Shown here in pieces: positions 1 to 64,000 of a stretch of DNA of 64,000 bases (positions within the stretch are counted from its first letter, which is position 1; each line of letters starts with the position of its first letter). The stretch comes from Pseudoalteromonas marina (GTDB lineage: Bacteria; Pseudomonadota; Gammaproteobacteria; Enterobacterales; Alteromonadaceae): positions 186,001 through 250,000 of the forward strand of contig NZ_AHCB03000006.1 of NCBI RefSeq assembly GCF_000238335.3, read 5' to 3'. The translations under genes and the position numbers were made by a program. The notes under the pieces are model-generated. The model made no database searches and was not told the origin of the DNA. It saw only the letters and a program-made list of their open reading frames with translations.

Positions 1-770
1 AATGGCCCTAGTGGGGTTTTAGGAATATTAAACTGCTCTGGGTAATCAACATCGACTAAATACAAACCAGCGGCTTTAGCTGTTGCACTCGCTTTTGCAC
101 GCTCTTTAACATCTAATAGTTCTTTTAACCATATAGGTTGGTGCTTGTGTAAGCCAATATCCATTAAGCAACCGGTTATATTACGCACCATATGATGCAA
201 AAATGCATTCGCCTTAATATCAATTACAACGTAATCACCTTGGCGCTGAACAGATAAGTGATGAATTGTACGTTTAGCGGTATTAGCTTGGCAGTGTAAT
301 GCTCTGAATGATGTAAAGTCATGCTCACCAATTAAATGCTGACACGCCTCTTGCATTACCTTTTCATCTAGCTTGTGATGGAAATGAGTAACACCCTCGT
401 TCATAACTGCTCCACGGTATGGATAGTTATAAATAACGTAGCGATACCTTCTTGCGGTTGCACTAAAACGTGCATGAAAGTCTTCTGCAACAGGTTGAGC
501 AAATCGAATAGCAATATCTTTAGGTAGCAAAGTGTTCATACCCATAGTAAACGCGACCATTTCACGAGATGCATTGGTTTCAAAATGAACAACTTGGCCT
601 GTTCCATGCACTCCTGCGTCAGTTCGCCCTGCACACACAATTTCAACTGGGTGGTTACAGATACTCGACAGCGCCTTTTCTACTTCTTGTTGTACGCTAT
701 TTACGTGCGATTGACGCTGCCAACCACTATAACGTGCGCCATTATATTCAACCCCAAGTGCTACTCGCAT
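1..770 (-). CDS. truA: tRNA pseudouridine(38-40) synthase TruA, 3' end cut by window
   Basis: Translating the - strand from an ATG at 770 gives 256 residues with no stop before the window edge. The protein makes pseudouridine at positions 38-40 in the anticodon arm of many tRNAs. The catalytic motif GRTDAGVHG is present with its Asp at about residue 51. The family blocks [13 protein letters not shown] and [14 protein letters not shown] are also clear. Compared with the roughly 270-residue enzyme of E. coli, only the last dozen or so residues should be missing, beyond base 1. It lies downstream of fimV on the same strand, a common gammaproteobacterial order, but a terminator separates them. 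Identification is secure from the motifs. Confidence 0.96.
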
Positions 771-867
771 ATTTATCGTTTTACCTACTGTACTAATTAA
801 CGGCGCATTTTATGCTATCTCGCGGCGCAATAAAAGCGACCGTGATGTAATCATATAAAAACAATAA

Positions 868-901
868 AAAACCCATAATCAGCATCACCAATTATGGGTT
901 T
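868..901 (-). terminator. Rho-independent terminator after fimV
   Basis: Ten-base arms AACCCATAAT (870-879) and ATTATGGGTT (891-900) form a hairpin followed, on the - strand, by a run of T. It ends the fimV transcript before truA. Confidence 0.8.
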
Positions 902-925
902 ATCGTATTGAAATTAACACAAATG

Positions 926-3900
926 CTATTGTTGTAATTTTGCTTGCAAACTAAGCGCTTCTTCTTGAACTTCTTCAGGCCCTTTTGCTATTACGTCTTC
1001 AATCACCTTAAGCGCGGAATCGAAGTCGTCAATTTCAATATAGGCACGTGCTAAATCCAACTTAGCGGAATAACCTCCACTCTCAGCATCAACGTCTGTT
1101 GGATTATCACCAGCAAGCAATGCATCAAACTCACTTAAACCTAAATCTATATTTACGTCATTGTAAGGCTCATGCTCAAGTTCAGCATCGTCACTTTGCT
1201 CAAGTAATGAGTCAATATCTACAAAATCGTCTTCACCTAAAGGTTTTGCGTCTTCAGGGACTGGCTCTTTATGATTGAAGACTTCTTCATCAACTAAGTC
1301 TTCTTTCAATAAAGAATCAAAGTCAACATCAAACTCGCTGCTATCTTCTATAGCAAGTTCATCGGGAGCGGCTAACTCATTGAGCAATGAATCGAAATCG
1401 GTTTCACTTAAATCAGCCATAAATTCATCATCAAGTGCTTCATCTGATACAAGGTTAGTATCACCCTGAGAGTTAACTTGAGTTAGTTCAGCTTCACGAT
1501 CAACATTAGTTTGTTCATTTATTTCATCGTCCGATTCACTTATAAATGCTGGATTGTCTAGCCCAACGCTGCTATCAGGCGCTAAATAGTCCGCATCAGC
1601 GTTATTCGACTCTGTGAGTAAATCATCAAGAGTGTCATCGTTTAAGTCGTTAAGATTGTCGAGCTCACCATCTAGTTCATTAAATTCATCAATTAACAGG
1701 TCGTCATTAAAGTTAGTTCCCGCGCTGTCTATATCATCTTCAGCTGAATTTTGATTATCAGCTTCGTTGTTATCAAGCTCTGAAGCTAACGTATCGTCAC
1801 TGGTTATTTCACTATTATCTTCACCTGAACCTGAGAAATCAGCACCATTATTCGGTCTATTAGGAAGTAGCTCTTCAACTTCTTCTGATGAAACCGCATC
1901 ATCGCTAACTTGAGCAATTGATCCCTCAACCTCGTCATTGATTTCAAGCTCAGAATCTAGCTCATCTAGTTCATCTAGTTCATCTAGTTCATCTAGTTCA
2001 TCTAGTTCATCATCAACAGTTTGCTCGATGCCTAAATCAGATGATTCAAACTCTACGCTATTAGGTAAATCAGTGCTATCAGCGTCATCATCTGAAACTG
2101 GCACCTCATCTATTTCAACAGGTAAAGGATCAAGTTCTAAATCAACACCGGTTTCTGCTAAATCGTTTTGTGAGTATTCAAGGTTTTCTTCTAAAAATTG
2201 TTTTTCATCAGAAGCTTCAGACGCTGATACTTCAATCTCGTCATTAGCTTCTAGCACTAACTCTGATTCATCAAACTCATTATCAAGTAATGGTTCATTA
2301 TCAAAGTCATCCTCTAGGCTATCTAAATCAAAATTTGATGAAAGTGCTTGCGATAGTTCTTGCTCTGTTTGGCTTGGTGATAATTCTGGTTCATGCTCAA
2401 TGTCGACTTCCTGAGCAATCGCACTGCCGCCATCATCTAAATCTTGTTCAAATTCTTTAGTATCCGTTCTCTCAATGTCGTTTGGGGGCGTTTCTAAAAC
2501 TTGCTCTTCAACGCCTTCGACACCCACTGAATCAAACTCTAAATCAGCGCCTAGTAATGAATCTTCGTCCGTATCCTCTGGGACTAAAACGTTGGCTTCT
2601 TCATTAATTTCAGGCTCTAAACTTGACTCGTCAAAATCGCTATCAATTAATGGCTCATCATCAAAATCATCTTCTAAGCTATCTAAATCAATATTTGATG
2701 AGAGCGCTTGCGATAGTTCTTGCTCTGTTTGACTTGGTGATAGTTCTGGCTCTAGGCCTGCATCTAAAGTTTCATCAATTGTGGTATCACTAACAACTTC
2801 ATCTAAATTTAATCCATCTAGCTCTTCGTCGTTATCAGAATCACCATCTGGCGTCTCTGAAACAAGCTCCTCAAAGTCTTCTGCATTGACAGAATCAAAT
2901 TCTAAGTCGGCGTCTAACCCTGCTAAATCAACCTGTGAATCATCAAAGTCCTCTTGCGATAACAATGCTTCATCTGTAATTTCTGGTAGTGGTTCTTCAC
3001 TTTCTGAATTAGTATCAAGTCCAGAATCTGACTGTTCAAACTCACTATCGATTAACGGCTCATCGTCAAAGTCATCTTCTAGGCTATTTAAATCAATACT
3101 TGATGAGAGCGCTTGTGATAATTCTTGCTCTGTTTGACTTGGTGATAGTTCTGAATCAAGTTCTTCATCAGCCAGCACATCGATATCATTATCCGAAAAA
3201 TCTGAAACCTCTTCTGCAAACTCTCCGTCATCATCTAATTCATTATGCTCTTCTTTTGTCGCGAATTCTTCAGCATCGCCTACCGCCAATAGCTCATTGT
3301 CATCAATTATTGGGGCTTCATCAAAATCAGCAGTGGCATGGGGCTCATCATCAAGTTCCTCGTCAAAGTTACTCAAGTCTGCGCCCTTAGAAGTAGAGTC
3401 AGCTAAATCTTTTTCTGTTTGACTAACAACATTTTCACCTTCATTGTTAGTAGCCTCTTGCGTTTCAGCCCCTTGATCTTCAGCTATTTCTAACTCAGGG
3501 TAATCGTCTAACTCTTCACTAGGCGTTATTGATTCTGTTTCTAGTAATTCATCCTCAAGGGATAAATCAGAGTCTGTGTCTTCTGCTAATGGATCATCAC
3601 CTAGATCAACTTCAACCTCTTCAATTTCATCGTCCAGATCATCAAGTGTCCAATCAGGGCTTTCTACGTATTCTGAGTCTTCTGGTTGTTGTAATTCATT
3701 TAAGAGTTCGTCTACACTTTGCAACGCATCATCGTTATATTCATCTAGTAAATCTTCTGGATCTAAAAGCGTGTCTGATGTGTCTGTAAAATCATCGGCC
3801 CCAAAGTCTTCAAGCACTTCATTAGGCTCTAGCTCTTCTTCAAGTGCTGGCTCCTCTTCAAGTGCTGGCTCCTCTTCAAGCTCTGGCTCATCTTCAAGCT

Positions 3901-6865
3901 CTGGCTCCTCTAAAAGCTCAGGCTCTTCTGCAAGCTCTGGCTCCTCTACAAGCTCTGGCTCCTCTTCAAGCTCGGGCTCTTCTTCAAGCTCTGGCTCCTC
4001 TTCAAGCTCAGGCTCTTCTTCAAGCTCTGGCTCTTCTGCAAGCTCTGGCTCTTCTTTAAGCTCGGGCTCCTCTACAAGCTCTGGCTCATCTTCAGACTCA
4101 TTCTCCGATTCAGATTCAGATTCAGATTCAGATTCATCAATCAAAGCTGAAGCTAAAGATTCGACATCATCAACATTTAACTCTTCTTGTGCATCAGCTA
4201 AATCATCGACAGAACCGGCCAAAGCAGTATCAATGTCATCGTTTTCTTCGACTAACGACTCTGTTAGCGTTTCATTAGCTGAATCGTCATCTGCTTCATC
4301 AATTAAGCTGTCGATGTCATCCAAATCAAAGTCATCGCTTTCTTCAACTAACGACTCTGTTTGCGCTTCACTTACGGAATCTTCATCTGCTTCATCAATT
4401 AAGCTGTCGATATCGTCCAAATCAAAGTCATCGCTTTCTTCAACTAACGACTCTGTTTGCGCTTCACTTACGGAATCTTCATCTGCTTCATCAATTAAGC
4501 TGTCGATATCGTCCAAATCAAAGTCATCGCTTTCTTCAACTAACGACTCTGTTTGCGCTTCACTTACGGAATCTTCATCTGCTTCATCAATTAAGCTGTC
4601 GATATTGTCCAAATCAAAGTCATCGCTTTCCTCGACTAACTCATCAGTTTGCGTTTCATTAGCTGAATTTTCATCTGCTTCATCAATTAAGCTGTCGATA
4701 TCGTCCAAATCAAAGTCATCGCTTTCTTCAACTAACTCATCAGTTTGCGCTTCATTTACGGAATCTTCATTTGCTTCATCAATTAAGCTGTCGATATCGT
4801 CCAAATCAAAGTCATCGCTTTCTTCAACTAACGACTCTGTTTGCGCTTCACTTACGGAATCTCCATCTGCTTCATCAATTAAGCTGTCGATATCGTCCAA
4901 ATCAAAGTCATCGCTTTCTTCAACTAACGACTCTGTTTGCGCTTCACTTACGGAATCTTCATCTGCTTCATCAATTAAGCTGTCGATATCGTCCAAATCA
5001 AAGTCATCGCTTTCTTCAACTAACTCATCAGTTTGCGCTTCATTTACGGAATCTTCATTTGCTTCATCGATTAAACTGTCGATATCGTCCAAATCAAAGT
5101 CATCACTTTCTTCAACTAACTCATCAGTTTGCGCTTCATTTACGGAATCTTCATTTGCTTCATCAATTAAGCTGTCGATATCGTCCAAATCAAAGTCATC
5201 ACTTTTTTCAACTAACGACTCTGTTTGCGTTTCATTAGCTGAATCATCATTTGCTTCATCAATTAAGCTGTCGATATCGTCCAAATCAAAGTCATCACTT
5301 TCTTCAACTAACGTATCCGTTGGCGTTTCATTAGCTGAATCATCATTTGCTTCATCAATTAAGCTGTCGATATCGTCTAAGTCAAAATCGTCACTTTCTT
5401 CAGAAGTTTTATCAGACGTGTCTACTGGTTCGGCACTCGTTTGATCAAGTAAATCATCTATATCAAAATCATCGGTCGCAAGCTCTTCGCTCAATGCTGC
5501 CATTTCATCGTTAGATTCTAAACTATCACTTTGTGGCTCTTTTTCTGCTGGTGAATCAAACTCAGGTAAGCTGTCATCTTCGTCAAATAGGCTATCTAAG
5601 TCATCATTACTTAAAATATCATCAGTGCCAGACGGTTCTTGGTCTAAATCTAAATCAATATCGTCCAAGCTATCATCAGCACTGTCGTCAAATCCTTGTT
5701 GCGTGAAAATATCGACTTCATCGTCTTCGTCACTTTCATCATCAAAAACAATATCGTCGCTAAGAAGGCCTTCTAACTCGTCTTGATCAAGTAAGTTATC
5801 TGAATCATCAAGTTCGTCTGAGTCATCTTCTAATAAATCATCATCTGGAAGCATGTCACCTTCGAGGTGATCATCTAATTGAACGCTCAAGTCATCCAAT
5901 GGATCTGGAATGATTGGGTCATCAAGTGGATCAGTTGCTAAGTCATCCTCATTAGAATAAGTTGGAGTTTGCGGTAAAAATTCATCATCTGCTTGAGACT
6001 CTTCTTGATTGCCTTTTCTTTTACGAAGAAACATAACAATTGCAAAGATAATCAATAATCCGGGAATGAACATTAACAGCCCAAGCACAATAGGGTTTGA
6101 CAACAAGGCTAGTAAGTCAAAACTGCTTTGAGGTTCAACCTCTTTAGCTTTTTGCTGGGCAATTATTTCATTTTGTTTAAGTATTAATTCCTTTAGCTGC
6201 AGCTGTATTTCACTATCTTGCCCTAATTGTTGGCGAACATTTTCGAGCTCTTTAGAAATTCCAGTCAGCTGTTTTTTAAGGTTATTATTCTCAACTAAAA
6301 TCTCTTCAACATTTGTTACTGAACTTTTAAACTGTTGCTGTAACTCAACTAATTTATTAGTTTGGTCGGTTTTGATTTCTTTTATTTCTTTTTGTAACTC
6401 TTTTTTGGCGTCGTCTACATCAACTTTACGCGCTTGTGTAACTTGTGTTTGAGCTGATGTTATTTCAGTTTGTGTAAGTGTTCCGTTTTTTTTCTTTTCC
6501 CATAACTCGTCATCTTGCTCAGAACGCTGCCTAGCTAGTTGAGTATTCACACGTCTAATTTCAGATAAAGTGGGTATTTTTAAATAGGCCCCACTTCGCA
6601 TATGATTGAGGTTTTGATCTAAAAATGAGTCGGGGTTTTTGTTATACAAGGCCTGCATAACTTGATAAATACTTACAGAGTTATCTGGACGCACTTTTAC
6701 GGCTATGCGCCAAAGTGTATCGGTGGGTTTAATCGGACCAATAGACCGCCCTTGAGCACCATAGTCAACGCCTTTAGGCCCCTTTAATTGGGTACTATCT
6801 TGTGTATATACAGGCGTTACTACCAGTGCAGACGCTAATATTATAAGTATAGCCAAACCGCGCAT
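926..6865 (-). CDS. fimV: FimV/HubP-type polar peptidoglycan-binding protein, giant repeat-rich form
   Basis: This 1979-residue protein has the FimV/HubP plan. There is a signal peptide (about 1-21), a periplasmic LysM domain (about 40-100), a coiled-coil segment (about 125-245) and one membrane helix (about 258-282). A very long acidic cytoplasmic region follows, ending in a TPR-like FimV tail (last 50 residues, SALKVIEDVIAKGPEE). Family members mark the cell pole and help assemble type IV pili or place chemotaxis and chromosome-partition proteins. It is far longer than the roughly 900-residue Pseudomonas FimV because the acidic region holds a 32-residue tandem repeat (about 12 copies), a hexapeptide EPELEE-like array and several smaller repeats. 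Its position between truA and asd is typical. The exact role here is inferred from the family. Confidence 0.93.
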   Translation of the reverse strand: MRGLAILIILASALVVTPVYTQDSTQLKGPKGVDYGAQGRSIGPIKPTDTLWRIAVKVRPDNSVSIYQVMQALYNKNPDSFLDQNLNHMRSGAYLKIPTLSEIRRVNTQLARQRSEQDDELWEKKKNGTLTQTEITSAQTQVTQARKVDVDDAKKELQKEIKEIKTDQTNKLVELQQQFKSSVTNVEEILVENNNLKKQLTGISKELENVRQQLGQDSEIQLQLKELILKQNEIIAQQKAKEVEPQSSFDLLALLSNPIVLGLLMFIPGLLIIFAIVMFLRKRKGNQEESQADDEFLPQTPTYSNEDDLATDPLDDPIIPDPLDDLSVQLDDHLEGDMLPDDDLLEDDSDELDDSDNLLDQDELEGLLSDDIVFDDESDEDDEVDIFTQQGFDDSADDSLDDIDLDLDQEPSGTDDILSNDDLDSLFDEDDSLPEFDSPAEKEPQSDSLESNDEMAALSEELATDDFDIDDLLDQTSAEPVDTSDKTSEESDDFDLDDIDSLIDEANDDSANETPTDTLVEESDDFDLDDIDSLIDEANDDSANETQTESLVEKSDDFDLDDIDSLIDEANEDSVNEAQTDELVEESDDFDLDDIDSLIDEANEDSVNEAQTDELVEESDDFDLDDIDSLIDEADEDSVSEAQTESLVEESDDFDLDDIDSLIDEADGDSVSEAQTESLVEESDDFDLDDIDSLIDEANEDSVNEAQTDELVEESDDFDLDDIDSLIDEADENSANETQTDELVEESDDFDLDNIDSLIDEADEDSVSEAQTESLVEESDDFDLDDIDSLIDEADEDSVSEAQTESLVEESDDFDLDDIDSLIDEADEDSVSEAQTESLVEESDDFDLDDIDSLIDEADDDSANETLTESLVEENDDIDTALAGSVDDLADAQEELNVDDVESLASALIDESESESESESENESEDEPELVEEPELKEEPELAEEPELEEEPELEEEPELEEEPELEEEPELVEEPELAEEPELLEEPELEDEPELEEEPALEEEPALEEELEPNEVLEDFGADDFTDTSDTLLDPEDLLDEYNDDALQSVDELLNELQQPEDSEYVESPDWTLDDLDDEIEEVEVDLGDDPLAEDTDSDLSLEDELLETESITPSEELDDYPELEIAEDQGAETQEATNNEGENVVSQTEKDLADSTSKGADLSNFDEELDDEPHATADFDEAPIIDDNELLAVGDAEEFATKEEHNELDDDGEFAEEVSDFSDNDIDVLADEELDSELSPSQTEQELSQALSSSIDLNSLEDDFDDEPLIDSEFEQSDSGLDTNSESEEPLPEITDEALLSQEDFDDSQVDLAGLDADLEFDSVNAEDFEELVSETPDGDSDNDEELDGLNLDEVVSDTTIDETLDAGLEPELSPSQTEQELSQALSSNIDLDSLEDDFDDEPLIDSDFDESSLEPEINEEANVLVPEDTDEDSLLGADLEFDSVGVEGVEEQVLETPPNDIERTDTKEFEQDLDDGGSAIAQEVDIEHEPELSPSQTEQELSQALSSNFDLDSLEDDFDNEPLLDNEFDESELVLEANDEIEVSASEASDEKQFLEENLEYSQNDLAETGVDLELDPLPVEIDEVPVSDDDADSTDLPNSVEFESSDLGIEQTVDDELDELDELDELDELDELDSELEINDEVEGSIAQVSDDAVSSEEVEELLPNRPNNGADFSGSGEDNSEITSDDTLASELDNNEADNQNSAEDDIDSAGTNFNDDLLIDEFNELDGELDNLNDLNDDTLDDLLTESNNADADYLAPDSSVGLDNPAFISESDDEINEQTNVDREAELTQVNSQGDTNLVSDEALDDEFMADLSETDFDSLLNELAAPDELAIEDSSEFDVDFDSLLKEDLVDEEVFNHKEPVPEDAKPLGEDDFVDIDSLLEQSDDAELEHEPYNDVNIDLGLSEFDALLAGDNPTDVDAESGGYSAKLDLARAYIEIDDFDSALKVIEDVIAKGPEEVQEEALSLQAKLQQ
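3826..4090 (-). repeat. 18-bp coding tandem repeat (EPELEE hexapeptide array) in fimV
   Basis: About 15 consecutive 18-bp units encode EPELxE-type hexapeptides, next to a short SESESESE run (about 4095-4135). A separate 9-bp repeat encoding DEL lies near 1959-2010. A longer block starting LSPSQTEQELSQALSS occurs three times, near 2360, 2720 and 3130. All are in frame. Confidence 0.9.
4250..5401 (-). repeat. 96-bp coding tandem repeat in fimV, about 12 copies
   Basis: Twelve consecutive 32-residue units each contain DDFDLDDIDSLIDEA followed by a more variable half (for example NEDSVNEAQTDELV or DEDSVSEAQTESLV). Sequence between copies is very similar at the DNA level, so copy number may change by slippage or recombination. 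Confidence 0.95.
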
Positions 6866-7214
6866 GCTGATCCTTTAATGTCTAAATGTTACAAAGCACT
6901 CATAAATAGGTGCGTAAACATTGATTACTCTTGCCTTATCAGTCTAATGACTGACTCACATTTGTTATTACAATCTATTTTTGTTGCAAGCTCTATTCCA
7001 ATTACAAACTATAAACCACTTAGGGCACAATATCCATTGCAACACATTGAAAAGAAATACCTTAACAACACATTTTTAATATTAATTTATTGAGTATTAT
7101 CAGTAACTTTATTAAATATTATAAAAAACGGCAAAAAAGTGGCACTCTATTTAAACAAAAAGCGGCAAACACATAGTGCTTACCGCTTTTAAAGAGTGCT
7201 TAACATTTAAAATG
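6866..7214. other. Intergenic region between asd and fimV
   Basis: AT-rich spacer with no convincing gene. It should hold the fimV promoter and carries the asd terminator at its left end (7157-7190). A short forward reading frame at 6878-7093 has no recognisable product. Confidence 0.6.
7157..7190 (-). terminator. Terminator after asd
   Basis: Arms AAAAGCGG and CCGCTTTT flank a loop of about 17 bases and are followed by T-rich sequence on the - strand, just downstream of the asd stop codon. Confidence 0.65.
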
Positions 7215-8231
7215 TTACATATAATTTTCTATTAACTCTTCAGCTATTTGAACACTATTGGTTGCAGCACCCTTGCGGGTATTATCACTAACAACCCACA
7301 TATTTAAGCCATGAGGGTGTGAAATATCAGCGCGCAAACGGCCAACATATACAGTATCGTTGCCACTGGCATCGGAAACCGCTGTTGGATAATCACCTTC
7401 ATCGTCAATTAGCTCAACGCCTGGTGCATCATTTAACAGCTGTTTAACGTGTTCGAAGTCGTATTGCATACGTGTTTCAATATTAATAGATTCAGAATGA
7501 CCAAAAAACACAGGAACACGCACACACGTTGGGTTTATTGCGATTGTTGTATCACCTAATATTTTGTGCGTTTCGTTTACCATTTTCATTTCTTCGCGGG
7601 TATAGCCGTTATCTTCAAAGCAATCTATTTGCGGAATAACATTAAAGGCTATTTGCTTAGGAAATATTTCATTATCCATTGGGCGTGCATTCATCAAGTT
7701 AGCTGTTTGCTTTGCTAACTCATCAACAGCTTCTTTCCCAGCCCCTGATACCGCTTGGTAAGTTGATACATTTATTCGATCAATACCATACGCATCGTAA
7801 ATTGGCTTTAATGCCAACATCATTTGAATAGTCGAACAATTTGGGTTTGCAATAATATTACGATTTCTAAAGTCGGCAAGACTTGAGGCATTCACTTCTG
7901 GAACAACAAGGGGGATTTCAAAATCATTTCTAAAATGCGAGGTATTATCAATAACTATACAACCTGCATCGGCTGCAATTGGGGCATATTTTTCTGAGAC
8001 GCTCCCACCGGCAGAAAACAATCCAATATGCGCTTGGCTAAAATCAAAGCCTTCAACGTCTTGTACTTCAATTGTCTCACCACGAAACTTAATGTCTTCA
8101 CCTGCACTGCGGCTGCTCGCAAGCAAAAATAGCTGATCAACCGGAAATTTACGATCTGCTAAAGTTTCGATAATTTGACGTCCTACTAAACCAGTAGCAC
8201 CAAGTACGGCAACGTTATATTTTTGCGACAT
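7215..8231 (-). CDS. asd: Aspartate-semialdehyde dehydrogenase
   Basis: It reduces aspartyl phosphate to aspartate semialdehyde with NADPH, the branch point to lysine/diaminopimelate, threonine and methionine. The 338-residue protein has the N-terminal dinucleotide motif GATGLVG (11-17). The active-site cysteine sits in NPNCSTIQM (Cys132), and the substrate-binding stretch YQAVSGAGKEA follows. The length and the NPNCSTIQ form match the shorter ASADH class (asd2/usg-like), not the 367-residue E. coli Asd. Because both classes occur in related genomes, this may be one of two paralogues. The ATG at 8231 is preceded by a purine-rich ribosome site. It lies 45 bp after pdxB on the same strand and probably shares its transcript. 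Confidence 0.93.
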   Translation of the reverse strand: MSQKYNVAVLGATGLVGRQIIETLADRKFPVDQLFLLASSRSAGEDIKFRGETIEVQDVEGFDFSQAHIGLFSAGGSVSEKYAPIAADAGCIVIDNTSHFRNDFEIPLVVPEVNASSLADFRNRNIIANPNCSTIQMMLALKPIYDAYGIDRINVSTYQAVSGAGKEAVDELAKQTANLMNARPMDNEIFPKQIAFNVIPQIDCFEDNGYTREEMKMVNETHKILGDTTIAINPTCVRVPVFFGHSESINIETRMQYDFEHVKQLLNDAPGVELIDDEGDYPTAVSDASGNDTVYVGRLRADISHPHGLNMWVVSDNTRKGAATNSVQIAEELIENYM

Positions 8232-8276
8232 ATTTTTTCCTCTTTAAACGATATTAAAACACCGTTAAATTAATAA

Positions 8277-9398
8277 TTAGTTGGTTAGTTTAAAACCAAG
8301 TTGACCTAAGGCAGCTAACTGCGAGCCATCACCTTTAACGGTTAAGGTGCTAAATTCTCTTCTTACAGGATAGTTTTTACGTAAACTATCAAAACCATCC
8401 GACTCTAGATGACGAAGTAAAATCCCATCATCCCTTCTTACATCGTAAATTGTGTGCACTAAACGTGCGATGTCTTGCTCTGTAAAACTCTCAGCAATAA
8501 CCACTTGCGTTATAGCTGGTACGGGCAAAAAATCGGTTAAAGATTTTGAAGCCTCAACGCCTTTAAGCTCACACAGCTTTTGGTAAAGCATTTGTGTGCC
8601 TCTGGCCTTGCCTTCAAGTGTATGGCCTGCAATATGCACACTGGCATAGCGTACATGTGCAAGTAAGTCTGTTAAAATATTAGGTTCATTTTCCCACACA
8701 TCAAGCACTAAATCTAAATCAGCCCCTGCTTCCATTAAATCTAGTAAAGCACTATTGTCAATAACATCCCCTCGGCTGGCATTAATTATCGTAGTACCCG
8801 GTTTTAAGGCGTTAAGCCTTACTTTATCCATCATGTGAAGTGTTTTATGTGGCCCTTTTTTAACAAGTGGCACATGGAAAGTTACAATATCTGATTGTGC
8901 AAGTAGTTCATCTAACTCTACATGCTCATTCAATAACCCTTGTGCATGTTTTAATGGATCGCACAAAAGCAGCTTTACATTTAATGCTTTTAACTTTTTA
9001 GCCAAACAACTGCCAATACTCCCGACCCCTACTATGCCAATAGTTTGGCCTGTTAATGGGCGGGCATTTTCTTGGCTTAATGCAAATAAACTACTAATAA
9101 CGTACTCTGCAACAGCAACAGCATTACACCCTGGAGCACTTGTAAAAGCGATGTTTTTGTCTTGTAAAAGATCTGTATCAATATGGTCGATACCAATAGT
9201 CGCAGTACCAACAAAACTTAATTTATTCGCTTTTGCTAATAGCTCACTAGTAACATTGGTAACTGATCGTGTGAGTAATACTTCTACGTCTATCAGTTGG
9301 TCAGGTTTTAAGTTACGTCCATCAAACCGCTCAACCTCACCAAAATCTGAAAAGTACTGCTCAACTAAAGGCATGTTTTGATCGGCAAGAATTTTCAT
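8277..9398 (-). CDS. pdxB: Erythronate-4-phosphate dehydrogenase PdxB
   Basis: PdxB oxidises 4-phosphoerythronate in the pyridoxal 5'-phosphate pathway. The start is taken at ATG 9398, giving MKILADQNMP like the usual PdxB N terminus. The reading frame is open to 9458, but the extra 20 residues are unlike the family and run into a terminator. The 373-residue protein has the NAD-binding GIVGVGSIG motif and the 2-hydroxyacid dehydrogenase catalytic set: Arg in NASRGDVID, Glu in DVWENEP and His in HIAGHTLEGKARGT. A C-terminal PdxB dimerisation region follows. It precedes asd, a common order in this group. Confidence 0.94.
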   Translation of the reverse strand: MKILADQNMPLVEQYFSDFGEVERFDGRNLKPDQLIDVEVLLTRSVTNVTSELLAKANKLSFVGTATIGIDHIDTDLLQDKNIAFTSAPGCNAVAVAEYVISSLFALSQENARPLTGQTIGIVGVGSIGSCLAKKLKALNVKLLLCDPLKHAQGLLNEHVELDELLAQSDIVTFHVPLVKKGPHKTLHMMDKVRLNALKPGTTIINASRGDVIDNSALLDLMEAGADLDLVLDVWENEPNILTDLLAHVRYASVHIAGHTLEGKARGTQMLYQKLCELKGVEASKSLTDFLPVPAITQVVIAESFTEQDIARLVHTIYDVRRDDGILLRHLESDGFDSLRKNYPVRREFSTLTVKGDGSQLAALGQLGFKLTN

Positions 9399-9462
9399 CA
9401 CAGAGTCCATTTGGCAATTAAGGGCGCTATTGTATCGAACAACCAGACCTTTGCACAAACTA

Positions 9463-9495
9463 AAAAGGCCGAATCAAAAACTGATCCGGCCTTTT
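9463..9495 (-). terminator. Terminator after the TonB receptor gene
   Basis: Arms AAAAAGGCC and GGCCTTTTT enclose about 15 bases. It lies between the receptor stop codon and pdxB, within about 70 bp of the pdxB start, so the pdxB promoter must overlap or follow it. Confidence 0.8.
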
Positions 9496-9550
9496 TAGCA
9501 AAATAAAATATAATGTTTAAATTACATTGTATTTTTACGCAAACTTCAGT

Positions 9551-11773
9551 TTATAACTCAAAATCTTTTTTGAATTTTAAACCAAATTCGCTGCGATCAT
9601 TACTTCTCATAACACCAACAAACCCTGATTGCTGTAAACGACCTACATCGTATACTTCATTCAGTACGTTTTCGCCATAAAGTGTTACTTCCATATCGCC
9701 ATATGCGTTAGTGTAAGAAATATTAAAGCCAACTAGCTCACGCGAATCAATCGTTTCACTCTGGCTATAAACTGACTGACCTTGCATTTCACTACGGTAT
9801 GAATAATTAGCATTTAGTGCAACCGTTGCACCACTGTCTAAATCCATAAAGTATGATGGGGCAACCATTACAGTCCAACGAGGTGTTAATGCCGGTGAAT
9901 CACCTTTACCAATACCTTGAACACCCGCATCAACCTCAGTGATCTCTGAATCTAAGTAACCTACCGCACTTCTTATTGTGAAGTCGTCAGTAATTGCAAC
10001 GGTGGTTTCAAGTTCTATACCTTGCGCTTTTGATTGGCCTGCATTTTCAACAATAGTTACAAAACCACCACCCGCTGTTGGGTCTGAAAACGGAAGTGCT
10101 AAATCAGTGTAATCAGTAACAAATACCGCTAGCATCATAGATACGTTTTCGTGTACTTGGCCTTTTAAACCCATTTCGTAGTTTACGGCTTTAGTTTCGT
10201 CGAACGATACAAACTGATCAGGTCCACCAAATGGACGTGGTGGGAAGCCACCAGTTTGATAACCTTTTTGAATTTGACCATAAACGTTCATGTTGTTACT
10301 GATTTGGTAAGATGCATTAATATCCCACGTCACAGCGTCAAACTCTGCACTTACGTATTTACGTTCAGCAAATGTAGGGAAAATCGCATCGGCATCTTTC
10401 TCATCTTTTGAGTATCGAAGGCCACCACCAATACTTAAATCATCTGTTAAATCGTAACTTGTATTAAAATATACAGCGTATGAGTTTGTTTCTTGGTTTA
10501 TTTCAAAGTCACCATAGCCACCAAATGAAGGTGTAACACCATCATTTAATAAACCATTAGGTGTGTTGAATGGGCTAAATACAAATGGACCAGAACGCGT
10601 AAAGCCATCTTCATTAAAGAAGTAAAGGCCTGATACAAAGTCCATATTGTCGTAAGTCGCATTTAGTTGGATTTCAAACGAGTACTGGTCTGCACCACCC
10701 TCTTCTGGGAACTCAGATAAGTTAAGAGGTGACGCATCATCATCAAGTCCACCTTCGTATTCAGAAGTGCGATAACTCGAAATAAATTTAGCCGTGTACG
10801 TATCATCGATTGCCCAATCAGCAGTAAATGACGTACCCCACCCTGAGTAAGACGTAGATTCAATACCAGCAACGGTAGTGCCTAGATCATCAGGGTCTGA
10901 TGGGATCATGTCCTGTGTTAATAAAGGAAAGTCACCATTAAATACATCATTTGCATCAAGCGGCTCAGTTAACTCAATAGTGTAAGGAGATTGACCCGAC
11001 TCGTTATCAACACCATCAAGTGAAAAAGTAAACGCTAAATCGCTATTAGCCTGCCATTTAAGGGCTACGCGGCCGCTAAACTCTTCTTCTTCACCAATTT
11101 CTTTTTCAGGGTTCGTAAGGTTTACTGCTTCGCCAACGCCGTCACGTGTTTTGTATGACGCACTTGCTGACATACTCAACTCATCATTCAATGAGTTATT
11201 AAAGTACACATCGCCTGCAATACGGCCACGGCTACCTAACTTTGCAGACGTTGTTAAAATACCTTCATCGCCCGGCTGTTTTGTAATAACGTTTACTGCG
11301 CCACCTAACGTGTTACGGCCATATAAGGTACCCTGTGGGCCGCGCAGTACTTCAACACGCTCAACATTTGGTAATGATAAGTTAGACCCCATTTGACGAC
11401 CTAAGTAAACCCCATCAAGGTATACACCCACACCTGGGTCAGTAGTAATAATGTGATCTTGTAAGCCAATACCACGGATAAATACAGAAGCATGGGCTGC
11501 ATTGCCTACACCGTAACGTGTGATATTTAGATTAGGGACGTATTTACCAATATCTTCAAGGTTACTCATATTGGCTTTATCAATTAAGTTAGCACCAATT
11601 GATGTGATAGCGGTTGGAGATTCAAACAAGCTCTCTGTACGTTTACGAGCTGTAACTTCAATTTTTTCAAACGCATCTTGCTTTGCTGTTGTTTTGGTTT
11701 CTTCAGCGTTTACTGAGGTAGTCAGGGCAGCAACTATTGCTAGGCTTAACTGTGAGAGTTTGCGTAGTTTCAA
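9551..11773 (-). CDS. TonB-dependent outer-membrane receptor
   Basis: It has a signal peptide (LSLAIVAALTTSVNA), a TonB-box-like segment (EKIEVTARKR) and a plug domain with VFIRGIGLQD, GVYLDGVYLGR and VERVEVLRGPQGTLYGRNTLGGAVNVIT. A long beta-barrel ends in aromatic FKKDFEL. Such receptors import siderophores, sugars or other large ligands using TonB energy. The VTARKR-type N terminus is common in marine receptors of unknown substrate, so none is assigned. The frame stays open to 11896, but a TTG at 11773 preceded by TTGGAGA gives a normal signal peptide, while the longer form would run through a terminator-like hairpin. The product is then 740 residues. No transporter gene adjoins it. Confidence 0.88.
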   Translation of the reverse strand: MKLRKLSQLSLAIVAALTTSVNAEETKTTAKQDAFEKIEVTARKRTESLFESPTAITSIGANLIDKANMSNLEDIGKYVPNLNITRYGVGNAAHASVFIRGIGLQDHIITTDPGVGVYLDGVYLGRQMGSNLSLPNVERVEVLRGPQGTLYGRNTLGGAVNVITKQPGDEGILTTSAKLGSRGRIAGDVYFNNSLNDELSMSASASYKTRDGVGEAVNLTNPEKEIGEEEEFSGRVALKWQANSDLAFTFSLDGVDNESGQSPYTIELTEPLDANDVFNGDFPLLTQDMIPSDPDDLGTTVAGIESTSYSGWGTSFTADWAIDDTYTAKFISSYRTSEYEGGLDDDASPLNLSEFPEEGGADQYSFEIQLNATYDNMDFVSGLYFFNEDGFTRSGPFVFSPFNTPNGLLNDGVTPSFGGYGDFEINQETNSYAVYFNTSYDLTDDLSIGGGLRYSKDEKDADAIFPTFAERKYVSAEFDAVTWDINASYQISNNMNVYGQIQKGYQTGGFPPRPFGGPDQFVSFDETKAVNYEMGLKGQVHENVSMMLAVFVTDYTDLALPFSDPTAGGGFVTIVENAGQSKAQGIELETTVAITDDFTIRSAVGYLDSEITEVDAGVQGIGKGDSPALTPRWTVMVAPSYFMDLDSGATVALNANYSYRSEMQGQSVYSQSETIDSRELVGFNISYTNAYGDMEVTLYGENVLNEVYDVGRLQQSGFVGVMRSNDRSEFGLKFKKDFEL

Positions 11774-12234
11774 AATATTCTCCAAAGGATACCGTAAATT
11801 ATTTATTATGCATTTACTGGTGCAACCAGTAAGTTTTGGGCATAAAAAAAGATGCGTGGTAGCATCTTTCCTCTGGAAGGGCATTATATTACACAATTGT
11901 GAATTTATGTATTTATTTTTTGATAAAAGTAAAAATGTACCTAACGGAGGAAATTTAACACATTGCAGCGATACTTACTTCTTATGCAATTACGGCATAA
12001 AACCTCACGCTATAAATATATGTTATGAAATTAAATTGGTTGCAACTTATTTTGATATTTTACTTAAAATCATTAACCTACATTAAAAATTTCAAGTATA
12101 TACCGCAAAAAACAATAACAAAGTATTAAGTTTATTAATTTTTATTACTAACTTGCTAAATTGATTAGATATAGCTCTATTTCACTTCTATAATACGCTT
12201 GAATCAACATCTAATTAACTAATAGGAAATACAT
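11774..12234. other. Divergent promoter region between TonB receptor and porin genes
   Basis: This 461-bp AT-rich region holds the receptor leader, including the hairpin at 11848-11869, and the porin promoter. A TATAAT-like hexamer on the - strand near 11885-11890 could start the receptor transcript upstream of the hairpin. The porin ATG at 12235 is preceded by TAGGAAATA. Confidence 0.5.
11848..11869 (-). terminator. Terminator-like hairpin in the receptor 5' leader
   Basis: On the - strand AAAGATGC-TACCAC-GCATCTTT is followed directly by a T tract, the form of an intrinsic terminator. It stands about 75 bp upstream of the receptor start with no - strand gene before it. It could attenuate the receptor or end a small RNA. 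Confidence 0.6.
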
Positions 12235-13380
12235 ATGAAAAAGCTATCTGTAGCAGTAGCATTATGTGCGGCTTTAGCAACAAACTATGCTAGCGCCGAA
12301 GTTCGAATTAATGGCTTTGCATCAATTGTCGGTGGAAAGAGCCTTGATAGTGACAGCACCTTATATGGATATGATGATGACATTTCATTTAAAAACGAAA
12401 GTGTCTTTGCATTACAGCTATCAGCTGACCTAATGGAGAAACTAACGGCCACAGCTCAAATTGTTGCCCGTGGTGAAAATGATTTCGACGCAGAATTTGA
12501 ATGGGCTTACGTAACTTATGAACTAAGCGACGAGTTACAAATTAGCGCGGGTAAAATGCGAGCTCCATTTTTCCGCTATTCAGACTTTTTGGATGTTGGT
12601 TACGCTTATCGTTGGGTACGCCCACCTCAGTCAGTTTATGGTATTCCTTTTTCTACATATGAAGGTTTAAGCTTATTGCACAATACACAGCTTGGCGATT
12701 GGGATTCAACGGTACAACTAATGTACGGAAGCTACGATGGCGAATTAGATGCGATTACTGAAAAAACTCAAGGCGAACTTAACGATTTTGCAGGCATTAA
12801 CTGGACACTTGCATATGACTGGTTCAGTGTACGTGCTGCATACTTGGTTGCAGAAACATCATTTGCACTTGACGGAACAGACCCTAGCGGTGCTGCGTTA
12901 AATGGCTTAGAAGCGGCACTTCGTGCAAACAGCTTAAACACGTTAGCTGACGATATTGCAATTAACGAAGATGACAGTTACTTCCTAGGCTTTGGCTTCT
13001 CAATTGATTATGATAATTTCTTATTCGACGCTGAATATACACAGTTTGAAGTAGAAAACAGCATTTTGACTGAGCAAACACAATACTATGTATCTGTAGG
13101 TTATCGCTTGGATGACGTTATAGTTCATTTTACGTATGAAGATAATGACGACAAACATGATGCATCTCGCTTCGATCCAATTGCAACAGTACCAAGTCTG
13201 AATGCTGCTATAAACGGTGCATTGACAGGTGTTCAAGCGCAAAGCAATGTATACACTATCGGCGCGCGTTATGACTTCCACCCTTCTGCAGCATTTAAAA
13301 TTGACTTTAGCCGCTTTGAAGACGATGTAACCGATACAGAAACTGATGTTGTTGCTGTTGGCGTTGATCTTGTATTTTAA
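12235..13380 (+). CDS. Outer-membrane beta-barrel porin
   Basis: This 381-residue exported protein has a signal peptide (MKKLSVAVALCAALATNYASA). Alternating hydrophobic and polar strands run throughout, and it ends in VGVDLVF with a terminal Phe, the usual outer-membrane assembly signal. NGFASIVGG at the mature N terminus and the AGKMRAPFFRYSDF block resemble general porins of marine gammaproteobacteria. It probably forms a diffusion channel; the substrate cannot be read from sequence. A small periplasmic PstS-like protein follows after 12 bp, so the pair is probably cotranscribed. That pairing hints at phosphate or another anion, but no Pho box was seen. Confidence 0.8.
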   Translation: MKKLSVAVALCAALATNYASAEVRINGFASIVGGKSLDSDSTLYGYDDDISFKNESVFALQLSADLMEKLTATAQIVARGENDFDAEFEWAYVTYELSDELQISAGKMRAPFFRYSDFLDVGYAYRWVRPPQSVYGIPFSTYEGLSLLHNTQLGDWDSTVQLMYGSYDGELDAITEKTQGELNDFAGINWTLAYDWFSVRAAYLVAETSFALDGTDPSGAALNGLEAALRANSLNTLADDIAINEDDSYFLGFGFSIDYDNFLFDAEYTQFEVENSILTEQTQYYVSVGYRLDDVIVHFTYEDNDDKHDASRFDPIATVPSLNAAINGALTGVQAQSNVYTIGARYDFHPSAAFKIDFSRFEDDVTDTETDVVAVGVDLVF

Positions 13381-13392
13381 TTGGAGCAGATA

Positions 13393-13800
13393 ATGAAAAA
13401 ATTAATTTTAGCTAGTGCACTTTCATTGTGCTCAATTAATGCTTTTGCAGAAGTTGCAGTAATAGTTAACGCTGGTAACGCAAATGCTTTAGATGCAGAT
13501 ACAATTAAAAAGATATACCTTGGTAAAGCCAAGTCATTTGGTGATGGTACTAAGGTAAACCCAGTAAACCAAGATGGTACCGCTGCTGCAGATGAGTTTA
13601 ACGATAAAGTTGTAGGTAAATCTGGCAGCCAGCTTAATGCTTACTGGTCTAAACTTGTATTTACAGGTAAAGGGACACCTCCAGAGAAATTAGGCTCAGA
13701 TCAAGCTGTAATAGATTTTGTAGCAGCTAATGCTGATGCTATCGGTTATGTAGATAGCGCAAAAGTTAGTGACAATGTAAAAGTGGTTGCGACCTTTTAG
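13393..13800 (+). CDS. Small PstS-like periplasmic phosphate-binding-domain protein
   Basis: This 135-residue protein has a signal peptide (MKKLILASALSLCSINAFA) followed by a short domain resembling the PBP-like family related to PstS (VAVIVNAGNANALDADTIKKIYLG; SDQAVIDFVAANADAIGYVD). It is much shorter than a full PstS of about 320 residues, and no Pst permease or ATPase genes adjoin it. It may be a stand-alone binding or accessory protein for the porin just upstream. The ATG at 13393 follows GGAG; an in-frame TTG at 13381 is less likely. Confidence 0.75.
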   Translation: MKKLILASALSLCSINAFAEVAVIVNAGNANALDADTIKKIYLGKAKSFGDGTKVNPVNQDGTAAADEFNDKVVGKSGSQLNAYWSKLVFTGKGTPPEKLGSDQAVIDFVAANADAIGYVDSAKVSDNVKVVATF

Positions 13801-13817
13801 CCGTTAGCCCGTAAATT

Positions 13818-13847
13818 AAAAAAACCACCAAATGGTGGTTTTTTTGT
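13818..13847 (+). terminator. Terminator after the porin/PstS-like pair
   Basis: Arms of AAAAACCACC type and GGTGGTTTTT with a short loop, followed by seven T. Confidence 0.9.
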
Positions 13848-13964
13848 ACCTGTAAAAAGTTATGTCTGTTGGCTTAACAAGTTAATCTCGTGTCCAATCT
13901 TGCGTTCTAAGTTGTTCTATTGTTGCAGGCTGGTGAGACATACCTAGCTAGCCTTCAAAACAAC

Positions 13965-13986
13965 AAAGCCTCCAAAAGGAGGCTTT
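13965..13986 (-). terminator. Terminator after the chemoreceptor gene
   Basis: AAAGCCTCC-tttt-GGAGGCTTT hairpin on the - strand, 28 bp past the chemoreceptor stop codon. Confidence 0.8.
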
Positions 13987-14013
13987 AATAGAGACTTTAG
14001 CTGTTCAGGTTAA

Positions 14014-15639
14014 TTATTCAATTCTGAATTTGGCTGTAGCGTCTAATAAGTTATCTGATAAGTAATGTAGGTTTTTAGCTACATCTCTTACAGCCAGTAA
14101 TGAGTCCATGGTATCTTCAAAAGAAACATGCATATTAGATACATTTTCTACAACCATGGCTGCAACCGATGTTTGCTCTTCAGTTGCTGCTGCTATTTGT
14201 GAGTTCATGCCATTTATTTCTAGCATTTGCTCAGCAATCTTCTCAATTGATATTCCTGTTTTTTCAGCCGCTGTTGCATTATCTGTTGCCATATCTCGAG
14301 CTGAAGTCATCGCGGTAACCGAATCGTTAGCTGCGGTCGTTAAAGCACCTAACAATTCGCGTATTTCATTCGTTGAATGGGCGGTTCGTGAAGCAAGTTC
14401 TCGTACTTCATCAGCTACTACCGCAAACCCACGGCCATGCTCACCAGCACGCGCAGCCTCAATAGCCGCATTAAGCGCAAGTAAGTTGGTTTGATCGGCA
14501 ATTGAAGTAATTACATTCAATATTTGTGATACGTTTTTTGTATCGTCCGCAAGTTTATTAATTGTTGTTGCTGCTTGGTTAATTTCATCACTTAGCGTAC
14601 GAGATGCATTGACAGACATTTGTACCTGGGTACGGCTTTGCTCTACTTCTTTTTCTGCCGTTTCAGCCGCATGTGATGCATTTGCTGCAGATTGAGAAAT
14701 ATCACCAACGCTTTGCTTCATCTCTTCCATTGATTGCTTAACAATTTCAGCATCTGTTGTTTGTTTTGTTGTTGCGCGTTCAGCCTGCTCCATACCCTGT
14801 ACTAAACGGGTAGAGTTTTCCATCAATGGTTCACATACAGCAATTACTTCAAGTACGGTTTCTTTTAACAGCGCAATAAAAGCATTAAAGTTAATAGAAA
14901 CTTGGCCAATTTCATCTTTAGAATTCACGGTTAATTGAGTACTTAAAGAGCCTTTTCCATTTGCTAATAAGCTTAAATTATTTGCAGCATCGCTTGCTGA
15001 TGAGCCAATATTTTTAGCAATCCAAATCGCCATAAATAAAAGCAGTAATAAAGATACAATAGATACAACAAGCATTAAAGTAAGCGCATTATCAGAGCGC
15101 GTATTAGTGCTTTCAACTAATTCAAAAAAACGGTTGTCTGCCTTTTGTTGGGCTGCTTTAAAGCTCTCTAAAACAGAACCATAAAGACTTGTTTTTAACT
15201 GGGCTTGCTGCTGAATTTTACTAAAATCGGCAGTGCCATTTACCATACCATTAGCAATTGTAGCTGATATCTTCTCGTAGTCGGCTAATTCTTTCACTAC
15301 ATCATTGCTAATGTAGCTATTACTCATTTGCTTGATTAAATTTATGTTTGATTCAATTGTTTTGTAAGTATCATCAGCTTTAGTTATTAAGTCTTGTTCG
15401 CCAAATGTAACTGCTTGGGTGTAAAGCTCATCTAGTTTTTCTAACAGCCCTACGTTCGCTGATGTTAACTTTACAACCTTATATGAAGAGTTGCCCATTT
15501 CATCTAAAGAAGCTCTATTATCATCTATGGCAAGAAAATTAATTAATACCATAATTATAAAAGCAACAACTGCAATACATGTTATTGCATGTATTTTTTT
15601 AGTTATGCTTAGGTTTTGAAAAGAGAAGCCTGAAGCCAT
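14014..15639 (-). CDS. Methyl-accepting chemotaxis protein
   Basis: This 541-residue chemoreceptor passes signals from a periplasmic sensor to CheA/CheW. TM1 lies at about 16-37, a helical periplasmic domain of about 145 residues (four-helix-bundle type) follows, then TM2 at about 186-208, a HAMP domain at about 210-265 and the cytoplasmic signalling domain. The conserved hairpin tip reads [20 protein letters not shown]. The ligand is unknown. No che genes adjoin it, so it is an orphan receptor feeding a pathway elsewhere. The ATG at 15639 follows an AAGG-type ribosome site. Confidence 0.93.
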
Positions 15640-15894
15640 ACTATTTACCTTTTTGAGTTATCTAAATATATTATCGGCTCAATACTGATAAGTGTGAGTT
15701 AAATTTGTAAAATTTCTAGTTTTTTTTTTATTTTAATCATTAATTAAGCTAAAAACTGAAATTAACACAAGTAAATTGACTTTATTGGGTACACGATGTG
15801 TTTCCTGTTAAAAATATCACCAAAGAATCTAAATTATTGTTATAACCAAACGTTTTAAGTGCAAAAAACAACCAAAGCAAATTTTAGGTATAAA

Positions 15895-15924
15895 AAAACC
15901 AGTAACATAATTGCTACTGGTTTT
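15895..15924 (-). terminator. Terminator after tRNA-Leu
   Basis: AAAACCAGTA and TACTGGTTTT arms followed by a T tract on the - strand, 5 bp past the tRNA CCA end. It probably ends the secG/tRNA transcript. Confidence 0.8.
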
Positions 15925-15929
15925 AAATT

Positions 15930-16014
15930 TGGTGCGGATGGGGGGACTTGAACCCCCACGCCCTAAAGCACTACCCCCTCAAGGTAGCGTGTCTACCAAT
16001 TCCACCACATCCGC
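15930..16014 (-). tRNA. tRNA-Leu(GAG)
   Basis: The 85-nt sequence folds as a class II leucine tRNA. Acceptor GCGGATG pairs with CATCCGC, followed by discriminator A and an encoded CCA. The anticodon stem CTACC/GGTAG encloses TTGAGGG, giving anticodon GAG, and there is a long variable arm. The T arm GGGGGTTCAAGTCCCCC is intact. It lies about 65 bp after secG, as in many gammaproteobacteria. Confidence 0.97.
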
Positions 16015-16080
16015 ATTTTAAATTTTTGTTCGCTTGTTTTATCTGTTTGAGGTTAACAAATAGCTGAACAGTAAACTGTA

Positions 16081-16434
16081 TTAGTTTGGTACGTCTGAGT
16101 TACTTTCTTTGTTAGAAGTAACTGGAACATCTTCTTCAACCGGCACTACTGTTTCTATAGCTGGTGCTGCTTCTAGATTTTCCCATTCATCAGTCTGTTT
16201 TATCTGACCGGCTGTTAAGTTACCTAGAACAATACTCAACACAAAAAAGACTGTAGCTAGGCTTGTTGTTGTCTTTGTCATAAAGTTACCAGCACCTGAA
16301 GAACCAAACACAGTCCCAGAAGCGCCTGCACCAAATGAAGAACCCATATCAGCACCTTTACCTTGTTGGATTAAAACCATACCAACTAAAGCTAAAGCTA
16401 CAACTAAATAAACTACTAATAAAATTTCGTACAT
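16081..16434 (-). CDS. secG: Preprotein translocase subunit SecG
   Basis: SecG is the small third subunit of the SecYEG channel and helps SecA-driven export. The start at 16434 gives MYEILLVVYLVVALALVGMV, the usual SecG first helix. Then come GKGADMGSSFGAGASGTVFG and a second helix around TTTSLATVFFVLSIVLG, then an acidic C-terminal tail. The 117-residue length is normal. The start lies one base after the tpiA stop codon, so the two are translationally linked. tRNA-Leu follows. Confidence 0.95.
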   Translation of the reverse strand: MYEILLVVYLVVALALVGMVLIQQGKGADMGSSFGAGASGTVFGSSGAGNFMTKTTTSLATVFFVLSIVLGNLTAGQIKQTDEWENLEAAPAIETVVPVEEDVPVTSNKESNSDVPN

Positions 16435-16435
16435 C

Positions 16436-17185
16436 TTATACGGTCCCTTTTGCACTGTTACAGATAGCAACAAAAGATGCTGCTTTTAGACTGGCGCCAC
16501 CAATAAGGCCACCATCAATATCTGGTTGTGCAAATAATAATTCGCTATTTTTTTCGTTAACGCTTCCACCATATAAGATGGTAAGCCCTTGTGCTAAATC
16601 ACTGTCTAAAGACGCAATTTTGTCACGGATAAATTTATGAACAGCTTGTGCCTGTTCTGGCGATGCAGTCTTACCTGTGCCTATGGCCCAAACGGGCTCG
16701 TATGCTATCACAGAATCTTTCAGCGCTGCTACACCTAATTTTTTAATTACCGCATCTATTTGAGCAGCAACTACATATTCTGTTTGTCCACTTTCTTGCT
16801 CTGTTTCACTCTCGCCAACACAAAGAACGGGAATTAAACCAGCTGATTGAGCTCTAGCAAATTTATCAGCAATAACATCGCTGCTTTCGTTGTAAATACT
16901 ACGACGCTCTGAATGGCCAACTAGTGCATAATTTACGCCAAGGTCTTTCAGTAGTTGTGCATCAACTTCACCGGTAAAAGCGCCAGGCATGTTTTCAGAT
17001 ACAGTTTGAGCACCTGTTATAACACCGCTTGCAATCATTGCTGAAACAAGTGGGAATGGAGGAAATAAAATAACATCTATTTCTGGTGATTTAATACTAT
17101 TTATAGCATCCGACATATCTTTGACTAGCTCTATTGAGCCATTCATTTTCCAATTGCCAGCGACCATTGCCTTACGTATTGCCAT
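16436..17185 (-). CDS. tpiA: Triose-phosphate isomerase
   Basis: It interconverts dihydroxyacetone phosphate and glyceraldehyde 3-phosphate in glycolysis. The start at 17185 (MAIRKAMVAGNWKMNG) is chosen over the open frame to 17260 because it matches the family and follows GTGGAAA. Catalytic residues are visible: Lys in NWKMNG, His in VGHSERR and Glu in AYEPVWAIGTGKTA. The phosphate-binding ILYGGSV and GGLIGGAS motifs are intact. The product is 249 residues. It lies between glmM and secG. Confidence 0.97.
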   Translation of the reverse strand: MAIRKAMVAGNWKMNGSIELVKDMSDAINSIKSPEIDVILFPPFPLVSAMIASGVITGAQTVSENMPGAFTGEVDAQLLKDLGVNYALVGHSERRSIYNESSDVIADKFARAQSAGLIPVLCVGESETEQESGQTEYVVAAQIDAVIKKLGVAALKDSVIAYEPVWAIGTGKTASPEQAQAVHKFIRDKIASLDSDLAQGLTILYGGSVNEKNSELLFAQPDIDGGLIGGASLKAASFVAICNSAKGTV

Positions 17186-17256
17186 TTTCCACTCCACATT
17201 AGAAAGCGGGCGAGATATTAACTTTTCTCGCCCAAAGTTACAAGAGGTTATTGTTA

Positions 17257-18606
17257 TCAATCAGGTTGTTTGCTCATAGATTCGACAATCTCTGCAATCT
17301 TACGTGCACTGTCTAATACTATTTTTTCTTGCTCTGCTTCAACCATAACACGAACGACAGGTTCAGTGCCTGATTTACGGAGTAAAACGCGGCCTTTATT
17401 GCCTAAGTTTTGTTCCACTTCTTCGACTGCCGCAAGCACTTTTGGCGCCGTTGTAGGATCGGTACCCGGTGTATAACGCACGTTAATCATTTTCATTGGG
17501 TATTTTGTAAACCCGGCGCCTAAATCTTGAAGCGTTCTATTTTGTGCAACCATAGCAGCCAGCACTTGCAAGCTTGATATAATACCATCACCCGTTGAAA
17601 TTAAGTCTAGATTGAGTACATGGCCTGAACTCTCTCCACCAATTTTCCACCCTTTTTGCTGAAGTAATTCCATTACATAGCGATCGCCAACTTTGCTTCT
17701 AGCAAACTCAATGCCTTTTGCTTTAAGTGCATTTTCAAGGCCCATATTTGACATAACAGTACCAACAACACCGCCACCTAAAATATGATCGTTCGCTGCC
17801 TGACAAGCAATTATATAAACTAAGTCGTCACCATCAAATACACGGCCATTATGGTCAACCATCATTACACGGTCGCCGTCACCATCATAAGCTATACCTA
17901 CATCGGCTTTATGTTCAAGTACTTTGCGTTTTAACGTGTCTACATGAGTTGCACCGCATTCATGGTTTATATTTACACCATTTGGCTCACATGCATGCGT
18001 AATTACGTCAGCGCCGAGCTCACGCATAACTGATGGGGCAATATGATATGTTGCGCCGTTAGCGCAATCTACAACCACTTTTAATCCCTCTAAAGACAAC
18101 CCTTGTGGAAATTGACTCTTACAAAACTCAATATAACGTCCGTCTGCGCTTGCCAAGCGTGTTGCTTTACCTAACTTATCTGAGGCCACACAGGTCATTT
18201 GCTCATCAAGCATTGCCTCTATTTCAAGCTCTACAGCATCATCAAGTTTTAAACCTTGACCATTAAAAAATTTGATACCGTTGTCGTAATATGGATTATG
18301 TGATGCGCTTATTACAATACCGGCTTCAGCCCTAAATGTTTGTGCTAAATAAGCAACGGCCGGCGTAGGCATTGGGCCAAGCAGAACAACATCAATACCG
18401 GCGGCTATTAAACCTGCTTCAAGGGCTGTTTCAAGCATGTAACCAGAAATACGTGTGTCTTTACCAATAATAACTTTTTTTGTTCCACCTTTTGATAGCA
18501 CACGTCCTGCAGCCCAACCCAGTTTCATTGCAAACTCAGGGTTGATTGGCGCTGTTCCCACTAAACCACGTACGCCATCTGTGCCAAAATACTTTCTTTG
18601 TTTCAT
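17257..18606 (-). CDS. glmM: Phosphoglucosamine mutase GlmM
   Basis: GlmM converts glucosamine 6-phosphate to glucosamine 1-phosphate for peptidoglycan and LPS precursors. It has the FGTDGVRG start, the phosphoserine loop [13 protein letters not shown] with Ser102, the metal-binding [13 protein letters not shown] and the sugar-binding GGESSGHV. It ends in [14 protein letters not shown]. Length is 449 residues, against 445 in E. coli. Its ATG overlaps the folP stop codon (ATGA at 18603-18606), so the genes are translationally coupled, matching the classic ftsH-folP-glmM order. Confidence 0.97.
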
Positions 18607-19451
18607 TCTATTATTCCTTTTATACACGCTTGGTAAACACCAAGTACATCTGCAGTTTCTTTTACGTCGTGAACGCGTATTATTTTTGCACCATTTTGTG
18701 CGGCAATAAGTGCGCCAGCTAAACTGCCGGCCATTCGTTCGCTTGTGTCTCTGTTTAACAGGTTACCAATCATCGACTTGCGAGAAAGCCCTGCTAATAA
18801 TGGCAAGCCTAATTTATTAAAATCATTAAACTTGGTCAAAATTTCGTAGTTATGGCTTAATGTTTTTCCAAATCCAAAGCCTGGGTCAAGAATAAGCTGC
18901 TGAGTTTTTATTCCCATCGCCTCACAGGCACTAACGCGACGTTTAAAAAATTCATTAATATCGCCAATTAAATCATTATATTGTGGAGATGTTTGCATAC
19001 TTCGGGGCTGACCCTGCATGTGCATTAAGCAAATTGCGATATTTTCAAATTGTGAAACAACATTCAGTGCGTCAGGCTCTTGTAATGCGCGAACATCATT
19101 TACCATATCTGCACCAGCTAAAATAGCCTGCCTCATCACCTCAGCTTTACTCGTATCGACAGAAATAACACAATCACTCTGAGCACGTATAGCTCTTATT
19201 ATTGGAACCACTCGTTCAAGCTCATCATCAAGGCTAACTGCCTGAGCACCAGGTCGAGTAGACTCACCACCAATATCTATTATTTTTGCGCCATCAGTTA
19301 ATAGCTGTAATGCACGCTGCACAGCGATGCTGGGCTCTATAAATTTACCACCATCTGAAAATGAATCTGGGGTTACATTTAATATACCCATAATCACAGG
19401 CTCAATTAAATTTAGTTCTCGACCATTTGGTAAGTTAATAATGTTGTTCAT
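18603..19451 (-). CDS. folP: Dihydropteroate synthase FolP
   Basis: FolP joins p-aminobenzoate to dihydropterin pyrophosphate in folate synthesis and is the sulfonamide target. The 282-residue protein has [43 protein letters not shown] and the C-terminal IIRVHDV. The start at 19451 fits the usual length; the frame is open 30 bases further. It overlaps glmM by four bases and follows ftsH, but a strong terminator separates it from ftsH. Confidence 0.96.
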
Positions 19452-19523
19452 AACGAGCCTTGTTTGCTTTTCAGAATTCAAACAAATCTAACTAAAAATT
19501 AGAGCGAAATTGAAACCGATACA

Positions 19524-19550
19524 AAAAAGCCCCGAAGTACGGGGCTTTTT
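19524..19550 (-). terminator. Terminator between ftsH and folP
   Basis: AAAAAGCCCC and GGGGCTTTTT arms with a 7-base loop, just past the ftsH stop codon. Confidence 0.9.
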
Positions 19551-19564
19551 GAGTATTTTAACGA

Positions 19565-21508
19565 TTATTCGGCTTTGTCATCAACATTTGTTTCATCTTT
19601 TTTAGATGATTCTGTTGTTGATTGACTTTCATCACTAACAGATTCCTTTACAGAATCTGTTTGTGGTGCTTTTGGCTCATGGCGGTCATGAGCATCGCGT
19701 GGCTCACGCACTGGCTGGCGCGCCATTAAGTCGTCAATTTGCTTAGCATCAATCGTTTCGTATTTCATTAACGCGTCTTTCATTGAATGAAGAATATCAA
19801 TATTCTCTTTCAATATTTTTTCGGCACGTTCATAGTTTCTATCTGAAAACAAACGAACCTCTGCATCAATTACTTTAGCTGTATCATCCGACATGTTAGA
19901 TGCACGACTACCGCCACCACCCATGTACATTTCGTTTTGATCTTCGGCGTAAAGTAGTGGTCCTAATTTTTCGCTTAAACCCCAATGTGTAACCATTTTG
20001 CGTGCTATGTCTGTTGCACGTTCAATATCGTTACTCGCACCGGTAGTCACTTTATCGGCACCGTAAATAAGTGCTTCAGCGATTCGACCACCATAAAGGC
20101 TAGAAATCATTGATTCTAATAGCTCTTTAGAATGACTAACACGATCTTGTTCTGGTAAATACATAGTCACACCTAGCGCACGGCCACGTGGAATGATAGA
20201 TACCTTATAAACAGGGTCATGCTCTGGCACCATGCGACCAACAATTGCATGGCCGGCTTCGTGGTATGCCGTCATTTCTTTCTCTTGCTCGCTCATCACC
20301 ATGGTCTTGCGCTCTGCGCCCATCATGATTTTGTCTTTAGCAGCATCAAACTCAGCCATATTTACAACACGTTTGTTACCACGTGCAGCATAAAGTGCAG
20401 CTTCGTTGACTAAGTTAGCTAAATCAGCACCGGAAAAACCGGGTGTACCGCGAGCAATAACAGCTGCATCAACGTTGTCACCTAATGGTACTTTACGCAT
20501 GTGCACTTTAATAATCTGTTCACGACCGCGTATATCAGGTAAACCAACTTCTACTTGACGGTCAAAACGACCAGGACGAAGTAATGCAGGGTCTAATACG
20601 TCTGGGCGGTTAGTCGCAGCAATAACAATAATGCCTTCGTTACCACCAAAACCATCCATTTCTACCAGCATTTGGTTTAATGTTTGTTCGCGCTCATCGT
20701 TACCGCCGCCCATACCTGCGCCACGTTTACGACCTACTGCATCAATTTCATCGATGAAAATAATACAAGGCGCTGCTTTTTTGGCTTGTTCAAACATGTC
20801 ACGTACGCGCGATGCGCCTACACCAACGAACATTTCAACAAAGTCAGAACCCGAAATTGTAAAAAAGGGTACTTTTGCTTCACCGGCAACGGCCTTAGCA
20901 AGCAACGTTTTACCTGTACCTGGCGGTCCAACCATAAGTACACCCTTAGGTATACTACCACCTAATTTTTGGAATTTAGACGGGTCGCGCAGGAAGTCCA
21001 CCAATTCGGTAACGTCTTCTTTTGCTTCATCACAACCAGCAACATCAGCGAACGTAGTTTTAATTTGATCTTCGCTCATTAGACGTGCTTTGCTCTTGCC
21101 GAATGACATAGCGCCTTTGCCGCCACCGCCTTGCATTTGACGCATGAAGAAAATCCACACACCAATAAGCAGTATCATCGGGAACCAAGAAATAAATATG
21201 CTTGCTAAAAATGATTGTTCTTCAGGCTTTACACCTTTCACGTTTACATCACTTTTAAGTAAGTCATTTAAAATGTCTTTGTCGTAGATTGGCATAATGG
21301 TTTGAAAGCGCTCACCATTATTTTTAGTACCTGTGATTGTTCCACTGGTGCTCTCGATTGCCACTTCTTGTATTGAGCCATTTCGGGCATCTTTTACAAA
21401 CTGACTGTAACTTGTTTGACGGTCGATTTGCTCGCCACCATTAAAGCTCTGAAAGACTGACATAAGCACAACTGCAATGACCAGCCATAGTATTAAATTT
21501 TTCGCCAT
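19565..21508 (-). CDS. ftsH: ATP-dependent zinc metalloprotease FtsH
   Basis: FtsH is a membrane-anchored AAA+ protease that degrades LpxC, sigma32 and damaged membrane proteins. The 647-residue product has TM1 (about 4-21), a small periplasmic domain and TM2 (about 100-120). The AAA domain shows Walker A GPPGTGKT (about 193-200), Walker B IIFIDEID and the second region of homology. The zinc site is HEAGH (about 414-418). The C-terminal tail is rich in Asp, Ser and Lys. The ATG at 21508 is used; a TTG nine bases upstream is the only alternative. It follows rlmE as in E. coli. Confidence 0.97.
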
Positions 21509-21574
21509 ATCGCTCAAGGGGTTAACCTCTTGTATCCAATTAATTTAAATTCAACTAAACGCCAAGCAACTGTA

Positions 21575-22204
21575 CTACAGTTTGTATCCAGTCGCTACTA
21601 TATATACTTCCCGAGAACGGGCACGTGAGGCATCAGGTTTGCGTATTTTCACTGCTTTAAAACTATTACGTACTTCCTGCAAGTATTGATCAAAGCCTTC
21701 GCCTTGGAAAACCTTAACAATAAATGCACCATTTTTCTTTAGAACTTGATTACACATATCTAGCGCAAGCTCAACTAAATACATACTTCCAGCTTGGTCC
21801 ACTGAGTTATTACCACTCATATTCGGTGCCATGTCAGAGAGTACCACATCAACATTTTTTCCATCAATGCGTTTTAATAAAGCATCTAACACGGCTTCTT
21901 CACGAAAGTCACCTTGTAAAAAATCAACTCCCGCTAGAGAGTCCATAGGTAAAATATCACAAGCAACAACTTGCCCCTTGTCACCTACCTTCTCGGCTAA
22001 ATACTGTGACCAACTACCCGGGGCAGCCCCTAAATCCACCACAGTCATACTAGGGCGAAGTAACTTGTCTCTATTTTGTACTTCATCTAATTTAAAAACC
22101 GCTCTTGAACGCCAGCCTTTTTTTTGCGCTTCCTGAACATATTTATCATCAAAATGTTCTTTCAACCATCGCTGTGAACTGGCTGACTGTTTTTTATTTG
22201 TCAT
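21575..22204 (-). CDS. rlmE: 23S rRNA 2'-O-methyltransferase RlmE
   Basis: RlmE (FtsJ/RrmJ) methylates the ribose of U2552 in 23S rRNA. The 209-residue protein has the SAM motif [15 protein letters not shown] and the K-D-K-E catalytic tetrad: Lys38 in AVFKLDEV, Asp in [10 protein letters not shown], Lys in [10 protein letters not shown] and Glu near REVYIVA. Its gene lies 66 bp before ftsH and is divergent from yhbY, the normal E. coli order. Confidence 0.97.
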
Positions 22205-22291
22205 AAATTACACGCAACTAATTAGTAATATTCTCTAGATGGCGTTAGAATACCCTTAATTCAAGCCATATTCAGCAAAATTTGTATAAAC

Positions 22292-22588
22292 ATGACATTA
22301 TCAAATAAACAAAAGCAGTTTTTAAAAGGCGAGGCACATAGCCTTAAGCCTGTAGTTTTACTAGGTTCTAACGGTTTAACCGAAGGCGTAGTGATGGAAA
22401 TTCAAAGTGCACTAGAAATTCACGAATTAATCAAAGTTAAAGTACCAACTGACGATCGTGAAACCAAAGCGCTTATTTTTGAAGCTATCGTTCGTGAAAC
22501 AGGTGCGACAAAGCTTCAAACAATTGGCCACACTATTGTGCTTTATCGCCAAAGCCCTGAGAAAAAAATTCAACTGCCGCGTAACTAA
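22292..22588 (+). CDS. yhbY: CRM-domain RNA-binding protein YhbY
   Basis: This 98-residue single CRM-domain protein associates with pre-50S ribosomal particles in E. coli. The signatures LKPVVLLGSNGLTEGV and the GHTIVLYRQS end are present. It is divergent from rlmE. Confidence 0.95.
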   Translation: MTLSNKQKQFLKGEAHSLKPVVLLGSNGLTEGVVMEIQSALEIHELIKVKVPTDDRETKALIFEAIVRETGATKLQTIGHTIVLYRQSPEKKIQLPRN

Positions 22589-22620
22589 TTTACTTTCTGA
22601 GTAAATTATTGCGCTTAATA

Positions 22621-22648
22621 AAAAAACCAGCTATCAGCTGGTTTTTTT
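22621..22648. terminator. Bidirectional terminator after yhbY
   Basis: AAAAAACCAGC-tatca-GCTGGTTTTTTT serves yhbY (+) and the convergent phosphatase gene (-). Confidence 0.88.
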
Positions 22649-22670
22649 ATTATTTATTTAGCCCTGAATT

Positions 22671-23180
22671 CTAAAAAGTAAAATTCATTTCTAAGTCTTT
22701 GAGTAAATATTTAATTTCTGCATGATGCTTTTTTTTGCTTAACAAGAAATAGCGTGAAAACTGCATTTCACTCATTGGTTCTATTTCTTCATTTGAAAGC
22801 AACGTTGCAAGTTCTGGAGTTGTATTGCTATGACCAATCACAGCAACTACGCCATTCAAAGACACTATCTGGCTTTTTAAATCTGCCAAATCTCTAGCAT
22901 TGTAAATCTTTATTTCAGAATCAAAATGCGCAGCAAGTGGGCCTGCTGTTTGTAAAGTACGTTTATAGTTACTACTAAATACATGTACTTTATCAAATTG
23001 CTTAAATAATGTGACTAGCTGCTCTGCCCGTTTATAGCCTTTTTGGGTTAACCCTGGGTTTTTACCTGCTAGTTTTTCACTATGGCGAAAAAGGTATATT
23101 TTTTCTGGAGCCGAAAATACATATTGGCTATTAAATAAAACTGCACATAACAAGATAAAAACACCGTATTTTACTTTCAT
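22671..23180 (-). CDS. Exported histidine-phosphatase-family protein
   Basis: This 169-residue protein has a signal peptide (cleavage near residue 23). It is a short histidine phosphatase domain: catalytic FRHSE (Arg32, His33; Ser where many have Gly), SSNYKRT with the second Arg, and VIGHSN with the second His (about 117). Small members such as SixA dephosphorylate phosphohistidine, but an exported enzyme probably acts on periplasmic phosphoesters. Its ATG overlaps the stop codon of the upstream serine hydrolase (ATGA), so they form an operon. The substrate is unknown. Confidence 0.78.
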   Translation of the reverse strand: MKVKYGVFILLCAVLFNSQYVFSAPEKIYLFRHSEKLAGKNPGLTQKGYKRAEQLVTLFKQFDKVHVFSSNYKRTLQTAGPLAAHFDSEIKIYNARDLADLKSQIVSLNGVVAVIGHSNTTPELATLLSNEEIEPMSEMQFSRYFLLSKKKHHAEIKYLLKDLEMNFTF

Positions 23181-24331
23181 ATTGTCTGCTCACGTTTGTA
23201 CGTCAACAAACGATTAATAAACTCGGTTGTTAACTCATTAATTAACCCTGTCTCGGCGTTTAACACTAAGCTAAAGCCAATATTTAAATGGGGGAATACC
23301 ACCAAATCACTTCGGTATCCTTGCACCCAACCACTATGATAATACAAGGTTTCATTATCGTAATTGTATACTCGCCAGCCTAAGCCGTAATAAGCTTCGT
23401 GTAACTGTTTTTTCCACACCCTGCGGTACATTTCTTTTTTAGTGCGTGTATAGGGCCGAGTTTGTTTAGACAAAGCATCAAGTGACAACACTTCAGGATA
23501 TTGACCTAATTGTGCCTTTAACCAGATAGCCATATCGCTTGCACTAGCATTAACACCAGCTGCTGGTCCAACTTTGTAGTAATTTTTTTTCAGCTTTGCA
23601 GTGTACCAACGTTTTTTTCCACGTACGTGCGGTAAAGCGTAATTACTATCAACCACCATGGCTTCATAACCCAAGCTAGCATCAATCATATCAAGTGGCT
23701 GAAAAATGCCTTCATTTAGCCATTGTGAATAATCTTTATTTGTACTTTTTAAAATAACATCATCAATTAAACTAAACATGACGTTTTGATAACCGTAGCA
23801 TATACCAGGCTCGCAAATAGGTTTAACCGTCACTAACTTTTGTACTATATCGGGATAATCCATTCGCGACTCAATTAAATTGTCATATGCGTTTGGCACC
23901 AAGCCGCTAGAATGGCTAAGTAAGTGATAAACTTTTAAGTTTTTTTCGTATTCTGTGCCTATAAAATCAGGTAAGTAATTACTGACGGAGTTATCTAATT
24001 TTATGAGCCCATCACTAGATAATTTTGCAGCCAGAGAGCCTGCAAATGTTTTAGACACCGACGCCAGTCTAAAACGAGTGTGAACATTAACCTTTTGACC
24101 ATTTCGGGCTTTTGTTCGTCCGACCGCATGGATGTAATCACTATTGCCTAAGTTAACTATCGAAAGTGCAGCCCCTGGAATGCCTTTACTCGTGAGTTTT
24201 TTTTCTGCGTAACGGCCATACTTTTTTACAAAACTATCCCAATTTGGGTCTTGCTGCGCTGCAAAACTAACGGTTGCATACACAAAACACACTGCAGTTA
24301 AGCAATACTTTAAAAGTGGTAAGCGCTTCAT
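23177..24331 (-). CDS. Exported serine hydrolase, class C beta-lactamase/AmpH-like family
   Basis: This 384-residue protein has a signal peptide (about 1-24) and the beta-lactamase/PBP-like fold motifs: SVSK (Ser91 nucleophile, Lys94), YQN as the Y-x-N motif and HSG as the third motif (YYHSGWVQGYRSD). The family includes class C beta-lactamases, D-peptidases and esterases. The HSG instead of KTG argues for a peptidase/esterase rather than a true AmpC. It is translationally coupled to the histidine phosphatase gene, and both products are periplasmic, so they may share a cell-envelope task. Confidence 0.82.
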   Translation of the reverse strand: MKRLPLLKYCLTAVCFVYATVSFAAQQDPNWDSFVKKYGRYAEKKLTSKGIPGAALSIVNLGNSDYIHAVGRTKARNGQKVNVHTRFRLASVSKTFAGSLAAKLSSDGLIKLDNSVSNYLPDFIGTEYEKNLKVYHLLSHSSGLVPNAYDNLIESRMDYPDIVQKLVTVKPICEPGICYGYQNVMFSLIDDVILKSTNKDYSQWLNEGIFQPLDMIDASLGYEAMVVDSNYALPHVRGKKRWYTAKLKKNYYKVGPAAGVNASASDMAIWLKAQLGQYPEVLSLDALSKQTRPYTRTKKEMYRRVWKKQLHEAYYGLGWRVYNYDNETLYYHSGWVQGYRSDLVVFPHLNIGFSLVLNAETGLINELTTEFINRLLTYKREQTI

Positions 24332-24443
24332 TTTTTAATACTTTATCTTTTTAACTGCCTCTGTATGCATAATATCATGAACTTTTCTTTGGACTAACGT
24401 ACAATACAAAAATTATTGTACTTTTTGTGGGTGTTAAGTATTT

Positions 24444-25247
24444 ATGCGTTTTTTAGTTGTATTACTTTTTGTTTTATTTTCATCAGGTTGTGCCATTACC
24501 AAACAACCAGCAGAACCTTTGGCTATGCCGTTAAAGCCAGCATTAACAACGCAAACGTATCAGCTTAAATACCAAACAGATCATGCTTCACCAAAAGTGA
24601 AGTCGGTGCAATTGCCTGCACACAAAGTTTTACAAAATCAAACTGTAAAAATAATTACCGATAAAGCAAGTGTAACCGACACTCTACTATCGCAAATAAG
24701 CCAAGCACTTAACGATAAACAGCTTAAAGTTACGAGTAAAAATAACAGTGATTACACGCTGACTATTCAAAAGCTCGACTTAACATTTAAAGAAAACACA
24801 CAGTATTCAATTGCCACACCTGAAAAGCCATTTGTCTTGTTTGAAAATATTGCAAAGCAATACCCAACGCAGCAATGTGCATCTATTTTTGCAGAAGTTA
24901 ATATGCGTTTAACACACAAAGCGTCTGGCGATGTGGTGTGGTTTGCAACGTCGTCGATAGATAGCGCCAGCTTTCACCGAGAGCCGCTAATTTACAGCTT
25001 AAGTGAAGAACAAAGAATTACAAACGAACTAGAGGTTGTTGCATTTATCCACCAGCAAAACACAGAAGAAGCACGTTTAGCTAGAGTGGGTAAAGAGGTG
25101 AAAATCCCTGAGTATCAAATGCTGTCTAAATTATCTAGCCTAAGTAAGTTAAGTGGTCCGTGTAGCCGCACAGAAGTCAGTGCTCTAACACCTATGATGC
25201 AATTTTACTTAAGCAGTATCTTAATAGATAAAATTAAAGTTCAGTAA
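24444..25247 (+). CDS. Putative lipoprotein of unknown function
   Basis: This 267-residue protein begins MRFLVVLLFVLFSSGC, a signal peptide with a lipobox-like SSGC. The mature part has no family I recognise. A segment at about 90-190 with alternating strands (YTLTIQKLDLTF; ASIFAEVNMRLTHKASGDVVW) resembles periplasmic lipoproteins that build beta sheets. It is divergent from the serine hydrolase and about 90 bp upstream of the MipA module. Confidence 0.6.
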   Translation: MRFLVVLLFVLFSSGCAITKQPAEPLAMPLKPALTTQTYQLKYQTDHASPKVKSVQLPAHKVLQNQTVKIITDKASVTDTLLSQISQALNDKQLKVTSKNNSDYTLTIQKLDLTFKENTQYSIATPEKPFVLFENIAKQYPTQQCASIFAEVNMRLTHKASGDVVWFATSSIDSASFHREPLIYSLSEEQRITNELEVVAFIHQQNTEEARLARVGKEVKIPEYQMLSKLSSLSKLSGPCSRTEVSALTPMMQFYLSSILIDKIKVQ

Positions 25248-25338
25248 AAGTAACATTTACTACATTTTTTTACAGATTAAGGGTACACCTTAACAATATA
25301 CTACGCACTATAACAACAAACAATCAGGCTCAACGTGG

Positions 25339-26196
25339 ATGAAATATACCTTACTTAACCGTACTCTTTTTAGTATTGTCTTGTTCAGTTTGAGCCTTAT
25401 AGCGACCTCAGCCCAAGCAAGTAATCGTTATTATGCAGACAACACCCTTGAGCCAACTCAAGGCTTTGCATGGGACTGGAGCGCAGGGGCAAGTTATTTT
25501 GTAGAAGATACCTACCTAGTCGGCACTAATGCCTACGACACCGATTTAGAGCTCGATTTAAGCCTTGCTGTATCATACGACCGATTTTATCTCGACTTTG
25601 ACCATAACCAACTCAGTGGTGGTCTTATTATCGGCTATAGTATCATTGATAAGTATGATTGGGGCTTGGATATACTGGGCACGAACACCCAAGCAGGCTT
25701 TGACGAGAAAGGCCTTGGCTTTTATAACAGTGGTGTAATTGCAGAGCTTGATGGCATAAAGTCTCGTCGCTATGATTTTGGTGTTGGTCTAAGGCTTACA
25801 CGCCGATTCGAAAACTCTCAAATTTCATTTGAATACCTTTATGATGTTTCTGGCGCCCATAACAGCTGGGTTGTTAACACCTTCTTTAGCCAAATTTTAC
25901 CGTGGCGAAACTGGGAATTTAGATCCGGTGTTGGCGTAAGTGCTTATTCAGCTGATTTTACAAATTATTATTTTGGCATTGACCAAGAAGAAGTAGCCGA
26001 AAACCGACCTTTTTATGATGCACATGCAAGTACCAGCCTAATATTTGAATTTCATGCTGAATACCCAATAAGCCAAGATTGGGTTTTTCTAGCTGGCTTT
26101 CTTTCCACATGGTTTTCAGCAGAAATCGACGACAGCCCAATTATTTCTCAAGGGTATCAGCATAAAGCCAAGGTAGGCCTACGTTATGTTTTTTAG
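25339..26196 (+). CDS. MipA/OmpV-family outer-membrane protein (module 1)
   Basis: This 285-residue exported barrel has a signal peptide ending near SAQA. It shows MipA/OmpV features: an N-terminal strand, paired YSIIDKYDWGLDILG and SYDRFYLDFDHNQLSG blocks, and a terminal KVGLRYVF with aromatic end. MipA was named as a scaffold for MltA and PBP1b in E. coli; other members are stress- or antibiotic-induced surface proteins. It starts a four-gene unit and overlaps the DUF3019 gene by 11 bp. A diverged paralogue is at 36361-37239. Confidence 0.82.
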   Translation: MKYTLLNRTLFSIVLFSLSLIATSAQASNRYYADNTLEPTQGFAWDWSAGASYFVEDTYLVGTNAYDTDLELDLSLAVSYDRFYLDFDHNQLSGGLIIGYSIIDKYDWGLDILGTNTQAGFDEKGLGFYNSGVIAELDGIKSRRYDFGVGLRLTRRFENSQISFEYLYDVSGAHNSWVVNTFFSQILPWRNWEFRSGVGVSAYSADFTNYYFGIDQEEVAENRPFYDAHASTSLIFEFHAEYPISQDWVFLAGFLSTWFSAEIDDSPIISQGYQHKAKVGLRYVF

Positions 26197-26569
26197 ATGG
26201 TTTTGTTTACTAATAATTTTTCCTGTATCAGCGCTTGCGCAATCTAGCGATACACAAAATACTTTAACCGCGGTTCCTGATACGTGCGTAGCTCTTCGTG
26301 AAAGCCGCGATTGTTATGCCGACGTTGTTATTACGTGGCACCAACCCATTATTGGTAATTATTGCCTACGCGATGCAACATCAAAATACATTATGCAATG
26401 TTGGCTCAAACAGCAACAAGGCACATTAAATTACGCGTTTGATTCTAAGCAAAGTATCGCATTTGAACTATTTGATAGTAATACATCAAAAATAATTGGC
26501 ACTGCAGAAGTAAAACTTCAGTGGGTATATCAAAACAGACAAAAAAAGCGTCGCTGGCGATTATTTTAG
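26186..26569 (+). CDS. DUF3019-family exported protein (module 1)
   Basis: This 127-residue protein has a signal peptide (cleavage near ALAQ), four cysteines in the mature part (VALRESRDCYADV, NYCLRD, MQCWLKQ) and a strongly basic end RQKKRRWRLF. The conserved Cys/Trp pattern and the position between MipA and an OmpR-type regulator identify DUF3019. Its function is not known. It may be a periplasmic partner of the kinase or of MipA. Its start lies inside the MipA gene, so it is translationally coupled. Confidence 0.8.
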   Translation: MFFRWFCLLIIFPVSALAQSSDTQNTLTAVPDTCVALRESRDCYADVVITWHQPIIGNYCLRDATSKYIMQCWLKQQQGTLNYAFDSKQSIAFELFDSNTSKIIGTAEVKLQWVYQNRQKKRRWRLF

Positions 26570-26590
26570 CCACTGCATTAAGGATAATTT

Positions 26591-27295
26591 ATGGATAATT
26601 ACGGCACTATTTTATTAGTAGAAGATGATGCATCATTGGCTCAGTGGGTAGCCGAATACCTAACTGAACAAGGCTACACTACCCATGTTTGTCACCGAGG
26701 TGATGAAGTTGTCAGTCAGGTAAAAACCTTGAACCCAAACATTGTCCTACTTGATATTATGTTACCTGGTCAAGATGGCATTAGTGTATGTAGAGAACTT
26801 CGTAGCTTTTATAATGCGCCTATTATTATGCTTACAGCACGTGATGAAGAAATGGATGAAGTTATAGGTTTAGAGGTCGGTGCGAGCGATTATATAATGA
26901 AACCAGTACGCCCGCGCGCTTTGCTCGCTCGTATAAAAGCGGCACTTCGTCAAAGCAGTGAGCCCAATAAATTGGAAAAAGTAGAAACCACAATTTCGGT
27001 CGGTTCGCTTAATATTAATACCGAATCGAGAAACGTGAAATTTAACGGCCAAGACGTTAATATTTCCAGTGCAGAATATTTACTCCTGCATTATTTGGCA
27101 AGTAATGCAGGGCAAGTTGTATCACGTGACGCGGTTTTTAAAGCCACTAAAGGGCGTGAATACGACGGACTTGATAGAAGTGTCGATGTGCTTATTTCTG
27201 CACTAAGAAAAAAGTTTAGCGACGACCCACAAAACCCTGAAAAAATTAAGACAATTTGGGGGCGTGGTTACTTGCTCGTCTCTACTGCATGGTAA
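26591..27295 (+). CDS. OmpR/RstA-type response regulator (module 1)
   Basis: This 234-residue regulator has a receiver domain (acidic EDD at 11-13, phospho-accepting Asp55 in LLDIMLPG, Lys in YIMKP) and a C-terminal winged-helix domain (about 130-232) with RSVDVLISALRKK and IWGRGYLLV. It most resembles RstA-like regulators. It is 21 bp after the DUF3019 gene and 19 bp before its kinase. By analogy with such modules it probably controls its own MipA operon. Confidence 0.92.
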   Translation: MDNYGTILLVEDDASLAQWVAEYLTEQGYTTHVCHRGDEVVSQVKTLNPNIVLLDIMLPGQDGISVCRELRSFYNAPIIMLTARDEEMDEVIGLEVGASDYIMKPVRPRALLARIKAALRQSSEPNKLEKVETTISVGSLNINTESRNVKFNGQDVNISSAEYLLLHYLASNAGQVVSRDAVFKATKGREYDGLDRSVDVLISALRKKFSDDPQNPEKIKTIWGRGYLLVSTAW

Positions 27296-27314
27296 CTTAC
27301 AGCTGTATGCTTAA

Positions 27315-28607
27315 ATGAAAAAGTTTTACATATCACTACTTGGCAGCGCACTGATATCTATTGTGGTTTTAGGGTGGCTTATAGACGCCTTTAGCCAGCA
27401 AGCACATACCCCACAAGACGAATTTAGTGTGCAAAGTAAAATGATGATGGGATTTAGTAAACAACTGGCAAATATTCCCACCTCTGAACGTGGCGCATAT
27501 GTTAAGCAGCTAGGTGAAGAGTTTGATCTATCAATCGATTATAAACCTAATGAATCACTTGCTTTACCTCCTTCATTATTACTTCAAATGCATGCTGTTG
27601 GCGGATTGATTTTAGAAGATCAGCAAGGTTTTTATATGCTGTATAGTAACCAAGCGCTAAACCCCTTTCATATTTCTATGCGACTTAAAAAAAGCGCAGA
27701 CACCGATAAACGAAACGATATATTTTTAACTTTGCTTTTTTATGCTGGCTTATGCATTTTAATGGGATTCATTATTGCGCCACTCGCTAAGCGACTAAGT
27801 GTACTCAATGAGGCTGCTAAACAGTTTGCATCAGGCAATACACAAGCCAGAATTAACGCCTCGCATTTTACGTATATAAGAGATGTAGAGTTAACGTTTA
27901 ATCGTATGGCGAGCCAAATAGAAAAACTTGTCGCTGAAAATAAGTTAATGGCATCAAGTTTATCGCACGATATACGCACCCCTATTGCCTGTCTTCGCTT
28001 TGGCTTAGATGCCGCCTTAGATACCCATGATGAGAAAAAAATAAAAACCTATTTAGAGCGCATGGAAAACGATTTAGATCACATGGAATCCATGCTTAAA
28101 AGCTACTTAGCGTTTGCAACACTTGAGCAAAACGCAAACAAATTGACGTACTCTTCTACAAATATAAAGCATTACCTTGAAAACATTTTAGTTCAGCTTG
28201 CCCCAAAGTTAGAATCACAAATGCTAACTGTTGACCTTAATAGCTCAACTGACATTATTGTGGCCGACCTTCATTGGTTAGCACGTGCTATTACAAACCT
28301 GCTGACCAATGCATGCGATTTTGCCGAACAATATATCTACTTGAGCGCCAAGGTTCACGAACGCCAACTTATCATAACTGTTGAGGATGATGGCCCAGGG
28401 ATTGCTCAAGAAAACTTTAAAAATGTATTAAGCCCATTTTTTAGAGAAGAAGATCATAGAAACCGCGCAGATAAAAGCTATGGCCTTGGCTTGGCTATTG
28501 TTGAAAAGGTCGCTGACTGGCATAACGGTACTATTTCTGTCAGCAAAAGTAAGCACTTAGGCGGAGCCTGCTTTACCCTTAGTATTACCCAGCATTATAA
28601 ATCGTAA
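27315..28607 (+). CDS. Sensor histidine kinase (module 1)
   Basis: This 430-residue inner-membrane kinase has TM1 (about 7-25), a periplasmic segment of about 110 residues, TM2 (about 137-155), HAMP, a HisKA domain with SHDIRTP (His about 218), and HATPase_c with N box NLLTNACDFA, G1 DDGPGIA and G2 GLGLAIV. RstB is the nearest familiar architecture. It is the last gene of the MipA-DUF3019-regulator-kinase unit and presumably phosphorylates the adjacent regulator. Confidence 0.9.
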   Translation: MKKFYISLLGSALISIVVLGWLIDAFSQQAHTPQDEFSVQSKMMMGFSKQLANIPTSERGAYVKQLGEEFDLSIDYKPNESLALPPSLLLQMHAVGGLILEDQQGFYMLYSNQALNPFHISMRLKKSADTDKRNDIFLTLLFYAGLCILMGFIIAPLAKRLSVLNEAAKQFASGNTQARINASHFTYIRDVELTFNRMASQIEKLVAENKLMASSLSHDIRTPIACLRFGLDAALDTHDEKKIKTYLERMENDLDHMESMLKSYLAFATLEQNANKLTYSSTNIKHYLENILVQLAPKLESQMLTVDLNSSTDIIVADLHWLARAITNLLTNACDFAEQYIYLSAKVHERQLIITVEDDGPGIAQENFKNVLSPFFREEDHRNRADKSYGLGLAIVEKVADWHNGTISVSKSKHLGGACFTLSITQHYKS

Positions 28608-28811
28608 AGTATAAATTACGCGGTGTAATTAACATTTTTAAAACAAAATCAACCCATTAATTTTAATCTACTCCTAACATTTACTAAAAACAGCGCATTA
28701 ATCACACCACTGGAAAACTAAATTATGTGGGATAAGCAAATAAGCACTTTTTATTTTTTTACATTTCCAGTAGATTGTCAGCGCCGTTAAAAAACAGAGA
28801 AGTATAATAAT

Positions 28812-30164
28812 ATGAGCGCAGTTAGAGGCGAGTTTAGTTCTCGCTTTGGATTTATTATGGCCGCCGCCGGCTCTGCCGTAGGTTTGGGCAACATATGGGG
28901 CTTTCCCACACAAACAGCCAGTAATGGTGGTGCCGCATTTTTAGTTGCCTATTTAGTGTTAGCTTTCTTTTTAGCTTATCCTGCGCTAATGGCCGAACTC
29001 ATGATTGGTCGACACGGACAAGCTAACGCCGTCGTTTCTTTAACTAAAGTATCTAACAAACCTTGGCAAAAACACTTTGCATTTATTGTCGGCTTTGGGG
29101 GTATTTTATGCGCCGGCTTTATACTTAGTTTTTATGCTATTGTTGCAGGTTGGATGCTCAGCGCAACAGCCCAACCTATCGCCGCCTTGGCCGGAGCCGA
29201 CGCAGCATCAACTTGGCTAAGCGAGCAATCACTTACTCGCAATGTTATTTTTACCCTTGTTTTTATTGTTTTAACAATAGCAATCATTAGCCGTGGTGTT
29301 GAAAACGGTATCGAAAAATGGTCAAAGCGCTTGATGCCCGCTTTATTGGGTATTTTATTTTTATTAATTGCTTATGTACTGACTCAAGAAGGTGCAATGG
29401 AAGGGTTAAAAGCCTACTTGTTACCTGACTTTTCGTCTATTTTTGACACCCAGTTGATTGTTAGCGCATTAGGTCAAGCGTTTTTCTCATTATCGCTTGG
29501 CACAAGCGTTATGATTATATACGGCTCGTATATTAGTAAAAAAGAAAACCTAGTCTCTCTCGGTGCATACGTAACGTTAATTGATGTGTTTATTGCCTTT
29601 GTTGCTGGTTTACTTATTATTCCTGCTATGTATGTAGCTCAAGCACAAGGTGTTGAGATATTTTCTGCCAGCGGAAAATTGCTCTCAGAAGATACTTTAG
29701 TATTTCAGGTATTACCCGCTTTATTTGATGGTATGGGCAGTGTAGGTTTATTTGTTGGCTTTGCATTTTTTGCCCTAATGAGTATAGCTGCGCTCACTTC
29801 GTCAATATCAATGCTTGAAGCACCTGTTTCCTATGCTGTAGAACGCTTTGCCTTGAAGCGCATTCAAGCAACGTGGGTCATTGGCGCCTTGATAGCAGTT
29901 GTTAGCATTACGATTGTGTGTAACCTAGGCGCATTATTTGGTTTAGTGATCACACTTACCACTAAGGTTGCGCAACCATTACTTGGCTTAATGTGCTGTA
30001 TTTTTGTAGGCTGGATTTGGTACAGAAATTCATTACTACAAGCCATTCAACAGGGCAATCCCGAGGTACAAACTACGCTATTTTGGAAAATATGGCCTTG
30101 GTATACTAAGTTTGTGTGCCCTATCGCAATAGGTGCTGTGTTTGTCCACTCGTTATTAAGCTAA
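28812..30164 (+). CDS. Sodium-dependent transporter of the NSS (SNF) family
   Basis: This 450-residue protein with about 11-12 membrane helices opens with RFGFIMAAAGSAVGLGNIWGFP, the family TM1 with its unwound sodium/substrate site. Further family blocks are SNGGAAFLVAYL, SFYAIVAGWML and SLGTSVMIIYGSY. NSS proteins cotransport amino acids or amines with sodium; the substrate cannot be assigned. It stands alone between the two MipA modules. Confidence 0.9.
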   Translation: MSAVRGEFSSRFGFIMAAAGSAVGLGNIWGFPTQTASNGGAAFLVAYLVLAFFLAYPALMAELMIGRHGQANAVVSLTKVSNKPWQKHFAFIVGFGGILCAGFILSFYAIVAGWMLSATAQPIAALAGADAASTWLSEQSLTRNVIFTLVFIVLTIAIISRGVENGIEKWSKRLMPALLGILFLLIAYVLTQEGAMEGLKAYLLPDFSSIFDTQLIVSALGQAFFSLSLGTSVMIIYGSYISKKENLVSLGAYVTLIDVFIAFVAGLLIIPAMYVAQAQGVEIFSASGKLLSEDTLVFQVLPALFDGMGSVGLFVGFAFFALMSIAALTSSISMLEAPVSYAVERFALKRIQATWVIGALIAVVSITIVCNLGALFGLVITLTTKVAQPLLGLMCCIFVGWIWYRNSLLQAIQQGNPEVQTTLFWKIWPWYTKFVCPIAIGAVFVHSLLS

Positions 30165-30170
30165 CAACTC

Positions 30171-30202
30171 ATATAAAAGCCCACACTTGTGGGCTTTTAT
30201 AT
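30171..30202. terminator. Bidirectional terminator after the NSS transporter
   Basis: AAAAGCCCAC-act-tGTGGGCTTTT palindrome extended by ATAT on both sides; serves the + transporter and the - acetyltransferase. Confidence 0.85.
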
Positions 30203-30221
30203 GAGTATAAATTTAACTAGC

Positions 30222-30668
30222 CTAGTTAATTTTTAGTATCATATCTTGATGCGGTATACCGTCCTCTAAATATGCATCCCCTGTGCACTTAAAACCAAAT
30301 GACTTATAAAAGTCCAACAAATAGGTTTGCGCACCGATAACTATGTCCCGTTCAGGCCAATGCGTTTTACAACACGCAATTGCCTGTTCAACCAATTTAT
30401 TAGCGATCCCCTTTCCTCTGTGATGCTCACTCACTAAAACACGTCCAATTGCGCTGTACTGTCCGTTTTTTTCATAACAACGGGCGTAGCTCATTAACTG
30501 CATATTATCTAACGTATAAATATGCTGAGTAGTTTCAGAATTATCAACATCATCCAGCTCAGGGTAAGGGCACTTTTGCTCTACAACAAATACGTCTACG
30601 CGCCCTTTCATAATTGAAAACAAGGTATGAGGGGTCAGTTTATCAAATGGTTCACAGTTAAAATGCAT
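30222..30668 (-). CDS. ElaA-like GNAT N-acetyltransferase
   Basis: This 148-residue acetyltransferase has the ElaA-family N terminus (RVDVFVVEQKCPYPELDDVD), the acetyl-CoA motif VSEHHRGKGIANKLV and the C-terminal LDFYKSFGFKCTGDAYLEDGIPH. The biological substrate of ElaA proteins is not established. It is a single gene with a probable hairpin upstream near 30685-30705. Confidence 0.88.
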   Translation of the reverse strand: MHFNCEPFDKLTPHTLFSIMKGRVDVFVVEQKCPYPELDDVDNSETTQHIYTLDNMQLMSYARCYEKNGQYSAIGRVLVSEHHRGKGIANKLVEQAIACCKTHWPERDIVIGAQTYLLDFYKSFGFKCTGDAYLEDGIPHQDMILKIN

Positions 30669-30769
30669 GGTAATCCTTAAACAAAAACCCAGCAGAAGCT
30701 GGGTTTAGTATCGCTATAGTACGAAATGAAAATAAAATTACATTCATCGCTGTATAGTGTAAAAAAGTA

Positions 30770-31513
30770 TTAAGCGAATAAACGCTCTAACTGATCACAT
30801 AACTGAGACAAGTTTACATGGTCATGTTCAATGGTTACATCAATATACCCATCGCCTCTAAATGCACGGTCAAGCTCAATTAAAACGTGAGTTTTGTGGG
30901 CTTCTGGTACAAATGACAACTCGATTTCTTGAATTCCAAATAAACTTCTGCTGTTAGGTTTATATTCAAGCTCTTGGTAACACCCTGAAACAGAAGCAAA
31001 TGTAGAGGCACGTAAAAAACCTTTTTCAACATCGGCTTTAGATAAACTAAAACCTAATTTATCCATTGCCTGCATACACGTTTTCACTGCTTCATTTGGG
31101 TAAATATGAAGATGGTCTTTGTCTGTTGGATCTAGTGCTAAATCAATATCTAGTCCGGTTTCTAACCAAACATGGGACTGGTTGTAACCCGCGTTAATTT
31201 CAGTGATCGGTGTTTCTGAATGCAAACGCGCTTCAAAAGGTATGCTTTTTACGTCACCGGGTTCCAACTTACCTATATCGGTAATTCGCCATTGATCAAT
31301 TACATGATTAGTAAAATAATCACCTTCATCTCCAGCCACTTTAACACGGGTCATTAGTAGTAAATCTAAGCCTGCAATTTCTTGGCTAACGTCACCCGCT
31401 GTAATGACAATATTAGCGTTAAAAAGTTGACCTGGTTGCAGATGTTCAGTCTCTAAAATAGTGTCAACTTTTGCTGCACCAATACCCACTGATGCTAAAA
31501 TCTTTTTAAACAT
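30770..31513 (-). CDS. Spo0M-family protein
   Basis: This 247-residue cytoplasmic protein matches the Spo0M (sporulation-control, arrestin-like) family: start KKILASVGIGAAKVDTILE, then GQLFNANIVITAGDVSQEIAGLDL and a FEARLHSETPIT stretch. Despite the name, the family is common in non-sporulating marine bacteria, where its role is unclear. The ATG at 31513 is preceded by AAGGAGAA, a strong ribosome site. Confidence 0.85.
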   Translation of the reverse strand: MFKKILASVGIGAAKVDTILETEHLQPGQLFNANIVITAGDVSQEIAGLDLLLMTRVKVAGDEGDYFTNHVIDQWRITDIGKLEPGDVKSIPFEARLHSETPITEINAGYNQSHVWLETGLDIDLALDPTDKDHLHIYPNEAVKTCMQAMDKLGFSLSKADVEKGFLRASTFASVSGCYQELEYKPNSRSLFGIQEIELSFVPEAHKTHVLIELDRAFRGDGYIDVTIEHDHVNLSQLCDQLERLFA

Positions 31514-31779
31514 ATAATTCTCCTTAAGCTGAGCCGCTCTTAAATATGCCCTAACTTAAACGTCTTCGTTATCTCATCTTAACCATAATTAAAAGCCGTT
31601 GTCAGTTTAAAAGTAGGATTTAAATGCTTTTAAGGGTTAAATACGCATAATTTGTGCATTTATCATCCAAGCAAGGTGTTAAAAGCGACTAAATAAACAA
31701 AGCTCAAGTGGTAATTTAATTTTCATTAATCGCTGTTTTTAGCTACACTGCAGTACCAAATGATGTAATTTTAAGTATT

Positions 31780-33357
31780 ATGGAACTAATCTACTTTGCT
31801 ACCGCATTTGTGTGTGGTTTTGCCATTTATCAATTAAAACTTCCCCCTCTTATTGGCTTTTTGCTGGCGGGCTTTGCGCTGAATCTAGCTGGTTATAAAA
31901 GCACAGAATTACTTGATACAATCGCCGCATTGGGCGTTACTTTATTGCTGTTCAGTATTGGCTTAAAACTTAAAGTAAAAAGTTTAATAAAACCCCAAGT
32001 GTGGGCACCTGCTTCCCTTCATATTATATTTAGTAGCGCTATTTTTAGCGGTTTCATGTTGTTATTAGGTGTGTTTGCCCTACCTCTTTTTGTTGACTTA
32101 AGTTGGCAAAGTGCCTTGTTGGTCGGCTTTGCTCTTAGCTTTTCAAGCACTGTATTTGCGGTAAAAGTATTAGAAGAGCGCGGTGAAATGGCCAGCCTAC
32201 ACGGTAAAATCGCTATTGGTATACTTGTAATGCAAGATATTTTTGCGGTTATATTTTTAGCTATTAGTACAGGAAAAGTACCCAACATTTGGGCGCTGGC
32301 TATTGTTATTGCCTTGCCTTTAATACGCCCTATTATGTATTTTATGCTCAACCGTTCTAAGCATGGTGAATTGCTGCCCTTATTTGGTTTCTTTTTTGCG
32401 CTTGTTGCTGGTTATAACGCATTTGAATTTGCAGGCCTTAAAGGTGATTTGGGTGCGCTGATCATAGGCATGATGTTTGCTCCACATAAAAAAGCGGGCG
32501 AGCTATCAAAATCCTTACTCAACTTAAAAGATATTTTACTTGTCGGTTTTTTCTTAAGCATTGGTTTAAATGCTGAATTAACAGTTGATTCGCTTATCAT
32601 TGCCATTGTGCTTATTTTTGTACTCCCTGTTAAAGTTATTCTTTATTATGTGTTTACTAACGCGTTTAAATTACGAGCACGTACCTCGCTACTTACCGCA
32701 TTTACCTTATCTAACTACAGTGAATTTGGCTTGATTGTATGCGCTGTTGCAGCTTCAACAGGTATTATTACCCCTGAATGGTTAGCCGTTATGGCTATTG
32801 CGGTATCTATTACCTTTGTTATTGCCTCCCCCCTTAACAAACGCTCTAATGAATTATATGTAAAAGTAGAAAGCTGGTTAGTAAAGTTTGAAAGCAAAAC
32901 ACGCCTAGCCGAAGAATTACCAGTAAACCTTAATGATACAAAAATTGTTATTTTTGGCATGGGTCGTATTGGCACCGGTGCTTATGAAACTATTAATATG
33001 ACTCACCCCAATTTAGTAGCGGGTATAGATATAAAACCCGAAGTTGTCGATAAACATATAAGTAGAGGCCGTAAAGTACTGATTGCAGACGCTACCGACC
33101 CTGATTTTTGGCAACGTGTAAACCACTCTCACGTTGAAATGGTCATGTTAGCAATGCCAAAACACATGCAGAATATTTTTGCATTAGAGCAGCTTCAAGC
33201 GTCAGGCTACACAGGGCAAGTTACTGCAATTGCAAACTACCCAGATCAGCAAAAAGAGCTTGAAAGTATGGGGGTGCACTCAACGTATAACTTTTACTTA
33301 GAAGCCGGTAGTGGTTTTGCTGAACATGTAAAACAAGAATTGTTTGGTGAAAAATAG
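31780..33357 (+). CDS. Kef-type cation:proton antiporter with TrkA-N domain
   Basis: This 525-residue membrane protein has about 12 helices (1-375) of the CPA2 Na/H-exchanger fold. Then comes a Rossmann TrkA-N domain starting at about 388 (IVIFGMGRIGTGAYE). It resembles KefB/C and YbaL but is shorter and lacks the usual TrkA-C end. It probably exchanges potassium or another cation for protons under nucleotide control. No KefF/G ancillary gene is adjacent. Confidence 0.87.
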   Translation: MELIYFATAFVCGFAIYQLKLPPLIGFLLAGFALNLAGYKSTELLDTIAALGVTLLLFSIGLKLKVKSLIKPQVWAPASLHIIFSSAIFSGFMLLLGVFALPLFVDLSWQSALLVGFALSFSSTVFAVKVLEERGEMASLHGKIAIGILVMQDIFAVIFLAISTGKVPNIWALAIVIALPLIRPIMYFMLNRSKHGELLPLFGFFFALVAGYNAFEFAGLKGDLGALIIGMMFAPHKKAGELSKSLLNLKDILLVGFFLSIGLNAELTVDSLIIAIVLIFVLPVKVILYYVFTNAFKLRARTSLLTAFTLSNYSEFGLIVCAVAASTGIITPEWLAVMAIAVSITFVIASPLNKRSNELYVKVESWLVKFESKTRLAEELPVNLNDTKIVIFGMGRIGTGAYETINMTHPNLVAGIDIKPEVVDKHISRGRKVLIADATDPDFWQRVNHSHVEMVMLAMPKHMQNIFALEQLQASGYTGQVTAIANYPDQQKELESMGVHSTYNFYLEAGSGFAEHVKQELFGEK

Positions 33358-33686
33358 TATTTACTATGTGTAAAGGCACAAAAATAATTCTTTTTCATTA
33401 GTAAATAAATAAAAAGCAATTGTATTTACATTCCTTTACAAGTGCATGCACCACGTTTGCAAAAAACAGGTAAACTGTCTTCGTTGGTTAAATATAACCC
33501 ATGTTAAATACAACCTAGTTAGACTCCAGCTAACAAAAGTTGTGTCGGGCTTTTTACACCAACAAAAATTCTTAAATCAGAGGGCCTACTCCCTCACTCA
33601 ATAGGCTGTTTCTTGCCCGTCACAGCCTATTTTATTACTCTAAAATACCTTACACTAACCCCATTGATACACCAAAAAGCAAACCT
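33358..33686. other. Intergenic region with candidate RNA structures
   Basis: This 329-bp region between the antiporter and the DUF3820 gene has no open reading frame of note. From about 33486 to 33631 it holds a series of hairpins ending in a terminator-like stem (see the separate RNA entry). Upstream of that it is AT-rich. Confidence 0.5.
33486..33636 (+). ncRNA. Candidate structured RNA (sRNA or leader)
   Basis: Successive stems are visible: GGTTA/TAACC (33486-33499); ACAAC/GTTGT enclosing GTTAG/CTAAC (33510-33543); GAGGG/CCCTC (33580-33595); and AATAGGCTGT/ACAGCCTATT (33600-33631) followed by T-rich sequence. GTTGTGT at 33539-33545 could instead pair with ACACCAAC at 33556-33563. It matches no RNA family I know. 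It could be a small RNA or an attenuating leader of the DUF3820 gene 50 bp downstream. Confidence 0.4.
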
Positions 33687-33902
33687 ATGGATCCGGAACA
33701 ATTAAAAATTGCCATAAACACTAAAATGCCGTTTGGAAAATATTCAGGTCGTCCATTATTATTACTTCCCGAACCTTACTTAGTTTGGTTTAAACAGCAA
33801 GGTTTTCCAGATTCAAAACTAGGCAGTCAGTTAGCTATGATGTACGAGGTTAAGCTAAATGGCTTAGAGCAAATGCTTATGCCATTGCTAGAAAAAAAAT
33901 AA
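33687..33902 (+). CDS. DUF3820-family protein
   Basis: This 71-residue cytoplasmic protein has the DUF3820 signature MPFGKYSGRPLLLLPEPYLVWF. Some members are described as putative quorum-sensing-regulated virulence factors, but the function is not settled. The domain resembles a short exonuclease-associated motif found C-terminal in other proteins. Confidence 0.85.
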   Translation: MDPEQLKIAINTKMPFGKYSGRPLLLLPEPYLVWFKQQGFPDSKLGSQLAMMYEVKLNGLEQMLMPLLEKK

Positions 33903-33972
33903 AATTTTACGAAACTATTTTATAAATTGGCGGTCTATTTAATTGCTACTTGTTGATTTTGGTTTTAACCAC

Positions 33973-34000
33973 AAAAAAAGCGCCTTTTGGCGCTTTTTTT
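33973..34000. terminator. Bidirectional terminator between DUF3820 gene and module 2 kinase
   Basis: AAAAAAAGCGCC-tttt-GGCGCTTTTTTT; symmetrical, serves both convergent genes. Confidence 0.92.
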
Positions 34001-34005
34001 ATTTT

Positions 34006-35250
34006 TTAGTTTTGCTCTATGGGTAAGCTAATAATGAACTTTGCTCCACCTAAAGACGAATGTTCAATACGATAACTTCCCTGATGCCAAGCAATAATTT
34101 TAGCAACAATCGCTAACCCAAGGCCAAATCCACCTGTTTTTTTGCCTCTACTTTTATCAAGCCGAGTAAAGGGCTTAAATACGTTTTCTCGCTCTATTTC
34201 AGCAATGCCCCTGCCATCATCTTCAATTACAAACTGTACTTCGTTATGCTGAGTAACAAGCGATATTTTAACTTGGCTATTAGCGTATTTAATTGCATTA
34301 CCAATTAAATTTTGAAAAGCGCGCGCCATAAAATGCGGATCACATTGGTAAATCAGGCTACTTGGTAATGCTTCATCCAAATTAATTTTCTTATCAAAAT
34401 TAAGCTTTTCAACGCTAACTTTTATTAACTCAACCAAATCAGTTGGGTATGGTTGTAGGCTAGGTTGTTGAGAGTCTAGTTTTGCGTAGTCAAGCATCTC
34501 AGAAACTAAACTTTCAAGCTCATTAATATCGCTGTTCATATTAGCAATATAAACTTCACTTTTTTCATCTGATAAACGTTCATCTAGCATTACTGTTGCA
34601 AACTTTAAGCGAGCTAAGGGGGTTCTAAATTCATGAGAAACCGACGAAGTCAGCTCTTGTTGAGCGTTTAATAAAAAACTGATGCGTTGTTGCATTAAAC
34701 TGAGTGTTTCAGTAATTGGTAAAAAAAACGACTTGGAAGTATCAGAGAGTTGAAAGTCTTGAGCACCTTCAACGGCTTTACATGCATTACGCAATTTAGA
34801 GAAGTCACGCCAAAGTAGAAAGCTCCATAAGCCTACAGGAATCCCCACAATAGTGAGCAATAATACGTATGGCCATACAGAGGTCGATACGGGGGTATCT
34901 AACCCTATAGGCCCTACCTGCAAAAGTTCATTGTCATTGAGGGTAATATACCAAACAACTCGCTGTTGTTTGTCATATAAATATAGATAGTGCTGACTAT
35001 TTAACTGAGCCAATTGTTCTTGAGGTAGTGCTAAATCAGCACGACTAATAACAAAGCTGTTGTAGTGCTTCTTTAATTTTGCTAGTCCATTGGGTGTTTG
35101 TGAAAGCAGCCAAAGCGACTGCCCAAATTTGTCATCAAGAAAAACGTGCTGTTGCGATTCATCATATGGCCATAATTGTTCTATAACACCGCTAACAACA
35201 AACAATGAAACCACAATATAAATATATAAACTTGCAAACAGCTTTCCCAT
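34006..35250 (-). CDS. Sensor histidine kinase (module 2)
   Basis: This 414-residue kinase has TM1 (about 5-24), a periplasmic region of about 110 residues, TM2 (about 137-157), a HAMP-like linker, HisKA with SVSHEFRTPLARLKF, and HATPase_c with NLIGNAIKYA, DDGRGIAE and GGFGLGLAIV. It is RstB-like. It is the last gene of the second MipA-DUF3019-regulator-kinase unit, 21 bp after its regulator. Its periplasmic part differs clearly from that of the module 1 kinase. Confidence 0.9.
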   Translation of the reverse strand: MGKLFASLYIYIVVSLFVVSGVIEQLWPYDESQQHVFLDDKFGQSLWLLSQTPNGLAKLKKHYNSFVISRADLALPQEQLAQLNSQHYLYLYDKQQRVVWYITLNDNELLQVGPIGLDTPVSTSVWPYVLLLTIVGIPVGLWSFLLWRDFSKLRNACKAVEGAQDFQLSDTSKSFFLPITETLSLMQQRISFLLNAQQELTSSVSHEFRTPLARLKFATVMLDERLSDEKSEVYIANMNSDINELESLVSEMLDYAKLDSQQPSLQPYPTDLVELIKVSVEKLNFDKKINLDEALPSSLIYQCDPHFMARAFQNLIGNAIKYANSQVKISLVTQHNEVQFVIEDDGRGIAEIERENVFKPFTRLDKSRGKKTGGFGLGLAIVAKIIAWHQGSYRIEHSSLGGAKFIISLPIEQN

Positions 35251-35271
35251 TAATGCCTATTAACCTTGTAT

Positions 35272-35964
35272 TTAAAGATCCCACGCATCGGAAACAAATA
35301 AGTAGCCTTGACCCCATACTGTTTTTATACGAAATGGCTTGTCGCTATTATCACCCAGCTTTTTTCGAATACGCGACACGCGAACATCAACGGTGCGATC
35401 GAGCCCGTCATATTGGCGACCAATCATATGTTGGTGTACATGCTCTCTACTAAGCACTTGGCCAGCGTTTGAGGCTAACAACCAAAGTAACTCAAACTCA
35501 TGTGACGTTAACACAATCTCTTTGTCAGATAATTGCACTATACGGCTAGTCTTATCAATGATTAAATCACCAAACTGTAATTCTTCACTCGTTTTTGTCA
35601 CTGTTTGACCTCGGCGTAATAGCGCATTGACTCTTGCGAGTAACACACGAGGCTCAGCTGGTTTAATAACATAATCATCTGCGCCAAGTTCTAAACCCAA
35701 TACTTGGTCAAAATCTTCGCTTTTAGCGGTTAACATTAAAATTGGTAAAGAAAACTTATCACGCACTTGACGACACACGCTAAATCCATCTTTGCCCGGC
35801 AACATAACATCTAAGATCATTAAATCGGCGTGATTATTTTCTAAATAACTAAACACCTCATCACCACGTTCTAAAACTGCGACTTCTAATCCATTATGTT
35901 CAAGGTAATCTTTTGTGAGTTGCTGTAAACCAAGATCATCTTCAACAAGTAGAATTTTTGGCAT
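35272..35964 (-). CDS. OmpR/RstA-type response regulator (module 2)
   Basis: This 230-residue regulator has a receiver with acidic EDD (8-10), phospho-accepting Asp52 in MILDVMLPG and Lys in YVIKP. A winged-helix domain with RTVDVRVSRIRKKLGD and VWGQGYLFV follows. It is RstA-like and paralogous to the regulator at 26591-27295. It sits 14 bp after the DUF3019 gene and 21 bp before its kinase. Confidence 0.92.
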   Translation of the reverse strand: MPKILLVEDDLGLQQLTKDYLEHNGLEVAVLERGDEVFSYLENNHADLMILDVMLPGKDGFSVCRQVRDKFSLPILMLTAKSEDFDQVLGLELGADDYVIKPAEPRVLLARVNALLRRGQTVTKTSEELQFGDLIIDKTSRIVQLSDKEIVLTSHEFELLWLLASNAGQVLSREHVHQHMIGRQYDGLDRTVDVRVSRIRKKLGDNSDKPFRIKTVWGQGYLFVSDAWDL

Positions 35965-35978
35965 TGATTGCTCCTAAT

Positions 35979-36359
35979 TTAAAAAAAGCTCCATGGTGAA
36001 CGAAGCCGACGCCTACTTTTTTGTACATGAGTACTTTGTACTTCAACCTGTGCTTTAGCTATTAACACGCCAGATTCCGAATTGATTAAGGAGTATATGG
36101 TTTCGACCTGAACACGCGCTTTATAATTAAACTCTCCTGCGCGCTGCTGTTGCCAGCAATGTATCTTTTTACTCTGTTCATATATGCAAACATCCCCCAC
36201 CACATCGCCCTGCCATTCAAACTTTAAATCAAGATCGCAAAAGTCCTGTACCTGAGAAATGACACATACTTTGGGTGACACAGTAAACGACGCAGCTTGC
36301 GCATTACTGAGGGGGATAAGTAGTGGCGCTAAAAATAAAATGACCATTAATTGTTTCAT
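35979..36359 (-). CDS. DUF3019-family exported protein (module 2)
   Basis: This 126-residue protein has a signal peptide (to about residue 23, NAQAA). It has the same cysteine spacing as the module 1 copy (VCVISQVQDFCDLDL, DVCIYEQ, IHCWQQQ) and a basic C terminus (KSRRRLRSPWSFF). This identifies DUF3019; function unknown. It starts one base after the MipA-like gene, so the two are translationally coupled. Confidence 0.8.
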   Translation of the reverse strand: MKQLMVILFLAPLLIPLSNAQAASFTVSPKVCVISQVQDFCDLDLKFEWQGDVVGDVCIYEQSKKIHCWQQQRAGEFNYKARVQVETIYSLINSESGVLIAKAQVEVQSTHVQKSRRRLRSPWSFF

Positions 36360-36360
36360 A

Positions 36361-37239
36361 TTAAAAAGTGCGTTCGAATCCTATAAATGCAGTCATTGAA
36401 TAGTCACGCTCTAAAAGCGGACTATCATTAATAGCCGAGTAGTCATAATAAGCTAAATGGAAACGAACAGAATATTCATCTCTTAAGGGTAATCGCCCAT
36501 CAATTTTTGCATAAGGTTGCCAACTGCTGGCAACCTCAACTTCGCCCAATAAAGTTTCGCCGTCTTTAAGGCCATAATAATAGGTATTTAGTTCCGCAGA
36601 TTTATAATTTAATCCAAACGATGGTTTAATATTTACGGGCCCAAGTTGAGTATGGTATTGCCACTGTAATGCACCGCGAACACCGTTATAAACATTTGTC
36701 ACATCATGCAGTAGTTGAACAGAAAACACATGGTGATCACTCACATAATGATAAGCAAGCCCTGTGTCTAAGGCTAGGTGGCGTTTATGTAGGTCATTTA
36801 AATTAACATTTTTTACTGATGAGGCCTCTGCAGCATGCAAATAAAAAGGGCTATCTGCACTGCTGCTTTGCAGCGTAAGCACATTACTTGGATGCCAATC
36901 TATAAAAAAACGAGACTCAGTATTAAGCTCGCTAACAATGTTTAATTGATGTTTAGAAGTTTGAAGTAAAGAATAGCCTAAACGGCCATTATCAAAAAAC
37001 CAATCTTCAGCATAAAACGCTATTTGAGGAATAACGACTAAAGGAACATTATCACCACCACGCACAGGATTAGTGATCACACCGACCCCTGCGTTAATAC
37101 TAAAAATTAGCTGATGAGATTGAACATGCTGCTCTGAGAACTCTTGATCCGAATACGTATTTGGCTTGGCACTTAACGTAAAACAAGTGAGCAAAAAATT
37201 TAAACAAAGAATGGTAAATAGAAAGAAATTAAACCGCAT
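36361..37239 (-). CDS. MipA/OmpV-family outer-membrane protein (module 2)
   Basis: This 292-residue protein has a signal peptide and then a MipA-type barrel (INAGVGVITNPVRGGDNVPLVVIPQIAFYAEDWFFDNGRLGYSL). It ends in MTAFIGFERTF with the terminal aromatic residue. It leads the second copy of the four-gene module. Sequence is well diverged from the module 1 MipA, which suggests an old duplication or separate acquisition. Confidence 0.83.
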   Translation of the reverse strand: MRFNFFLFTILCLNFLLTCFTLSAKPNTYSDQEFSEQHVQSHQLIFSINAGVGVITNPVRGGDNVPLVVIPQIAFYAEDWFFDNGRLGYSLLQTSKHQLNIVSELNTESRFFIDWHPSNVLTLQSSSADSPFYLHAAEASSVKNVNLNDLHKRHLALDTGLAYHYVSDHHVFSVQLLHDVTNVYNGVRGALQWQYHTQLGPVNIKPSFGLNYKSAELNTYYYGLKDGETLLGEVEVASSWQPYAKIDGRLPLRDEYSVRFHLAYYDYSAINDSPLLERDYSMTAFIGFERTF

Positions 37240-37367
37240 CAGCGTAAATCAGAGCATAAAATTATTCATTTACGGATAGTAACAAGGTTACCTAAAACTA
37301 TCTGTAGCTGATTACAATCATTCACACTTTTTATACACAAAGTAAAAGTTTAAACCCCTTATAAAAA

Positions 37368-38414
37368 TTAGATATCAGGGGCTATTTCTACTCGGTTGCG
37401 TCCATGTGTCTTAGCAATATAAAGTGCTCTATCGGCACGCTCAACCAGCACTGAGCTTTTTGTAAACGGTCGTAGCATAGCTAAACCAAAGCTTGCTGAT
37501 ATTGCACGTTTGTTATTTACATCTTGTTTTTTACGAATAGCTAATTTCGCAATTTCTTGCCTTATACACTCAGCAAAAGCAACTAAATCATTTATGGTGT
37601 CAAAATAAGCAGTAATACAAAACTCTTCTCCGCCATAGCGATACACTTTTGCTTTGTCGGTTAAATTTTCTTTTACTTTTTTTGCCACTAGCTTAATAAC
37701 TTCATCGCCTTTTTGATGGCCAAAGTCATCATTAAATCGCTTAAAGTGATCAATATCAAACATAATCAGTGCAGCAAGGGAGCTTTCTGTCGTTTGCTCT
37801 GAGTACTCACGGCAAAAGTCATTAATATCAGAGTCAAATTTACCTCTGTTATAAAAACCTGTTAATGGGTCTGTGTCGGCAGCTTCTTTAGAAAGATTAA
37901 GCGCTTCTTTTAAGTCTTTAATTTCATTATATGCAACCGATAGCTTTGTTTGAAATTCGCGAGCAGAGTCTTGCATTGCAATTGACTCATCAGTCAAACG
38001 CTCAACACAACCAAGAATATCGTTAAAAGAGTTAGTATCTATCAGGCTGTTTATTTCGTTCTGCGAGTCAATAAGCGAAGTACTGAAACTTTTAGAATGA
38101 CCAAGTGTGATACTTATATCTTGCTGGATATTTTCAACCGTATTATGAAATTTATCCGACATTTCCTGAAAAAGAGCTAAATCTTCATCACTAAGATGCT
38201 TATCAAATATTTCTTTTGCTTTACTTTGAGTGCATGTTTGGTGCTCTGAAATAACTTGATCTAATTCAATGTTTAAAGACGGTTTATTACCCTGAAAATA
38301 GCAATACCAAATAGCATAATTAATAGGTGTTACCGGCATACGGTACTTCACCATCATGGGTACTGCTTTTTTTAAATACTGAGCGGAATGAGAAAGTGAT
38401 ACAGCATTATTCAT
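37368..38414 (-). CDS. GGDEF-domain diguanylate cyclase
   Basis: This 348-residue soluble protein makes c-di-GMP. The GGDEF domain starts at DPLTGFYNRGKFD (about residue 185) and holds the active-site YRYGGEEF at about 257-262. The inhibitory I-site RxxD is not kept: the corresponding residues read NLTD. The N-terminal 180 residues are helical with no membrane segment or known sensor domain. No EAL domain is present. Confidence 0.9.
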   Translation of the reverse strand: MNNAVSLSHSAQYLKKAVPMMVKYRMPVTPINYAIWYCYFQGNKPSLNIELDQVISEHQTCTQSKAKEIFDKHLSDEDLALFQEMSDKFHNTVENIQQDISITLGHSKSFSTSLIDSQNEINSLIDTNSFNDILGCVERLTDESIAMQDSAREFQTKLSVAYNEIKDLKEALNLSKEAADTDPLTGFYNRGKFDSDINDFCREYSEQTTESSLAALIMFDIDHFKRFNDDFGHQKGDEVIKLVAKKVKENLTDKAKVYRYGGEEFCITAYFDTINDLVAFAECIRQEIAKLAIRKKQDVNNKRAISASFGLAMLRPFTKSSVLVERADRALYIAKTHGRNRVEIAPDI

Positions 38415-38526
38415 AAAGAACTCTCAAGCGTCATTTTTATTATTAGCATTCAATGTTAAGTAATAGTAAACCTTTACGCAAGCCATAATAATACTATTTT
38501 ATGAACTTATTTAACGGTAAAAAAAT

Positions 38527-39432
38527 CTAAATCGCTTTTGCGTCTAAAGTTTGTGCAATATTCCACAAAGCACTAATAGCGGGGTCGTTGAGCTCTTTTC
38601 TTAAAACTGCTAAGCCAATGTCAAAGCCTTCAGGGGCTTGCATTTTTGGTGTGAGTATCTGTACTTTGTCTTTTAGTGGACTGTTATCTAATACTATTTT
38701 AGGAACCATTGCTACACCAAATCCTAGGCTAACCATAGAGACCATTGCCTCATGCCCCGCCACTTGTGCATAAATTTTTCCGTGAATATTGTTTTTTCGC
38801 CACCACATTTCTAGGCGCTGCCTAGAAAAACCCTGTTCAGGCACAATAAACTCTAATTCAGACCAATCAAGCTCTGTATTGTTTGATGTTAATTTTTCAG
38901 TAATCGTACATTGAACTTTTGGCCCAATAAGCACTAATGGTGAATGGCCTATATCTACAAAAGCAATTTGCGCAGGTAATTTTCCAGGTTTAGCTGCTAT
39001 TGCCATTGATTCATGACCATCGAGCACACGGTTTATAGCTAGTGCAGGGTCGCCCGTATTTAAAGTTATTTCTATATACTGATGCTGCGCTCTGAGTTGC
39101 TCTAAAATTTGATGCAAAAAACTATAAGAGGCGGTAACAGAGCAATAAATACTGACTTTTCCATAAATATGTTGCTGTGGCTCTTTCACATTAGCTTTAA
39201 ATCTTTGCCAGTTAGCAAGGGTAGCAGTGGCGTAATCAATAAAAGACTCTCCCTCTTTTGTTAATTTTACACTGCGGTTATCGCGCATAAATAGCGCAAC
39301 GCCCACCTCTTCTTCTAGGTGTTTAATATTACGACTTAATGTAGGCGCACTCACATGGCAAAGCTCACTTGCTCTAGCAAAGTGCAGTGTTTTAGCCAAC
39401 GCTAAAAAATATTTTAAATGCTTATGATCCAT
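38527..39432 (-). CDS. ilvY: LysR-family regulator IlvY
   Basis: This 301-residue LysR protein has an N-terminal helix-turn-helix (MDHKHLKYFLALAKTLHFARASELCHVSAPTLSRNIKHLE) and an effector domain. It is divergent from ilvC, the hallmark arrangement of IlvY, which activates ilvC in response to acetolactate or acetohydroxybutyrate. The 134-bp intergenic region should hold the shared operators. Confidence 0.9.
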   Translation of the reverse strand: MDHKHLKYFLALAKTLHFARASELCHVSAPTLSRNIKHLEEEVGVALFMRDNRSVKLTKEGESFIDYATATLANWQRFKANVKEPQQHIYGKVSIYCSVTASYSFLHQILEQLRAQHQYIEITLNTGDPALAINRVLDGHESMAIAAKPGKLPAQIAFVDIGHSPLVLIGPKVQCTITEKLTSNNTELDWSELEFIVPEQGFSRQRLEMWWRKNNIHGKIYAQVAGHEAMVSMVSLGFGVAMVPKIVLDNSPLKDKVQILTPKMQAPEGFDIGLAVLRKELNDPAISALWNIAQTLDAKAI

Positions 39433-39566
39433 AGCAACACCAGTATTTCATATTTTGAAATACTTTAATTCAAATATATCATTTTACGCAAGTAACATTT
39501 TTAAATATGGTGTTTACAAGCGCAAAATACAGCGCATCTAACAAACATATTTATAGGACACTAACA

Positions 39567-41039
39567 ATGGCGAATTACTTTAATACCTTACCTTTACGCG
39601 AACAATTAGCGCAATTAGCGCAATGTGAATTTATGGACGCAAGCGAATTTACAGACGGTGTTAACGCACTTAAAGGTAAAAAACTAGTTATTGTAGGCTG
39701 TGGCGCACAAGGTTTAAACCAAGGCCTTAACCTACGCGATTCAGGTTTAGACGTGTCTTATACGTTACGCGATTCAGCTATTGCTGAGCGCCGCCAATCA
39801 TTTTTAAACGCATCTGAAAACGGCTTTACTGTAGGTACTTACCAAGAGCTAATTCCAACAGCTGACGTAGTACTTAATTTAACGCCAGATAAACAGCACA
39901 CAGCAGTCGTTAACGCCATCATGCCGTTAATGAAGCAAGGTTCTACACTTGCTTACTCACATGGCTTTAATATTGTTGAAGAAGGCATGCAGGTTCGCGA
40001 AGATATCACTGTAATCATGGTTGCACCTAAATGCCCAGGTTCTGAAGTACGTGAAGAGTACAAACGTGGCTTTGGTGTACCAACACTTATTGCCGTTCAC
40101 CCAGAAAACGACCCACAAGGTCATGGCCTAGCACAAGCTAAAGCCTACGCTGCTGGCACAGGTGGTGACCGCGCAGGTGTGCTTAAATCGTCATTCATTG
40201 CTGAAGTTAAATCAGACCTTATGGGTGAGCAAACTATTTTATGCGGCATGTTACAAACGGGTTCTATTTTATGTTTTGACAAAATGATTGAAAAAGGAAT
40301 TGATGCAGGTTACGCATCTAAACTAATTCAATTTGGTTGGGAAGTGATCACAGAAGCTCTTAAATACGGCGGCGTAACAAACATGCTTGACCGTTTATCT
40401 AACCCAGCAAAAGTGAAAGCATTTGAACTTAGTGAAGAGCTAAAAGTTATTATGCGTCCACTTTATAATAAGCACCAAGACGACATCATCGACGGCACAT
40501 TTTCACGTGTAATGATGGAAGATTGGGCAAACGATGATGCTAACCTTCTTAAATGGCGCGCAGAAACAGCTGAAACTAATTTTGAAAAAACACCCGCTGG
40601 TGATGTAGAAATTTCAGAACAAGAATTCTTCGACAACGGTATTTTGATGGTCGCTATGGTTAAAGCAGGTGTTGAACTTGCATTCGAAACTATGACTGCG
40701 GCTGGCATTATTGAAGAGTCTGCATACTACGAGTCGCTTCACGAAACACCACTGATTGCTAATACCATTGCACGTAAAAAGTTATTTGAAATGAATCGTA
40801 CTATTTCAGACACTGCTGAATATGGGTGTTACTTATATAACCATGCTTGCTTACCATTACTTGCTGACTTTATGAAAAATATCGACACCGATGTAATTGG
40901 TAAAGGCTTAGGTGAGCAAAGTAACCAAGTAGACAACAAAGCGTTAATTGAAATTAATACAGCGCTGCGTGAGCACCCGGTTGAAATAGTAGGCGCTAAA
41001 TTACGTGGCTATATGTCAGCCATGAAAAAAATTGTTTAA
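39567..41039 (+). CDS. ilvC: Ketol-acid reductoisomerase IlvC
   Basis: IlvC converts acetolactate or acetohydroxybutyrate to the dihydroxy acid with NADPH in valine, leucine and isoleucine synthesis. The start at 39567 ([20 protein letters not shown]) matches E. coli; the frame is open 60 bases further. The NADPH-binding [20 protein letters not shown] motif and the long class II C-terminal knotted domain give 490 residues (E. coli 491). Divergent ilvY should regulate it. Confidence 0.97.
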
Positions 41040-41071
41040 CGTTATCCTTTAAGTTTCGCTTGTTAGAAACC

Positions 41072-41102
41072 AAGCTCACATGCTTTGCGTGTGGGCTTTT
41101 TT
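41072..41102 (+). terminator. Terminator after ilvC
   Basis: AAGCTCACA / TGTGGGCTT stem (one mismatch) followed by a T run. Confidence 0.8.
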
Positions 41103-41217
41103 ATGCCCTATAGTTTAGTTAAAAAAGGGCTATTTTCATGTTCATTCGCATTATTTAACTCTAAATAAATTGTGTGCTAACATCATATTCTACTTCGTTG
41201 TAAAAAATTATTATAAA

Positions 41218-43131
41218 ATGATACAAAAACTCTCTATTACCCAAAAAATCACAGCACTTGGCAGTGGCATCGCTATTTTTGTTGCAGCGCTCATTGGTAT
41301 TACATCGTTATACAGTTCTGAAGATATAATAGAACAACGCATGATTGAGTCAGAGCTACCAGGTAAGTTGCAAACAATTAGTAACCACATTGGTGGTGAA
41401 ATAAACATGCTAATTGGTGCTGCAGAGCAACTCTCATCTAACGAGTTTATTTTACAATGGTCACAAACTAATAATAACGATGCATTGCTTTTAAAAGAGC
41501 TAAACCGCTTGGTAGAACAATACGACCTAGCCACTGCATCGTGGGCTAACCGAAACACCGCACAATACTGGAATCAGGATGGTTTTTTACGCGTATTAAA
41601 AAACGATGAAGCCGATGGGTGGTTTTTTGCCTTCAAAGAATCAAGAAAACCCTACTCTATCAGTATTTACCAAGAGTCAGTGAACGACGTAAAAATGTTC
41701 ATTAACCACCAACAAGTTAATGGTAAAGGTTTAGCAGGACTTGCAAAAAGTATCACTGACATGCAAAAGCTACTGCAACAATTTAAAATTGAGCAAACAG
41801 GGTTTGTATTTATTGCTGATAAAAGCGGCCTTATTCAATTGCACAAAGATTCAAATAAAGTAGCAAAAGCAAACATTGACTCGGTTTATGAAGCGAATAT
41901 CAGTAATCAAATATTAAGCTCGAATGGCTTTAAGTTAAAAGAAATCGACCTCGATGGCCAAGCCACCCTTGTAGCAGCAACCCCAATAGAAAACACCGAC
42001 TTATTTATTGTGGCTCAAGTACCAAAAAGTGAAGTATTTGCAAGTGTAAGCACGCTTCAGTGGCAAATATTTACATTTACTTTAATCATTGCCTTAATTG
42101 CTAGCCTGATTAGTTACTTATTAGCGCGTTCGTTGTCTTCGCCGTTATTTAAAATGGGCGAATTATTCTCTCGTTTAGGTTCTGGCGACGCAAACTTAGC
42201 ATACAGGTTACCCGAATCAAGCCAAGCCGAGCTTAATAACTTAAGCGCGGGCTTTAATCAGTTTATTAGTAAAATTGAGGTAGCCATTGGCCAAGTTGCT
42301 ACAGAAAGCCATGATATAAAGCGCAGTTCTGACCATGTGTTTGAACAAGCTAAACGTAATTCTCAGGCTATAGACAGCCAAAAAGAACAAACTATTTCTG
42401 TAGCCGCAGCCATTAACCAAATGGGTGCAACAGTGCAAGAGATTGCTCAAAGCGCAGCTAACGCCGCCAAGCTTACCGATAGCAGTCGCGAAAACACAAT
42501 GCAAAGCCACAATCAGGTAATGCAAAGCCAGGCAACCATCTCTGCGCTTGCAAGCGACATTGACGGCATAACAGAGCAAGTGTCACTGCTCTCTAAAAAG
42601 ACGGTTGATATTGCTAGTATTATTGATGCGATTCGCAGTATTTCAGAACAAACAAATCTATTGGCGTTAAATGCGGCAATCGAGTCTGCTCGTGCTGGTG
42701 AGCATGGTAGAGGGTTTGCTGTTGTTGCCGATGAGGTAAGAGCGCTGGCAAACCGCACTTCACAATCAACCAACGAAATTCAATCAATGATTGAAGAGCT
42801 GACCCAAATATCAGATGACGTAGTAAAAGATATTAGCCAGTCAAAAGATAAAGCGCAGCAAAGTGTGGGGGCAATGCAAAACTCCGTTGAGTTACTTGAT
42901 GTGATTAGCGAAACATCTAATCAAATAAATGACATGGCAACCCTAATTGCAACGGCTACCGAACAACAAAGTAATGTAGTAGCCGATGTAGGGCGTAATA
43001 TTGAGCAAATTAGCGAAATTAGCGACAACGCCATGAGTGAGCAGATGAATACTGAGCAAGCTATTCGTGACCTAGCAAGCAGCGCTCAAACATTAGATGC
43101 CTTAGTGGCAACCTTTGAAAAGCACCGTTAA
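41218..43131 (+). CDS. Methyl-accepting chemotaxis protein with Cache-type sensor
   Basis: This 637-residue chemoreceptor has TM1 (about 11-33), a large periplasmic double-Cache-like domain (about 34-275, with [17 protein letters not shown] and TLVAATPI) and TM2 (about 285-307). HAMP and the signalling domain follow, with hairpin tip [20 protein letters not shown]. dCache domains often bind amino acids or organic acids. ATG 41218 is used; the frame is open to 41170. Confidence 0.92.
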
Positions 43132-43143
43132 AACCTCTGAACT

Positions 43144-43199
43144 ATACCAATTCGCTTAATCAATGATCCCAATGGGTTGATATCAACGCGAATTGGTAT
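43144..43199. repeat. Palindromic repeat element (arms ATACCAATTCGC)
   Basis: Perfect 12-bp inverted arms at 43144-43155 and 43188-43199 flank a 32-bp centre that contains a second palindrome, GTTGATATCAAC (43176-43187). It lies just after the chemoreceptor gene. Its form resembles REP/MITE-like elements common in marine gammaproteobacteria; it may also act as a terminator. Confidence 0.65.
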
Positions 43200-43250
43200 T
43201 AAACACCTCCTCTAAACAAAATTGCGACTACAATTAGTTTGGAGGTGGTT

Positions 43251-44426
43251 ATGCAAACCAATCAATTTAAGTTTTTGATCATATTTGTAGGGCTGTTTAC
43301 GCTGAGCGCATGCAGTTCAACACCGCTTGTCGCACCACCAGTTAAACTGCTCCAAATAAATTCGTTTGAGTCACATACTCTAGAATCACCAGAAGAAATA
43401 TTTACTCTTAGCGACAGCCTCAAGCAGCAGCTCAAAAGCCATTTAAAAAGTAAGCAATCTACCCAAACGCTAGCACACAATATATTGAGCTTTTTACTTA
43501 AAAATGGTGATGATTCGCTTTCATATCAATCGGGGGCAACCCTCACCGCATCACAAACCTTTAAAAACTTAAATGCAAATTGCTTATCCCTCTCTATTTT
43601 AGCGTATAGCCTTGCTGACTATTTAGGTATAAAAGCGCGGTTTAATAAAGTTCATATCCCAGAATATTGGGCTCTTAACAATGGATTTAACTTACTGACA
43701 GGCCACATTAACTTAAGTATTGATACCGCCACTGAACCTTCTAACCAGTCGGTATTTATTTACCAAGGCAAAAAACGCTTAATAATAGACTTTGACCCTA
43801 ATAGCCGCCAGGCTCGCTTTAAAACAACACCTATTAGCAAAAACACTATCACAGCCATGTTTTATAACAATAAAGGGGCTATTGCACTTGTTAATAGGCA
43901 GTACGACTTAGCTTATAACTACTTTAGCCACGCAGTTAAAGCCGACCCTAATTTCAGTGCTGGGTGGGGGAATTTAGGCGTATTGATTAGACAATTAAAC
44001 TACTTAACTGAAGCTGAAAAAGCCTACACCCACGCAATATTGCTTAATCAAAACAACAATACTGCACAAGGTAACTTAGCTGTTTTGTATCAGCTAACAG
44101 GCCGTTCGGAGTTAGGCACTGACATCTTAAAAAAATTACACATCAAGCGTCAAAACAACCCTTATTACCATGTATCCCTTGGTAATACAGAGTTTGAGCA
44201 ATCTAATTTTGCACTTGCATTAGCACATTATAAAAAAGCCTATAGCCTTGCGCCTTCATTACACGAAAGCCACTTTGGTCAAGCTAGCGTGTACTTTAAA
44301 TGGGGAAACACCCAAAAAGCGATATACCATCTTGAACAGGCAGGCAAAAAAGCTGACTTTTTACATGACAAAAAACGTTATGAGAGTAAATTAAACGCAT
44401 TACTTTCATTAACAGCAAAACTATGA
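43251..44426 (+). CDS. TPR lipoprotein with transglutaminase-like N-terminal region
   Basis: This 391-residue lipoprotein has lipobox LSAC (Cys near residue 21). The N-terminal half (about 70-190) resembles bacterial transglutaminase-like folds (LNANCLSLSILAYSLADYLGIKARFNKV), though a full Cys-His-Asp set was not traced. At least four TPR units follow (AYNYFSHAVKADPNFSAGWGNLG; AEKAYTHAILLNQNN; ALAHYKKAYSLAPS). It overlaps the M28 peptidase gene by four bases. It probably acts as an envelope protein scaffold. Confidence 0.75.
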   Translation: MQTNQFKFLIIFVGLFTLSACSSTPLVAPPVKLLQINSFESHTLESPEEIFTLSDSLKQQLKSHLKSKQSTQTLAHNILSFLLKNGDDSLSYQSGATLTASQTFKNLNANCLSLSILAYSLADYLGIKARFNKVHIPEYWALNNGFNLLTGHINLSIDTATEPSNQSVFIYQGKKRLIIDFDPNSRQARFKTTPISKNTITAMFYNNKGAIALVNRQYDLAYNYFSHAVKADPNFSAGWGNLGVLIRQLNYLTEAEKAYTHAILLNQNNNTAQGNLAVLYQLTGRSELGTDILKKLHIKRQNNPYYHVSLGNTEFEQSNFALALAHYKKAYSLAPSLHESHFGQASVYFKWGNTQKAIYHLEQAGKKADFLHDKKRYESKLNALLSLTAKL

Positions 44427-45340
44427 CCATTAAATACTTTTTATGCTTAATTTTAATATGTGTGTGCACTAATAGTTATGGAAGTGCCCTACACACGCAG
44501 CTTATTGATGATTTAAACCATTTAGCAAGCAATGCGCTCATGGGCCGAAAAACAGCAACAGAAGGTGCAGTGAACACGCGAGCATACCTACATAGTAGGC
44601 TTTCTAAGTTTAATCTAAATGTAAGTGAGCAAACGTTTACTTATAAGTCAGGCATTTTTGAGCATGCACAAGGCATTAATATTATTGCAGTGCCCACCAA
44701 ATCAACGCAACGTCAAAAAATAGTTATTACAGCCCATTACGATCACCTTGGTAAGCGAGGTGGGAAATATTATTTTGGGGCAAACGACAATGCAACAGGC
44801 GTTGCTGCCCTGCTTTACTTGGCGTCTTCGTTACAAAATAAAGAATTCCCTTACGAATTGGTATTTGTATTAACTGACGCAGAAGAAAATGGCTTACATG
44901 GCAGTAAACACTTTGCACAAACGCTTAACTCGAATAACATTTTAATGAATATAAATTTAGATATGCTTGGGGTGAAAAAACATAAATCCCGCGTGTATGC
45001 ATTAACATCCTACTCATTAAAACAAAAACTTAAGCCCGTATTCACCGCCTTAAATAACACTAAAATAACAATCAAACCTGTCTATTCGTCAAAACAAATG
45101 AATCGGCTAATTAAATCACAAAATATTGATTGGCATAAGGCAAGCGATCATTATTCATTTGCGCAAAACAACATACCGTATGTTTACTTTGGAATGGGTC
45201 ACGACCCTCACCACCACACAACTAAAGACACCTTACAGCACATTGATATACCTATGTATGTAAGTACCGTACTCGCAATAGAGGGCTTTATTAAAAAGTT
45301 AGCGCACCATCATTATGATGATTTAAACGCTGAAACATAA
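44423..45340 (+). CDS. Exported M28-family zinc aminopeptidase
   Basis: This 305-residue protein has a signal peptide (to about residue 20) and the M28 zinc-binding set: ITAHYDHLG, GANDNATG, DAEENGLHGS, NLDMLG and the SDHYSF/HTTKDT end. Enzymes of this kind release N-terminal residues from peptides in the periplasm or medium. It is translationally coupled to the TPR lipoprotein gene. Its 3' end overlaps the convergent GIY-YIG gene by 28 bp. Confidence 0.9.
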   Translation: MTIKYFLCLILICVCTNSYGSALHTQLIDDLNHLASNALMGRKTATEGAVNTRAYLHSRLSKFNLNVSEQTFTYKSGIFEHAQGINIIAVPTKSTQRQKIVITAHYDHLGKRGGKYYFGANDNATGVAALLYLASSLQNKEFPYELVFVLTDAEENGLHGSKHFAQTLNSNNILMNINLDMLGVKKHKSRVYALTSYSLKQKLKPVFTALNNTKITIKPVYSSKQMNRLIKSQNIDWHKASDHYSFAQNNIPYVYFGMGHDPHHHTTKDTLQHIDIPMYVSTVLAIEGFIKKLAHHHYDDLNAET

Positions 45341-45627
45341 GCCTCTTTTTTTGCCCTTGGTAACTTTTTTATTTTACACTCAAGCTTACTCGCTTCGCTT
45401 TTACTCCCAACTTCCTGCTGATGAATAAGTATAAGAGGCCCTTTACCTTTTAAATTTTTCGCCCCTTTACCCGCTTGATGCGTTGCAAAGCGCTTATCTA
45501 CATTAGTAGTAATGCCGGTATACCAGTGCCCAAACCGTGTTTGCACTATGTACAAGTGCCATAAAGTGCCTGAAGTATGTGTTTTTGGCTCTAGGGTTTG
45601 TAAACTTTTTTCATTATTGGTGGTCAA
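45313..45627 (-). CDS. GIY-YIG domain protein (YhbQ-like)
   Basis: This 104-residue protein has the GIY-YIG nuclease motif HLYIVQTRFGHWYTGITTNVDKRFATH. It matches the small UPF0213/YhbQ-type group, whose cellular role is poorly known. It converges on the M28 peptidase gene and overlaps its end. Confidence 0.85.
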   Translation of the reverse strand: MTTNNEKSLQTLEPKTHTSGTLWHLYIVQTRFGHWYTGITTNVDKRFATHQAGKGAKNLKGKGPLILIHQQEVGSKSEASKLECKIKKLPRAKKEAYVSAFKSS

Positions 45628-45734
45628 AATATTACCTTAATACCCTTAACTCAAAACAATTGCTTAAAAGGGTTTTACCTTCAGTGACTAATCGGTATCA
45701 TGCAGATTATAAAAAATAAGGATCACAACAAACA

Positions 45735-46094
45735 ATGCAGTCGTTAAAAACTTTTTCTCTTTGGCTTATCGTCGCTTTAACACTTAGCTCTGCAGCAGGT
45801 TGCTCTAGCTGGGTATACAGAATAAACATCCCTCAAGGTAACTTTTTAGAGCAATCGGATGTTGAAAAGCTTCGTGTAAACATGACTCGAGACCAAGTTA
45901 TTTATGTATTAGGCCGTCCTATTGCCACAGATGCTTTTGATAACAACACATGGCGTTATGTTTACAGCTTCAATAAAGGCCGTGAAAACGAGCAACATAA
46001 AGAGCTAGTGATTAACTTTGAAAATGAAAAACTTGTTTCGCTTTCAGGTGACTACGATCAGCCAGAAAATTTTAACACCCCTTTAGAACAATAA
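45735..46094 (+). CDS. bamE: Outer-membrane assembly factor BamE
   Basis: This 119-residue lipoprotein (lipobox AAGC) has the SmpA/BamE fold with YRINIPQGNFLEQSDVEKLR and VMTRDQVIYVLGRP-type residues (NMTRDQVIYVLGRPIATD). BamE stabilises BamD in the outer-membrane protein insertion complex. It is divergent/adjacent to rnfH-ratA, the usual gammaproteobacterial order. Confidence 0.95.
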   Translation: MQSLKTFSLWLIVALTLSSAAGCSSWVYRINIPQGNFLEQSDVEKLRVNMTRDQVIYVLGRPIATDAFDNNTWRYVYSFNKGRENEQHKELVINFENEKLVSLSGDYDQPENFNTPLEQ

Positions 46095-46109
46095 TATTGT
46101 CGCTAAAGT

Positions 46110-46138
46110 AAAAAGGTAAGCTTTGCTTACCTTTTTTT
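46110..46138. terminator. Bidirectional terminator between bamE and rnfH
   Basis: AAAAGGTAAG-ctttg-CTTACCTTTTTTT stem-loop. Confidence 0.9.
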
Positions 46139-46147
46139 ATACCTAAA

Positions 46148-46471
46148 TTACCGCTCGAGTGGGCGACCGCCCGTTATTTTATTGGCTCGGCCTTCTTCTT
46201 TTGCCTTTTCAGCGCGTTTTCTTCGTGCATCTTTAGGGTCTGCAATTAATGGACGGTATATTTCAATACGATCCCCATCTTTTAATTCGTAGTTTGCCTT
46301 AACCGTTCTATTCCATACACCTAATGTAAGTGCATTTGCGTCTATCTCAGGGCACTTTTCAATAATACCCGACTGAATAACCGCTTGTTCGGCCGTGCAG
46401 CCTGGCTGCACCTCAATCGATAAACAGGTTGCAGTGGTGGGTAAAGCAAACACAACTTCAATGTTAATCAT
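46148..46471 (-). CDS. rnfH: RnfH-family ubiquitin-like protein
   Basis: This 107-residue protein has the RnfH/UPF0125 beta-grasp pattern (SIEVQPGCTAEQAVIQSG; LGVWNRTVKANYELKDGDRIEIYRPLIADPKDARRKRA). Its role is uncertain; it may join the ratA toxin-like gene just upstream, with which it overlaps by four bases. Confidence 0.9.
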   Translation of the reverse strand: MINIEVVFALPTTATCLSIEVQPGCTAEQAVIQSGIIEKCPEIDANALTLGVWNRTVKANYELKDGDRIEIYRPLIADPKDARRKRAEKAKEEGRANKITGGRPLER

Positions 46472-46908
46472 ATTCGCGCTCCGTATACTTCTTTAGCTCG
46501 CGAAGTAAAGGCACTTACCATATTTTTTGCAACATCATTAAAAATTTTACCAAACGCGAGCTCAATAATTTTGCTCGAAAATTCAAATTCAAGCTCTAAA
46601 TAAACTTTGCATGCATGCGCATCTAATGCTTGAAAATGCCAACGCCCTTTAAGCGTTTTAAATGGACCATCAACCAGTTTTAATAACACGGTTTGTTCGT
46701 CTATAAAGGTGTTTTCGGTGGTAAACCACTTTTTTATACCCGCCTTAGATATTTCTATACTCGCGGTCATGTTATTATGCTGCTGCGAAACAATTTTTGA
46801 ATCAGAACAATTTGGTAAAAACTGAGAATAAGCTTCTACATCATTAACTAGATCAAACATTTCTTTAGTGCTGTACATAACCAGCGCACTTTTTTCTATT
46901 TGTGGCAT
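46468..46908 (-). CDS. ratA: RatA-family coenzyme Q-binding START protein
   Basis: This 146-residue START/COQ10-like protein begins MPQIEKSALVMYSTKEMFDLVNDVEAYSQFLPNC, a clear RatA/YfjG signature. RatA was described in E. coli as a toxin that binds 50S subunits; other work links the fold to ubiquinone handling. ATG 46908 is used because the four residues upstream are not conserved. It is divergent from smpB, as in E. coli. Confidence 0.93.
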   Translation of the reverse strand: MPQIEKSALVMYSTKEMFDLVNDVEAYSQFLPNCSDSKIVSQQHNNMTASIEISKAGIKKWFTTENTFIDEQTVLLKLVDGPFKTLKGRWHFQALDAHACKVYLELEFEFSSKIIELAFGKIFNDVAKNMVSAFTSRAKEVYGARI

Positions 46909-47053
46909 ACTCACTCCCAAATGTGTGGGCGAATTTTAGCAAGCTTTGTTCGTTTCCCCAAACTTTCATGACGCATAAATTAGATCTAATTTTTTAAAAT
47001 CATTACTAAAAATCGATGTAAAACATCTCACATTACGTATATTATAGGGCACT

Positions 47054-47533
47054 ATGGCTAAGAAAAATTCATCAAAATCGACAAGCAATACCATCGCGCT
47101 AAACAAAAAAGCGCGACATGAGTATTTTTTACACGATAAGTTTGAAGCAGGTGTCGAACTACAAGGCTGGGAAGTAAAAAGTATCCGAGCTGGTAAAGTA
47201 AATATCTCTGAAACTTATATACACCTTAAAAACGGCGAAGCATTTTTACTTGGTAGTCAAATTCAACCATTAAATAGTGCCTCTACTCACGTTATTTGCG
47301 ACCCTATGCGTTACCGAAAGCTTTTACTAAGCAGACGAGAACTTGACCGCTTAGTGGGAGCAACTGAACGTGACGGCTATTCATTAGTGGCTACAGCCAT
47401 GTATTGGAAAAAATGTTGGGTGAAACTTGAGTTTCATTTAGCAAAAGGTAAAAAAATGCATGACAAACGCGAAGACGGTAAAAATAAAGACTGGTCGCGC
47501 GAAAAAGAGCGCTTAATGAAGCACAAAGTTTAA
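47054..47533 (+). CDS. smpB: SsrA-binding protein SmpB
   Basis: SmpB delivers tmRNA to stalled ribosomes. The 159-residue protein has [37 protein letters not shown] and the basic C-terminal tail [15 protein letters not shown] that enters the mRNA channel. tmRNA itself is not in the adjacent sequence. Confidence 0.97.
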
Positions 47534-47538
47534 ATAAA

Positions 47539-47565
47539 ACGCCTAACTCAGTTAGGCTTTTTTTT
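47539..47565 (+). terminator. Terminator after smpB
   Basis: GCCTAAC-tca-GTTAGGC followed by nine T. Confidence 0.88.
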
Positions 47566-47862
47566 ATAAAAAAACCAAACGCCATTTGTTTTATTAATAC
47601 ACAACAAGACCATTATTCAGCCTAAATATACCTATAAATAATTTATTACAATTTTATTGTGAGTCAATTAATTTAATTATTACTCTCAATGAGGTTGTAT
47701 TTTTTATTTCTAAAATAAAGCATATGCGCCTATTTAAACCTGCTTCAGCGCATAACATCTGCTTTAAAATCATCCAAAATCACACTAAAACCCATACTAA
47801 AATCACATTTCAGTCTCATTGCTAACACTTAAGTTACATGATATTAATGTCGTCGCTTGTTA

Positions 47863-47913
47863 TATCAATCCGCTTAAATATGGGATTTATTTAACAATTT
47901 AAAAGGATTGGTA
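47863..47913. repeat. Imperfect palindromic repeat (TATCAATCC ... GGATTGGTA)
   Basis: Nine-base arms with one mismatch enclose about 33 bp. Both the size and the arm sequence resemble the element at 43144-43199, so they may be relatives. Confidence 0.4.
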
Positions 47914-47954
47914 TTGAGCAACTAAACTTATTACATATCAACAAGGATTTAAGG

Positions 47955-50546
47955 ATGAAGCAATCAATTGCATTTACGCCAAGTATTATTATTGGCGCAA
48001 CACTTTCATTATCAGCGGGCTTTACAACAACAACTTACGCCGCTGAAGAAGCAAAAAAAGTAGAACGCATTGAAGTTACAGGCTCGCGTATTAAACGCTC
48101 TGACATTGAAGGCCCATCACCGGTGCAATCAATCAGTAAAGCCGATATTGAAAACATGGGTTACGATAACCTTCAACAACTACTCGAAAGAATGCCTGTT
48201 GCAGGCAGTGGTACTTTTTCTACACGTGGTAACAACCAAGATTCGACGGCAAATGGAGCTGCCGCTGTAAGCTTGCGAGGCTTAGGTGCCGACGCAACAC
48301 TTGTACTGATTAACGGGCGCAGAGTCTCAATTAGTGCGTTTGCAGAAGGGATAACTAATTCATTTGTCGATATAAACAGCATTCCAGTATCGGCTATTGA
48401 ACGAATCGATATTTTAAAAGACGGAGCATCTGCAATTTATGGCTCTGATGCTGTAGCCGGTGTTGTTAACGTTATTTTGAAAAAAGATATCGATGGCGTA
48501 GAAGTAAACTTAGGGTACGGCGGCACTGACGGCCCTAACTATGAAGAAACAACAGCAAGTGTTGTTTGGGGTACCACTAGCGAAAAAAGCAGTGCGTCAG
48601 TAATCATTGATTACTTTAAAAACACATCGCTTTCATCAGATGAAATGGGCCGCTTGGGTACCGCAAACCAATCTCCTTATGGCGGTGAAGATTTCCGTTC
48701 ATCTCGTGGCTTCCCTGGCTACTTTTACGTTGATGGTGTAAAAACAATTGACCCAGATTGCCCAGCAGAAAACGCAACTGCAAGCGGAAGCTGTTTATTT
48801 GATTATGGCCCGTTTGGCTACATAGCCCCAGCTGCTGAGCGTATTGGCGCAATATCGCAATTTGAATATCGTTTTGACAATGGCATTACGGGCTTTTTAG
48901 AAATGGCCGTTCAGCACAATACGTCGGTTGCAGCGGGTGCACCAACCCCACTTGACGAAGATGCAGGCCTAACGGTACAAGCAAATCATCCAAATAACCC
49001 ATTTGGGCAAGACATCGAAATTGGCCGCTACCGTACTGTAGACGCGGGTGCCCGCCAATGGGATATTGAATCAGACACAATGCGAATTGTAGCTGGCTTA
49101 AAAGGCGAAATTAACGACTGGAGCTGGGAAACAGCAGTACAAAAAGGTCGCAGTAAATCAATGCAAACCGGCGACCGCTCGCAAGGTTGGGTTCGTACAG
49201 ATTTTTTACAACAAGAAATTGATGCAGGTAATTACAACCCATTCGGCGGTACATACAACGATCCGGCAGTTGTAGACAGAATTACCACCAGCCTTGTTCG
49301 TCGTGGCGAATCGCATATGACTTCATTTGACGCAAACATTACTGGTGAAGCATTTAGCTTTGGCGACGATGTTGTGATGATGGCCGCAGGTATCGAATAC
49401 CGTGAAGAAGACGTCAGTGATATTCCAGATGATCAATTCCAACGTGGTTTAATATTTGGTACTGAATCTGTATCTGCATCAGCAAACAGAGACCAGTACG
49501 CCGCGTATGTTGAGTTTTCAATTCCACTTGCAGAAACCCTAGAGCTACAACTGGCAGGTCGTTACGATGACTACAGCGACTTTGGCACCACTACCAATCC
49601 AAAGGTTGCACTTCGCTGGGCACCAACCGATGAAATTACGGTTCGTGGTTCATGGGCGCAAGGCTTTAGAGCCCCTTCTCTTGCACAAGTTGGTTTAGGT
49701 CCATCTCAAGAAAGTCAGTTTTTTGTAGACACGTACCGCTGTCAAGCAACAGGGAAAGACTGTAGCGCACTTGATTACAACATTGAGTTTGCAGGTAACC
49801 CCGATCTACAACCAGAAGAATCTGAATCTTGGAACGTTGGCTTTATTTGGGCACCAACAGCCGAATTTGGTCTGAGCGTAGACGTGTGGAGCATCACACA
49901 AGATAACAAAATTGACGAGCAAGAATTTGGCCCTATTTACGCCTCTGAATGTAATAACCAAAACAGCACAGTATGTGTTCGTTTATCACCAAATGGTGGC
50001 GATGCGTTAGGTACTATTCAAAAAATATTTAGCACCTTTGAAAACGTATCATCGCAAGAAGTGTCGGGCGTTGATATTTCAACAAACTACAATCACTCGC
50101 TTGACGATTTAGGCTTATTAAAATTCAATTTAGAATGGGCATACCAAGATAAATTTGAAAAAGATGGCCGCGATTATACCGGTGAATATGGGTACCCAGA
50201 GCACCGCTTTATCTTCTCAACAAACTGGGAAATGGGCGCGTTTAACACTAACTTAAACATTAGTTATGTTGGTGAGTTTGAAGATACACCAGATATCGAC
50301 TTCGATGGTAACTTAGATTTCGATACTAATACATCACGTATGGTTGACTCGCAAACACTGGTTGATTTACAAACGTCTTACCGTGTTTCTGACTCTGCTA
50401 AAGTATCGTTAGGTATTAATAACTTATTTGATGAAGAGCCACCATTTGCAATTGGTGACGGTGATTCTGACTTATACGGTTACGCCTCGGGTGTACATAA
50501 CCCACGCGGTCGTTATATTTATACTAAAGTAAGCTTTTCTTTCTAA
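47955..50546 (+). CDS. TonB-dependent receptor
   Basis: This 863-residue outer-membrane protein has a signal peptide (about 1-30) and the start ERIEVTGSRIKRSDIEGPSPV, typical of a large marine receptor group. Its plug shows LRGLGADATLVLINGRRV and ERIDILKDGASAIYGSDAVAGVVNVI. The barrel ends in YIYTKVSFSF with terminal Phe. A cysteine-containing loop region (YRCQATGKDC; ECNNQNSTVCVR) is a feature of the group. Substrate unknown; carbohydrates or peptides are common for this type. Confidence 0.93.
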   Translation: MKQSIAFTPSIIIGATLSLSAGFTTTTYAAEEAKKVERIEVTGSRIKRSDIEGPSPVQSISKADIENMGYDNLQQLLERMPVAGSGTFSTRGNNQDSTANGAAAVSLRGLGADATLVLINGRRVSISAFAEGITNSFVDINSIPVSAIERIDILKDGASAIYGSDAVAGVVNVILKKDIDGVEVNLGYGGTDGPNYEETTASVVWGTTSEKSSASVIIDYFKNTSLSSDEMGRLGTANQSPYGGEDFRSSRGFPGYFYVDGVKTIDPDCPAENATASGSCLFDYGPFGYIAPAAERIGAISQFEYRFDNGITGFLEMAVQHNTSVAAGAPTPLDEDAGLTVQANHPNNPFGQDIEIGRYRTVDAGARQWDIESDTMRIVAGLKGEINDWSWETAVQKGRSKSMQTGDRSQGWVRTDFLQQEIDAGNYNPFGGTYNDPAVVDRITTSLVRRGESHMTSFDANITGEAFSFGDDVVMMAAGIEYREEDVSDIPDDQFQRGLIFGTESVSASANRDQYAAYVEFSIPLAETLELQLAGRYDDYSDFGTTTNPKVALRWAPTDEITVRGSWAQGFRAPSLAQVGLGPSQESQFFVDTYRCQATGKDCSALDYNIEFAGNPDLQPEESESWNVGFIWAPTAEFGLSVDVWSITQDNKIDEQEFGPIYASECNNQNSTVCVRLSPNGGDALGTIQKIFSTFENVSSQEVSGVDISTNYNHSLDDLGLLKFNLEWAYQDKFEKDGRDYTGEYGYPEHRFIFSTNWEMGAFNTNLNISYVGEFEDTPDIDFDGNLDFDTNTSRMVDSQTLVDLQTSYRVSDSAKVSLGINNLFDEEPPFAIGDGDSDLYGYASGVHNPRGRYIYTKVSFSF

Positions 50547-50559
50547 ACACTACACAAAC

Positions 50560-50588
50560 AAAAAAACCGCCAACTGGCGGTTTTTTTT
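50560..50588. terminator. Bidirectional terminator between TonB receptor and peroxiredoxin
   Basis: AAAAAACCGCC-aact-GGCGGTTTTTTTT. Confidence 0.92.
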
Positions 50589-50608
50589 ATTTAAACAAAA
50601 GGGCTAAA

Positions 50609-51214
50609 TTATAGCTCGCCTTCGTTTTCAGAAAGGAACTTTGCAACACCTTCAGGGCTTGCATCCATACCTTTTTTACCTTCAGTCCAACCAGCAGGAC
50701 AAACTTCACCGTTCTCACTGTGGAACGCTAGTGCATCAACCATACGGATCATTTCGTCAATGTTACGACCTAGTGGTAAATCGTTAACTACTTGATGACG
50801 TACGTTACCTTCTTCGTCGATTAAGAACGAACCACGAAATGCAACACCCGCTTCAGGATGTTCAACGTCGTATGCTTTACAAATTTCGTGTTTAACGTCT
50901 GCAACTAGTGCGTATTGTACTTTACCAATACCGCCATCAGCTACAGGCGTGTTACGCCATGCATTATGAGAAAACTGAGAATCGATAGAAACACCAATTA
51001 CTTCAACGCCACGCTTTTTAAACTCTTCAAAACGCTTATCAAATGCAATAAGTTCAGAAGGACATACAAACGTGAAATCTAATGGGTAAAAGAAGATTAC
51101 AGCTTTTTTACCTTTAATTGTTTCGTGTAGATTGTAGCTATCTACAATTTCACCATTACCTAAAACTGCTGCAGCGGTAAAGTCTGGTGCCTGGCGGCCT
51201 ACTAATACACCCAT
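50609..51214 (-). CDS. 2-Cys peroxiredoxin (AhpC/Prx type)
   Basis: It reduces hydrogen peroxide and organic peroxides. The 201-residue protein has the peroxidatic cysteine in FYPLDFTFVCPSELIAF and the resolving cysteine in GEVCPAGW. The start at ATG 51214 (MGVLVGRQAPDFTA) follows TTGGAG; the frame is open 45 bases further. The C-terminal extension after the resolving Cys resembles the typical 2-Cys group (Prx1) more than E. coli AhpC. No ahpF is adjacent, so it probably uses thioredoxin. Confidence 0.92.
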   Translation of the reverse strand: MGVLVGRQAPDFTAAAVLGNGEIVDSYNLHETIKGKKAVIFFYPLDFTFVCPSELIAFDKRFEEFKKRGVEVIGVSIDSQFSHNAWRNTPVADGGIGKVQYALVADVKHEICKAYDVEHPEAGVAFRGSFLIDEEGNVRHQVVNDLPLGRNIDEMIRMVDALAFHSENGEVCPAGWTEGKKGMDASPEGVAKFLSENEGEL

Positions 51215-51413
51215 TTTATTCTCCAAATATTTTGAGTTTGTTTTCAATTGCTTTCGCAATGCTGGTACATATATGGGCGCTAAAAGTTAAAAACCAATAG
51301 CGCCTGCACATAATTGTTTTGTATATTAGATATAAACTTTTAAAAAAGATAATCGTATTTACCGATGTGGGCAATCGAAAATACCGAACAGTAAATTAAA
51401 ACACCGCAAATAC

Positions 51414-51441
51414 AAAAAAACCTGCATATGCAGGTTTTTTT
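51414..51441 (-). terminator. Terminator after fadR
   Basis: AAAAAAACCTGCA/TGCAGGTTTTTTT perfect palindrome, 8 bp past the fadR stop codon. Confidence 0.88.
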
Positions 51442-51448
51442 AAAATGT

Positions 51449-52162
51449 TTAGTCCATTATATCCGACGGCATATCGCCACGAATTTTCTGCCAAATTTCA
51501 CCGGTTTGATGACCATATTTACGCATCATCGAAATTGCACCGTCGTGTTCATTATTTTGCGCTAATACAGTTAAATCTTTATAAAACTGGCGGGCAAGCT
51601 CGCGGGTACCCGGATCTGAAAAGTAATGACAACCGATTTTAGAATAGAACCCTCTAAAACCGTTTAAAATTAAAACATAAATTCGGTTATTACCTGCAAC
51701 GGCCAATTCATGATGCACTTTATAGTCATAATCAGCAAATGCTTGTGCCGTATCTTCAAGTTCGTGACTTAATGATAAAATTTCAATAACACGCTCAGGG
51801 TTAAGCTTAATTGCAGCACGGGTATAAATAGCACTTATATTTGTTCGTGCAGACAATAGCTGATCTGTCAGCTCAGGCATTTTATCTTCATCTAAACGTG
51901 CTAACGTTTCTAATATATTTAAGCCCGACGTTTCCCAAAAGTTATTAACCTTTGTTGGTTTGCCGTGCTGAATAGTTAGCCAGCCGTCTCGCGCTAAACG
52001 CTGTAACACTTCGCGTAATGTGGTTCTTGTTACGCCAATTAACTCAGAGAGCTCTCTCTCAGCTGGTAGAATTGAACCTGGAGGGAAATCGCCATTCCAA
52101 ATAGACTCAACTATGTATTCTTCAGCAAATCCTGCTGGGCTTTTCGCTTTAAAAATTCTCAT
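51449..52162 (-). CDS. fadR: Fatty-acid metabolism regulator FadR
   Basis: FadR is a GntR-family regulator that represses beta-oxidation genes and activates unsaturated fatty acid synthesis; acyl-CoA releases it. The 237-residue protein is close to E. coli FadR (239): [48 protein letters not shown] and [21 protein letters not shown]. In E. coli fadR neighbours nhaB and dsbB. Here an integron replaces that neighbourhood before dsbB. Confidence 0.96.
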
Positions 52163-52522
52163 CCAATTCCCACTCGAATTAATCTACAACGTTTCGCTTA
52201 CGCGAATAACTGACTGATTGTACCAGACGAAACTCAACTAACAAGTAAAGTAAGATATATTGTTAAATTGAACATACACATCAAGGTAAAGTTACTGAAC
52301 GGCAAGAGCGACTGGCCATTTAAAAGGAACAAAAATCGCTTTTAATAAAACAAATTCATTGAAAATATCAAATTACGATCAGGTTAAACATGGAAGAAAT
52401 GTGCAAACAACGAGAATTAATTTAGTGGCTGAACTAACAGCCAATTGTAGACATTGAAGATTTTTAATGTCTGAAGTCAAGATTTGACTCCATTCACTTT
52501 TTATATGCAAAATACTCCGCAA
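52163..52522. other. Distal end of integron / fadR upstream region
   Basis: This 360-bp region contains the fadR promoter and the end of the last cassette. No canonical attC was found after the 52523-52846 gene. GAGCGACTGG near 52307-52316 repeats the first ten bases of the 34-bp unit beside intI, possibly by chance. Otherwise nothing is recognised. Confidence 0.45.
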
Positions 52523-52846
52523 CTAGTTGAAAAATGGTGTGAACCATGATGCAACGTAAAAAATTAAAAGAAAACTATAAGCTAACAAAAAGCCTTTGAA
52601 ACACTCTTTTAGATCTGCGGCTTCATGACCATGTTTTGCCTTTTTAAAGCCTAAATAACTAGGCACTGGGTAAGTAAGCATTACCGCTACAATAATCCAA
52701 TTTGCTACAACTTTATCTGAATCGGGGGCATCGAAAATAAAAACTGACATGAACAACGAAACTGGCCACGCTACTATCGCGATAGCAGGTAAAAACGCCA
52801 AAGCTAATAATGGAATTGATAATGGATGGCTGTGAGTTTGCTGCAT
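52523..52846 (-). CDS. Integron cassette 11: small membrane protein
   Basis: This 107-residue protein starts MQQTHSHPLSIP at ATG 52846; the longer frame to 52882 is rejected because it enters attC. Three membrane helices are likely (about 9-30, 43-62, 82-102). No known family. It is the cassette most distant from attI, and it lacks a recognisable attC of its own, so it may be fixed in the chromosome or its attC may have decayed. Confidence 0.6.
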   Translation of the reverse strand: MQQTHSHPLSIPLLALAFLPAIAIVAWPVSLFMSVFIFDAPDSDKVVANWIIVAVMLTYPVPSYLGFKKAKHGHEAADLKECFKGFLLAYSFLLIFYVASWFTPFFN

Positions 52847-52861
52847 AATTTCCTTTGCATA

Positions 52862-52953
52862 TAACGCCCTAATAATGGGCAAAAAATTGTTGGCTAAAAT
52901 GTTGAGGAACGAAAACAGCCAACTGTTTTTTGTCCTTATTAATTAGCGTTAGC
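52862..52953 (-). repeat. attC site of cassette 10
   Basis: On the + strand it runs from TAACGCCC to GCGTTAGC (92 bp), with internal complementary GTTGGCTAAAATG and CAGCCAACTG. The stop codon of the 52949-53146 gene lies in the outer box. Confidence 0.85.
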
Positions 52954-53146
52954 TTACATTTGTATATTGGGGCATACCAACTAAGTCAATGTCTATATTC
53001 TTAGTCATTGCGCCATGTGTCCATCTTAACTCTAATTGTCGAACAGCATCAGCAAACCTATTAGCACTTTCAAAGTCTGAATAGGTCGTTATTTTCATGT
53101 CTGGAAATAACCTAGGAAGTTGCTCATTTGGAGTATCATACGGCAC
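52949..53146 (-). CDS. Integron cassette 10, second ORF: small hypothetical protein
   Basis: This 65-residue reading frame uses a GTG start at 53146 or an internal ATG (MKITTYSDFESANRFADAVRQ). No signal peptide, no known family. The stop lies in attC, as usual for cassette genes. It shares one cassette with the 53189-53521 gene, with no attC between them. The open frame continues upstream without an ATG. Confidence 0.45.
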   Translation of the reverse strand: MPYDTPNEQLPRLFPDMKITTYSDFESANRFADAVRQLELRWTHGAMTKNIDIDLVGMPQYTNVS

Positions 53147-53188
53147 CTCATGAGTTGCTGTCGTTTTATGGGGCTTAGCATGAGCTAA

Positions 53189-53521
53189 CTAATTTCGGAA
53201 TTTAATCATTTCTTGTATTGTCTGCCAAGGCTGAGCAGAAAAATCAGCGTCTATACCTAGCTCTTTAGAAACCAATATGATTTTTCCAATGATCGATGTA
53301 GATTCAAAGTTTTTCCATTGGTTTTTAAACAACTGAGAACCATATACATTTGCCATAGCCTCTACAGAGAAAACTGAAAAGATCATCGATGGTATTATCC
53401 ATCTAAATTTATGACCAGCTTGCTCTTCCTCTGCCATTCTTAATTGGTTTGCAGCTATGGAATGAAGAGGAATTATCTCTGGGCATTCAACTGTAACTTT
53501 TACTTTTTTGGTACGACTCAA
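53189..53521 (-). CDS. Integron cassette 10, first ORF: hypothetical protein
   Basis: The open frame runs to 53665, but its first 45 or so codons translate the neighbouring attC. The likely start is TTG at 53521, preceded by GGAGAG six bases upstream, giving 110 residues starting SRTKKVKVTVECPE. A hydrophobic stretch (WIIPSMIFSVFSVEAMA) may be one membrane helix. No known family. Confidence 0.5.
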   Translation of the reverse strand: MSRTKKVKVTVECPEIIPLHSIAANQLRMAEEEQAGHKFRWIIPSMIFSVFSVEAMANVYGSQLFKNQWKNFESTSIIGKIILVSKELGIDADFSAQPWQTIQEMIKFRN

Positions 53522-53539
53522 TCTGAACTCTCCATGTAA

Positions 53540-53642
53540 GCTAACGCCGCAAATAAACGGCAAAAAATAGCTGGCTATAATTTGAGAGGCACGAACAAAG
53601 CCAACTGTTTTTTGTCCGTACTTTTTAATTTGCTTTGTTAGG
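53540..53642 (-). repeat. attC site of cassette 9
   Basis: + strand GCTAACGCC ... GCTTTGTTAGG, about 103 bp, with GCTGGCTATAA and AAGCCAACTG as inner boxes. It contains the stop codon of the cassette 9 gene. Confidence 0.88.
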
Positions 53643-54062
53643 TGCGTAAGAATCCAAATACTCACCTACTCGACCACCAAATAGCGAAGGTGATGTATTA
53701 TGTATTTTACGTTTAGCATATGAGCAAGACTCTTTAACTCTGATGCTGCTCTCAGATTGCCATAATGCCGCGTCTGTATTTTTTACTATTTCTTCTAATG
53801 GCTGCTTGCTGATGATAACTGCTTTATCGATGAGCTGTTTGTTACTTAAGTACCACTCATTTATTTCTTCTTGGGTTGCGCTATCACAGTATTTTTTTAA
53901 AGATAATATGTAGCTAAAAACCTGACGAGCTCTAAATGCAGCATCTTCATATGAACAAACACCATCTCGTCTTTGCTTGCCCTCTGGGACTGGTTCACAA
54001 GGTTCCACAGCAGAGACTCTAAATGAAAAAAGCAGAAGCAAAGTTAGTAATACGATCTTCAT
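53625..54062 (-). CDS. Integron cassette 9: exported hypothetical protein
   Basis: This 145-residue protein (ATG 54062) has a clean signal peptide (MKIVLLTLLLLFSFRVSA). The mature part has four Cys (VEPCEPVPEG, DGVCSYED, KKYCDSA, KESCSYAKRK), suggesting disulfides. No family recognised. The protein end (APNKAN) is encoded by the attC outer box, so attC supplies its C terminus. Confidence 0.62.
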   Translation of the reverse strand: MKIVLLTLLLLFSFRVSAVEPCEPVPEGKQRRDGVCSYEDAAFRARQVFSYILSLKKYCDSATQEEINEWYLSNKQLIDKAVIISKQPLEEIVKNTDAALWQSESSIRVKESCSYAKRKIHNTSPSLFGGRVGEYLDSYAPNKAN

Positions 54063-54068
54063 TGGCAC

Positions 54069-54163
54069 CTAACGCCCGCTTAAGCGGAAAAATATTGTTG
54101 GCTACAATGTTGAACGGAGTGAAAACAGCCAACTGTATTTTTTCCGTTTGAAGTACTTGTTAT
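54069..54163 (-). repeat. attC site of cassette 8
   Basis: + strand CTAACGCCCG ... CTTGTTAT, about 95 bp, with GTTGGCTACAATG and CAGCCAACTG inner boxes. Confidence 0.88.
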
Positions 54164-54354
54164 ATGGTTTTATTAGGGCGTATCCGCTTAAAAAACATTG
54201 TATACGTGACTGTAAACCAATCATAATTTACACTAACTAATTCCCAGCCTTGTTTTCCTAGTTCTGTGCAGCGAGTTTGTAACCTAACAAATTTGGTGGA
54301 GCGAAATGTAAGAAGACCACCAACTTTTTCTACTTTATACTCAAATATATCCAT
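54160..54354 (-). CDS. Integron cassette 8: DUF4177-like protein
   Basis: This 64-residue cytoplasmic protein has the DUF4177 pattern: FEYKVEKV at the start, then LGKQGWELVSVNY and a FFKR end. DUF4177 proteins are tiny beta-rich domains of unknown function, common in integron cassettes and elsewhere. Stop codon inside attC. Confidence 0.7.
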   Translation of the reverse strand: MDIFEYKVEKVGGLLTFRSTKFVRLQTRCTELGKQGWELVSVNYDWFTVTYTMFFKRIRPNKTI

Positions 54355-54375
54355 ATACTTCTATCCTGTGATCCA

Positions 54376-54469
54376 TATAACGCCTGGTTAAGAGGCTAGT
54401 TTAGCTTGCTAAAATGTTTGCCGAAGGCTCGAGCAAGCTATTACGAGACCTTCTTAAACCACTTGTTAA
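54376..54469 (-). repeat. attC site of cassette 7
   Basis: + strand ATATAACGCC ... CTTGTTAAG, about 94 bp. Inner sequence (TAGCTTGCTAAAATG / GAGCAAGCTA) differs from the others, giving a more distant member. Confidence 0.82.
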
Positions 54470-54486
54470 GTATTTACTTGAACAAG

Positions 54487-54918
54487 TTACCTTTTTTGAT
54501 AACGGACCTCAAATTTACCCTTGTCTGCCTTTATATAAACAGAATTAGTTAATGACACTGATTTATAATTATCTAAGTCTTGAGCTAGCATCTCTGAGTT
54601 GTCGTATTTAACAAGTGTATTTGGAAGACAACTTTTTAAGTTAATGTGCACTTTAGTTAAAGCAGCAGAAGGTAATCCCGTGTGCTCTATATGGAGATAT
54701 GAATTAACATTACTTCCAGAAATATTCATATCAAACCTTACAAGCTCAACCCTATTAATTTGAGGGATTTCTAGTTCTTTTAAGTTTACTGGACATTCGG
54801 CTAAAACTGGAATTCTTAATGTTCCATAAGCCTCATCGATTGCTTCATTTTTTGAAGCATCTCCGCATGAAATAAGGAGCATTATAGTGGTAATGATTAG
54901 ACTAGATTTAAGATACAT
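54487..54918 (-). CDS. Integron cassette 7: lipoprotein
   Basis: This 143-residue protein has lipobox LISC (Cys about 18) after MYLKSSLIITTIMLL. The mature part contains two more Cys (AECPVNL, LKSCLPN) and alternating strands, suggesting a small beta domain. No family recognised. Confidence 0.6.
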   Translation of the reverse strand: MYLKSSLIITTIMLLISCGDASKNEAIDEAYGTLRIPVLAECPVNLKELEIPQINRVELVRFDMNISGSNVNSYLHIEHTGLPSAALTKVHINLKSCLPNTLVKYDNSEMLAQDLDNYKSVSLTNSVYIKADKGKFEVRYQKR

Positions 54919-54938
54919 GCCGATCCTTGAACTAAATA

Positions 54939-55032
54939 CCTAACGCCCAAATAACAGGCTAAAAATAGTGGGCTAAAATGGAGCGAAGCGAACAGCCCGC
55001 TGTTTTTAGTCCTTGTTGATTTGCTTGTTAGG
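54939..55032 (-). repeat. attC site of cassette 6
   Basis: + strand CCTAACGCCCAAA ... TTGCTTGTTAGGG, about 94 bp, with GTGGGCTAAAATG and CAGCCCGCTG inner boxes. The cassette 6 protein ends within it. Confidence 0.88.
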
Positions 55033-55434
55033 GCTTAATGCTCGAATAGATTTTAAGAACTCTTTACTAAAATCGAGGTTAGCCCAAATTAATTGAGTAC
55101 CACCACAATAACCCGTTATCCAATTAGAGTCGTCTGTAAAAGCAACATACTCTTTCCCCAATGAAAAAGACATTCCGTGACATGCATTAACGTCCATTGC
55201 GGAATATATGACTTTTGTGTAATTGCCCTTAAGCATACTTTTATTGTCTAAAGTGATTTTTTGATAAGGTCTATTCTCTTTATCAAATAAAATCTCCAAC
55301 TTCATAATACGCCCATTTAGCACATTACTAGCGTTACTGAAATGCACAGAAGGTGGTTGTTCTGCACAACTGCAAGCAAGGGTGTTAGCACTAAACAGTA
55401 TAAAAGAAATAAAAAACGCTAAACGATACACCAA
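55006..55434 (-). CDS. Integron cassette 6: secreted NTR/TIMP-like protein
   Basis: This 142-residue protein has a signal peptide ending LACSC, then a small domain with conserved Cys (CSCAEQPP; AMDVNACHGMSF; WITGYCGGTQ). A mature N terminus starting with Cys-Ser-Cys and the strand-rich middle resemble the netrin/TIMP-like fold found in some bacterial exported proteins. This is a fold-level guess, not proof. The last 10 or so residues (SPNKQINKD) come from attC. Confidence 0.55.
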   Translation of the reverse strand: MVYRLAFFISFILFSANTLACSCAEQPPSVHFSNASNVLNGRIMKLEILFDKENRPYQKITLDNKSMLKGNYTKVIYSAMDVNACHGMSFSLGKEYVAFTDDSNWITGYCGGTQLIWANLDFSKEFLKSIRALSPNKQINKD

Positions 55435-55448
55435 ATTCTCCCTTGAGC

Positions 55449-55546
55449 CCTAACGCCCAAATAAGGGGCTGATTAACTGTTGGCTAAAATGTGAAGCGAA
55501 GCGAAACCGAGCCAACTGTTAGCAGTCCCGCTTAATTTTCTTGTTA
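55449..55546 (-). repeat. attC site of cassette 5
   Basis: + strand CCTAACGCCC ... TTCTTGTTAT, about 98 bp, with TGTTGGCTAAAATG and GAGCCAACTG inner boxes. Confidence 0.88.
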
Positions 55547-56119
55547 TACACCGCTTTCACAATGTTTTGCAATGAAAGCCTCAATCATTGCATCAAACGA
55601 TTTATATGCTGGATTGTGTGGATGAGTACGACCTATGAATACATTTTTATCGCTATTGTATATAGACAATGACTCTTTATATTTTATACAACCATTTACA
55701 TAACCATTATCTGTAACGTAGGCATTGCCCATAGAAAATAAAGCTTTTGAAACACCCCAATAATCTCCATCCTCTTCAAATGCTTTAGCGGCTAACTCAA
55801 AGTGTTTAATTGATTTAGATGCCGTAGGATCATATTCATTGTGTTTTATATAAAAGTCTTTGTGTTCGCGGTAGCTTCTATTTTTATAAAACAACCCTAA
55901 GAAAGTATGAGCTTCAGCCACACCATAAATATTTTTTGATTTTTCAAGATCAGCGAGCGCCTCTAATCCAAGCTTTTCAGCCGCTAAACCTCGCCCATGC
56001 GTTCCCATTAGTTGATATGCGTAATTTAGTTTAGTCATAGGATCGCTTGTATATGGAACTCCTGCCGCAGCACAGCCGAGTAAAAACAAAGTGATTAGTG
56101 AAATAATGATCAGCTTCAT
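55544..56119 (-). CDS. Integron cassette 5: TPR-like lipoprotein
   Basis: This 191-residue protein has lipobox LLGC (Cys16) after MKLIIISLITLF. The mature part is helical with TPR-like repeats (YGVAEAHTFLGLFYKNR; HFELAAKAFEEDGDYWGVSKALFSMGNAYV). Sel1/TPR-type lipoproteins bind other envelope proteins; no specific role can be assigned. Confidence 0.65.
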   Translation of the reverse strand: MKLIIISLITLFLLGCAAAGVPYTSDPMTKLNYAYQLMGTHGRGLAAEKLGLEALADLEKSKNIYGVAEAHTFLGLFYKNRSYREHKDFYIKHNEYDPTASKSIKHFELAAKAFEEDGDYWGVSKALFSMGNAYVTDNGYVNGCIKYKESLSIYNSDKNVFIGRTHPHNPAYKSFDAMIEAFIAKHCESGV

Positions 56120-56138
56120 GCCAAACTTTCCTTAGGTG

Positions 56139-56243
56139 TATAACTTCTAAATAAGGGGCGCAGGCATGTGGGGCATAATGGCGAAGCCGTCCCGCATGTA
56201 TGCGTCCCAGCGAACGTAGTGAGTGACTTAATTTTTTTGTTAG
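56139..56243 (-). repeat. attC site of cassette 4 (divergent)
   Basis: + strand TATAACTTC ... TTTTTTTGTTAGC, about 105 bp. Outer boxes fit, but the interior (GCATGTGGGGCATAATG / CATGTATGCGTCC) is unlike the other attC sites. Confidence 0.72.
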
Positions 56244-56255
56244 CTCGCTTTCTGA

Positions 56256-56660
56256 TTAATCCCACCATAGTAGCAACTTATTGTTTATGACATCACTTTC
56301 TGGATTAAAGACCATGCCTTGGTTAGTAGCTTCTTTATTTGCAATATTCAATATTGCTTCCCTTTCGTTTTGCGTAGTAGGTAAAGATATTTCCAAAGCG
56401 TCTGCGTAAGGTCCACCTTCTTGTTGGATTCGGTTGTTACTGTCATAGATTGCACTCTTGGGAATAGTCACTTTAACTGCTCCAATGCTATACAGGTTTT
56501 CTACAAACCTAATAGCGTCTTGCGTACTAGCAAATCTATTTCCTGCAAGAGCGTGCTTGTTGTTATTTGATATAAGCCATTCCCGAGCCTCGGGTGACTT
56601 TGGATAGATGAAATAAGCTATCGCTACCAGAACGAACACGAGTAAAAAAATCTTCAACAC
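56256..56660 (-). CDS. Integron cassette 4: membrane-anchored hypothetical protein
   Basis: The open frame to 56744 would translate attC. A GTG start at 56660 preceded by AAAGGA gives 134 residues starting LKIFLLVFVLVAIAYFIYP, one N-terminal membrane helix. The remaining domain is probably periplasmic (EAREWLISNNNKHALAGNRFA). No known family. Confidence 0.55.
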   Translation of the reverse strand: MLKIFLLVFVLVAIAYFIYPKSPEAREWLISNNNKHALAGNRFASTQDAIRFVENLYSIGAVKVTIPKSAIYDSNNRIQQEGGPYADALEISLPTTQNEREAILNIANKEATNQGMVFNPESDVINNKLLLWWD

Positions 56661-56678
56661 TTGAACAATCCTTTGAGA

Positions 56679-56777
56679 GCTAACGCCACAATAAGCGGCC
56701 AGATAATGGTTGGTTATAATTGTTGAGGAACGAAACACAACCAACCGTTAGAGGTCCGCTCTTAATTGCCTTGTTAT
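56679..56777 (-). repeat. attC site of cassette 3
   Basis: + strand GCTAACGCC ... GCCTTGTTAT, about 99 bp, with GGTTGGTTATAATTG and ACAACCAACCG inner boxes. Confidence 0.86.
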
Positions 56778-57310
56778 CTAGCTAATTTAATAGTTTCGAA
56801 AGCTTTTACTGCTTGCTCCAAATAAAGCTCATTAAACTCAACCAAATCTTGAGTGTGCAAGCTAACTATTTTTGAATTAAATATATAACAGTACATTACA
56901 CCGTGTGCTTTTTTTAAGCCTAAATCACCACTCCAATCGACTTTAGCCACAGGTACGTCAGATATTGTTATAAATTCGACGTCGCCTTGTTTAAAGTTAT
57001 TTCTTTTTCGAGCAACACCAGATAAAAATTGAGCGAGGTACTGAGCTGCACCTTCTTTAAGTTCATCATCACTCATTTCAGGAAAAGGCTTACCAGGATT
57101 CCAAATTGTTATTTGCAACAAGGTCGCATCGTTTCCATCTCCATGTAAATGTCGAAAAGCTATTGCTGAAGTTCCTGGTCCCATACTTTGTTCAAATGGA
57201 CCTTCAAAACCAGCTGGGATTTTAATAGAGGCATCGGCAAAAGAATACTCATCTGCACCGGTGGAAATGGAAATAAAAAACAACGCGAGAGAAATAAGAA
57301 TCCGATTCAC
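56774..57310 (-). CDS. Integron cassette 3: exported DcrB-like protein
   Basis: GTG start at 57310, preceded by AAGGAG, gives 178 residues with signal peptide (NRILISLALFFISISTGA). The longer ATG frame runs through attC. The mature part resembles small periplasmic stress proteins such as the DcrB/PsbP-like fold (ASIKIPAGFEGPFEQSMGPG; EQAVKAFETIKL). The match is weak. Confidence 0.5.
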   Translation of the reverse strand: MNRILISLALFFISISTGADEYSFADASIKIPAGFEGPFEQSMGPGTSAIAFRHLHGDGNDATLLQITIWNPGKPFPEMSDDELKEGAAQYLAQFLSGVARKRNNFKQGDVEFITISDVPVAKVDWSGDLGLKKAHGVMYCYIFNSKIVSLHTQDLVEFNELYLEQAVKAFETIKLAR

Positions 57311-57325
57311 GTAACACTCCTTGCT

Positions 57326-57421
57326 AGATAACGCCCAATTAACAGGCAAAAAATAGTTGGTTAAAATAAGCGACGAAGGAGCAAAACCAACTGTTTTTGT
57401 CCTTGTTTAATTGTTTGTTAG
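57326..57421 (-). repeat. attC site of cassette 2
   Basis: + strand AGATAACGCCC ... TTGTTTGTTAG, about 96 bp, with GTTGGTTAAAATAAG and AAACCAACTG inner boxes. Confidence 0.87.
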
Positions 57422-57795
57422 GTAACATTTACCACGTTAGCCTTACTTTTCGACTGCCATAACCAAATAGAAGAACCAATACAGAAACCTAGAAATAATG
57501 TTTGAAGTTGTAAAGCAGAACTATCCGAAAGAACGTTTAATAAATAAAAAGCAACAGAATTAATTGCTACGTCGCTAAGCATTATAACCAGTGTTAACAC
57601 CAAACCAGCGTTACGCCATTTAATTAACAAGTAAACAGCCACAATATCTATAACAGCCAACGCTGTCCAATAAATATTAACCCATTCAGGAGCAAATTTA
57701 TAAGGCAAGAATCCATAATATAAATTATCAAATATGTGAGTTGCACCACCTATAAATAGGCAGAAACACAAAACGAAAATTACTACTCTATCCAT
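57418..57795 (-). CDS. Integron cassette 2: four-helix membrane protein
   Basis: ATG start at 57795 (MDRVVIFVLCFCLFIGG) gives 125 residues with about four membrane helices (5-25, 43-63, 67-88, 100-118). Charge and layout suggest a small inner-membrane protein with both ends in the cytoplasm. No known family. The stop codon lies in attC. Confidence 0.58.
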   Translation of the reverse strand: MDRVVIFVLCFCLFIGGATHIFDNLYYGFLPYKFAPEWVNIYWTALAVIDIVAVYLLIKWRNAGLVLTLVIMLSDVAINSVAFYLLNVLSDSSALQLQTLFLGFCIGSSIWLWQSKSKANVVNVT

Positions 57796-57818
57796 GAGTC
57801 TATACACCTGATTTGTTA

Positions 57819-57917
57819 CCTAACGCCCGCATAACGGGCTAATAAAGCTTGGCTACAATTGGTGAGGCACGAACCAAGCCAAGCTTTATTAGTCCATGCG
57901 TTAATGCGTTTGTTATT
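57819..57917 (-). repeat. attC site of cassette 1
   Basis: + strand CCTAACGCCCG ... GCGTTTGTTAT, about 99 bp, with an unusually long stem: TAATAAAGCTTGGCT pairs with AGCCAAGCTTTATTA. Confidence 0.9.
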
Positions 57918-57920
57918 AAA

Positions 57921-58475
57921 TTAAATACCAGCAACTTCTTTAATAAAACGGCTTACTACTTTTTGAAGCTCTTTTTGAGCTCCCCACTGGTTATCGTAAG
58001 CTTCAAAAACATTAAATTTGTCGTGCTCAAAAGCATACTCAATATTTTTTTCTGCTTGTTGATATTTTTCAATAGCAGAAATTAATTCGGCGTTTAGAAG
58101 GGGCTTGTATACATTTAATGAGTCGGAAATTGTCTTTTGGAATTGTTGATTTATTTCAGCTGAACCCTCAGTACACGTTTCATCTGGAATATTGTTCATG
58201 CGATTAAATTCTCTATCGGATAATTTAGATGAAACTTCGATTGCGTCAGCTAACGATTTAGATAGCTGTATTAGACTTTCTTTATTTATTTCCCAAACTC
58301 GATCTTTCCTTTGCTTTCTAACCGAGTCGAAGTGAATAGCAGTAGCTGTAATTGTTGCAGCTGCAATTATCAGATTAAGAGTAAATGTATGGTCAAAATC
58401 AAATTTTAAATCGAAGACTAGATACCAGACTGTTAGACAAAAACCTGTTAGAAGCCCGAGAATATATTTAATCAT
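57921..58475 (-). CDS. Integron cassette 1: membrane-anchored coiled-coil protein
   Basis: This 184-residue protein starts at ATG 58475 (MIKYILGLLTGFCLTVWYLVF) with two N-terminal membrane helices (about 5-22, 31-49) and a helical, coiled-coil-prone cytoplasmic part (NKESLIQLSKSLADAIEVSSKL). No known family. It is nearest to attI, so it was the last one inserted. It is preceded by about 20 bp of cassette sequence after the attI core. Confidence 0.6.
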   Translation of the reverse strand: MIKYILGLLTGFCLTVWYLVFDLKFDFDHTFTLNLIIAAATITATAIHFDSVRKQRKDRVWEINKESLIQLSKSLADAIEVSSKLSDREFNRMNNIPDETCTEGSAEINQQFQKTISDSLNVYKPLLNAELISAIEKYQQAEKNIEYAFEHDKFNVFEAYDNQWGAQKELQKVVSRFIKEVAGI

Positions 58476-58622
58476 TTACACCTATCTTGATTGATTTACA
58501 TAACATGTTTATAGCGAGCTAATCGCGCGTATTTCTACCATAGCGTAGCTCGTTTTCTTATTGGTTTATTTTTAACAAACTTGCCAACTAATTGCCAGTG
58601 TTATTAAAATTCATACATGCGC
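58476..58622 (-). other. Integron attI region
   Basis: A core site ACATAAC (58498-58504; GTTATGT on the - strand, matching GTTRRRY) marks the boundary between attI and cassette 1. To its right lie short repeats GAGCTA/TAGCTC (58517-58551) expected for integrase binding. The Pc promoter that reads cassettes should be here or further right, but I could not fix it. Confidence 0.65.
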
Positions 58623-58730
58623 GTTTTCTTCTCAGTATAAAACGAGCGACTGGGTCGTTTTATACTGAGAAGAAAACGAGCGACTGGGTCGTTTTATACT
58701 GAGAAGAAAACGAGCGACTGGGTCGTTTTC
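58623..58730. repeat. 34-bp tandem repeats and 23-bp-arm palindrome beside intI
   Basis: Two full 34-bp units (58644-58677, 58678-58711) and a third partial one (from 58712) start GAGCGACTGGGTCG. The segment 58623-58645 is the exact reverse complement of 58655-58677, leaving the 9-base loop GCGACTGGG. A fourth GAGCGACTG lies at 58741. The repeat lies between attI and the intI promoter. Confidence 0.92.
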
Positions 58731-58757
58731 TTGACTATGCGAGCGACTGAGCTATAA

Positions 58758-58773
58758 CTGTATATACATACAG
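58758..58773 (+). promoter_or_regulatory. LexA (SOS) box upstream of intI
   Basis: CTGTATATACATACAG matches the gammaproteobacterial LexA consensus CTGT-N8-ACAG, 21 bp before the intI ATG. SOS control of intI through a LexA box is established for Vibrio and mobile integrons. Confidence 0.85.
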
Positions 58774-58794
58774 TCCCAATTCGATGGATTGAAA

Positions 58795-59673
58795 ATGAAA
58801 ACTCGTTCTGCGTATTTAAATTACATTGCGGACTATATGCTCACTCGACAGTATTCACTAAGAACTATTAATGCTTATTTGAGTTGGATCACAAAATTTA
58901 TTCACTTTCACAACAAACGCCACCCAAGCTCAATGGGAAATTCAGAAGTCGAAGCGTTTTTGGACCATATTGTATTAAAACGTAACATGTCAGCTAAAAC
59001 ACAAAGTGCAGCTTTAAATGCGCTAGCTTTTTTATATAAACATATTGTCAAAAATGAACTTTCGTTAAACTTGAACTTTGTACGAAGTAAACGACAACCC
59101 AAATTACCTGTTGTGATGGAAGCTGTGTAACTGCGAGTAAAAGACGTTGATTTTGATTATAAATGTATTCAAATTTGGAACGGGAAAGGCAATAAGCATC
59201 GTATCGTTACCCTTGCAACTGAGTTACTCCCGTTACTTAGAAATCAAATAATGCAAGTTGAAGAATATTTGCAATTAGATTTACAAAACGAACAATATGC
59301 AGGCGTATGGATGCCAAACGCTTTAGCCCGTAAATATCCGTCAGCTAACAAATCACTCGCGTGGCAATACTGATTTCCTTCCTATAAATTAAGTAGTGAT
59401 CCTGAAACTGGCGAGATACGGCGTCATCACTTCCATCCTACATGTGTTAGGAAAGCGGTTAAAAAGGCATTAAAGCAAACCAATATTACAAAGATTGTGA
59501 CGCCTCATACCTTTCGTCATTCTTTTGCAACACACTTATTACAAAGTGGAGCAGATATAAGAACGGTGCAAGCTCAGTTAGGTCATACAGATGTTAAAAC
59601 CACGCAGATTTACACTCATGTTTTACAGCAAGGGGCAAACGGTGTTGTTAGCCCATTAAGCAAAATTTTCTAG
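58795..59673 (+). pseudogene. intI: Integron integrase IntI, inactivated
   Basis: Tyrosine recombinase of the IntI family, recognisable by its N-terminal SAM-like domain, the IntI-specific patch (VWMPNALARKYPSANKSLAWQY), RRHHFHP, and C-terminal boxes [12 protein letters not shown] and [15 protein letters not shown], with the catalytic Tyr. One frame spans 58795-59673 but has stop codons at 59128-59130 (TAA) and 59371-59373 (TGA). At the first stop about 30 residues are missing between LPVV and MEAV, including the GLR box with the first catalytic Arg. The full length of about 292 codons compares with roughly 320 in Vibrio. No recombinase activity is expected. Confidence 0.95.
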
Positions 59674-59913
59674 CGTAAAACCCGCCATGAGGCAAACAAA
59701 TGGACAAAACACATATTTTCCAGTAGCAAGAATGTAAATCCATCAAAACCACAATATGCATAAAAACATATCACAAAGTATTTCAATATAGCCTTTTAAA
59801 GTGCAGGGACATTTTTTGCAGGGTAACAATAAAACTTTTTATATACCTCTTTTTGTTGCCGCGTACTTTTTCGTGCGTCATAATCTAACGCCTTATTTAT
59901 TAGCGGACTTTTT

Positions 59914-60432
59914 ATGAACTGGCTTGCGCATTTACCGACTCAACGAACACCTTGGCTTTTATTCACTGCGATTGTTTTTATGCTAGAAGTAACCGCATTG
60001 TTTTTTCAATATAAAATGGGGTTAGCGCCCTGCATTATGTGTATTTATCAACGTACCGCGGTGTTAGGATTACTTGGCGCGGGTATTGTTGGGTCAATTA
60101 ATCCACAAAGTAAAATAGTGCGTATAGTTGCTTACATTGCTTGGGGAGTATCGAGCATTTGGGGGTATTTAATTGCCCGTGAGCACATAGATATGCAAAC
60201 GACAACAGATCCGTTTGCGTTTAGCTGCGAGTTTGAGCCTAACTTTCCATCGTTTATGCCGCTGCATGAATGGATACCGAGCTTTTTTGAAGCCACTGGC
60301 GATTGCGGTAACATAGATTGGGAGTTTTTATCGCTCAGTATGCCGGCTTGGATGGAAATTATTTTTGGGCTATTCGCTCTAACATTTTTTATTGTATTAG
60401 GTAGTCGCTTAATACTAAAAAGAACGGTTTAA
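59914..60432 (+). CDS. dsbB: Disulfide bond formation protein DsbB
   Basis: DsbB reoxidises DsbA and passes electrons to quinone. The 172-residue inner-membrane protein has four helices. The CIMC pair (Cys40, Cys43) lies in the first periplasmic loop, with YQR next to it, and the second pair is Cys105 and Cys131. All four match the E. coli positions 41, 44, 104, 130. It follows the dead integrase gene. In E. coli the order is fadR-nhaB-dsbB, so the integron lies at this site. Confidence 0.95.
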   Translation: MNWLAHLPTQRTPWLLFTAIVFMLEVTALFFQYKMGLAPCIMCIYQRTAVLGLLGAGIVGSINPQSKIVRIVAYIAWGVSSIWGYLIAREHIDMQTTTDPFAFSCEFEPNFPSFMPLHEWIPSFFEATGDCGNIDWEFLSLSMPAWMEIIFGLFALTFFIVLGSRLILKRTV

Positions 60433-60437
60433 TAATT

Positions 60438-60740
60438 ATGTTTACCTTTTTTTCTAGCCAACTTAAACAGTTGCAACATTTAAAAATACGCGAGAGACAG
60501 CTTGTTATAGCACGTTCTTTATCAATGCTGTCACCTACCGACCGTGTATTACTGCGTATTATAAAGATATTACTATTAAGCCCGTTGTTTTTAATATTTA
60601 CACTTTTTGAAGGTTGGATAATCATTCCCTTTTTAATACTCGGAGGGCTTTTTTATCCGTTATTAACCGCTCCGGTCGATATAAATTTTGCCAGAAAAAA
60701 CTTAGACGAAGCACTACAACAACATGAAAAGGGCGCTTAG
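60438..60740 (+). CDS. Small conserved membrane protein downstream of dsbB
   Basis: This 100-residue protein has a basic, helical N terminus (ERQLVIARSLSMLSPTDRVLLRIIK) and two probable helices (about 44-63, 65-80). It starts 5 bp after dsbB, so it is in the same operon. It resembles small membrane proteins found beside dsbB in related bacteria (DUF6170-like); function unknown. Its stop codon lies in the loop of the terminator. Confidence 0.65.
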   Translation: MFTFFSSQLKQLQHLKIRERQLVIARSLSMLSPTDRVLLRIIKILLLSPLFLIFTLFEGWIIIPFLILGGLFYPLLTAPVDINFARKNLDEALQQHEKGA

Positions 60741-60749
60741 CGCCCTTTT
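60727..60749. terminator. Bidirectional terminator between dsbB operon and comEA-like gene
   Basis: AAAAGGGCGC-tta-GCGCCCTTTT perfect stem, overlapping the end of the 60438-60740 gene and adjoining the stop of the comEA-like gene. Confidence 0.9.
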
Positions 60750-60750
60750 G

Positions 60751-61047
60751 CTAAAGTTTAACTTTTCCTTCTAACTTACCCATTACTTTTTTGCCAATCC
60801 CCTTCACTTTGGCCAAGTCCTCAAGGCTTGTAAATGAACCATTTTCATCTCGGTAATTTACTATTGCTTGTGCTTTCTTTTTACCAATTCCAGGAAGTTT
60901 AGCCAACATTTTTGCATCTGCATCATTAATACTTACCGCTTCGATGGGAGCCATAGATTTGCTCACTTCAGGTAATTGCGCGTAAGAGGTAGTAATGGGT
61001 AGGATACTTAGCAAACTTGCTATAAGTAAAAGTTTAAATATTTTCAT
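60751..61047 (-). CDS. ComEA-family helix-hairpin-helix DNA-binding protein
   Basis: This 98-residue protein has a signal peptide (to about residue 23) and two helix-hairpin-helix motifs (INDADAKMLAKLPGIGKKKAQAIVNYR; LEDLAKVKGIGKKVMGKL). Exported single-domain ComEA (YbaV-like) binds incoming DNA in the periplasm during natural transformation of Vibrio and relatives. It stands alone. Confidence 0.88.
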   Translation of the reverse strand: MKIFKLLLIASLLSILPITTSYAQLPEVSKSMAPIEAVSINDADAKMLAKLPGIGKKKAQAIVNYRDENGSFTSLEDLAKVKGIGKKVMGKLEGKVKL

Positions 61048-61364
61048 TTATTCGTCCTTATTGTCCATTTTAGAACATATTTATTTTAATTATTAGGGAA
61101 GACCATAAATGACAAACGCGAGGCTAGCCACTTTGGAAGTACCTAAATGCATTATCACTTTTATCCGAAATCCTTAAAATGCAGCTGGTACAACCAAGTG
61201 ATATATTAAATAAAGTTAAGTTACCGTTTTTTGTCAAATTTAAGACACTTAAAAATTACAACTCTGCGCTTGCATATTTACTTGCAAACCTTTACTGTAT
61301 ATAAAAACAGTAATCTTATGGTTTTTTATAAACCACAGTGCCAAGCAAGTTTGCAGGAGAAATC
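61048..61364. other. Intergenic region between comEA-like gene and yebG
   Basis: 317 bp with the LexA box and yebG promoter at its right end. Between about 61050 and 61260 nothing is recognised. Confidence 0.55.
61295..61310 (+). promoter_or_regulatory. LexA (SOS) box upstream of yebG
   Basis: CTGTATATAAAAACAG fits CTGT-N8-ACAG exactly, 54 bp before the yebG ATG. It is one of the clearest matches in the window. Confidence 0.85.
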
Positions 61365-61679
61365 ATGGCTGTTGTTGTTAAATATGTTGTAGAACGAAAC
61401 GGAGTCGAGCGTATGACGTTTACTACTAAGAAAGAAGCTGATGCCTATGACAAAATGCTAGACATAGCAGAATCACTTGAGCTGATGCTAGAAAAAGTAG
61501 ACGTGCCATTGAGTGAGCAACAAATAGAATCGCTTGCGTTAGAAATAGCAAAAAGTAAAGACGACTTTATGTCGGTACTTAAAGGTGCTAAAGAGCCTAC
61601 GACTAAAGCGGCAAGTAAAAATAAAAAATCAGATAACGTTGCATCTATTGACGATAACAACGCTAAACAAGCAAGCTAA
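61365..61679 (+). CDS. yebG: SOS-induced protein YebG
   Basis: This 104-residue protein starts MAVVVKYVVERNGVERMTF and continues FTTKKEADAYDKMLDIAE, nearly the E. coli YebG pattern. YebG is LexA-controlled and damage-induced; its molecular role is not established. ATG 61365 is preceded by GGAGAAA; the frame is open 27 bases further. Confidence 0.94.
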   Translation: MAVVVKYVVERNGVERMTFTTKKEADAYDKMLDIAESLELMLEKVDVPLSEQQIESLALEIAKSKDDFMSVLKGAKEPTTKAASKNKKSDNVASIDDNNAKQAS

Positions 61680-61692
61680 ACATTTTGCAAAT

Positions 61693-61726
61693 AAAAAGGG
61701 AGCAACTTAGTTGCTCCCTTTTTTAT
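61693..61726. terminator. Bidirectional terminator between yebG and putP
   Basis: AAAAAGGGAGCAA-cttag-TTGCTCCCTTTTTT stem; serves both convergent genes. Confidence 0.92.
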
Positions 61727-61751
61727 AGCTTTTATAAAAAACGAATATTAA

Positions 61752-63242
61752 TTAAAGCTCTTTTTCAACTTCATCAAATAACGTTGTTATATCTGAGTTA
61801 GGCTCATTGGTTGCTAAACTTACAACTACAATAGCAATACTTGCAAGTATAAAGCCTGGGACAATTTCGTACATTACGCTACTTAAACTTTCACCGTTGA
61901 TTGTGAATGGGCCGTAAATCCATAGTAAAACAGTAACTGCACCCACAACCATACCTGAAAGCGCACCCGCAAAGTTCATACGTTTCCAGTAAAGGCTAAA
62001 CAATACAAGCGGTCCAAATGCAGCACCAAAGCCTGCCCATGCATTACTCACTAAGTCTAAAATAGAGCTGTCTCTATCGTATGCGAGGTAAATAGCAAGT
62101 ATTGCAACAATAGACACACTAATGCGCCCTACTAATACAAGCTCTGCGTCACTGGCTTCTTTACGTAAAAATGTTTTGTAAAAATCTTCAGTTAGTGAGC
62201 TTGAGCTTACTAATAGCTGAGACGAAATTGTACTCATTATTGCAGCTAATATTGCCGCAAGTAAAAAGCCAGCAATAAGTGGATGAAACAACAGCTCTGA
62301 CAGGATCAAGAATATAGTTTCAGGATCATCCACAACTATATTATTTTCATAAGTGTATGCTGCACCAAAAATACCCGTACCTACTGCACCAATTGCAGCG
62401 ACAATCATCCAAGACATACCAATACGACGTGCTGTTGGCATATCTTTAACACTGCGCACCGACATAAAGCGAACAATGATATGTGGTTGACCAAAGTAAC
62501 CCAAGCCCCACGCCATTGCTGAAATAATACCTAGCGCAGACCCTGCGCCTATCCAACTTAGCATGTCTGGATTAACACTGTTTAGGGTTGACTGCAGTGG
62601 TTGCTCTAATAAAGAGTAAGCTACAGCGGGTACTAAAATAAGTGCTATAAACATAATACAGCCTTGCACGAAGTCAGTTAAGCTAACCGCTAAAAAGCCG
62701 CCAAAGAGTGTATACAAAACAACAACACCCGTTGTGATGTATAGCCCCATTTCGTAGCTTAAGCCAAATGAGCTTTCAAATAGTTTACCACCGGCAACAA
62801 CACCTGAAGAGGTATACAGTGTGAAGAACACAATAATTACAACAGCCGACACAACACGGAGTAAATTTGATTTATCGTTAAATCGGTTAGAAAAGTAATC
62901 AGGGATGGTAATAGAGTCATTCGCTTTTTCAGTGTAAACCCTTAAACGCGGCGCGACTAAAAAGTAGTTTAACCATGCACCGGCAATTAAGCCAAATGCA
63001 ATCCACGTGCTACTTAAGCCAGTAACAAACATGGCGCCAGGTAACCCCATTAAAATCCAGCCACTCATATCTGAAGCACCCGCTGAAAGTGCTGCAACAC
63101 TTGGCGACAAGTTTCTACCACCCAGCATATAACCAGAAACATCACTTGTTGACTGCTTATAGGCATATAAACCAATACCTAACATAACAACAAAGTATAG
63201 TGACAATGAAATAATCATTCCTGTTTCCAAATTCGCCTCCAT
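61752..63242 (-). CDS. putP: Sodium/proline symporter PutP
   Basis: This 496-residue SSS-family protein (13 helices) imports proline with sodium. It starts MISLSLYFVVMLGIGLYAY with GGRNLSPSVAALSAGASDMSGWILMGLPGA, the PutP signature around the sodium site, and has FGQPHIIVRFMS. E. coli PutP has 502 residues. No putA is adjacent. Confidence 0.93.
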   Translation of the reverse strand: MEANLETGMIISLSLYFVVMLGIGLYAYKQSTSDVSGYMLGGRNLSPSVAALSAGASDMSGWILMGLPGAMFVTGLSSTWIAFGLIAGAWLNYFLVAPRLRVYTEKANDSITIPDYFSNRFNDKSNLLRVVSAVVIIVFFTLYTSSGVVAGGKLFESSFGLSYEMGLYITTGVVVLYTLFGGFLAVSLTDFVQGCIMFIALILVPAVAYSLLEQPLQSTLNSVNPDMLSWIGAGSALGIISAMAWGLGYFGQPHIIVRFMSVRSVKDMPTARRIGMSWMIVAAIGAVGTGIFGAAYTYENNIVVDDPETIFLILSELLFHPLIAGFLLAAILAAIMSTISSQLLVSSSSLTEDFYKTFLRKEASDAELVLVGRISVSIVAILAIYLAYDRDSSILDLVSNAWAGFGAAFGPLVLFSLYWKRMNFAGALSGMVVGAVTVLLWIYGPFTINGESLSSVMYEIVPGFILASIAIVVVSLATNEPNSDITTLFDEVEKEL

Positions 63243-63562
63243 AAAACAATTAAAAGTAGCAGGCTTTTGATCCGAATATTGACTCTTAAAATTTTATAAT
63301 AAAGTCACTATTAGGATAAAAGCATTCCTTCGGACTATATCATGCTTGTAACAAAAATCTCTATTTGTTGTATTTTCTTAGTTTAAAAATAATCATGTTG
63401 AAAACAATTGCTAAAAAAACTTTTTTACACGCAAAAAAATAGCCAAACGCTTTTATTTAATAATGATATTTTATTATTTAGTAAAATATACAGCATGCTA
63501 TTTTGTATGTTTTCTAATATATTATTACAATAGCGACTGACTCGACTGACACGGATTTTTTT
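63243..63562. other. Divergent promoter region putP / EAL gene
   Basis: 320 bp, very AT-rich. The promoters of putP (-) and the EAL gene (+) should lie here. No hairpin, operator or RNA gene was recognised. Confidence 0.5.
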
Positions 63563-64000
63563 ATGTATTTTTATGCTGCGCGCCAACCTATTTTAAATCG
63601 TGATAAAGAGCTTATCGGTTATGAGCTTTTATTTCGTGATGGCGTAGATAATGTATTTCCCAATATAGATGGTGACGAAGCAACTACACGCTTAATTGAA
63701 GGCAGTCAGTTTAACTTTGGTTTAGAAGACTTAACCGATAACAAACCGGCTTATATTAACTTTACACTAGAAACCTTACTTAAGGGTTACCCTACCCTGT
63801 TAGGTAAAGACACCATTGTTGTAGAAATACTTGAGACAATTCAACCGGGTAAACGTTTACTTGCGATTGTTAAAAATCTCAAAGACAAAGGCTACACCAT
63901 CGCGCTCGATGATTACATTCACCAGCCGGTATGGCGCCACTTTTATCCGTTTATCGATATTATTAAAATCGACTTTTTAACGTGTGATTTAGCAACAATA
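63563..64000 (+). CDS. EAL-type (probably EAL-HDOD) signalling protein, 3' end cut by window
   Basis: ATG at 63563 opens a frame that continues past base 64000, 146 residues so far. MYFYAARQPILNRDKELIGYELLFRDG is the start typical of YuxH-type proteins, where the canonical EAL is replaced (here ELLFR). DDYIHQPVWRHF is a degenerate version of the DDFG loop. Such proteins normally carry a C-terminal HDOD domain, beyond this window, and usually lack c-di-GMP phosphodiesterase activity. A regulatory role is likely. Confidence 0.82.
   Translation, partial: MYFYAARQPILNRDKELIGYELLFRDGVDNVFPNIDGDEATTRLIEGSQFNFGLEDLTDNKPAYINFTLETLLKGYPTLLGKDTIVVEILETIQPGKRLLAIVKNLKDKGYTIALDDYIHQPVWRHFYPFIDIIKIDFLTCDLATI

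Follow-up and report, generated by a model that had tools for sequence, protein, structure and literature searches.

A small chromosomal integron with an inactivated integrase between fadR and dsbB of Pseudoalteromonas marina, probably one part of a dispersed network of integron platforms

Between fadR and dsbB in this Pseudoalteromonas genome lies an integron consisting of ten attC sites, an attI region, and a divergent, inactivated IntI gene. Its features are given below by position in the window, which is the whole 64,000-nucleotide stretch of DNA that was analyzed (c1 to c10 are cassettes, and E values are those of covariance model R2, described below).

52391..59848, no strand: interval without counterpart in integron-free relatives (BLAST with 20 stretches taken from 18 genomes)
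52468..52488, minus: REP-like motif GTCAAATCTTGACTTCAGACA at the distal end (pattern searches)
52523..52849, minus: tail ORF without attC, missing from the sister-species stretch of fadR–dsbB (ORF list; BLAST with the sister locus)
52859..52954, minus: attC of c10 (ORFs 53189–53530 and 52949–53146), E = 1.2e-23
53539..53643, minus: attC of c9 (ORF 53625–54068; c9 is also in the C11 array), E = 9.5e-23
54067..54165, minus: attC of c8 (ORF 54160–54354), E = 9.8e-24
54375..54471, minus: attC of c7 (ORF 54487–54918), E = 1.3e-19
54938..55033, minus: attC of c6 (ORF 55006–55434), E = 1.4e-25
55448..55549, minus: attC of c5 (ORF 55544–56119), E = 1.1e-21
56138..56245, minus: divergent attC of c4 (ORF within 56256–56744), E = 0.012; 49 bits with model R1 (circular)
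56678..56779, minus: attC of c3 (ORF within 56774–57349), E = 4.3e-23
57326..57423, minus: attC of c2 (ORF 57418–57807), E = 3.3e-28
57818..57918, minus: attC of c1 (ORF 57921–58475), E = 2.9e-21
58504..58788, minus: attI region and intI promoter region, with the crossover between 58504 and 58503 (identity with the sister species and four other platforms stops exactly there)
58639..58729, no strand: 34-bp tandem repeat, 2.7 copies, within the attI region (Tandem Repeats Finder)
58758..58773, no strand: putative LexA-box-like palindrome CTGTATATACATACAG (sequence; matched by counterparts in the sister species and, in array A, upstream of intI)
58789..59673, plus: intI remnant (C-type) with a 93-bp in-frame deletion and two stops (TIGR02249 in two pieces; alignment to the intact sister ortholog; ORFs)

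These elements make up the full integron layout that a first-pass annotation of the sequence had proposed: a single-orientation array of cassettes, each closed by an attC hairpin, an attI beside intI as the cassette insertion site, and an IntI-type tyrosine recombinase gene recognized by TIGR02249, here inactivated. The annotation counted eleven cassettes; we count ten, because the ORF at 52523–52849 has no attC and the ten attC sites delimit ten cassettes, leaving that ORF as a tail. Homology to the integron-free relatives picks up again at about 52383/52390 and 59849 (the same 20 stretches from 18 genomes), and in those relatives it runs directly across the gap at fadR–dsbB.

The ten attC-like sites occupy the minus strand from 52859 to 57918 and are 96–108 bp long. 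RNAalifold gives them 29 common pairs, 19 of which have at least one compensatory sequence. A covariance model built from the ten sites (R1) is circular for them because it was trained on them, whereas R2, trained solely on 12 attC sites taken from two further arrays in the same genome, is independent. In this covariance-model search, R2 scored the sites as attC: nine of the ten were recovered in the correct orientation with E ≤ 1.3e-19, and the remaining one, 56138–56245, had E = 0.012. The ten sites of the first reading hold up. The remaining five R2 matches in the window up to E = 5 all fall on four or five of these sites, read from the opposite strand. Rfam at gathering thresholds lists only a tRNA in the window and therefore speaks neither for nor against attC identity. 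By R1 and R2, the window sites belong to the same family as the attC sites of the genome's other arrays.

Defense or toxin–antitoxin genes were considered as cargo and dropped. PADLOC gave zero matches among ten proteins (from the tail ORF and cassettes c3–c10), NCBIfam gave no match above cut-off for the tail ORF or for those in c1, c2, and c5–c10, and in Pfam all cassette and tail ORFs fell below cut-off. The c8 protein scored 24.7 bits against NF053529 (cut-off 50) and 18.8 against DUF4177 (cut-off 25).

The sister species, the nearest relative, carries the same platform at the same locus with an intact 325-residue IntI, against which the damage in the window can be read. TIGR02249 matches the window integrase in two pieces of 286 and 114 bits (393.5 summed, cut-off 265). 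A 93-bp in-frame deletion lies between GTGATG repeats at 59113–59118, premature stops lie at 59128–59130 and 59371–59373, and alignment to the sister ortholog shows that the segment bearing the first catalytic arginine is missing from the window integrase. The dead integrase noticed at first pass is thus borne out. When the changes in intI are polarized, the window lineage has 14 synonymous and 7 nonsynonymous changes and the sister lineage 10 and 4; the synonymous share expected without selection is 0.247 (p = 6e-5 for the window lineage). This pattern indicates purifying selection on the window integrase for most of its branch, and its death was therefore recent. The gene was lost after the split from the sister, through the 93-bp direct-repeat deletion and nonsense changes, and recently on the scale of the branch.

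The two loci also differ in their cassettes. The sister attI is 95% identical to that of the window up to AAACATG^TTA, and an unrelated first cassette follows; in five platforms identity ends at this point and different first cassettes begin. Because contig breaks interrupt the sister array, direct comparison was limited to its two ends; a cassette search of the sister genome, with 40 of 57 candidates scored, found only c9 beyond attC-sized matches. Since the window and sister lineages split, exchange at the crossover has changed the cassettes beside attI, and cassette turnover at the window array continued until recently. The annotation had described the array as frozen unless another integrase acts in trans. 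Across the relatives compared, freezing fails, since turnover is seen at the species level. It survives for the time after the array's own integrase was recently lost, provided that no other enzyme acts in trans, and the same genome does contain an intact integron integrase.

Beyond the sister species, 17 further genomes read at fadR–dsbB (one genome per species) have no attC there. Distant species carry close integrase copies, 85–92% identical, at other loci, and a 90% copy is found on a plasmid carrying transfer genes. We recognized no mobile element at the window locus, and none of the plasmid records searched holds more than about 4% of the window array. The history of the integrase departs from that of the neighboring gene in both directions: 12 genomes have IntI at 85–92% identity but DsbB at 54–72%, and 19 have DsbB at 78–88% but IntI at 50–77%. 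In the full table of 89 genomes there is a weak positive correlation between IntI identity and DsbB identity (rho 0.23, p 0.03; without genome G064, 0.20, p 0.06), so some vertical signal is left. A Vibrio plasmid integrase that neighbors blaVMB-1 was considered as a relative and set aside, its identity to the integrases compared being no higher than 48%.

A search of the genome itself recovers at least 61 attC sites with E ≤ 1e-3. An attI region with at least 74% identity adjoins ten arrays, three arrays besides array A retain parts of intI, and some loci carry one attC alone. The only open IntI frame in the genome is that of array A (IntI-A), which is 58% identical to the C-type IntI. The cassette c9 occurs in two arrays, the window array and C11, with 2 differences in 528 bp, and the C11 array has a C-type attI.

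On the side opposite attI, platforms stop abruptly beside the intI stop codon, and many C-type copies have the border TGCCCCAAAAYAAG^YTAG at that stop, which resembles the attI core AAACATG^TTAG. One might imagine that each Pseudoalteromonas platform, made up of intI and attI, is mobile as a single unit bounded by the attI crossover and this fixed border, possibly with its own integrase acting on both sites and intI traveling like a cassette. We regard this as a speculative and rather unlikely idea; if true, it would explain the ten platforms of this one genome, loci with and without integrons, and jumps between chromosome and plasmid. Two other candidate features were rejected. An attC directly behind intI as the border was suspected by eye in G081 and G078, but a search of 17 loci with R1 placed no site directly there up to E = 5. 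Terminal direct repeats are no general signature, since a 44-bp repeat flanks the integron only in G081, with none in five other cases.

Taken together, the locus is probably a chromosomal integron of a horizontally spreading C-type platform lineage that entered fadR–dsbB before the sister split, recently lost its own integrase, and is now part of a dispersed network of about ten platforms with one intact integrase. A C-type platform probably entered the interval before the split from the nearest relative; attI-proximal cassettes were swapped at the crossover afterward, and the window integrase was later lost by the 93-bp deletion and nonsense changes. That would leave ten attC sites beside an orphaned attI. 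Because insertion at attI usually requires the cognate IntI, insertion at the window attI should have stopped, but the window attC sites, being of the same family, could still serve for excision or copying through a putative activity of IntI-A. The cassettes would then form a pool common to about ten platforms, of which c9 may be a trace. We infer a network of dispersed integrons in which one integrase is intact, not a single frozen array.

Several other readings must be weighed against this one. The annotation called the integron sedentary, and a vertically inherited sedentary chromosomal integron, decayed and now frozen, would fit the chromosomal position, the homogeneous attC sites, the inactive integrase, and the weak correlation between IntI and DsbB. 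It is nevertheless distinctly improbable, and its vertical inheritance is already contradicted: 17 genomes lack attC at the locus, close platform copies occur in distant species and on a plasmid, the sister species carries different cassettes, and an intact IntI lies elsewhere in the genome. The arrays of sedentary chromosomal integrons are also large, with tens of cassettes or more; here, ten cassettes lie at the locus, and the genome as a whole has at least 61 attC sites. That some loci hold only one attC might suggest that the clusters arose by attG events, in which lone cassettes integrate at random places in the chromosome, rather than from platforms, but with intI parts kept in three arrays besides array A and an attI region beside each of the ten arrays, we consider this very unlikely and reject it as the source of those ten, the single-attC loci apart. 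Finally, the lesions in intI could be sequencing or assembly errors in an active integron, as the selected appearance of the changes along the window branch would allow. We give this hardly any credence because the lesions are three in number and separate, one is a deletion between direct repeats, all lie within a 495-kb contig, and the genus has many decayed IntI copies.

A closer contender is that IntI-A already serves the window array in trans, with cassettes excised and moved today. An intact IntI-A, a single attC family in all arrays, and the near-identical c9 copies favor this candidate activity. Against it, the attI of array A has no similarity to the window attI by BLAST, IntI-A is only 58% identical to the C-type enzyme, and c9 could have moved under a live C-type integrase, given the C-type attI of C11; c9 sharing may even reflect gene conversion instead of cassette movement. 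We therefore hold present-day service in trans to be a real possibility, somewhat short of even. The locus also suggests that a dead integrase next to an array does not necessarily imply freezing, since another integrase of the genome may serve it.

The locus bears on two open questions, how integrons spread and why integrase-free attC clusters are abundant, and it offers a datable case, with a live platform in the sister species, an integron-free locus in relatives, and a plasmid-borne copy. It is a known kind of integron in an unusual organization. The chromosomal integron of Vibrio cholerae is one very large array; IntI-A aligns to the 2a3v integrase structure (entry name IntI4) over residues 8–326 of 326 (E 7.2e-119), but the arrays here are several, small, and dispersed. 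According to Nemergut et al. 2008 (PMC2426708), roughly one intI gene in three is a pseudogene, in so-called pseudo-integrons, and more than 20% of lineages have more than one intI, through duplication or transfer. The window integron resembles the pseudo-integrons described there in having an inactive intI beside an array, but differs in that a live sister counterpart, an integron-free locus, and about ten attI-bearing arrays are seen together. IntegronFinder 2.0 (PMC9024848) defines CALIN as attC clusters without integrase, proposed to be degraded integrons; among IntI-bearing genomes, 22% carry more than one. Other arrays of this genome match that definition; the window array does not, as an intI pseudogene adjoins it, and unlike CALIN as presented there, many arrays here retain an attI region that assigns the platform lineage. 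In PMC9229058, laterally transferred chromosomal integrase types are common to Shewanella, Vibrio, and Pseudoalteromonas species, including a large Pseudoalteromonas replicon; the types treated there are other ones, and the sharp platform border, the locus, and the plasmid copy are what is seen here.

Between fadR and dsbB, the window, which spans 64 kb in a genome of 4.19 Mb, holds the elements that the first-pass annotation had placed there: ten attC sites on the minus strand, an attI region and a divergent, inactivated IntI-family gene. Of the eleven cassettes counted in that annotation, ten (c1, next to attI, to c10) are cassettes with attC, and the remaining ORF is a tail without one.

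Genes flanking the integron in the window
51449-52162, minus strand: fadR
59914-60432, plus strand: dsbB

The consensus fold of the ten sites is a long imperfect hairpin of 29 pairs, 19 of which have at least one compensatory sequence. Because a covariance model made from these same sites (R1) is circular for them, a second model (R2) was built from 12 attC sites in two other arrays of the same genome. R2 recovers nine of the ten at E ≤ 1.3e-19; the tenth scores E = 0.012. The integrase matches TIGR02249 and is an IntI, and its gene carries two stops and a 93-bp deletion between GTGATG repeats; the stretch removed presumably contains the first catalytic arginine. Upstream of intI lie a LexA-like palindrome and, between intI and attI, a 34-bp tandem repeat (58639-58729), whose copy number is lower in the sister species G064.

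The integron is not ancestral to this locus, and the description of it as sedentary does not hold as stated. We tabulated fadR and dsbB in 34 genomes from the Pseudoalteromonas set of 108; 32 have both genes on one contig, with a gap of less than 800 bp in 24, about 2 kb in seven and 7.75 kb in the window genome. Twenty stretches were read at fadR-dsbB from 18 genomes (in G068 the locus lies on two contigs, and the 20 kb read in G040 stop short of dsbB). Matches to R1 at E ≤ 0.1 were confined to two stretches of G064, and 17 of the 18 genomes had no attC at this threshold. In G017, the 2-kb gap contains a gene for a 526-amino acid transporter, which we take to be NhaB-like, where the window has the integron (locus L052, 1571-3151).

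G064, the nearest relative (FadR 100%, DsbB 95%), has an intact 325-amino acid IntI at the same locus. The G064 array is interrupted between contigs: dsbB, intI, attI and proximal cassettes lie on one, fadR and distal cassettes on another. Transposase genes, presumably IS110/IS1111-like, lie within this array (L042 5741-7003; L043 3858-4973 and 5917-7071), one starting beside an attC.

Comparison at the species level shows cassette turnover, and the earlier view that the array should be frozen does not hold as stated. In the flanks, the window and G064 are 91–93% identical (dsbB differs at 35 of 519 bp and fadR at 36 of 714 bp) and in the attI/intI pieces 93–95%, and this identity ends at the attI crossover, AAACATG^TTA, beyond which the first cassettes are unrelated. 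The same attI end followed by yet other first cassettes occurs in L072, G056, G081 and a plasmid. When the window array was searched against the whole G064 genome (40 of 57 candidates scored, E ≤ 1e-10), pieces of c9 were found on three contigs, and all other matches were at most 117 bp, the size of an attC or a REP motif. We polarised intI changes with G056 and G081 as outgroups, dropping sites where these disagree, which gave 14 synonymous and 7 nonsynonymous changes in the window lineage and 10 and 4 in that of G064. Random change would give a synonymous fraction of 0.247 (transitions weighted 2:1), from which the window lineage departs (p = 6e-5); therefore, selection acted on the window intI along most of its branch.

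Among cassette proteins within the input of each resource, which omitted some, none scored above a Pfam or NCBIfam cut-off or matched PADLOC. At E ≤ 0.001 in a large protein collection, c9 has 14 relatives and c1 has 51, those with names being hypothetical or uncharacterised, bar one titled sulfate-permease-like transporter. Relatives of c2, c4, c6, c7, c9 and c10 occur elsewhere in the genus at 75–99% identity (two candidates per genome scored). The c6 attC (54938-55033) agrees at 87 of 91 bp with two Vibrio plasmids at the attC of their blaVMB-1 cassette region, a likeness that hints at a possible passage of this cassette through a Pseudoalteromonas-type integron. A second copy of c9, with 2 differences in 528 bp and homology stopping at both cassette ends, lies in the array on contig C11 of the window genome, and a third, at 87%, in L071. 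At two positions both near-identical copies differ from both G064 contigs, and at a third only one G064 contig gives coverage, so these two copies are closest to each other. Both G064 contigs break off within c9, share an N at one position and agree at every other over 418 bp; assembly may have collapsed these ends.

The window array is one of many in its genome. R1 returned 65 rows at E ≤ 0.1, corresponding to at least 64 distinct sites that group into about 16 clusters; at least 61 of the sites reach E ≤ 1e-3. These counts are lower bounds because 150 of 3353 candidates were scored, and another search found further sites. Ten arrays have an attI region at 74% identity or more, in three lineages: the window with L072 (94%), L074 (91–96%), L064 and L073 (75–76%); array A with L070 (82%) and L062 (74%); and array B with L071 (76%). 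Weaker attI matches occur in L065, L067, L068, L082 and L083. The integrase frame is open only in array A, where it aligns to residues 8–326 of 326 of the solved Vibrio integrase 2a3v. The array B intI has three stops, L072 and L074 keep residues 1–74 and 1–25, and L062, L064, L070, L071 and L073 gave no IntI at E ≤ 0.01 (tblastn, two IntI queries). Of the 108 genomes of the genus, 90 carry an IntI match (E ≤ 1e-30), and all 108 have R1 matches (38 candidates scored per genome).

A 21-bp REP-like motif lies at 52468-52488 (minus strand) of the window. The genome has 20 copies with at most 2 mismatches (reversed control, 0). Eleven of these have an attC within 2 kb versus 0.49 expected, with a p of 3e-13 that is too small, the copies being clustered. 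In arrays A and B, the window and C4:1132k, the motif follows the last attC and is on the same strand as the cassettes. Between copies, at L080 1981-2955, lies a gene that probably resembles those of REP-associated transposases.

REP-like motif copies in the window genome
Contig C4: 1131137, 1275764, 1276460, 1465154, 1465202
Contig C11: 375206-380190

The platform, intI plus attI, has a sharp border beside intI. On the Pseudoalteromonas donghaensis plasmid described below, the platform shares 98% identity with its counterparts in G056 and G081, and the alignments stop at the same point behind intI. In nine distinct flanks of the C-type (the window's lineage) with TGCCCCAAAAYAAG, the last 60 bp of intI are 93% identical, whereas the 60 bp outside average 32% (maximum 50%; 36 pairs each). 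The flanks were collected using this 14-mer as search pattern, so that the 96% identity of the 14-mer itself cannot count as independent evidence; it is diverged in G030, G044 and G045 and absent from G010, G065, G064 and the window. A-type platforms (the lineage of array A) at 91–92% identity lose homology at the intI stop in three genomes, and that of G063 (96%) has its flank, and so its locus, in common with the window genome. IntI may have a role in making this border. The C-type integron of G081 is bounded by a 44-bp near-perfect direct repeat (L088, about 5541-5585 and 8141-8185); five other cases tested had no flanking direct repeat.

G064 IntI matches occur in 93 of 108 genomes. Over 89 of these (without the window genome and three whose identity was not listed), IntI identity correlates weakly with DsbB identity (rho 0.23, p 0.03; without G064, 0.20, p 0.06); the value for FadR is 0.27 (0.24 without G064). 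The argument for horizontal spread rests not on absence of correlation but on inverted extremes: 12 genomes with IntI at 85–92% have DsbB at 54–72%, and 19 with DsbB at 78–88% have IntI at 50–77%. Of 20 integrase-centred loci, 19 of which match the C-type query, none had fadR or dsbB at E ≤ 1e-10, whereas the positive controls gave a signal. Among the best 80 of 570 matches, integrase relatives at 75–80% occur in Colwellia, Alteromonas, Catenovulum, Aliiglaciecola, Planctobacterium and Thalassotalea; matches in phage records were all below 60%. A 90% copy lies near traF, traH and mobI on a 244-kb Pseudoalteromonas donghaensis plasmid typed as mobilizable (relaxase MOBH), where about 2.4 kb between intI and attI hold permease, ArsR-type and IS1595-family transposase genes.

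In the open-access literature, with few subscription papers covered, we found no report of a fadR-dsbB integron locus, of ten attI-bearing arrays in one genome or of a fixed platform border. Integrons with a pseudogene integrase, genomes with more than one IntI, the view of CALINs as degraded integrons and laterally transferred chromosomal integrases have already been described (PMC2426708, PMC9024848, PMC9229058), and four IntI4-type recombinases have been reported in P. tunicata (PMC2536512).
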